DNA of 26,528 bases from a virus. The stretch covers positions 1-26,528 of IMG/VR virus record IMGVR_UViG_3300017781_000104; one strand, 5' to 3'. Positions 1 through 26,528 of the stretch are shown in pieces. The notes beneath the pieces were generated by a model, which ran no database searches, had not been told where the DNA came from, and worked only from the letters and a program-made list of their open reading frames with translations. Position 1 is the first letter of the stretch; every line of letters starts with the position of its first letter. A program made the translations under genes and the position numbers.

Positions 1-40
1 ACTAATTATTTCGAGTGTTAACCTAAGAGCGAAAACAATA

Positions 41-69
41 TCACACACGCCGCTTGCGCTAGTGTGTGA
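41..69. other. Hairpin-forming inverted repeat
   Basis: TCACACAC (41-48) is the exact reverse complement of GTGTGTGA (62-69), with a shorter inner CGC/GCG pair in between. It lies downstream of the minus-strand gene ending at 177, so it could end that transcript, but no run of T follows the stem on the minus strand. It could equally be a protein-binding site. The rest of 1-176 shows no convincing open reading frame. Confidence 0.4.
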
Positions 70-113
70 ATATGTTTTCTTGTAGGTGTTATATGCCCTA
101 ACGTACTCACTGG

Positions 114-143
114 ATAATCGCTCACTCACTATCGTTCGATTAT
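114..143. other. Inverted repeat, possible protein-binding site
   Basis: ATAATCG (114-120) and CGATTAT (137-143) are exact reverse complements separated by 16 bases. The spacer contains two CTCACT copies. The site is non-coding and lies 34 bases beyond the stop of the nuclease-like gene at 177. The function is unknown. Confidence 0.25.
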
Positions 144-176
144 ACCCAAATGATTCGAAACGTGTCAACCCATAAT

Positions 177-590
177 CTATACATCCACACCACATGCTCT
201 TAAATAGCGGTGCATAACGTCAATCACTGGCTGATTTATATCGCTTGCCTTATGAAATGTGTAGTCTTCAGGGTGAACATACTCAATGTCTATGACGTTA
301 CATTGTCCTACGTCAATGTCTTCGCTTGGATGTGTAACGTGTTCAGCTATGAATAACATCGCCCGTTTTCCTGCCAGCAAGTAAGTGTTTACAATATCTC
401 TTAACATAATCATCTGACCCGTTGGCACTTCCACCCCTGCCAGCTTCAACTCCCCCACAATAATCAAACCATGTGCGCTCAACTGATAACAAACATCAAT
501 ATCGCTGGGAGTATATTCACCAATGTACAGGCTCTTGAAGTCCTTTAACTGACCCATTCTCTGCCTGTACTTTATCAGTGAATCAGTCAT
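177..590 (-). CDS. Putative PD-(D/E)XK nuclease-like protein, 137 aa
   Basis: Small protein whose N-terminal half fits the PD-(D/E)XK nuclease core: a P-S-D-I-D segment at about residues 28-32, then hydrophobic strand residues leading into G-E-L-K (E47, K49), then a helix with Q59. Such proteins cut DNA using metal bound by the Asp/Glu residues; which DNA is cut cannot be told. The ATG at 590 is preferred over the GTG three bases upstream. The gene overlaps the stop of the upstream nuclease-like gene and has no clear ribosome-binding site, so translation is probably coupled. It is last in a three-gene operon behind a Cro/CI-like regulator. The family assignment rests on motif spacing only. 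Confidence 0.6.
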   Translation of the reverse strand: MTDSLIKYRQRMGQLKDFKSLYIGEYTPSDIDVCYQLSAHGLIIVGELKLAGVEVPTGQMIMLRDIVNTYLLAGKRAMLFIAEHVTHPSEDIDVGQCNVIDIEYVHPEDYTFHKASDINQPVIDVMHRYLRACGVDV

Positions 591-591
591 C
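579..591. repeat. 13-base repeat at gene junction, copy 1
   Basis: The 13 bases TGAATCAGTCATC occur here and again at 988-1000. On the minus strand each copy holds both the stop TGA of one gene and the start ATG of the next. Confidence 0.8.
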
Positions 592-999
592 ACATAACCA
601 TTCTCGCATGACCATTGCCGCAGTATCCCAATCCGTCACAACTGGCCTCAATGCATTTTCACAAAAGCTAAAGCCGAAATTATCTGGTTCAAAGTCTGGA
701 TTGACTGCCACCAGGGGAAGTACCACTCTGATAGGTTGGCGGTCATATTTGTAGACCAGAATAGGAATAAACTCATTCTGGCTTGCTCTCTTTACCTGCT
801 CCCACCAATCATCCTTAAACCAATTAGCACCCTGTTGTGCGTATTTTTTACACTCAATCAAGAATGGATTAAGCATTATGTCTCCACCACCCGACCTCGT
901 TTGTTCGAGGTTTCTCTGTACAGATATCCCGAACGATTCCTCAGTAAGTTTGCATATGGAGCGTTCGAAAGCAGCTCCTTTTTGTCTTGAATCAGTCAT
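583..999 (-). CDS. Putative PD-(D/E)XK endonuclease, Holliday-junction resolvase (Hjc)-like, 138 aa
   Basis: The order of motifs matches archaeal-Hjc-like and phage PDDEXK resolvases: E12 in an N-terminal helix (K-G-A-A-F-E-R), an R-S-G-G-G-D turn with D40, then strand residues L-I-E-C-K-K with E49 and K51. Enzymes of this type use these acidic residues and the lysine to bind metal and cut branched or double-stranded DNA. A phage use would be resolving recombination or replication intermediates. The substrate is inferred. The start ATG at 999 overlaps the stop of the upstream regulator gene by eight bases. The first residues M-T-D-S are the same as in the next gene because both junctions share a 13-base repeat. 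Confidence 0.7.
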   Translation of the reverse strand: MTDSRQKGAAFERSICKLTEESFGISVQRNLEQTRSGGGDIMLNPFLIECKKYAQQGANWFKDDWWEQVKRASQNEFIPILVYKYDRQPIRVVLPLVAVNPDFEPDNFGFSFCENALRPVVTDWDTAAMVMREWLCDD

Positions 1000-1000
1000 C
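988..1000. repeat. 13-base repeat at gene junction, copy 2
   Basis: Exact second copy of the sequence at 579-591. It contains the TGA of the regulator gene and the ATG of the first nuclease gene on the minus strand, so both upstream genes end in Asp-Asp and both downstream genes begin Met-Thr-Asp-Ser. Confidence 0.8.
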
Positions 1001-1198
1001 TAAATCACTCCTTAAAAAACTGTTTGCATCCACCTTGCCACCAGTGGCCTTCACTATCTTGGGTAAGCTGTACTCCCAGTCGGGGTATGCCTTGCCAGTC
1101 ACCCAGCGAGACACGCAAGCCTGACGTACTCCAACCTGCTCGGCAAATGCACGTTGCGATAATCCAGTATCTTCTAAATATTTAATTAAGTCATCCAT
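992..1198 (-). CDS. Cro/CI-family (XRE) helix-turn-helix regulator, 68 aa
   Basis: Residues about 12-36 form a helix-turn-helix of the XRE type: L-S-Q-R-A-F-A-E, turn, V-R-Q-A-C-V-S-R-W as recognition helix, then the usual W-V-T-G-K. The protein is Cro-sized, with no room for a dimerisation or cleavage domain. The ATG at 1198 is chosen over a TTG at 1243, which would add 15 unusual residues and has no ribosome-binding site. A TATACT box ends only eight bases before the ATG, so the message could be leaderless, as with lambda cI. It faces the early operon across a control region containing an inverted repeat. It probably represses that operon, its own operon or both. Confidence 0.8.
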   Translation of the reverse strand: MDDLIKYLEDTGLSQRAFAEQVGVRQACVSRWVTGKAYPDWEYSLPKIVKATGGKVDANSFLRSDLDD

Positions 1199-1252
1199 AC
1201 CTAATAAGTATATTGATTTGCTTATCCCAACAACCCTATCCAAAAAGGGAGG

Positions 1253-1280
1253 GTGACAATGAATATGGGAGGTGTATTTT
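1253..1280 (+). promoter_or_regulatory. Candidate early promoter
   Basis: GTGACA (1253-1258) matches five of six bases of the sigma-70 -35 box. TATTTT (1275-1280) matches four of six of the -10 box, and the spacer is 16 bases. The predicted start near 1286 would give a short leader with AAAGGAG before the ATG at 1308. The prediction is from consensus only. Confidence 0.35.
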
Positions 1281-1291
1281 GGGGATTGTCA
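1254..1291. promoter_or_regulatory. Candidate repressor operator: inverted repeat
   Basis: TGACAAT (1254-1260) and ATTGTCA (1285-1291) are perfect reverse complements with centres 31 bases apart, close to three helical turns. One arm overlaps the candidate -35 box and the other the predicted transcription start. That is where a repressor such as the adjacent XRE protein would act. The right arm also contains a perfect minus-strand TTGACA (1287-1292). Confidence 0.35.
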
Positions 1292-1307
1292 AACAAAGGA
1301 GATTATT

Positions 1308-1568
1308 ATGACTAAACAGGAACAAACTTTATATAACGTAGACATCAAGGATGTCTTTATCAACAGAATACAAATCATCAGGCATGTTGATGATGATGAT
1401 GATGTAGTTGTCCTTAACATTGAGAATGATGCTTGCTCAGATGAATTTATTATTGAGTGCTTGAACAACGCTTTTGAGGCTATGAGTGGTCTTGATAAAT
1501 TGAGTTGCTACTCACATGACCAGCATGAGCATTACAGCTTAGTGCTTCAAACACTTCCGCACTACTAG
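1308..1568 (+). CDS. Hypothetical early protein, 86 aa
   Basis: I do not recognise this protein. It is the first gene of the early operon. The ATG at 1308 has a strong AAAGGAG six bases upstream, so the in-frame codon at 1272 is not used. The protein is acidic, with a run of five aspartates (DNA GATGATGATGATGATG near 1390) followed by an alternating valine stretch that reads as a beta strand. It ends Leu-Pro-His-Tyr. No catalytic or metal-binding motif is visible. Its position directly behind the operator suggests a host take-over or regulatory role, but nothing in the sequence proves it. Confidence 0.7.
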   Translation: MTKQEQTLYNVDIKDVFINRIQIIRHVDDDDDVVVLNIENDACSDEFIIECLNNAFEAMSGLDKLSCYSHDQHEHYSLVLQTLPHY

Positions 1569-1582
1569 GAGAGAAATTATGA
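1566..1582 (+). repeat. Leader repeat flanking the endonuclease VII-like gene, left copy
   Basis: A 17-base ribosome-binding leader ending in ATGA. Fourteen of 17 bases match the segment at 2066-2082, on the other side of the endonuclease gene. Confidence 0.5.
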
Positions 1583-2082
1583 TAGATAGGGAGTGTAAAA
1601 GTTGTGGCATATTTTATGAGGCTAAATCTACAAGGTCTGAAAGATTGTGCAGACCATGTGCCAATGCCAAAAGAAATAAAACCAAAAGAGAAAATTACCC
1701 GAAAACAAAAGACCAACAATTACAGTTTAAATACAACATAGGTTGGGATGACTATATGAGCATGATGCAAGCACAAAAATATAAATGTGCAATTTGCAGT
1801 AAAGATGCTGAAGTAAATAGTTACAATTATCCAGTTCTTGTTGTTGACCATTGCCATAAAAGTGGCAAGGTTCGTGGACTTCTTTGCGATAGTTGTAACA
1901 AAGCAGCAGGGTTGCTTTTTGATAACACAGATAGTGTAGGTGAATTATTACAATATCTGCACACACATTCTGAAAATCCATCAGCCGTTTTGCCTATAAA
2001 AACTGTTCGTTTAAACCAATCATATAAAAATCAGCATATTGATTACATGAACGCGATACATGAATTAGGAGAAGGATTATGA
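1579..2082 (+). CDS. Endonuclease VII-like HNH endonuclease, 167 aa
   Basis: Residues about 55-115 carry the T4 endonuclease VII (gp49) layout: C70-x2-C73, then D90-H91-C-H93, then C103-x2-C106 followed by N107. In T4 the four cysteines bind zinc and the Asp, His and Asn form the active site, so all key positions are present. An extra N-terminal zinc ribbon (C6, C9, C24, C27) is typical of the phage HNH versions. It may resolve branched DNA, as in T4, or be a free-standing homing endonuclease. The gene is A/T-rich (20 of 60 G/C at 1921-1980 against 31 of 60 at 2161-2220 in the next gene) and is flanked by similar 17-base leaders, which favours recent insertion. TAGGAGAG precedes the start, and the stop overlaps the next ATG by four bases. 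Confidence 0.9.
   Translation: MIDRECKSCGIFYEAKSTRSERLCRPCANAKRNKTKRENYPKTKDQQLQFKYNIGWDDYMSMMQAQKYKCAICSKDAEVNSYNYPVLVVDHCHKSGKVRGLLCDSCNKAAGLLFDNTDSVGELLQYLHTHSENPSAVLPIKTVRLNQSYKNQHIDYMNAIHELGEGL
2066..2082 (+). repeat. Leader repeat flanking the endonuclease VII-like gene, right copy
   Basis: Partner of 1566-1582 (14 of 17 bases identical). It contains the ribosome-binding site and ATG of the gene at 2079. Confidence 0.5.
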
Positions 2083-2309
2083 CACAATATATTTACGTCT
2101 TAATATTGTTCACCAGAGTTACTATTGGAACTGAGGCCGACTTGAAACTCATCGAGGCAGAGTTACGCCTTGACCCTGTGACCTGCATGGCAAAAGCCCA
2201 GGAGATTAACTCTGGTGCTACTAATGACAGTGACAGCATGGCGGCATGTATGCCGATACTGTGGAGTAATAGTGAAGAGATTGACCCCGACATTTTGGAG
2301 AAACACTAA
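2079..2309 (+). CDS. Hypothetical early protein, 76 aa
   Basis: No family is recognised. The start ATG overlaps the stop of the endonuclease gene and is preceded by AGGAGAAGG. The N-terminus is hydrophobic (residues 4-17), too short and too interrupted to be a confident membrane segment. The rest is acidic with several methionines and two cysteines. The last base of the stop codon is the first base of the next ATG, so the two genes are translationally coupled. Confidence 0.65.
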   Translation: MTQYIYVLILFTRVTIGTEADLKLIEAELRLDPVTCMAKAQEINSGATNDSDSMAACMPILWSNSEEIDPDILEKH

Positions 2310-2506
2310 TGGTTGAAAAACGTGAAACATACACAGACAAAGCGAGGCAGTTGTTACAGCTACCTTATGATGACCAGCTAGAATATCTGGCACGACAGTT
2401 TGCACGAATTGATTGGTTGCAGACTGAGATGGACTACCGACTGCTGAAGGAGAACATACAAGAAGTGAGAGAGAAAAATGAGCGACTTTCAGAATATGAC
2501 GATTAG
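2309..2506 (+). CDS. Hypothetical early protein, 65 aa, helical
   Basis: No family is recognised. The protein is highly charged and predicted to be almost wholly helical, with an aromatic and leucine-rich middle (L-E-Y-L-A-R-Q-F-A-R) and a coiled-coil-like end. It starts at an ATG sharing one base with the previous stop. Its last 29 bases overlap the next gene in another frame. Confidence 0.65.
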   Translation: MVEKRETYTDKARQLLQLPYDDQLEYLARQFARIDWLQTEMDYRLLKENIQEVREKNERLSEYDD

Positions 2507-2765
2507 TGAGGCCATGCGCGAGGATGGTCACTTGCAAGATGAACGACCAGACGACCTATGCTCAGAGATGTTCAAGGCTCTGGCAGAGGTTACAGACTCA
2601 GACAGCTTCTATGCTGGCGAAGGCTACAATGAGGCTTACTATGGTGACAATCTGGACATCATAGTCACAGATTCAGACTATCAGGCCGCCAGTGAGATAT
2701 GTGGCTACCACCCAATGCACATCAAGGAGATTATGTTGGAGTGGTTAGTCGAGGGTAAGGTATGA
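2478..2765 (+). CDS. Hypothetical early protein, 95 aa, acidic
   Basis: No family is recognised. A strongly acidic protein rich in Asp, Glu and Tyr (for example Y-N-E-A-Y-Y-G-D-N). The composition resembles small phage proteins that mimic DNA or bind host enzymes, but no specific match is claimed. The start at 2478 lies inside the previous gene. The stop overlaps the methyltransferase ATG by four bases, so this gene and the methyltransferase are probably translated together. Confidence 0.65.
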   Translation: MSDFQNMTISEAMREDGHLQDERPDDLCSEMFKALAEVTDSDSFYAGEGYNEAYYGDNLDIIVTDSDYQAASEICGYHPMHIKEIMLEWLVEGKV

Positions 2766-3625
2766 AAGTATTAGATTTATTTTCAGGCATAGGAGGATTT
2801 AGCATTGGCCTTGAAAAAGCAGGATTTGAAACAGTCGCATTTTGCGAAATCGAAGATTACCCAAGAGCAGTGCTTAGAAGACACTGGCCTGACATCCCAA
2901 TCTACAGAGATGTTAAGCAGCTCACAGGAGAGCAACTTCGAGCAGATGGAATTATTCCAGACGTTATCGTCGGAGGATACCCCTGCCAGCCATTTAGTCT
3001 TGCTGGGGTCAGACGAGGCGAGGAAGATGACCGCCACCTCTGGCCAGAAGTGCGCCGCCTTGTTAAAGAAATCAGACCCGCTTGGTGCATTTTCGAGAAT
3101 GTTGCTGGACACATCACAATGGGTCTCGACAAGGTGTTATCTGACTTGGAAGCCGAAGATTACTCCACAAGGACGTTTATTATTCCAGCTGCAGGTGTCG
3201 ATGCCCCGCACAGACGAGACAGAGTTTGGATTGTGGCGAACACCAGACACCAGCCAAGGCGAGACAGTATCTCAGGAAGCGTTAGAGGAAATGGCGCAGG
3301 GCAATATGCAGAGAGAAAGCGGTCAAATGAGGCAGCTGAGATTGCAAGACCAAGTGAGACACCAAAAACTTTGGCCGACACCAACAGCAAGCGACCACAA
3401 GGGGAGTGGGCAAAACGACACGATGTGGAGTCGTTTGGATTATGCAGTGGAGAAACCCCAAGGCAAGCGAATTTCTGGCCAACTGAACCCGACGTGGGTC
3501 GAGTGGCTGATGGGGTTTCCAACAGGTCACACAGAATTAAAGCATTGGGTAATGCGGTCGTCCCGCAAATCCCAGAAATCATCGGACGAATGATTAAGAT
3601 ATACCAGAAAAGTATTGACACCTAA
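2762..3625 (+). CDS. C5 cytosine DNA methyltransferase, 287 aa
   Basis: Transfers a methyl group from S-adenosylmethionine to carbon 5 of cytosine in DNA. The family motifs are present in order: I (D-L-F-S-G-I-G-G, residues 5-12), IV (P-C-Q-P-F-S with catalytic C75), VI (E-N-V, 112-114), VIII (R-R-D-R-V-W-I-V, 151-158), and IX/X (V-G-R-V-A-D-G through G-N-A-V-V-P-Q, 245-269). The stretch between VIII and IX (about 160-240), which should read the target sequence, is short, polar and low in hydrophobic residues. That is also where a second reading frame in the same strand is most conserved-looking. Probable roles are protection from host restriction or marking of replicated DNA. No partner restriction enzyme is adjacent. 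Confidence 0.95.
   Translation: MKVLDLFSGIGGFSIGLEKAGFETVAFCEIEDYPRAVLRRHWPDIPIYRDVKQLTGEQLRADGIIPDVIVGGYPCQPFSLAGVRRGEEDDRHLWPEVRRLVKEIRPAWCIFENVAGHITMGLDKVLSDLEAEDYSTRTFIIPAAGVDAPHRRDRVWIVANTRHQPRRDSISGSVRGNGAGQYAERKRSNEAAEIARPSETPKTLADTNSKRPQGEWAKRHDVESFGLCSGETPRQANFWPTEPDVGRVADGVSNRSHRIKALGNAVVPQIPEIIGRMIKIYQKSIDT
2946..3593 (+). CDS. Nested overlapping gene inside the methyltransferase, 215 aa
   Basis: A second frame, entirely inside the methyltransferase gene, is open from at least 2805 to 3593. The ATG at 2946 is the best start, with AGGAGAG at 2926-2932, though the spacing is long; ATG 2910 and TTG 2805 are alternatives. The product has S-M-P-R-T (85-89), G-L-W-R-T-P (95-100), L-W-P-T-P-T-A-S-D (142-150) and G-Q-L-N-P-T-W-V-E-W-L-M-G-F-P (178-192). 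From memory, such W-P-T-P and L-N-P-x-W-V-E-W-L-M-G proteins are common in phage genomes as hypothetical or methyltransferase-associated proteins. The molecular function is unknown. It could assist target recognition or regulate the methyltransferase. It could also be a by-product of conserved methyltransferase codons. I rate it more likely real than not. Confidence 0.6.
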   Translation: MELFQTLSSEDTPASHLVLLGSDEARKMTATSGQKCAALLKKSDPLGAFSRMLLDTSQWVSTRCYLTWKPKITPQGRLLFQLQVSMPRTDETEFGLWRTPDTSQGETVSQEALEEMAQGNMQRESGQMRQLRLQDQVRHQKLWPTPTASDHKGSGQNDTMWSRLDYAVEKPQGKRISGQLNPTWVEWLMGFPTGHTELKHWVMRSSRKSQKSSDE

Positions 3626-3661
3626 ATCAAATATCCCCATAGTTCACAAAAGGAGAGCATT

Positions 3662-4534
3662 GTGGAAGAATTATTCAAGGCAATACCAGAGTATTTGAAG
3701 CGTGGCGATGAGGTTGTGGCTAACCACTTCTCACCATCACAGCTAGAGAAACCTCTATGCCTGTGGAACTTTGAGTATCTACACCTCAAAGAACGCCGCC
3801 GCGATGTACCTGTAGGCGCACCTGCACCAGCAGGGGGCGCACTACATGACTGCCTACAATCAATTATATGCGATGGTGCTGACCAAGAAGAGGCACTGAA
3901 TGCGGCTGTGTTTAAGCTGAGAAATCACAACGCACGAGATGAGTTGGATGCCGTCAAGGTGGAGCGTTACATTGATGACCTGCCAGAGATGGTTGAAATC
4001 GGACTCGATGCCCTGCGCTCTACCATGAAGGCACAAGGTGAAATCCAAGCCACAGAAGAAAAGGTGCTTGGCTTTGAGCATCCAAAGCTAGATATACCTA
4101 TCATTGGTTATGCTGACCTCACAACCAAGTCATCCGTCATTGAGATTAAGACCAAGTGGGCAAAGGCTGGTGCTATCAAAAAGGATGGCACAAGAGGCTT
4201 TTCCGTGCCAACCCTACCCAAAGTCCCAGATGCCGCCCATGTGCGTCAGGTGGCCTTCTACAGAGCTTGTACAGGGCTTCCACCAACAATCATATATATA
4301 AACGCAAGGGACTGGTGTGCGTTCACACAGGGCAACTGTGATGAGTTACAGCCATACAATTTAGATAATCACCTGAACTTCTTGGTTCAGGCGGCAATCG
4401 TGCGTCAAAACCTAATGAAGATTAGTAATGACCCAAAGGTGCTTGCAGGTTATATCCAACCTGCTTGGAACGACTTTCGATGGAATATCGGGGGTGAATT
4501 TTTAGCTGAAGCAAAGGAGATATGGAAGCTATGA
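3662..4534 (+). CDS. PD-(D/E)XK exonuclease, Cas4/RecB-like, 290 aa
   Basis: Motifs of the RecB/Cas4 nuclease superfamily appear in order: G-G-A-L-H-D with H62, G-Y-A-D with D152, V-I-E-I-K-T with E161 and K163, and H-V-R-Q-V-A-F-Y with Q196 and Y200. These residues bind metal and cut DNA. No iron-sulphur cysteine cluster is evident. The start is a GTG at 3662 with AAAGGAGAG just upstream. Next to the ERF protein and an SSB-like protein, it probably makes the single-stranded DNA used in annealing recombination, like lambda Exo with Beta. Its last codons (K-E-I-W-K-L-stop) lie inside a 21-base sequence repeated at 4850-4870. Confidence 0.85.
   Translation: MEELFKAIPEYLKRGDEVVANHFSPSQLEKPLCLWNFEYLHLKERRRDVPVGAPAPAGGALHDCLQSIICDGADQEEALNAAVFKLRNHNARDELDAVKVERYIDDLPEMVEIGLDALRSTMKAQGEIQATEEKVLGFEHPKLDIPIIGYADLTTKSSVIEIKTKWAKAGAIKKDGTRGFSVPTLPKVPDAAHVRQVAFYRACTGLPPTIIYINARDWCAFTQGNCDELQPYNLDNHLNFLVQAAIVRQNLMKISNDPKVLAGYIQPAWNDFRWNIGGEFLAEAKEIWKL
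4514..4534 (+). repeat. 21-base direct repeat, left copy
   Basis: Begins AAGGAGATATGGAAG and ends TATGA. Twenty of 21 bases are identical to 4850-4870 (C against T at one position). It encodes the end of the nuclease, its TGA stop, the ribosome-binding site and the ATG of the next gene. Confidence 0.85.
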
Positions 4535-4851
4535 GCGATACTAAACACACTTGGAAAGACCTGATTATGGAAAGATTTTATGAAGAAGAAGCTCAATCTA
4601 AAATCAGGGAAATTGAGGAGATACTTTTCGGCGATGGTGAACCTAAGATTGACCAAATTGTTTTTGCGTCCAGTGAAAATAGTTACGAAAAGTTTGTTTT
4701 AAGGGCAAGAGAAGAGCCTGGTATGTTACCTCGTGAATTATACGAGCAGATTTTAGGCGACCTCTTTAGTATGCAAGCGGAGATAAACAAAGAAATCCCG
4801 ACTGCGATAAATGATTTGGTGGCGGTAAGTAAGCACGATTATTACGAATAA
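4531..4851 (+). CDS. Hypothetical acidic protein, 106 aa, likely inserted
   Basis: No family is recognised. Helical and acidic; the first half is rich in Glu, Lys and Ile, and the second has M-L-P-R-E-L-Y-E-Q-I-L-G-D-L-F. The ATG at 4531 is chosen because the one at 4522 sits only two bases after GGAG. The gene is A/T-rich (20 of 60 G/C at 4561-4620, against 30 of 60 at 5101-5160 in the ERF gene). It lies exactly between two copies of a 21-base repeat. Removing one repeat unit would join the nuclease and ERF genes with both proteins intact. This looks like an accessory gene added between two core recombination genes. Confidence 0.7.
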   Translation: MSDTKHTWKDLIMERFYEEEAQSKIREIEEILFGDGEPKIDQIVFASSENSYEKFVLRAREEPGMLPRELYEQILGDLFSMQAEINKEIPTAINDLVAVSKHDYYE

Positions 4852-4870
4852 GGAGATATGGAAGTTATGA
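4850..4870 (+). repeat. 21-base direct repeat, right copy
   Basis: Partner of 4514-4534. It provides the ribosome-binding site and the ATG (4867) of the ERF gene. Confidence 0.85.
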
Positions 4871-5475
4871 AAAACCTAGCAACAGCATTAATTAAGGCAC
4901 AGGCAGAGTTTCGCACAGTGCCACAAAGCGGAAGCAATCCGTTTCACAAATCTAAATACAGCACACTCAAAGACTGTTGGGATACTGCAAGACCAGTGCT
5001 TGCCAAACATGGGCTATGCGTCCTGCAATTCCCCGATGTTATGGGTGATGGCAACTATGTTCTAAAGACTGTTGTTATGCATGAAAGCGGCGAGTCAATG
5101 GAAGGCTACCAGCCTGTCTTGTCTGCAAAACAAGATGCACAATCAATGGGTTCTGCCCTGACCTATGCCAGACGCTATGGTTTATGCGCCGCACTTGGTT
5201 TAGTGTCAGGTGATGAAGATGATGATGGCAATGCTGCCTCACAAGTTAAGTCACGTTCTACCCCCTCAAAGGGCGTGACAGCCCCGCCCAAACCCTCAGG
5301 CGGGGCAACCAATCCTAGCATCGAGGAGCAAGTAAATGCTGTGCCTCACCTTGGTGCGTTGCAGTCTCTCTATGAGAGTCACAAGGATAAAATCGAGGCA
5401 ATGGCAGAAGCTGATAAGACTAAAATCATATCAGTGTTCACCAAACGTAAAGCTCAACTATCAGGAAAGGACTAG
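4867..5475 (+). CDS. erf: ERF-family single-strand annealing recombinase, 202 aa
   Basis: Anneals complementary single DNA strands during phage recombination and genome circularisation. It matches the ERF family at the N-terminus (L-A-T-A-L-I-K-A-Q-A-E-F), at the S-K-Y-S-T-L segment, and at the core Q-S-M-G-S-A-L-T-Y-A-R-R-Y-G-L followed by an acidic G-D-E-D-D-D-G. The C-terminal third is a Pro/Ser/Thr-rich linker and a charged helix. The ATG at 4867 is preferred to the one at 4858, which sits two bases after GGAG; homologs start Met-Lys or Met-Asn before this helix. Upstream is the Cas4-like nuclease and three bases downstream the SSB-like gene. Together they form a compact recombination set. 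Confidence 0.92.
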   Translation: MKNLATALIKAQAEFRTVPQSGSNPFHKSKYSTLKDCWDTARPVLAKHGLCVLQFPDVMGDGNYVLKTVVMHESGESMEGYQPVLSAKQDAQSMGSALTYARRYGLCAALGLVSGDEDDDGNAASQVKSRSTPSKGVTAPPKPSGGATNPSIEEQVNAVPHLGALQSLYESHKDKIEAMAEADKTKIISVFTKRKAQLSGKD

Positions 5476-5478
5476 ATT

Positions 5479-5766
5479 ATGAGCCAGACATACGACAACA
5501 CAGGCACAACAGCCCTATGGCGTAATGAGAAATATGAGGCAGGTGGTAAAGCACCACGACTCAAAGGTCACATTTATGCACATAAGGACATCAAGGCAGG
5601 TGAGAAGTTTGCTATCGCTCTTTGGGATTCCAATAGCGAGAACGACAAAGCACCAGCCCTGCGTGGTAAAGTTGAAGATGTTTACGTTCCTGACCAACAG
5701 GCAACTCCAAGTGCGTCAGCCGCACCAGAGCCACAGCCTGTTCAAGCAGGTGATATTCCGTTTTAG
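5479..5766 (+). CDS. Putative single-stranded-DNA-binding-like protein, 95 aa
   Basis: Ends in G-D-I-P-F after a Pro/Ala/Gln linker. This is the tail that bacterial SSB uses to contact recombination and replication proteins. Residues 1-72 have alternating strands and aromatic residues (A-L-W-R-N, G-H-I-Y-A, F-A-I-A-L-W-D), compatible with a minimal OB fold, although they are shorter than the usual SSB core of about 110 residues. It starts three bases after the ERF stop, which supports a job coating single strands next to the annealing protein. Short phage proteins beginning with a T-x-A-L-W-R-N-like motif are common and uncharacterised. The SSB assignment is inferred from tail and context. 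Confidence 0.55.
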   Translation: MSQTYDNTGTTALWRNEKYEAGGKAPRLKGHIYAHKDIKAGEKFAIALWDSNSENDKAPALRGKVEDVYVPDQQATPSASAAPEPQPVQAGDIPF

Positions 5767-5778
5767 GGAGGACTAACG

Positions 5779-6153
5779 ATGAGTGGAACGACTGTACGTT
5801 GCGGTAAATGCGAAGGTAGAGGAGTTCTGCTCATCAATGTCTCTGCCGATGGTACTGGTAGTAGTTATATTGAAAACAAATGTATTGCTTGCTCTGGTAC
5901 TGGAAGGATAGCAAGGGATGAGCTTATGAGCAGACACGCTGATTATACGTTAGAACCAGATGACCTCATGGTCTTGGCGATGACAGGCGCACTCAGGACA
6001 GTCATTAATGGCGAGATATATCAGCGCAAGATGACATCCAGAGAGCTATACAAGCTGGCCTCATATGCCCTCATGTCAGCTATGGAAACAGATAAATACG
6101 AAAAGGAGAAAGAAATCGATGCAAGTGATAATCGACAGCAAACGTGGCGTTAA
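5779..6153 (+). CDS. DnaJ-type zinc-finger protein, 124 aa
   Basis: Two C-x2-C-x-G-x-G units, C8/C11 (C-G-K-C-E-G-R-G) and C35/C38 (C-I-A-C-S-G-T-G), form one DnaJ-type zinc site. No J domain is present, so it is not a chaperone partner of DnaK by itself. The rest is helical with repeated Met and Leu residues. Phages often carry such isolated zinc fingers of unknown role. It is preceded by GGGAGGA. Its last 35 bases overlap the DnaA-domain gene in another frame. Confidence 0.65.
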   Translation: MSGTTVRCGKCEGRGVLLINVSADGTGSSYIENKCIACSGTGRIARDELMSRHADYTLEPDDLMVLAMTGALRTVINGEIYQRKMTSRELYKLASYALMSAMETDKYEKEKEIDASDNRQQTWR

Positions 6154-6706
6154 TAAACCACTACGCCTGATAAGCATTTGTCAGGCAGTGTGTGAGCATT
6201 TTCACATACCTGAAAGAGAACTGCGCGGCATTAGGAGGCATCAATCTATTGTGTATGCGAGGCATGTATTTTGTTACATAGCGTTTGAATACACATCCGC
6301 ATCTAAGTGCAAGATTGGTCACTTCTTGAACCGCGACCATACAACAATCATCCACGCACTCAGAAGAATATTCAGAGACCATGAAGGTGACTTAGAGTTT
6401 TCACAGATGTGCATAAACATTGCTAAGGAGGCATATGAAATTGACGAAGCCAAGAGACAAGAGCTCAAGAGAGAAGCACAAGAACTTAATGAAATCCTTG
6501 GAATTAGCGAACCAAGAGATTATTCAGAGTTTGCAAAACATACAGAGATTGAACGACATTCAGGAGAGCAAGAGGCATACCGAGCAGACGATAGTGGAGA
6601 CACTATGCAGATTAGTGGAGATACTAAACAAAAAGCTCAATGCCTATCGGGACGAGTGTGCGAGATTAGAAAAACGGATAATGGATATTGGGTCTATCCC
6701 GAATGA
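6119..6706 (+). CDS. Replication protein with a DnaA domain IV (DNA-binding) only, 195 aa
   Basis: Residues about 13-90 match the C-terminal DNA-binding domain of DnaA: R-G-I-R-R-H-Q-S-I-V-Y-A-R-H-V, then K-I-G-H-F-L and the signature N-R-D-H-T-T-I-I-H-A (71-80). In DnaA this part binds DnaA boxes in the origin. The ATP-binding domains are missing, so the protein can bind but not melt DNA by itself. It may mark the phage origin or compete with host DnaA. The ATG at 6119 is chosen (AAAAGGAGA upstream) over an earlier frame start at 6065 lying inside the previous gene. The last 90 or so residues overlap another gene and look less constrained. Confidence 0.8.
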   Translation: MQVIIDSKRGVNKPLRLISICQAVCEHFHIPERELRGIRRHQSIVYARHVFCYIAFEYTSASKCKIGHFLNRDHTTIIHALRRIFRDHEGDLEFSQMCINIAKEAYEIDEAKRQELKREAQELNEILGISEPRDYSEFAKHTEIERHSGEQEAYRADDSGDTMQISGDTKQKAQCLSGRVCEIRKTDNGYWVYPE

Positions 6707-6803
6707 TAGTCCAGGATGGCGAGAGCTAAGAAAAGAGGAAGCATCCCAAACAGTAATCGACCTGAAAGAACGATTAGCTGCAATGGATGCAATGAAAAAA
6801 TAG
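6435..6803 (+). CDS. Overlapping hypothetical coiled-coil protein, 122 aa
   Basis: No family is recognised. It reads in a different frame from the DnaA-domain gene, overlapping its last 272 bases and the first 88 bases of the next gene. TAAGGAGG lies three bases before the ATG at 6435, a strong but close ribosome-binding site. Residues about 60-122 are a convincing amphipathic helix series (V-E-T-L-C-R-L-V-E-I-L-N-K-K-L, then R-L-E-K-R-I), which looks more protein-like than the DnaA-gene tail in the same DNA. The N-terminal half is less certain, and the real start could be a later non-ATG codon. Confidence 0.5.
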   Translation: MKLTKPRDKSSREKHKNLMKSLELANQEIIQSLQNIQRLNDIQESKRHTEQTIVETLCRLVEILNKKLNAYRDECARLEKRIMDIGSIPNDSPGWRELRKEEASQTVIDLKERLAAMDAMKK

Positions 6804-6913
6804 GTGTGGATAACTTTGACTGGATTATAAATGGAGAGGGAAAAGCGTTTCACGACAAATGTTTTGACTTATATTTAGCCAGAAAGAAGACACCCACCTT
6901 TGAGGATTTGTGA
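6716..6913 (+). CDS. Small zinc-binding protein, 65 aa
   Basis: A basic N-terminus is followed by C22-x2-C25 (S-C-N-G-C-N-E-K-I) and H46-x2-C49 (F-H-D-K-C-F), a CCHC metal site similar to one half of a LIM-type finger. The spacing and the aromatic residues between the pairs (F-D-W-I-I) support a small folded zinc domain. The function is unknown. The gene lies in the same frame as the DnaA-domain gene and starts nine bases after that gene's stop. Its first part overlaps the 122-aa frame. The stop shares one base with the next ATG. Confidence 0.6.
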   Translation: MARAKKRGSIPNSNRPERTISCNGCNEKIGVDNFDWIINGEGKAFHDKCFDLYLARKKTPTFEDL

Positions 6914-7242
6914 TGGATGTTAAGAAACAAGACCACTACACACGACTGCCAATCCAACCGATTGAGTACATATTGGAGAACAGTATGGAATATTGGCGGG
7001 GTAATATTGTAAAGTATGCAAGCCGTGCTGGGTATAAAAATTATCAAGGTATGGGTTTGGAAGAATCTGCAATTTTAGACTTGCAAAAAGCCATACATTA
7101 TTGTGAGATGCAAATTAGTCAAATCAAAGGAGAGAGATATGACGGACAGCCTAGACAGAATGAATCAAGCAATGGAAGCAGAGAGCAAAGCTCTGCGGGA
7201 GCTTCTGGAGGGGATGCAAGCCCTGAACGAGAAGCATACTGA
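6913..7242 (+). CDS. DUF3310 protein (T7 gp1.7-like), 109 aa
   Basis: Residues 5-72 match DUF3310: D-H-Y, P-I-Q-P-I-E-Y-I, Y-W-R-G-N-I-V-K-Y-A-S-R-A-G, and L-D-L-Q-K-A-I-H-Y-C. Phage T7 gp1.7, which phosphorylates thymidine nucleotides, is the usual reference for this domain, so a role in nucleotide metabolism is a reasonable guess, not shown here. The final 35 residues are Ser/Gly/Gln-rich low complexity and coincide with overlap by the next gene, whose frame looks better there. The ATG at 6913 is preferred over TTG at 6910. Confidence 0.8.
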   Translation: MDVKKQDHYTRLPIQPIEYILENSMEYWRGNIVKYASRAGYKNYQGMGLEESAILDLQKAIHYCEMQISQIKGERYDGQPRQNESSNGSREQSSAGASGGDASPEREAY

Positions 7243-7357
7243 CTTAATCAATATGCAACGTAACAAAACTATTTTTGAGTCACTCAGAGATAGCTCTAGT
7301 ATCCTATCCCAAATGCTTCAATCAATCATGGACAGACATGACAAGCACAGCACCTAA
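7139..7357 (+). CDS. Hypothetical helical protein, 72 aa
   Basis: No family is recognised. The ATG at 7139 has AAAGGAGAG directly upstream, although it lies inside the DUF3310 gene (104-base overlap). The product is a continuous amphipathic helix with many Met, Leu and Glu residues (A-L-R-E-L-L-E-G-M-Q-A-L-N-E-K), typical of small phage coiled-coil proteins. Confidence 0.6.
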   Translation: MTDSLDRMNQAMEAESKALRELLEGMQALNEKHTDLINMQRNKTIFESLRDSSSILSQMLQSIMDRHDKHST

Positions 7358-7517
7358 TACAGTGACACTGAGACTGACCAAAACAGAGTTTACTGCTCTG
7401 AAAGAGGCTGTGATGGACATAAGGGAGTATGTTGAGACAGATATGTTTAGCTCACCAAAAGGCTTGGCAGCGTTCAACAGAATTGTGGACAAGATTAAGA
7501 ATGTAGAATTAGTGTAG
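7338..7517 (+). CDS. Hypothetical small protein, 59 aa
   Basis: No family is recognised. It overlaps the previous gene by 20 bases. The ATG at 7338 has no good ribosome-binding site, so coupling is likely. It begins with a strand of alternating Thr, Val and Leu (N-T-V-T-L-R-L-T) followed by helices; such compact folds are common among early phage proteins. Its TAG stop lies inside the first stem of the hairpin region downstream. Confidence 0.5.
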   Translation: MTSTAPNTVTLRLTKTEFTALKEAVMDIREYVETDMFSSPKGLAAFNRIVDKIKNVELV

Positions 7518-7570
7518 GTTTTTTTGGTTTCCCCTACACTACGGGGCGGTGTAGCTCCTTTCGCCGCCCC
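7510..7570 (+). terminator. Tandem, partly exclusive hairpins; terminator or attenuator
   Basis: TAGTGTAGG (7510-7518) pairs perfectly with CCTACACTA (7533-7541), with seven T in the loop. GGGGCGGTG (7543-7551) pairs with CGCCGCCCC (7562-7570), with one G-U pair. CTACAC (7534-7539) can instead pair with GTGTAG (7549-7554), so the stems compete. No T run follows the second stem, so simple termination is uncertain. The next gene begins at 7592. Confidence 0.5.
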
Positions 7571-7591
7571 AATTAAATCAAGGAGAGTAAA

Positions 7592-7990
7592 GTGAAAAGG
7601 AAGGTTGTTGGTAAAGCTCAACTTCTTAGGCTTAACATCGAGAGAGAAGAAGAAAATATCAAGATTCTTGAAGATAATCTCAGATTGTTGAAGTGTGCGC
7701 TGAAAGAACAAGAGGAATTAGACAACCACAAAAAAGAGTGTGCAAAAGAAAACAATCGAGCCAAAAGAGAATGTAAAAAAATCATTAAGAAACACCCTGA
7801 GTTCGGCATTAATGTTGTAAGAAATAAAGTTGGTTGGAATTATGAGATTTTTGTTGGTGAGAGGTTAATGAAATTGACTAACGAAAAAAATCATAACTTT
7901 AGCTTGTCACATCATGCCGATGATTGGTGCGGAGTGTTAGACCGACTTCATGAAATAGTTGATTGGTGTAATGAGCATTACAAAAGTTAG
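7592..7990 (+). CDS. Hypothetical protein, 132 aa, N-terminal coiled coil
   Basis: No family is recognised. The start is GTG at 7592 with AAGGAGAG upstream. Residues 10-65 form a long charged coiled coil (R-E-E-E-N-I-K-I-L-E-D-N-L-R-L-L), followed by a lysine-rich stretch. A globular end of about 60 residues has W-N-Y-E-I-F-V, a D-D-W-C motif and a W-C-N-E-H-Y ending. The gene is A/T-rich (20 of 60 G/C at 7861-7920) compared with most neighbours and stands alone behind the hairpin region. It may therefore be an accessory gene with its own regulation. Confidence 0.65.
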   Translation: MKRKVVGKAQLLRLNIEREEENIKILEDNLRLLKCALKEQEELDNHKKECAKENNRAKRECKKIIKKHPEFGINVVRNKVGWNYEIFVGERLMKLTNEKNHNFSLSHHADDWCGVLDRLHEIVDWCNEHYKS

Positions 7991-7995
7991 CGGTG

Positions 7996-8241
7996 CTACA
8001 CCCTGCGGAACTTCTTTGTCTTTGTGGCAATCTTCTTTGGCTGTCTCACAAACTGCTGACCAGCCCTCATGCCCTCACGTTTAGCACGGGTCGTAGCCGC
8101 ATATTCCTGCGGCGACATACTCTTGATAGCCGCCTCTGGCAGGTAACGCTCACCAGTCTGCAAGCTAGGCTTACCCGACTTAGTGCGCCATTTCTGCTTA
8201 GTCCAACTCTTCAAGCTCTTCTGTGGGTCTTGTAACGCCAT
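7996..8241 (-). CDS. Small basic protein, 81 aa, DUF5872-like
   Basis: Very rich in Lys and Arg, with the pattern W-x3-K-W-R-T-K-S-G-K-P, G-E-R-Y-L-P-E-A-A-I-K, and a tail of K-K-I-A-T-K-T-K-K. From memory this resembles the small DUF5872-type proteins seen in phages and giant viruses. The function is unknown. The charge suggests binding of nucleic acid. It is the last gene of the late transcription unit. Its start shares one base with the previous stop, and it has no separate ribosome-binding site. Confidence 0.65.
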   Translation of the reverse strand: MALQDPQKSLKSWTKQKWRTKSGKPSLQTGERYLPEAAIKSMSPQEYAATTRAKREGMRAGQQFVRQPKKIATKTKKFRRV

Positions 8242-8438
8242 TAGGAATTATACCCCCCACCCGCAGCTTTATATTGCTTGGCAAGCATCTGAGCTTTACG
8301 AGCAGACCATTGCCCCTTCCTGCCGCCCTTATCGCCAGCAAGGATTTTGTTAAACAAACGCTTCCGCATTGTAGGCTTGGTGTAGTTGCCAGCCTTGTTT
8401 ACAGTGCTTTTGCTTTTCCGCTTGGTTGTACGAGCCAT
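8241..8438 (-). CDS. Small basic protein, 65 aa
   Basis: Contains K-S-T-V-N-K-A-G-N-Y-T-K-P-T-M-R-K and the pattern G-Q-W-S-A-R-K-A-Q-M-L-A-K-Q-Y. I recall near-identical small proteins beside DUF5872-like genes in many marine phages; none has a known role. The ATG at 8438 (M-A-R-T-T-K) is chosen over an upstream start that would run through the holin stop. The calculated charge is strongly positive, suggesting nucleic-acid binding or packaging with the genome. Confidence 0.7.
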   Translation of the reverse strand: MARTTKRKSKSTVNKAGNYTKPTMRKRLFNKILAGDKGGRKGQWSARKAQMLAKQYKAAGGGYNS

Positions 8439-8440
8439 GA

Positions 8441-8809
8441 CTAACCCTTTAATTTGCCAATAGACTTGAGGCCAAATGAGGCCGCTATGCTTGCAAGAAT
8501 ACCATAAGTTAGCCATTCAGGGCAGTCCTCTCTGAGAAACCTGAACCCATCTTCAATATAAGGCTGTAGGGCAGGAATGAAGCAAGCAAAGATAAGAGCT
8601 ATGAAGGTGAGAGTCCAGGCTTCATCCTTCCAAGAATCTTGCGAAGCAGACATAGCCTTTTCTTCCCAAGCTCCGTCCTGCTCTACCTTCTTTGTCTGTG
8701 CCTCAATTTTAGCAACCGCTAATTTCTGCTTTGCCTGTGATTTCTCCGCACGATTGCTCATCCACTGACCAGCAAGATTGGCAACAGGGCTTATGAGTGT
8801 CTGCCACAT
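8441..8809 (-). CDS. Holin, gene-transfer-agent 3TM type, 122 aa
   Basis: Starts M-W-Q-T-L-I-S-P-V-A, followed by a Lys/Ala/Glu-rich helix. After D-S-W-K-D-E come two hydrophobic segments, about 66-82 (F-I-A-L-I-F-A-C-F-I-P) and 97-114. This is the layout of the holin family named after the Rhodobacter gene transfer agent. Holins make holes in the inner membrane so that the cell-wall enzyme can act. GGAG precedes the ATG at 8809. It starts two bases after the stop of the M15 peptidase gene, which is its natural partner. Confidence 0.82.
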   Translation of the reverse strand: MWQTLISPVANLAGQWMSNRAEKSQAKQKLAVAKIEAQTKKVEQDGAWEEKAMSASQDSWKDEAWTLTFIALIFACFIPALQPYIEDGFRFLREDCPEWLTYGILASIAASFGLKSIGKLKG

Positions 8810-8810
8810 A

Positions 8811-9197
8811 TTAATAACTCCATATCCAGGGGCGAAGTCTATCTTCACCATCAAGTGTGTCTATATGAATGAATCTGCCATCACCCTTTTGTGCAATGCC
8901 GATACCTGTAGCACCATAGGCTAGTGCAAGGTTTAGTATCTCGTATGCGTCTGTACCACGACAGCCTATATCAGCCGCCTTACCCGTCCTGTGGGGTGAT
9001 ATTGTTGTTGAGGTTTTTTTGGCTTCCACAGGATGATTCTCGCAGCGATAGCCAGACGTAATCGTCATTGGCTTTCCATAGTCGGAGCGTATGTCTTGCA
9101 GAATATGCATGAACTCAGCATCCATGCCATCAGCACCACAACAACTACACTGAAACTCCTTTGATGAAAAGTTTGGGTAATCACTCCAGTCTATCAT
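8811..9197 (-). CDS. Endolysin: M15-family peptidase, 128 aa
   Basis: Cuts peptide cross-links in peptidoglycan at lysis. Zinc-peptidase motifs of the M15_3 group are seen: S-G-Y-R-C (48-52), S-P-H-R-T-G-K-A-A-D with zinc ligands H69 and D76, and F-I-H-I-D with H111. No signal peptide is present, so the adjacent holin would be needed for export. GGAGGAAGTG lies just upstream of the ATG at 9197, and its first 17 bases overlap the upstream nuclease gene. A pair of cysteines near the start (C-S-C-C-G) is an extra feature. Confidence 0.92.
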   Translation of the reverse strand: MIDWSDYPNFSSKEFQCSCCGADGMDAEFMHILQDIRSDYGKPMTITSGYRCENHPVEAKKTSTTISPHRTGKAADIGCRGTDAYEILNLALAYGATGIGIAQKGDGRFIHIDTLDGEDRLRPWIWSY

Positions 9198-9618
9198 TTC
9201 TCACTTCCTCCAAAGCCAACTCTAAGCTCTCTGTTTCGTTACCAAAGTCTTCTGGCTTCTTCCTTACCCTGGCAACCTTGACTGCCTTCACGGGTAAAAA
9301 CATCACAGCCTTAATATCGTTGGCTACCAATGCAACAATATCTGCATCATTAGAACTTATCAACCTCTTGGAGCGACTCCCACGAGAGACGTAGTAGCTG
9401 TATGGTTTGTAATTTTTATGATGCTTTGTATGCCCCTTTGGTTCGGTAGCTGACTTGACCTCTACCCTGTAAATGTCCTTGTTATCGAACATCACAATAT
9501 CATACCCCTGAGAGCTAACAATATTGCACCTGTAACCAGCGCAGATGATTGATGCTGCCGCTAGATGCTCACCAATCTGACCGCTTTCAATAGCAGTTAG
9601 CGCAACTCTTTCGTGAAT
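9181..9618 (-). CDS. PD-(D/E)XK nuclease without a canonical start codon, about 145 aa
   Basis: Conserved segments read L-T-A-I-E-S-G-Q-I-G-E-H-L-A-A (E17 if numbered from 9618), G-Y-D-I-V (D40) and R-V-E-V-K-S (E53, K55): a complete PD-(D/E)XK core resembling small phage and intron-associated nucleases. The frame has no ATG, GTG or TTG before these motifs; a GTG at 9495 would remove the first half of the core. Candidate starts are ATT codons at 9627, 9624, 9618 or 9591, or a fusion made by -1 frameshifting from the upstream gene at an A7 run (9702-9708). A sequencing error or decay is also possible. The coordinate 9618 is a working choice. Confidence 0.6.
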   Translation of the reverse strand: MHERVALTAIESGQIGEHLAAASIICAGYRCNIVSSQGYDIVMFDNKDIYRVEVKSATEPKGHTKHHKNYKPYSYYVSRGSRSKRLISSNDADIVALVANDIKAVMFLPVKAVKVARVRKKPEDFGNETESLELALEEVRNDRLE

Positions 9619-10076
9619 ATCAATAATAGTGCCGCCCCTAGCGTTAAGGCAATCGCAACCGCAATACCCAACGCCTTCAATATCCCTGTAATTTCTTGAC
9701 GTTTTTTTAGTTGTGCCGCCCTCGCCCTTTTTTCGGCTTCCTTTTTATCGTGTATGCGCTTTTCACGTTCTTTTAATATGTCATCGTAGAAGGTGCTGCC
9801 AAAGCGATTATTGACGATGAGCCTTAACTGATAAAGTTCTTCTTGCTGTAGCTTCATCTCAATCATGTCGCTGGCAACGTCTTTGATGCCAAGTTTAGCC
9901 GCCATCTTGGTGTCATAGCGAGCCTTGTTGAACTCGTCATGCCCCTGTAAGATTTGACCAATCTGCTGACCTATTGTCTTTGCATCATTAAATGCATTTA
10001 CATTTTGTTTTAGAAAATCAATGGCTGACCTAGCAGCCGCCAGACCACCAATGATTGTGGTAATTGGCTCGACCAT
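9597..10076 (-). CDS. Putative lysis-region membrane protein, 159 aa
   Basis: No family is firmly recognised. Residues 1-25 are Gly/Ala-rich and weakly hydrophobic, 70-126 form a highly charged helix ending in many Lys/Arg, and 134-154 are a clear transmembrane segment (I-A-V-A-I-A-L-T-L-G-A-A-L-L-L-I-F). The gene lies between a 56-aa membrane protein and the peptidase/holin pair, so a spanin-like or holin-accessory role is plausible but unproven. K124-K125 are encoded in an A7 run where a ribosome could slip by -1 into the frame of the downstream nuclease. Confidence 0.6.
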   Translation of the reverse strand: MVEPITTIIGGLAAARSAIDFLKQNVNAFNDAKTIGQQIGQILQGHDEFNKARYDTKMAAKLGIKDVASDMIEMKLQQEELYQLRLIVNNRFGSTFYDDILKEREKRIHDKKEAEKRARAAQLKKRQEITGILKALGIAVAIALTLGAALLLIFTKELR

Positions 10077-10078
10077 TC

Positions 10079-10249
10079 CTAGCCACCGAAAGCTATGTTA
10101 ATCAAAAGAAGTATTATAGAGCCACCAGAGCCAAGAATGACCATCTCAAGCCTCTTGATGCGATTGATGGTTTCTTGCCACCTCTCGGCGCAGATAGCTT
10201 CGTGCGTATCAATCTGTGACTTGACTTCTGTAACAGTTGGTTTAGCCAT
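10079..10249 (-). CDS. Small membrane protein, 56 aa, possible second holin
   Basis: Begins M-A-K-P-T-V-T-E-V-K. The N-terminal 34 residues are charged and contain W24 and a single cysteine (C20); 35-55 are a transmembrane helix (M-V-I-L-G-S-G-G-S-I-I-L-L-L-I). One helix plus a charged head resembles small phage holin or haemolysin-XhlA-like proteins, but the match is by architecture only. Its start lies three bases beyond the stop of the upstream gene, and the next gene starts two bases after its own stop. Confidence 0.6.
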   Translation of the reverse strand: MAKPTVTEVKSQIDTHEAICAERWQETINRIKRLEMVILGSGGSIILLLINIAFGG

Positions 10250-10251
10250 AA

Positions 10252-10596
10252 TTACCAACCACTAGGCACACCACTAACTAGTGGCGGTGTAATTTGATTT
10301 GCGATTGTTTCATCCAAAGCAGTTTGCAATTCTTCTTCTGTTTTGTCTAAACTAGCAAGCGTCCACGCCTTTGCTTGGTCAGTTGTGATGCTGTCAAATG
10401 AAGTAAATGAACCACTGTCTGCATCACCCAGACCAACTGTGCCGTATACTGTGGCAGAGTAAGGGTTGCCATCAGCATTATTCTGGTCGCTCGTCGCTGT
10501 ATAGCGATAGTGAACAGTCTTTACAACGTCAGATAAAGAGCCTTCTGTTGCTTTACGCTCAAGGGTTGGAAAGTTCCAAGTGTAAGTATTAGCCAT
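10252..10596 (-). CDS. Conserved tail-fibre-associated protein, 114 aa
   Basis: The pattern M-A-N-T-Y-T-W-N-F-P-T-L, V-V-K-T-V-H-Y-R-Y-T-A and Y-S-A-T-V-Y-G-T-V-G-L followed by a helical C-terminus is one I recall from many podovirus and siphovirus genomes, usually beside tail fibre genes. No biochemical function is known to me. A fibre-tip or chaperone role is possible from position. Its start ATG overlaps by one base the stop of the S74 fibre gene. Confidence 0.65.
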   Translation of the reverse strand: MANTYTWNFPTLERKATEGSLSDVVKTVHYRYTATSDQNNADGNPYSATVYGTVGLGDADSGSFTSFDSITTDQAKAWTLASLDKTEEELQTALDETIANQITPPLVSGVPSGW

Positions 10597-11648
10597 TATT
10601 CGCTCTCCAATGTTGTGACTTTGGCTTCTAGTGTTTCAATTCTTTCATTCGCTTCTTGCAATGCTTTTAGCAATGGAGTGATTAATTTGCTGTAAGTTAT
10701 ACCAGCAAGTTCTTGACCATTATCAGTTTCATTATAAAAACATAGGTCTGCATTTACTTCCTCAACATCTTCGGCGATAAGACCATATTCCAGTTCTGGC
10801 GAGAGTTCTTCACCATTAATTTTTCTATTAAATGAAACAGGGTTTAGGTTATACAGCCAAGAAACATCAGACAAATCTTCGATATTGCCTTTAGTTGCTC
10901 TTGTTGATGTAGAGTACCCAAAGAAGCCACTGCTATCCATTTGTATGTCTCGAAGACTCGCACTAACTGCTGTTCCGTAAACGGCTGGAGCAATCATAAT
11001 GCCATCATTTCTTAATGTAACACCGCCAGAACCACCTGATGTTGTAGTCCCCACCAGCACATTGCCCGAATTGTCGATACGCATACGCTCTACGGAAACA
11101 CCAACACCAGCATCATATGATGCGTTCGTATAGAATGCATGGAGAGTTGCATTTTCTATGCCCCAACCGCCGCCTCCATAATACAGTATTCGTTGGCTAC
11201 CATTATCAAAGCCAGCTAAACCCACCCAAGAAGTGGCACGCTGTGATGAATCGCCTTTTTGTCTAAAAGACAAAACGCCGCCTTGATTTCCTGTACCGCT
11301 ATCACCACCAAGCTGGATACAATGACCATTTACGCCACCTGATGCCTTGCCCAAAATGGTCAATGTTCCATCACTGATTTCTGTTGTGCCAACCCCCACT
11401 TTGTTTTCAGAGGCATCAACAAACAGCGTATTGGTATCAACAGTCAGGTCGCCAGTGACAGTCAAGCTGTCAGCCTGTGGGCTTTCCAATGCAATAGTAC
11501 CAGCAGAGACATCTTTCATGTCTGCCATTAGCTCTCTGATAGCGTTGTTGATGCCACTAGGGGCGCACCCCTCTGCTATGTTTACAGATTGAATGTCTGT
11601 ATTATTTGCCGCAGTTGCGTCAAAATCTCTTACACTGTTTTTAGCCAT
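10596..11648 (-). CDS. Tail fibre with C-terminal S74 self-cleaving chaperone, 350 aa
   Basis: Recognises the host surface. The N-terminal 60 residues probably attach to the virion. The middle has beta-rich repeats with the familiar I-D-N-S-G-N-V-L-V-G-T-T (191-202) and V-D-A-S-E-N-K-V-G-V-G-T-T (77-89). Residues about 245-350 are an S74 chaperone domain: S248-T-R-A-T-K253, L-Y-N-L-N-P-V-S-F, Y-G-L-I-A-E-D-V-E-E-V, and a final coiled coil. The Ser and Lys five apart match the catalytic pair of endosialidase chaperones, so cleavage just before S248 is predicted after the trimer folds. The fibre is short and has no enzymatic domain visible. Confidence 0.85.
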   Translation of the reverse strand: MAKNSVRDFDATAANNTDIQSVNIAEGCAPSGINNAIRELMADMKDVSAGTIALESPQADSLTVTGDLTVDTNTLFVDASENKVGVGTTEISDGTLTILGKASGGVNGHCIQLGGDSGTGNQGGVLSFRQKGDSSQRATSWVGLAGFDNGSQRILYYGGGGWGIENATLHAFYTNASYDAGVGVSVERMRIDNSGNVLVGTTTSGGSGGVTLRNDGIMIAPAVYGTAVSASLRDIQMDSSGFFGYSTSTRATKGNIEDLSDVSWLYNLNPVSFNRKINGEELSPELEYGLIAEDVEEVNADLCFYNETDNGQELAGITYSKLITPLLKALQEANERIETLEAKVTTLESE

Positions 11649-11651
11649 TGT

Positions 11652-14351
11652 TTAGTCCTCTTCACCTTCTGAGCCGATAATATTGTTCAGAATATAAGTT
11701 TTAAGTGCCTCTCTATTACCAGAAACATCTTTCTTTAGCATTAATAATGCAAATTCTGGGTCTAACATAGACCTTGTTAATATTTCCCTTGAAACCTCAG
11801 ACACAGAATCAGGATTTACTAAATCAGAAAGCATTTTGGTTATAGTAAATATACCCCTACCCTTTGTAATCCCATAAACGGAGGCAAGCAAAATCCTGGC
11901 TCTCTCACCCAAACCTGAGCCTACTTCTGTTCTAAATTGTTGAGTTGCAACCCCAGCAGGTATGGAGTCTAGGTTTGCAAGAGTTTCCTTTACCAGACTT
12001 AAACGTGCAATCTCTTTAGGCGTATATAATTCAGATAAAGCTCTTTGTGTTTTTGAGTTATCCAAAACTTTTAAAATGCCAGACAAGGTAACATCACCAT
12101 CTGAAACTGGGCTTTTTGTCGTCCTTACAATAAAGTCAGAAACATTTGATTTTAAAGAGTCCATAAACTGAGGGTTGTCACCAAACCTTGTTTTGAGGTC
12201 TTTTATGTACGCTTCTGGAGAATCGGAGGCGAATATATTTCTAAAAACAACGTCAGGCTCTGCTTCGTTTGTGAAGAATCTAAATGCAGAATCTTGCAGG
12301 TCTTTATTTGACTGTTGTTGTGCTTTTTTAGCTGCACTTAACTCAGACGCAAAGCTATCGACTCTTTTTGCCTTCAACTCAAAGCTCTTTGCAATGTTTT
12401 TTACCTCAGAATCAATTTCTTGAAACTGAGCTAAGACGGGCTGGTAATCTCGATAAAACTTATTTGCAGTTTTTGGGACAACTTTACCAGACTTATCAAA
12501 GATGCCTTGAGACATCTGGGCTATCAAAAATCTTCTTACTGAATTTTCCGCTACGTCAAGGTTTTCTGAGTCATCAATAATTTTTCTTAACTGCTGAACG
12601 CCCTCAGTTGGCCCCATTAAAAACGAACGAGCCGTTTCTGTTGGGTAAAGTTTGCCCGAACGAGATTTTTCAGCAAACTTACCACCAAGAGATTGCTTAA
12701 ACTTAGGAACATACTCATTCTTGTAAAACTCATTAGCGCGAACAGCAGCATTCGCAGCATCCACACCAACCTCTCTAAAGTGAGTGTGTGGGGCAATAGC
12801 GTTTTCCGCACCTTTTGCAGATTTTTGAACACCAAAATCGCTTAAAAGCTCGGTGTACCTATCAATCCCATCTTTGATTTTGGATAGATTTTGAACTGCC
12901 TCAGTAGAGCCAGCATCAAAAGCTCTGGAGATGGCTGCATTTACATTTGAACGAAAATTCATCAAATCTCTGTAAGACTGAAAATTATTCTTTTTTAATT
13001 GCTCGTTTAGTGACAGGTCTATAGCGTCAAACACACCCTTGCCGTACTTTAAAGTCTCGTCAACCTCTGATTTTTTTAGTGTGCTTTCTGGAGTTCTAAT
13101 TTCTTTTGCAATAATACTTAATGGACGTAAATCCACAGATACAGCACCATCAGGGTCAATGGCTGCATACAGCCTATTAGCCTCGTCACGAAGCCTAATG
13201 TTCTCTTGGGTCAAAACGTCTGTAAGTTTTTTTGAGGCTTCTTCCTGCACATCTCTAGGGCTTGCAGAGGCAATAGAAGCTACCTCGCCTAGTAAGTCAT
13301 CTTCTGCCGTTGCTAGTGAAGTTTGAGCAATATTTATACGTTCAGATGCGCTTGAGGTGACATCATCAATAAATCTTCCAGCCTCAGACGTAACAACATA
13401 AGGGTCTTCAGAAACATTTTTAAAAGATTCAATTTCACGCGATAGAACCTTCATATTTTCCATTTTTCTATCAACTAGTTTTGGTGATTTACTTACCTTA
13501 TTTTGTATTGCAGATAGTCCTATGTCTTCTGCAAGCTCACCTGTTGTAGGCTGATAACCTTCTGGCCTAGTTGCTTTCACATTTTTTTCTATTGACTTTA
13601 TAGCTCCAGGCAAATCTATAGCCTCAGCTTGCATACGCCTCGCAGTTAAGGACTCAACATCTGTAGGAGCAGAGGCAACCCTTCTTATTGGAGAAGCGAT
13701 AACATCAACAGCAGCACCTACAGGTAATGCCTCAGCACCAACTTTAAGTCTTCTTTCTAATGCGGTATCTTCTGGTGTAATTTTGGTCGGCCCAAAACCT
13801 AAGAGACTACCTATAGTCTGAGCTTCTTCAGGGACAGTTGCTACAACATCACCAGCAGCAGCCCCTAACAACTGGCCTATGTAACCTGGGATTTTCCCTA
13901 TAGATTCAAAAGCTGCTTTACCAACCCTTGCGCCACCTATTGCTGGCGCACCATACTGAACAACAGTGCCGCCAATGTCAGTACCAGTTACTCCTCCAGT
14001 TACTTTGGGTATAAATCTTCTTATATCTTTAGCCAACTCTTCTTCACCTAAAATGTCAGCAGGAAATGACAAAAGACCTCTTGCCAAACCTGAAGCACCC
14101 TTAGCTAAAGAGCCATAGCCAAGCCTAGCTAAATAAGGAACAACAGGTACGTCAGGTAAAAAACCTTGTGCAGGACGAGCTGTTGGCAGCTCAAGCGTCC
14201 TTTGCTTAGGGCCAGCAACATCTTCAGTCGTTCGCCCTGTTGACCTGCCAAGCTGCTTCTCAATCTCACCCGCTAAAATGCGAGCAGCATTAGTGTCGCC
14301 AGCTTTGTCAGCGTTTATAAGGGCAGATTCTAATTCTTTAATTGTTGCCAT
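11652..14351 (-). CDS. Large internal virion / DNA-ejection protein candidate, 899 aa
   Basis: The largest protein in the window. The N-terminus (L-I-N-A-D-K-A-G-D-T-N-A-A-R-I-L-A) is a short helical motif seen at the start of many large podovirus virion proteins. Residues about 75-230 are Gly/Ala-rich with hydrophobic stretches (for example Q-L-L-G-A-A-A-G-D-V-V-A). The rest is mainly alpha-helical with long charged coiled coils. No lysozyme, transglycosylase or protease motif is visible. Size, composition and place between tail hub and fibre suggest a protein ejected with the DNA, in the manner of T7 gp16 or P22 gp16. The assignment is by analogy only. Confidence 0.6.
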   Translation of the reverse strand: MATIKELESALINADKAGDTNAARILAGEIEKQLGRSTGRTTEDVAGPKQRTLELPTARPAQGFLPDVPVVPYLARLGYGSLAKGASGLARGLLSFPADILGEEELAKDIRRFIPKVTGGVTGTDIGGTVVQYGAPAIGGARVGKAAFESIGKIPGYIGQLLGAAAGDVVATVPEEAQTIGSLLGFGPTKITPEDTALERRLKVGAEALPVGAAVDVIASPIRRVASAPTDVESLTARRMQAEAIDLPGAIKSIEKNVKATRPEGYQPTTGELAEDIGLSAIQNKVSKSPKLVDRKMENMKVLSREIESFKNVSEDPYVVTSEAGRFIDDVTSSASERINIAQTSLATAEDDLLGEVASIASASPRDVQEEASKKLTDVLTQENIRLRDEANRLYAAIDPDGAVSVDLRPLSIIAKEIRTPESTLKKSEVDETLKYGKGVFDAIDLSLNEQLKKNNFQSYRDLMNFRSNVNAAISRAFDAGSTEAVQNLSKIKDGIDRYTELLSDFGVQKSAKGAENAIAPHTHFREVGVDAANAAVRANEFYKNEYVPKFKQSLGGKFAEKSRSGKLYPTETARSFLMGPTEGVQQLRKIIDDSENLDVAENSVRRFLIAQMSQGIFDKSGKVVPKTANKFYRDYQPVLAQFQEIDSEVKNIAKSFELKAKRVDSFASELSAAKKAQQQSNKDLQDSAFRFFTNEAEPDVVFRNIFASDSPEAYIKDLKTRFGDNPQFMDSLKSNVSDFIVRTTKSPVSDGDVTLSGILKVLDNSKTQRALSELYTPKEIARLSLVKETLANLDSIPAGVATQQFRTEVGSGLGERARILLASVYGITKGRGIFTITKMLSDLVNPDSVSEVSREILTRSMLDPEFALLMLKKDVSGNREALKTYILNNIIGSEGEED

Positions 14352-15573
14352 TTGGCTGCCTACTATATCTATTGAAAGCCTCTTGACCCTCTGGGGTAAG
14401 TCCTGTGTCCACAGCAGTTGGCTGACGCTGGTAAATGTTTACTTTACTAGAGATTGGGATTGGATTTTTAAGAACATCACCATACCTGTTTATTTGTCTA
14501 TCCCTATAAAGATTAAACTCTTCAACAGTACCTTCTAAGTATGATTTAAGTTTTTCATACCTAGCCACTGGAGAACCTGAGCCGCCTATTATCTCTGAAA
14601 ATATTTTAACATCTCTGTCAGAAAGACCTCTACCCTCTTGACCCCTTCTGGCTGCCGCCAAATACGCCAAATCTAATATCCTTGACTTATTGACAGCAGA
14701 TTTGACTGAAAATTCTTCAAAAATATCGCTAAAGTGGCTTTCATTAAAACCAAAACGCTCGCCAGCTTCAGTGTAACTTTTTTCTGGGTCTATACCTAAA
14801 GCTCTAGCCGCCGCGCCAACATTTGCTTTGACATTTGCTATGCTACCCAATAACTCACCTACTTTAGTAGTTGCATCAGGTTCAGTATCCAAAGTTTCTA
14901 AAAGTTCGTTACCAGCCATCACTAAATTTTCCGTTGCTGCCAACTTAGTTTGATATTCTGTATTTATGTCTTGAACACCACTTTCTTTCAGCCCCAGCAA
15001 AGTTCCATAATCAATACCACCCGCAAGCCCACTACCTTTTTGGTCTAAAAATAAACTTGGGTCTTCAAAGGCCTTATTGTATTCTTCCGAGCCAACCCTA
15101 ACTTGGCCCACAACTCTGCCAGATGATTTTTCTACAACATTTGCTAAATCTGTTTCAGGTTTAAGTGCTTCTTGTATCTTTGCTCCTGTCAAAAGATTGG
15201 TTAGCAAATCTGTTTGTTTTTGCCTTTCAGCCTCTCTACCAGCTTGCAAACCACGCATTATCTTAGTTCCAAAACCAACAGGCGTTCTTGTTGGGCCGCC
15301 CAATAAAGAGCCAGCCAACCCAAGAGCCATCTCCTCGGACAAGCCGCCCAACCCACTTTGAATAGTTCCAAGCAAACCCCTAGAGCCAACAGCAGGAGCT
15401 TGAGAAATGCCAGCACCTGTTGGCAACATACGGCTTATTCCAGACTGAGAATCAAGAATACCAGCAGAGGAAGGTATGTTTCCAAGTGTTATAGGCTCTA
15501 CAGAACCCAACAAACTACTACTCATGGGGCTTTGCCTAGTTCCCGATATAATGTCTAAAATACCAACCATCAT
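14338..15573 (-). CDS. Putative virion protein, 411 aa
   Basis: No family is recognised. The ATG at 15573 is chosen; a TTG lies directly before it, and AAGAGG precedes both. The N-terminal 110 residues are Gly/Ser/Leu-rich and flexible, the middle is helical with acidic patches, and the last third is charged (K-S-R-I-L-D-L-A-Y-L-A-A-A-R-R-G). Its last 14 bases overlap the start of the 899-aa gene, and the two are probably made in fixed ratio. Context suggests another internal or ejected protein. Confidence 0.6.
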   Translation of the reverse strand: MMVGILDIISGTRQSPMSSSLLGSVEPITLGNIPSSAGILDSQSGISRMLPTGAGISQAPAVGSRGLLGTIQSGLGGLSEEMALGLAGSLLGGPTRTPVGFGTKIMRGLQAGREAERQKQTDLLTNLLTGAKIQEALKPETDLANVVEKSSGRVVGQVRVGSEEYNKAFEDPSLFLDQKGSGLAGGIDYGTLLGLKESGVQDINTEYQTKLAATENLVMAGNELLETLDTEPDATTKVGELLGSIANVKANVGAAARALGIDPEKSYTEAGERFGFNESHFSDIFEEFSVKSAVNKSRILDLAYLAAARRGQEGRGLSDRDVKIFSEIIGGSGSPVARYEKLKSYLEGTVEEFNLYRDRQINRYGDVLKNPIPISSKVNIYQRQPTAVDTGLTPEGQEAFNRYSRQPNGNN

Positions 15574-15582
15574 CAACCTCTT

Positions 15583-16380
15583 TTATAAAAGACCAAGCAA
15601 TGCGCCGCCAGCCGCTCCCAGCAATGGGTTTGCCTTGTAAATTTGACTACCCAAGAACGCACCACCCAACAGCTTTTCACCTGTAGTATCATCAAAGTAT
15701 GGCTGCACTGAAGATGATGTTCCACCCATTGGGAAACCAGAGACAGCCGCCTGATACTGACCAAGGGCTTGCATGGGTGCTTGTTGCTCAAACTGGAATC
15801 TAGCAATGTCACTAGCAAGCTGTTGCTGTGCAAGTTGTTCTCTTGCACCACCGACAGCACCTAACTGACCAATGTCATAATAAGCAGCCTGTTGTAGTTG
15901 TGGGGCAAAGCCTAAGACCTGTTGTTGTCTAGCACGTTCAGCACCATAGTCACGGAACGCAATGTCAGCCGCAACATCACCCATAGCACGAGAAGCAACA
16001 TCAGCAGCCAAACCAGAGCCAAGTCTACCTCTCTGTGCTGCCATAGTTGTTGCTCTTGCTTGCACAGGGTCTATAGCTCTGTTAATAGCCTCGCTCAATC
16101 CAGGAGTGCCACCAAGAAATGTACCACTCAATACGTCCGTTGCATATTGCTGGGCAGCCGTTCCAACGGGAGTGCCAGCTAGAGCCTGTTGCTCTCTCAT
16201 ACGCAACGCTTGTTCTGTTTGCGGTGCAAAGCCAACAACTGTTTCACCAGGATAATACTGATATGGGCCTTGCTGATATTGACGCAAAGCCTCGCTCATA
16301 CCATATTGCAAGAATGGTTCTGCAAATGGTGCGGGGGCTGTGCGTGTAATTGTTTCGCTTACACCTGCTGGTTCTGCCAT
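15583..16380 (-). CDS. Putative virion protein, Ala/Gln-rich, 265 aa
   Basis: No family is firmly recognised. Rich in Ala, Gln and Gly, with helical blocks such as A-A-Q-R-G-R-L-G-S-G-L-A-A-D-V-A and runs of Gln (R-A-R-Q-Q-Q). The C-terminus is hydrophobic and Gly-rich (L-L-G-A-A-G-G-A-L-L-G-L-L) and could insert in a membrane. This composition and position before two larger virion proteins recall T7 gp14 or P22 gp7, the smallest members of ejection sets, but this is an analogy. GAGGA nine bases before the ATG is a good ribosome-binding site, and a possible promoter lies upstream. Confidence 0.6.
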   Translation of the reverse strand: MAEPAGVSETITRTAPAPFAEPFLQYGMSEALRQYQQGPYQYYPGETVVGFAPQTEQALRMREQQALAGTPVGTAAQQYATDVLSGTFLGGTPGLSEAINRAIDPVQARATTMAAQRGRLGSGLAADVASRAMGDVAADIAFRDYGAERARQQQVLGFAPQLQQAAYYDIGQLGAVGGAREQLAQQQLASDIARFQFEQQAPMQALGQYQAAVSGFPMGGTSSSVQPYFDDTTGEKLLGGAFLGSQIYKANPLLGAAGGALLGLL

Positions 16381-16403
16381 AATCTTATCCTCAAGTTTTC
16401 CCT

Positions 16404-16432
16404 ATAATACACAATAAAAAAATATAAATAAA
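16404..16432 (-). promoter_or_regulatory. Possible internal late promoter
   Basis: On the minus strand TTTATT (16432-16427) and TATTAT (16409-16404) are spaced by 17 bases in the only clear A/T-rich gap of the late region (16381-16435). The -10 box matches five of six bases, the -35 box only three. The gap includes a run of seven T on the minus strand. Low confidence. Confidence 0.2.
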
Positions 16433-16435
16433 CCA

Positions 16436-16741
16436 CTAGCCTATAACTACATAGCCAACAACTAAATCGTGACCATGATTTTGATGACCTGCAACAAAAC
16501 TACCATTTGCACGACTTGATACGAATGGATGTATATGTGAAATATCATTACCTAAACCCGTAAAAAGTATAATGCTATTTGCACCGACACGTTTGTCTGT
16601 AACATTGGTGGTAGTTGTACTAGCTGAAGCTGTAAAACTACCCGTGCTGTTTAACTTGCCTTCAACACAGTTATTTACCACCTCTGATATTTCACGAGGA
16701 GAGCCGCCTTGATATGGTAGCTTTCTATACTGATTGCTCAT
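16436..16741 (-). CDS. Conserved phage structural protein, 101 aa
   Basis: The pattern T-G-S-F-T-A-S-A-S-T-T-T-T-N-V-T-D followed by R-V-G-A-N-S-I-I-L-F and a closing beta-rich segment ending Y-V-V-I-G is one I recall from many phage tail regions as a small beta-sandwich-like protein of unknown role. It probably decorates or extends the tail or fibre attachment. Four bases overlap the stop of the tail-hub gene. It is followed by the only sizeable non-coding gap of the late operon. Confidence 0.65.
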   Translation of the reverse strand: MSNQYRKLPYQGGSPREISEVVNNCVEGKLNSTGSFTASASTTTTNVTDKRVGANSIILFTGLGNDISHIHPFVSSRANGSFVAGHQNHGHDLVVGYVVIG

Positions 16742-18210
16742 CTGCGCCCCAATGGTGTAGCGTCAACATCTATACCCTGCGCCCTACTCCAATCACCAGA
16801 AAGGTTTACTCTAACCTTATGATACCGACCATTAGAACGAACAGGTATAAAGTTATCAGCATTTAAACTAGAGCTAGAGCCAAATGATGATGAATCTACC
16901 TGCCGAGTGCGCGAAGCAATCTGAGCCGTAACTGTTCCAGTCGAGTCAGAGCCAGTTGTAACGTAGGGGATAATATTTCGTACAAGGCTAACACTGCCCT
17001 TCTTAACTTCAAACTCGCCCGTTTCAATAATCGCCGCAAGCGTGTCGCCTGTGAATGTCTGGATTTTTTTATCTTTCGCGGCTGCAAAAATAAACTGACC
17101 CCCAATAAAACTAGGGCTATCAAGTGAAGCAGGTAAAGCATCCAAAGAACTGTTAATATTATCAAGTCCTTCAAGAGTATAAGTAGCAGAGTAAAGAGGC
17201 GATAAAGCCGTAACATTGGCTTCTGCCGTAGACCATCTATCCAAGACATAATTATAGATAATGAGTTTGTCTGCACTTCCGTCAGAAGAGTTTGTGCTTG
17301 GATAAGACCAGATAATAATTTGGTTTTTAGGGTCTGCACTTGCAGAAACATTTTGAGGATACGCTGAATTAAAGTCATTATAAAAAAACCTATCTACTTT
17401 CTCTGCCCCGATACCTTTTGATGTTTGACCATTAAACATATAAAAACCATCGTCAGAAAGGTAAAATACAAAGTGACCAACATTTGCCACTGAACCTGGA
17501 ACTTTACACCCTCTTCTTGTTTCAACATTATCAAACTGAAAGACTAATGGTGAGCCTATATAAGAAGCACGAACAATTCCCTTTTCCATAAGTATAGTCG
17601 CATACTCACCGCCAACAAGACCTGTTATAGAACCCATGTCCATAATGTCTTGAAAATCAGCTTGTGTTGTAGCACTTACCGCCCAGCTTGTTGCATCACC
17701 AATACCAGACCATCTTGCCCTATATGGCTTTACACCATCAGATGAATCGCTTGTAAAGGCGGTCATAACAAAGTCACGCACAACAGCTATATATTTAGCC
17801 TTTGGTGCATCAGCACTTAAATCAGAAAACAAGCCAGCAGCAGAAGCAGTAATCTTTTGTATTGGGTCAGTAAAGTTAGTAGCAACAACAGTTTCACCAA
17901 ACTGCACAAAATTTGTTACGTCTGTTGAGGCTGTAGTGTAATTACCAGACTTACTTACATTTGTGAGTGCCTTAGTTGACGGAACATATTTATATAGTTT
18001 TGCTCTGTCTGCAACGTATATTGTGTCTGTTCCATCATCATTAGATGCAGCAAACATACCAACAATATCACCATCAGCAGCATCACTAATTGATGCCAAA
18101 TCATTAAACGGAGAGTAACCATCTAAAGATGGGATGACGTTATTTGCAGAAGTAACACCAGAATTATTAAAATCTGATTGGTCAGGTAAAAACTCGCCAA
18201 ATCTAATCAT
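16738..18210 (-). CDS. Tail hub / packaged-DNA stabilisation protein, P22 gp10-like, 490 aa
   Basis: In P22, gp10 closes the portal after packaging and joins it to the needle and tailspikes. Supporting features: the start F-G-E-F-L-P-D-Q-S-D-F-N-N, the central W-S-G-I-G-D-A-T-S-W, the stretch G-G-E-Y-A-T-I-L-M-E-K-G-I, and F-Y-L-S-D-D-G-F-Y-M-F-N-G-Q followed by V-D-R-F-F-Y-N-D. These belong to the beta-propeller-like hub seen in many podoviruses. The length is close to P22 gp10 (about 470). It follows the adaptor genes in the order expected for a short-tailed phage. Confidence 0.7.
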   Translation of the reverse strand: MIRFGEFLPDQSDFNNSGVTSANNVIPSLDGYSPFNDLASISDAADGDIVGMFAASNDDGTDTIYVADRAKLYKYVPSTKALTNVSKSGNYTTASTDVTNFVQFGETVVATNFTDPIQKITASAAGLFSDLSADAPKAKYIAVVRDFVMTAFTSDSSDGVKPYRARWSGIGDATSWAVSATTQADFQDIMDMGSITGLVGGEYATILMEKGIVRASYIGSPLVFQFDNVETRRGCKVPGSVANVGHFVFYLSDDGFYMFNGQTSKGIGAEKVDRFFYNDFNSAYPQNVSASADPKNQIIIWSYPSTNSSDGSADKLIIYNYVLDRWSTAEANVTALSPLYSATYTLEGLDNINSSLDALPASLDSPSFIGGQFIFAAAKDKKIQTFTGDTLAAIIETGEFEVKKGSVSLVRNIIPYVTTGSDSTGTVTAQIASRTRQVDSSSFGSSSSLNADNFIPVRSNGRYHKVRVNLSGDWSRAQGIDVDATPLGRR

Positions 18211-19085
18211 TGTCTATACCAAACCTCACTACCTTGACTTACATTTGTCCAAACTTCTGAGCCAGCAGCTACCTCACTCCATGCCTCACTGCCCTCAGAT
18301 ACAACACTCCACACCTCTCCATCTTCAGTTGTTTCAGTCCACGTTTCTGTTCCTTCAGTAACAATAGACCAAAGCTCCCCAAGTATTTCACCTGTCAGTG
18401 TACTTGTTATAACACAACTAACTGAACCAGCACCACTAGCTGTAAACTGCATAACACCATCAGCAGTCACAGCCATACTTACAGAGCCATCTGCAATAAG
18501 TATTGTGTTCACATCAGATGTAGCACTTACAGAAACATCAACGCTACTGCTTGCAATAGAAACTTTAATAGCACTGCTGGACTCAGTAATTGCAACATTC
18601 ACCGAAGCGTCCATAGCCACAATAAACTGAGCTATGGCAGCAACACTAGCTGCGCCAGTTACAGACGCATCAACAGACTGTATTCGTATGCCTTCAGCCG
18701 TAACTGTAAATGCAGCCGCTACAGCACTCGCAACCTGTTTAACAATTTCTGCATCAACAGACTCATTAATTGCTATGTCAACAGAAGATGCTGCATCCTT
18801 TACAATTTCTGCGTCACCAACAACCGCAACGCTAGTGTCAACTGCACCACTAACCTGACGCACGGGGATAGCAACACCTGCAACTGTAATCGTTGTTGCA
18901 GAAGCACCATCAAAAACAAATGTAACTTGATTTTCAGATGTAGTTGATACTGAAGCTGACACAGAAGATGCAGCCTCAAAAAGATTGAGATTATCTAAAT
19001 CTTCTAGAGAACCAAAACCATCAAGGGCATCTATAGTACCCCAGTTGTCTAGCTGCTCCAGTGTTGGGCCGAGTATCTCAGCCAT
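18207..19085 (-). CDS. Repeat-built virion protein with three repeat arrays, 292 aa
   Basis: No family is recognised. Three consecutive repeat arrays are visible. Residues 9-35: three nine-residue units of the form L-E-x-L-D-N-W-G-T. Residues about 41-236: 20-residue units, with the pair Ser/Ala-Val at exactly 81, 101, 121, 141, 161, 181, 201 and 221, also at 41. Residues 237-292: ten-residue units E-x-W-S/T-x-V-x-x-G-S with Trp at exactly 239, 249, 259, 269, 279 and 289. Such strict periods suggest a beta-solenoid or stacked beta-ribbon followed by a Trp-studded ribbon, as in tail appendages. The gene overlaps the tail-hub gene by four bases and lies next to a small tail protein. Confidence 0.7.
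   Translation of the reverse strand: MAEILGPTLEQLDNWGTIDALDGFGSLEDLDNLNLFEAASSVSASVSTTSENQVTFVFDGASATTITVAGVAIPVRQVSGAVDTSVAVVGDAEIVKDAASSVDIAINESVDAEIVKQVASAVAAAFTVTAEGIRIQSVDASVTGAASVAAIAQFIVAMDASVNVAITESSSAIKVSIASSSVDVSVSATSDVNTILIADGSVSMAVTADGVMQFTASGAGSVSCVITSTLTGEILGELWSIVTEGTETWTETTEDGEVWSVVSEGSEAWSEVAAGSEVWTNVSQGSEVWYRQ
18210..18377 (-). repeat. Ten-residue (30-base) Trp repeats
   Basis: Encodes five full units and one partial unit of ten residues, each E-x-W at the start. The DNA copies have diverged, so only the protein-level pattern is strict. Confidence 0.85.
18378..18845 (-). repeat. Twenty-residue (60-base) Ser-Val repeats
   Basis: Encodes eight units of about 20 residues with a fixed Ser/Ala-Val pair and a downstream hydrophobic strand ending in Ala or Met. 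An earlier, weaker unit starts near 18965. Confidence 0.8.
18981..19061 (-). repeat. Nine-residue (27-base) Leu-Asp repeats
   Basis: Encodes three nine-residue units beginning L-E-Q-L-D-N-W, I-D-A-L-D-G-F and L-E-D-L-D-N-L, near the N-terminus of the 292-aa protein. Confidence 0.7.
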
Positions 19086-19089
19086 TGGA

Positions 19090-19476
19090 CTAAGCCGCAG
19101 TTACGTCTAGGTCGCCAGCAGCAATCCGTAGAATGTCGCCTGTAGCAATCGTCTTACTTGATGAAAAAGCACCATGTATCAAAAGATTGCCAGAAGTAGA
19201 GGCATCAAAGATTCCAAAATGGCTTACTGCACCCCAGCTACCAGTAGCAGCAGGAAACTCAATAGCAGAAGTGTTGTCGGTTGTTCCACCAGAGGCAGCG
19301 TCAAAAGCCGCAGACTTTCTCGTATAACCACTTCCAGATAACTCAGTACCACTATTATCATCACCAAAAGAACCAGTAGAAAGACCAATGTAAACAGTAG
19401 ATGGTGCAGAATATGCACCTGTGCCTAGTATGTGGTCAAGGATTTCGTTTTCGAGATAATCACTCATTGCGCTCAT
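19090..19476 (-). CDS. Conserved phage tail/fibre-region protein, 128 aa
   Basis: Starts S-D-Y-L-E-N-E-I-L-D-H-I-L-G, then T-V-Y-I-G-L-S-T, G-Y-T-R-K-S-A-A-F, I-E-F-P-A-A-T-G-S-W-G and H-F-G-I-F-D-A. From memory this is a widespread small beta-rich protein found beside adaptor and tail genes of many siphoviruses and podoviruses. The exact role is unknown; it is probably a structural or decoration protein. It overlaps the adaptor gene by four bases (ATGA). Confidence 0.7.
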   Translation of the reverse strand: MSAMSDYLENEILDHILGTGAYSAPSTVYIGLSTGSFGDDNSGTELSGSGYTRKSAAFDAASGGTTDNTSAIEFPAATGSWGAVSHFGIFDASTSGNLLIHGAFSSSKTIATGDILRIAAGDLDVTAA

Positions 19477-20102
19477 GTCAATTCTCCGTAATCAGATTTC
19501 ATAAATAAACCAGAGCCAGCATGTTGACCCTTTTCTTCTTCACGTTTTAACTCTTCCATTGAGCGTGTAAAGAGACTGTCGTACATCTGTGTTTTCTGGT
19601 CATCCATCAAATACACACTTGCAGCCGACAATGAACCATACAAGTACAAATCAGGGTGGCGAGTTAAAATCGTATTTGTCGTGTTACTATCCGACAAATC
19701 TGGCACACCTTCCATATACACAATTTCTGCTGTGTATCCACTATCAGGCGTAGGTGCAAACTTTATCTCTCCACCAATAATAGTATAAGCACGAGGCTTT
19801 CCAGAACCACCGCTTGAGTATAACTCATTTATTTTTTGAGGTGTATAATACTCAAGAACCTCCGTAGGGGTTGTGTTTAGCTTCACCATTCTTATGGAAC
19901 GCAAATCCGTGGGCAATGAAACAAATGCATCACCACCTGTCAGCGTAGCTGTAGCACGTTTCTCCTGTGAACGTGTTTCCAACTCCCTACCCATACGAGC
20001 CTCTGCCATACTAATAAATTCAGGTATTCTGTCTGTCAGGTCAGAACGTGCTAAAAAATTAGCAACAGCCGTTTTTAGTTCTGCAAAGGTTGTAATAGCC
20101 AT
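19473..20102 (-). CDS. Head-tail adaptor protein, SU10 type, 209 aa
   Basis: Joins the portal to the tail after DNA packaging. The helix pair at the start (F-A-E-L-K-T-A-V-A-N-F-L and I-P-E-F-I-S-M-A-E-A-R-M-G-R-E-L), the central L-P-T-D-L-R-S-I-R and the end helix with R-H-P-D-L-Y-L-Y-G match the SU10-like phage adaptor family. The length is usual. The place after the capsid and before the tail hub is as expected. The start ATG directly overlaps the stop of the 108-aa gene. Confidence 0.8.
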   Translation of the reverse strand: MAITTFAELKTAVANFLARSDLTDRIPEFISMAEARMGRELETRSQEKRATATLTGGDAFVSLPTDLRSIRMVKLNTTPTEVLEYYTPQKINELYSSGGSGKPRAYTIIGGEIKFAPTPDSGYTAEIVYMEGVPDLSDSNTTNTILTRHPDLYLYGSLSAASVYLMDDQKTQMYDSLFTRSMEELKREEEKGQHAGSGLFMKSDYGELT

Positions 20103-20428
20103 TATACGTTACCACCACTTGTTCTAAAGAACCTGTTCTCATAATCATTCATCCACTTTTTCCAAGCGTTAGGATTATGCTTTGGCTCACCAAACTTCTG
20201 TACTAGCTCATAATAAAGAGCCGTTGGTATTTCTGCAACCTTCTGTTGATGTCTTTGTGTATCTCCAATCAAAGAACCAGAACGATATGCATTAGCCTCT
20301 TCTTTGTTACGTTTTAAAAGTGCATCAACGTTTTGCGATGTCTCGTAAACAAAACCGCCACTAGGATTATCGTGTACCCACGTTTCCTTACCAGTGACAG
20401 CATCCCTTTTAAGCAATCTCTTAGACAA
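20102..20428 (-). CDS. Conserved protein downstream of the major capsid gene, 108 aa
   Basis: No function is recognised. Charged and helical, with T-Q-R-H-Q-Q-K-V-A-E-I-P and a Trp/Asn/Phe-rich end (W-K-K-W-M-N-D-Y-E-N-R-F-F-R). From memory, proteins with this end motif often follow the capsid gene in marine podoviruses. The last base of its stop is the first of the adaptor ATG. It lies just after the capsid-gene hairpin, so its expression may be lower than that of the capsid. Confidence 0.65.
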   Translation of the reverse strand: MSKRLLKRDAVTGKETWVHDNPSGGFVYETSQNVDALLKRNKEEANAYRSGSLIGDTQRHQQKVAEIPTALYYELVQKFGEPKHNPNAWKKWMNDYENRFFRTSGGNV

Positions 20429-20448
20429 ACTTTTCTCCCAAAGTATCA

Positions 20449-20470
20449 GGGGAGAGACTAAGCTCTCCCC
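20449..20470 (-). terminator. Hairpin after the major capsid gene
   Basis: GGGGAGAG and CTCTCCCC form a perfect eight-base stem with a six-base loop, nine bases after the capsid stop. Only a weak T-containing stretch follows on the minus strand, so partial termination or 3'-end protection of the capsid message is more likely than full stop. Confidence 0.6.
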
Positions 20471-20478
20471 CTAATAAC

Positions 20479-21426
20479 TTATGACAAGTTATAAACAGCA
20501 CCATGTGCTTTAGGCGCAGATACTTTCAAAGACCATTCTGTGATGATTTCGAACTTATCAGCATCGCCTGTTTTAGCGAGGTCTGTTACTGCAAAGTTAC
20601 GACCAGGCAGTGTGCAGATAGAAGCATAGTCACTGTCGAGGAGGTAAACTCTGTCTGATGGTGTGAATCTGTCGATAACAACATCAAGCTGACCGAAGTC
20701 ACTCAGATAAAGTGAAACCGACCCAACCATTGCTGCCTCACGAGGAGCAGTATAGTTGATTTGGTTTGTGGTCACTGAACCAGAGTTCAAGTCACTGAAG
20801 GCAACTTTTTTCGCAGGTGAAACAACCAAAAGGTTTGGCTGACCACCATCTTCATATGCAGCTTGCATAGCAGCATCAATCATAGCGAGTGTCATTGTGC
20901 GGTCAGTACCATCGTCAGATGGGACATGTGTACCAAGACCAACACCTGCATTAAAGGCAGTTTCGTCAGAAGCGATGGATACGTTTGTAATCCAGCTTGA
21001 GAGTGTACCAGCTTTACGAGGGTCAGATGCAGCACGAGCCTGTGCAGTACAAACTGACTTCTCAATGTCACGGCGAAGCTCAAGACCTTTCAGAACTTTC
21101 TGATAGGCTGTCTCTTTGTCGCGTCCCGCCTTATCAACAGCGTCCAGCGTTCCAGAAATTGCAGCATCTTTCTGTGAAATCTGCATGTAGTTTCCAAGAC
21201 GAACAGTTGCGGTTGGTGTGTCGTAAGTAGCGTCAGCACCTTCGTTTTGATAATTGTTAGAAGCAGCCGCAGCGAGTTCCTGTACTTGCCATTCAACAAA
21301 TACACCATTTGCAGTCTCTTTACGAAGAGCTGAAAAAATTGGGGTCTCGTCAGGGTCGATTCGAGTTATAACGTCAGCGAGGTCTTCACGCTCACCAACG
21401 GCAGTAGTAGTAGTATGTGTAGCCAT
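20479..21426 (-). CDS. Major capsid protein, SU10/DUF5309 type, 315 aa
   Basis: Forms the head shell (HK97 fold). It matches the SU10-like family: R-E-D-L-A-D-V-I-T-R-I-D-P-D-E-T-P near the start, F-V-E-W-Q-V-Q-E-L, Y-M-Q-I-S-Q-K-D-A-A-I-S-G, L-E-L-R-R-D-I-E-K, L-V-V-S-P-A-K-K-V and a closing E-W-S-L-K-V. It lies between scaffold and a terminator-like hairpin, the usual place. AGGTAAA precedes the ATG. No chymotrypsin-like protease gene is beside it, so assembly probably depends on the scaffold. Confidence 0.9.
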   Translation of the reverse strand: MATHTTTTAVGEREDLADVITRIDPDETPIFSALRKETANGVFVEWQVQELAAAASNNYQNEGADATYDTPTATVRLGNYMQISQKDAAISGTLDAVDKAGRDKETAYQKVLKGLELRRDIEKSVCTAQARAASDPRKAGTLSSWITNVSIASDETAFNAGVGLGTHVPSDDGTDRTMTLAMIDAAMQAAYEDGGQPNLLVVSPAKKVAFSDLNSGSVTTNQINYTAPREAAMVGSVSLYLSDFGQLDVVIDRFTPSDRVYLLDSDYASICTLPGRNFAVTDLAKTGDADKFEIITEWSLKVSAPKAHGAVYNLS

Positions 21427-21431
21427 AATAT

Positions 21432-22475
21432 TTACCTATTTCTTTCCAAAAGATAATCCACAGCAGCATCTCTGCTGCCACTTTTCTTCAGGCGGTCAAA
21501 AGCCTGTGATTTACGTTTTGCAGTCACTTCGGACTTAGGAGTAGGCTTGCCAGACTTAGTTACTTTCGGTGCTTTTCTTACCTTCTTCTGAGCTGCTGGA
21601 GCTTTAGCCATCAACTCATCATAAAGATATGCTTTGCGGAGTGTCTCAATAGCACGACTATCAGAGGCGGTTTGGAGTTCTTGCTCAGTAAAACCAATAC
21701 GCTGTGCATACTGTATTACGTTTTGCTTTTCCCTCGTAGCTACTTCTTCGTCACGCCACTCTGGAATACGCTCTAGTAAACGCTGTTGCTCTTGCGCGAG
21801 ATGCTGCTGATGCGCTTGCATCATTTCTTGCTGCTTCTCTTGCTGTACCCGCATCTGCTCTTGCTGAACCTTTGCAAGATTATCTTTGCGGTCACGAACT
21901 CCATCACGTTGCTTTACATATTCCAACGGGTCTTCCGCATAGAGCTTTTCCCAATACTCTTGAGTAGGCTCTTGCACTGTAAGCTGCTGAGACAAGACAT
22001 TCAAAGCCTGTTCGTACTGCTCACGCTGTTGCGCGATAACTTGGCGTTCAGCTTCAGCTTGCTTTCGCTCACTTGCAGCTTCCTGCATTCGTTTTTGCGC
22101 GGCCTGTTCAAGTTGATAGTTCTTGATAAGTTCGTCTGTTGTGACGTTCTTTTCCTCACCATCAATTTTAACAGTGTAATACTCTTCTACGTCATCAGAT
22201 TCTTCAGAGGCCTCCAAAGGTTGCTCATCTTCATCTTCAGTAGCTTCGTATTCGACATCAGTTTCTTCAGTCTCTTCTTCAGATAGCTCTACAGCGTCAT
22301 CAGATTCTACTTCTTCTACTAATGCTGCTTCCGCTTCAACTTCCGTTTCTGCTTCAGCTACAGGCTCTTGAGGTATATCGCTTGCCTCTTCAGGGGCGGG
22401 GGTACTCAAGAGATGGTCAACTGCTTGACCTCTGGTTAGTGGTTCAGCCCCATCAGGGATACTGCTTTCACTCAT
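21432..22475 (-). CDS. Scaffolding protein, 347 aa
   Basis: Guides capsid assembly and leaves before DNA enters. The N-terminal third is extremely acidic (Glu/Asp runs from 25 to 110), the middle is a long Gln/Glu coiled coil, and the C-terminal 60 residues are basic with V-R-K-A-P-K-V-T-K, the usual capsid-binding end. It lies directly before the capsid gene. GGAGGAGA precedes the ATG at 22475, and the gap to the capsid start is five bases. Sequence is not conserved among scaffolds, so the call rests on layout and composition. Confidence 0.8.
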   Translation of the reverse strand: MSESSIPDGAEPLTRGQAVDHLLSTPAPEEASDIPQEPVAEAETEVEAEAALVEEVESDDAVELSEEETEETDVEYEATEDEDEQPLEASEESDDVEEYYTVKIDGEEKNVTTDELIKNYQLEQAAQKRMQEAASERKQAEAERQVIAQQREQYEQALNVLSQQLTVQEPTQEYWEKLYAEDPLEYVKQRDGVRDRKDNLAKVQQEQMRVQQEKQQEMMQAHQQHLAQEQQRLLERIPEWRDEEVATREKQNVIQYAQRIGFTEQELQTASDSRAIETLRKAYLYDELMAKAPAAQKKVRKAPKVTKSGKPTPKSEVTAKRKSQAFDRLKKSGSRDAAVDYLLERNR

Positions 22476-22478
22476 ATC

Positions 22479-22751
22479 TTATCTCCTCCATAGAGAATTA
22501 CTGTTTAACTCAATTTTTGCCAGCTCACCTGTGCTGACAAGTTCTTCCAGATGCCCTTGCACCGCAAGCAGTGCTTGATACATCTGAAAAATCTTCTCCC
22601 TTTGAGATTCTTGTTCAATAGAAGTCGCCTTCCACGTTTCTATATAACGACTTCCAAGCTCCTCAAAAGCCTCAACCATGATAGGATTACGCAAGACAGC
22701 CTTTGCTTTTTCGCCCCTATCCTGTTCTCCCCTTAATTTTCCTTCATCCAT
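22479..22751 (-). CDS. Conserved head-region protein, 90 aa
   Basis: All-helical with R-G-E-K-A-K-A-V-L-R-N-P-I and a central S-R-Y-I-E-T-W-K-A-T. From memory, proteins of this shape lie between portal and scaffold in several phage groups; the function is unknown to me. The ATG at 22751 is preferred over a GTG at 22754, since AGGAGAG lies at the usual distance. The stop overlaps the ribosome-binding site of the scaffold gene. Confidence 0.65.
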   Translation of the reverse strand: MDEGKLRGEQDRGEKAKAVLRNPIMVEAFEELGSRYIETWKATSIEQESQREKIFQMYQALLAVQGHLEELVSTGELAKIELNSNSLWRR

Positions 22752-22805
22752 CACTCTCTCCTGTGATATTTATGCCACACTATATTTTTCTAGTCTACAC
22801 CCATT

Positions 22806-24848
22806 CTAAATAGGCAGCATTCTCTGCAATGTTTGGAAGTCAAGCATCTGTCCTGGCACTGATATTGCTTGCTGTCGATATGCAGGGTCATAAGGAGATT
22901 CCAGTCTTGCATAGCTACCTAACCCTGGAATAGCTGGCATAACCTGACCAAAATCAAAACCTGCTGGCAATGCCATAGCTTCTTGAGGTGTTATTGAACC
23001 TATGAACTCACCTACAGTTTGCGGTGGTGTAGGCTCTCTTTCAATATATGCTTTAGCAAGCTCTCTAGTTTCAAGTTGCTCTGGTGTTGGCATATAACCA
23101 GTTTCTTGGTCAAATCCTTCTGGATATGGGTTAATCTGACTTAACAAGTATGGAACATTTACGTTACCTGCAACCTGAATGTCACGAAGGTCACTGTAGT
23201 AGGTAGTTTCTGGGCTAAGAACACCTAATGCTTCCTGCATATTTATTGGCGGTGTTTCTGCGGTTGGTTGCAATACACCAGCCCGAAGCATATTGGTTAC
23301 AAAGTCAGCAGCATTAACACTTGGGTCTTCTAGTTTATGACGTTGCTCAAAGTAACCATACTGGTCAACAATCTCATCTTGGTCACTTGCTTCCCACTTC
23401 TTGAGTGCAGTTTGGTCAACCTCATAACCCATAGAGTTTTGCAGCCAGTTTACAAAATCAATGGCATTACGCGACTGGGTACTGCCAAAATCTCTCTTTG
23501 CTGTTTCTGTTGGAGTTTGAGCTTTATCATAAGTGCGGGAGCTTGTTTCCCCAAAACTGCCATCCTCAAAGCCTAAAGTATATTTTGACCTTGGTATCTC
23601 ACCTGCTGCACCACCCTCAAGTAAACTTGGTAGCTGTTGCGTTAAGAGCATTGCAGAAACGATTGGATTAGCAAGACCAGCAAGGGCAGAACCTTCTCCC
23701 GCAACAGTAGCAACACCCTGTATAACAGAAGAAAGCTCACCAGGCGAATCAATACCACCCTTCAATGCCTCTGCCGCATTAAAAATAGCCAACGGCCCTT
23801 CCAAAGCACTAATCTGCTCTGCGCCAGGCAAACTATTATACAGCTCAGGTGCGTAATTTTGAGCTAAATATGCAGCATCATTTAGTGCTGGTATTGCGTC
23901 TTCTACAGTTGGGTTTTCAATAAAATTTTTAATACCCAAAGCAGCAGCCGCATCAGCACCTGCGTTTAAAGCATCACCAGGAATAAAAGCATCACCAGCC
24001 GCAACCTGCGCCGACTCAACTGCTTTAAAGTAATTATTAACGTGAGGTTTAGTAAAAAGATTTTCTACATCACCAGCTGTATCTAAAACATTACTTATAG
24101 TTTCAGTACCACCAGGCAATTTTGTTTTAACACCTTCTGGTAAGAAGCCTTCAACAGCCTCTTTAATAGGCTCAATAATTAAATCATCAACACCACTTGC
24201 GATTGGGCCAACAAAGTCTTTGGCAACCTGAACACTAGGAACATTTATGTTTCCAATAAAATCTCCAATAGGCTCAAGTGTTTCTTTAACTGGCTCAACT
24301 AAATAATCATCAATACCAGATGCAATAGGCTCAAGTGTTTCTTTTATTGGCTCAATAACAGTATCATCGAAACCAGAAGCAAACGGGTCTACAACACCTT
24401 CCTGAAAACCTTTAAGCAAATCACCAACAGGCTCTCTTAAATTATACGCAGCCTGTAATGCAGCAGCAGTCTTTAAGCCCTGCTCAAAGTCAAATGGCTC
24501 ATCTGTTGACATAGGTGCAAACTCAAGGCCACCAGGCATCATAGCACCAGGCGTATAAGACCTACCAAAGTATTCAGGACGAGCCGCAAAGCTCTCAATA
24601 AATTGCTGCTCTAATGCACCATAGTCTGCTGGCGCACCAACTGGTGCAGCACCCAACAAACCTTGCTGTGGGCCAAACAAGCCAGGCGCAACTTCAACAC
24701 GTTGTTGCATAAACTCTGGCAGATTTGTTCGTGAGTATGGAGACATTCGTGGCGGTGCAGCTTGCACAACAGGCATAGGCACATTTGTCAAAGCCTGAAT
24801 ATCAAGCTCATCTACAGCAGGTGGTAATACTGTAGTTGGTAATACCAT
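22806..24848 (-). CDS. Unknown 680-aa protein between portal and scaffold, with internal repeats
   Basis: No family is recognised. Pro/Ala/Gly-rich first 150 residues; then three clear 19-residue repeats with the core A-S-G-x-D-D-x-x-x-E-P-x-K-E (156-174, 175-193, 216-234); an Ala-rich helical middle; then a C-terminal half with Trp/Tyr/Asp-rich segments (for example D-F-V-N-W-L-Q-N-S-M-G-Y-E-V-D). No enzymatic motif is visible. It starts at an ATG sharing a base with the portal stop and so is translationally coupled to it, which supports a virion or internal protein. The place is unusual: in most phages this slot holds protease or scaffold. Confidence 0.6.
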   Translation of the reverse strand: MVLPTTVLPPAVDELDIQALTNVPMPVVQAAPPRMSPYSRTNLPEFMQQRVEVAPGLFGPQQGLLGAAPVGAPADYGALEQQFIESFAARPEYFGRSYTPGAMMPGGLEFAPMSTDEPFDFEQGLKTAAALQAAYNLREPVGDLLKGFQEGVVDPFASGFDDTVIEPIKETLEPIASGIDDYLVEPVKETLEPIGDFIGNINVPSVQVAKDFVGPIASGVDDLIIEPIKEAVEGFLPEGVKTKLPGGTETISNVLDTAGDVENLFTKPHVNNYFKAVESAQVAAGDAFIPGDALNAGADAAAALGIKNFIENPTVEDAIPALNDAAYLAQNYAPELYNSLPGAEQISALEGPLAIFNAAEALKGGIDSPGELSSVIQGVATVAGEGSALAGLANPIVSAMLLTQQLPSLLEGGAAGEIPRSKYTLGFEDGSFGETSSRTYDKAQTPTETAKRDFGSTQSRNAIDFVNWLQNSMGYEVDQTALKKWEASDQDEIVDQYGYFEQRHKLEDPSVNAADFVTNMLRAGVLQPTAETPPINMQEALGVLSPETTYYSDLRDIQVAGNVNVPYLLSQINPYPEGFDQETGYMPTPEQLETRELAKAYIEREPTPPQTVGEFIGSITPQEAMALPAGFDFGQVMPAIPGLGSYARLESPYDPAYRQQAISVPGQMLDFQTLQRMLPI
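24147..24383 (-). repeat. Three 19-residue repeats in the 680-aa protein
   Basis: Encodes residues 156-234. Units at 156-174, 175-193 and 216-234 share A-S-G, Asp-Asp, Glu-Pro and Lys-Glu. The stretch 194-215 is either a degenerate unit or a linker. Confidence 0.75.
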
Positions 24849-26528
24849 TAGACCCTCGGTAGGTTAGTAGATGTCTCTAAACCAGCTAAAACCTTCTCAG
24901 TTCGAAGCTGTTTTTCAAACTCAAGCTCTTCACGGCGTAATTGTAAGTCAGCCATCATCTTCTGTTTTTTCAGTTCAAATTCCATCTGCATCTTCTGCCT
25001 GTCCATCTCAAGCTCTGCTTGCAACTTCTGCAACTCAAGTGCCAGTTGCGGGTCTTGCTGTGGCTGTTGCGGTTGCTGCGGTGGAGCTTGGCGTGGGTCG
25101 CCAAAGAAGTCGTTTACATTTTTAAAGCCAGATAGCTCTGCAATCTTAGCCAATGTATTGCGATACTGAAGAGGATTAACGAGAGGATTATTTGGCCCCA
25201 TCATCTGCATAATCTGCTCCTGCTTCTGCAAAATAATAAACAGAGAGCGCAACTGTTCATCTTTAGTGCCATTACCCAAGCCAACATTAATCTGCACATC
25301 AAAAGTGTGCGACCATTCGCGTGGGTCAATCGGCGTAAACTGATTGTTCAGTCTAATCATCTTAGGCTTGTTGTCGTACTTAGTGACAAGATGCAAGATG
25401 CCTTGGAACAATCTACGCACACCCGTTTCGGCAAAGACACGGGCAATCATCTCAATCTTACCCTGACTAGCAGATGTCATAGCGGCAACAGCCGTAGCCG
25501 TTGTTGACTGCAATGCATCAGCATCCAAGCCCATAGACTGACGACTTACACCTGTGCGCTGTTCCTTAACTCTATCCATATATTCCAGTGCAGGAAATAC
25601 AGAGCGAGATACTTCAGGAACTTGCAAGGGTTGCACCATTCCTGGCGCACGAGTTCTGACAATACCGCCTGGTCTGTTGGTCAACAAGTCATCAAGATTA
25701 ACTTGACCCTCAACAGCAATCACACGGGCATTGTTTGTGTTGTAGATATTATCAAGCAACTGACGCATCAAAGTTGACTTAATCAATTGCACATCCATCA
25801 CAAGCTCGGCAACAGAGCGACCAATGGCTCTGTGTGGCATCAAAATTGGTGATAATATAGAAAATGGAATGTGGTCAAATTCTTCATTCTCAAGAATATG
25901 ATGACCTTCACCAATAGTTAAAACACGCCGAAACTCAGCAATGCCATCCCCGTCATAATCAGTACGGATATAAGATTCAACAACCAAGACTTCGCGCATG
26001 GTCGGGTCGAGGCTGTCGAAGTCAGAGTTAGTCTCAAGGTCTTCAAACCTGCTGGTTCGTTCTTCTGAGATTTCAATGTCTGTGAATCCTGCATATTCTT
26101 CAACCTCATCTCTGTCATAACCCATCTCCACCAAATCACTAACAGTCATGGTTGTGCGGTGAGCAACAAAGTCAGCGTCTTCAATTGACTTTGCACGTTT
26201 GCCAATCAAGAACTCCTCTGGTGGGACATTCTCAACGACAACACGACCAAACACATTTGTACGGCGCACCTTAATATCATAAGCAATGGGGGCTGGGATG
26301 ACCATGCCATCAGGCATCTCCATCTCCTCACCAACCTCACGCTCTTCTTGAGACACAATCTCGACATTAGGGTCAGAAACAATAATGGTAAGTTCCTGCT
26401 CATTTAAACCGCTATATTCTTCGGTCTGCATTTCAGCAGTCTCATCCCAATAATATTTAACCACACCCATCTTTTGCAGCAACGCATCCTTGAACCAGTT
26501 GTGCATGATTTCAAAGCCACGATTATCA
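24848..26528 (-). CDS. Portal protein, P22/SU10-like, 5' end beyond the window
   Basis: Forms the ring through which DNA enters and leaves the head. Matching features include W-F-K-D-A-L-L-Q-K-M-G-V-V-K-Y-Y-W, V-P-P-E-E-F-L-I, the Y-D-G-D-G-I-A-E-F-R-R strand, G-R-S-V-A-E-L-V-M-D-V-Q, and T-A-T-A-V-A-A-M-T-S-A. The frame is open to base 26528 with no stop, and residues before the first internal Met (D-N-R-G-F-E-I) fit the family, so the gene continues outside. The C-terminus is Gln/Pro-rich followed by a long charged coiled coil that may project into the capsid. Confidence 0.9.
   Translation of the reverse strand, partial: DNRGFEIMHNWFKDALLQKMGVVKYYWDETAEMQTEEYSGLNEQELTIIVSDPNVEIVSQEEREVGEEMEMPDGMVIPAPIAYDIKVRRTNVFGRVVVENVPPEEFLIGKRAKSIEDADFVAHRTTMTVSDLVEMGYDRDEVEEYAGFTDIEISEERTSRFEDLETNSDFDSLDPTMREVLVVESYIRTDYDGDGIAEFRRVLTIGEGHHILENEEFDHIPFSILSPILMPHRAIGRSVAELVMDVQLIKSTLMRQLLDNIYNTNNARVIAVEGQVNLDDLLTNRPGGIVRTRAPGMVQPLQVPEVSRSVFPALEYMDRVKEQRTGVSRQSMGLDADALQSTTATAVAAMTSASQGKIEMIARVFAETGVRRLFQGILHLVTKYDNKPKMIRLNNQFTPIDPREWSHTFDVQINVGLGNGTKDEQLRSLFIILQKQEQIMQMMGPNNPLVNPLQYRNTLAKIAELSGFKNVNDFFGDPRQAPPQQPQQPQQDPQLALELQKLQAELEMDRQKMQMEFELKKQKMMADLQLRREELEFEKQLRTEKVLAGLETSTNLPRV

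Follow-up and report, generated by a model that had tools for sequence, protein, structure and literature searches.

A probable two-subunit C5 cytosine methyltransferase encoded in two frames of the same phage DNA

The small chain of M.EcoHK31I (176 aa) is encoded in another frame inside the gene of the large chain (309 aa). As described in PMC3404938, M.EcoHK31I is a heterodimeric C5 methyltransferase of specificity YGGCCR with motifs I–VIII and X in one chain and motif IX in the other, its predicted target-recognition domain (TRD) is placed in the large subunit, and the title of Lee, Kam and Shaw (1995) states that two proteins are required for in vitro methylation. M.AquI (heterodimeric C5, CYCGRG) is described in the same source as a large half with motifs I–VIII and a small half with the distal variable region and motifs IX–X (PMC3404938). 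Totally overlapping C5 methyltransferase products were reported for the Streptococcus thermophilus 5093-group phages, with a pneumococcal phage and Tn5252 also cited (PMC5601072). As far as these descriptions go, the overlapping-frame, split C5 methyltransferase is a known but little-noticed kind, with the division of motifs in M.EcoHK31I and the overlapping frames of the streptococcal phages as examples. Here, we report a methyltransferase gene with a conserved second protein nested in its +1 frame. It was found in the window, i.e., the whole stretch of viral DNA analyzed (26,528 nucleotides, IMG/VR record IMGVR_UViG_3300017781_000104). A search of mainly open-access literature found no description of the breadth of this family, of the placement of the recognition domain in the +1 frame, or of the series of nested, split, and fused forms.

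The features of the locus are collected in Table 1. The original prediction of a long open +1 frame (2805–3593) on the same strand within the methyltransferase gene was confirmed from the ORF coordinates: no stop interrupts the frame between 2793 and its end at 3593, with 2805 being the first start codon, and each of the motif pairs named there was located on shared bases. The match to the PHROG 1008 profile covers residues 35–245 of the ORF 2805–3593. The conserved nested protein begins near the ATG at 2946, as relatives have a start codon there or close by in the alignment. The open stretch 2793–2945 is not conserved as coding, and 2805–2945 is placed outside the conserved nested protein because many relatives have stops upstream of 2946.

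Table 1. Features of the methyltransferase locus (positions in the window)
Feature	Position	Strand	Remarks
C5 cytosine methyltransferase, frame 0, 287 aa, motifs I–VIII and X	2762–3625	+	PF00145 1.2e-41; phrog_363 1.4e-79
Nested second protein, +1 frame, 215 aa, PHROG 1008	2946–3593	+	phrog_1008 9.9e-34; starts in relatives; selection tests
AGGAG, candidate ribosome-binding site of the +1 frame	2926–2930	+	15 nt before ATG 2946, spacing longer than usual
PCQ of motif IV with catalytic cysteine, frame 0	2981–2989	+	P74-C75-Q76 invariant in 78-sequence alignment
N-terminal part of nested protein: two predicted helices (residues 23–39, 45–59) and confident beta hairpin (65–85, CYLTWKPKITPQGRLLFQLQV)	3012–3200	+	AlphaFold2
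WPTPxA-type modules of nested protein (LWRTP..., LWPTPTASDHKG)	3231–3404	+	Number of modules differs among relatives
Frame-0 stretch between VIII and X, residues 178–262, predicted disordered	3293–3547	+	pLDDT <50 throughout
LNPTWVEWLMGFP, motif IX-like element, +1 frame; frame 0 of the same bases is PDVGRVADGVSN	3483–3521	+	
Motif X (GNAVVP), frame 0	3548–3565	+	G263, N264, P268 invariant; flanking helix pLDDT >90

The core motifs of a C5 methyltransferase, I, IV (PCQ), VI (ENV), VIII (RxR), and X (GN), are all present in frame 0. A profile of 78 frame-0 proteins matched M.HhaI over residues 12–178 and, weakly, over 294–318, and residues 179–293 of M.HhaI (recognition domain and motif IX) are without counterpart in this match. 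In the AlphaFold2 model, the core and the helix of motif X are modeled with confidence, and Foldseek aligns it to M.HhaI over about 165 residues. The intervening residues 178–262 are modeled at low pLDDT (Table 1) and have no PDB match in a profile search, so that neither a recognition domain nor motif IX was recognized between VIII and X in the frame-0 chain. As modeled, frame 0 is without a predicted folded recognition domain.

The nested protein itself gave nothing significant in Pfam or NCBIfam, nothing in a PDB sequence search, and no fold match for its AlphaFold2 model, which as a whole is of low confidence (pLDDT 64); the hairpin blocks reach about 77–94, the rest being lower. W184–G190 of its motif IX-like element are invariant in 102 sequences, and the match of this element to canonical motif IX is positional only (hhalign E 0.16). 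Homology comes from actinophages. Three of their proteins whose deposited records read DNA methylase or methyltransferase, namely Schuy gp5, GigiOuiOui gp66, and Lilbooboo gp33, match PHROG 1008 (6.6e-60, 1.6e-77, and 2.5e-33, respectively) and carry, in one frame, PTP modules, an NPxFxEWMMGWPxGW-like motif, and then motif X; their partner ORFs stop after motif VIII or earlier. A single chain holds I–VIII, IX, and X in OldBen gp68, Gudmit gp58, and Rabbitrun gp78, and the PTP-type modules are clear in the first two of these. Profile comparison of the nested family yielded 5.8e-12 against the actinophage halves and 5.3e-10 against the single chains, and both matches fall in the C-terminal rather than the N-terminal part of the nested protein. 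Modules similar to the WPTPxA type are also found in the actinophage C-terminal halves and the single-chain enzymes. In the actinophage-type set, I–VIII without X lie in one frame and recognition, IX, and X in the +1 frame at 68 of 91 loci, and another 20 of the 91 are single chains. A locus from a Bacillota genome (L127) is intermediate: the nested protein continues into motif X, and frame 0 ends after VIII. Judged by these alignments, homologues of the nested protein occur both as a separate C-terminal half and as part of a fused single chain. In two bacterial loci (Clostridia, Oscillospiraceae MAGs; L128:2176-3162 and L136:2411-3256), LNPxWVEWLMG or motif X is in a frame switched relative to I–VIII, and modules are duplicated too; these may be natural frame exchanges or decaying copies.

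The second protein had originally been taken as a separate protein with no function assigned, a view that is not supported here. Because its homologues form the C-terminal half of C5 methyltransferases in actinophages, the nested protein is likely the recognition/motif IX subunit of the same enzyme. The idea that the recognition region doubles as the core of the nested protein stands as far as the shared bases are concerned, but the recognition domain is not in both frames. We consider it very probable that the locus encodes a heterodimeric C5 methyltransferase with frame 0 as the catalytic subunit and the +1 frame as the recognition/motif IX subunit. Frame 0 would contribute the Rossmann core with motifs I–VIII, a flexible linker, and motif X; an independent translation start around 2946 in the +1 frame would give the second subunit, composed of target-recognition modules and the motif IX-like LNPxWVEWLMGFPxGW. 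If the two chains assemble, the result would be a single enzyme methylating the DNA of the phage itself, and such methylation may serve self-protection against host restriction; the physical association, joint activity, and self-protection role of the two chains we infer.

Compared by the described motif layout only, the pair is like M.EcoHK31I, with I–VIII and X in the frame-0 chain and motif IX in the small chain, and at the window locus the small chain is likewise encoded in another frame within the gene of the large chain. Please note that motif IX is assigned here via the actinophage chains, its canonical match being weak. The E. coli hits looked at in the search for M.EcoHK31I were enzymes of P2-like prophages. 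Selection and modeling put the TRD in the small chain here, unlike M.EcoHK31I, for which the source places it in the large subunit. M.EcoHK31I also belongs to a restriction-modification system, whereas the present gene belongs to a phage, in a region that also encodes endonuclease VII and an Erf-like annealing protein, and no restriction enzyme was recognized among the few neighboring genes checked. The naturally split M.AquI, by its described halves, resembles the actinophage two-frame forms but not the window form, as it is split within the variable region and has motif X in the small subunit; we know of no nested gene of comparable extent in M.AquI. As in the 5093-group phages, the pneumococcal phage, and Tn5252, two methyltransferase-labeled products come from one DNA in different frames; in the streptococcal type (phrog_16143 by profile search), however, frame 0 keeps the recognition domain, IX, and X, and the second ORF lies mostly over IV–VIII. 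In the actinophage "DNA methylase" genes (Schuy gp6/gp5, GigiOuiOui gp65/66, Lilbooboo gp32/33, OldBen gp68), the second unit is also PHROG 1008 with PTP modules and an NPxFxEWMMGWP-like motif, but X goes with the second unit and the overlap is partial, or a single chain holds all the parts. In Paenibacillus larvae phages, e.g., Shelly gp55/gp56, the nested gene is already annotated as "g55 internal gene" and deposited as a hypothetical protein with no function given.

With the nested protein as query, 160 relatives were fetched from IMG/VR and GTDB genomes, all with the second protein in the +1 register inside a methyltransferase. The nested frame is in +1 within a frame-0 methyltransferase at 84/84 viral/phage loci and 80/80 genome loci. 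Because this sample had been picked by the nested protein, a second fetch was done with a diverged methyltransferase, Bas74, as the sole query; all 80 of its 80 loci carry the nested frame in +1. The shared dual-coding gene pair is supported by the overlap register among homologues, which is fixed at +1. The family comprises at least 594 IMG/VR stretches and 342 in GTDB representatives. Standalone nested copies without a methyltransferase frame were not seen among the fetched loci. The original prediction had listed the absence of copies outside methyltransferase genes as a point against dual coding; the absence holds in the fetched loci, but it does not weaken dual coding itself, since it is to be expected of a subunit. 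Phages commonly have overprinted genes, and the nested protein might instead be an independent overprinted gene, e.g., a regulator or an anti-restriction protein, that is not part of the enzyme; its long N-terminal part over motifs IV–VIII, shown in no single-chain enzyme, and the lack of a fold match would fit such a gene. We find this unlikely, as the nested frame never occurs without the methyltransferase frame in the fetched loci, frame 0 is without a recognition domain (predicted disorder and the M.HhaI gap), and the homologues of the C-terminal part contain motif X or form one chain with I–VIII.

Codon-level expectations were obtained from shuffles in which the frame-0 amino acids and codon usage were held fixed and synonymous codons were permuted. 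In 71% and 84% of the loci of relatives, an SD-like 4-mer stands before an in-frame start, versus 25% and 33% in the synonymous shuffles; the nested start of the window itself has no SD-like site within −17 to −5. Programmed ribosomal frameshifting into +1 would produce one long chain rather than two subunits, and the fused single chains are in line with it, as is the fact that one +1 shift would suffice to turn the two-frame forms of actinophages into one chain. In the window, however, motif X is back in frame 0 and a single shift would lose it; moreover, the +1 frame is conserved over IV–VIII, a long way ahead of the recognition region and of any point where a shift would be of use, and starts with SD-like sites are enriched, which is why separate initiation is favored and frameshifting seems very improbable.

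The original prediction put the chance of such an open frame at about 3 in a million, which is too strong: when the window gene alone is shuffled, there is a mean of 3.0 +1 stops per 215 codons, and zero stops occur about 2% of the time. The open frame of this one gene was dropped as proof by itself, and the evidence comes from relatives. In 85 sequences, 40 +1 stops were observed versus 326 expected, and many of these 40 are probably the natural end stop. For the 72 viral loci with recognizable motifs, there is 1 +1 stop versus 115 expected over motifs IV–VIII and 5 versus 87 over the TRD and motif IX, and the similarity of the +1 translation to the nested protein of the window exceeds that of all synonymous shuffles in 71–72 of the 72. 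The canonical dcm enzymes, our control for both the shuffle and the codon-position tests, have 849 +1 stops versus 821 expected over TRD/IX and show neither stop avoidance nor similarity to the nested protein. Frequent stops in the second frame, named at the outset as evidence against dual coding, are not a property of this family, in which +1 stops are rare.

Which frame is constrained where was evaluated from differences at methyltransferase codon positions 1/2/3 in 63 pairs of relatives over alignable columns. Upstream of the nested start, the differences are 0.14/0.07/0.48, i.e., position 3 leads. In the TRD, they are 0.45/0.18/0.16, so that position 1, the wobble position of the +1 frame, leads, and amino-acid identity is 0.78 in +1 versus 0.49 in frame 0; please note that the restriction of the TRD to alignable columns favors conserved stretches, and unfiltered, both frames look diverged. 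The motif IX stretch gives 0.21/0.07/0.06, and position 3 regains the lead (0.43) once motif X is reached. The Bas74 set repeats the flip in IX and is mixed in the TRD (0.28/0.22/0.23), whereas canonical dcm enzymes show no flip, with position 3 leading in TRD and IX. Synonymous shuffling and codon-position divergence show that both frames are under selection; over the TRD and motif IX, constraint moves to the +1 frame while frame 0 drifts. The constraint in the overlap that had been proposed as a check is visible, and a lack of any reduction, which would have counted against the pair, did not appear. Over motifs IV–VIII, position-3 change is reduced, but equally so in canonical dcm, apparently because the dcm group has its own +1 ORF, and we dropped this reduction as proof of dual coding. 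Some +1 motifs sit on conserved frame-0 motifs (IV, VIII, PDVGRVADGV), and part of the similarity is shadow, but a spurious +1 frame that merely mirrors methyltransferase conservation is rejected by the similarity beyond all shuffles in 71–72/72 loci, the +1 wobble pattern of the TRD and IX, and the dcm control (849 versus 821), and it has next to no probability.

In canonical dcm genes from phages, streptococcal ones among them (L269–L348), the +1 ORF is stop-free over motifs IV–VIII, with 0 stops versus 196 expected from shuffles of sequences that are related to one another; examples are L305:2164-2664, L321:2134-2643, and L324:2152-2574. These ORFs match phrog_16143 and often have an AAGGAG ahead of an ATG, and the recognition domain, IX, and X remain in frame 0.

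Returning to the heterodimer, it is fairly probable that, in a large family of phage and prophage methyltransferases, the catalytic core and the target-recognition subunit share the same bases in such a way that the +1 specificity modules evolve while frame 0 is only a linker there, and that lineages have repeatedly changed from one to another of the nested, split, and fused forms. A fully nested same-strand pair that recurs in phages and in many bacterial phyla is rare as a case of dual coding, and it is well replicated; both products would serve one enzyme. The two-subunit reading would explain a large family labeled "hypothetical" or "DNA methyltransferase". Many deposited annotations contain the frame-0 gene only, and half of the enzyme would be missed; as the nested half is omitted, attempts to predict specificity from the annotated gene, or to express it in another host, may fail. 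The exchange among nested, split, and fused forms offers a route to study the origin and resolution of overlapping genes.

Several minor observations were made on the way. The Roseovarius assembly OX638333.1 has five near-identical nested methyltransferase loci (L108, L109, L110, L112, L113) in a stretch of about 0.24 Mb that spans the chromosome start. The dcm gene of an archaeal plasmid of Methanomethylovorans hollandica (L182:2014-2805) has a +1 match to the C-terminal part of the nested protein. In two E. coli P2-like prophages (L185:2363-3397 and L186:2314-3228), RefSeq shows one "DNA cytosine methyltransferase" gene each; the enzymes are related to a nested-bearing Citrobacter gene, and the nested frame, if present there, is unannotated. 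Elsewhere in the window, a 160-codon ORF with an ATG start (16896–17378, minus strand) lies in another frame inside a virion protein gene (16738–18210) on the same strand.
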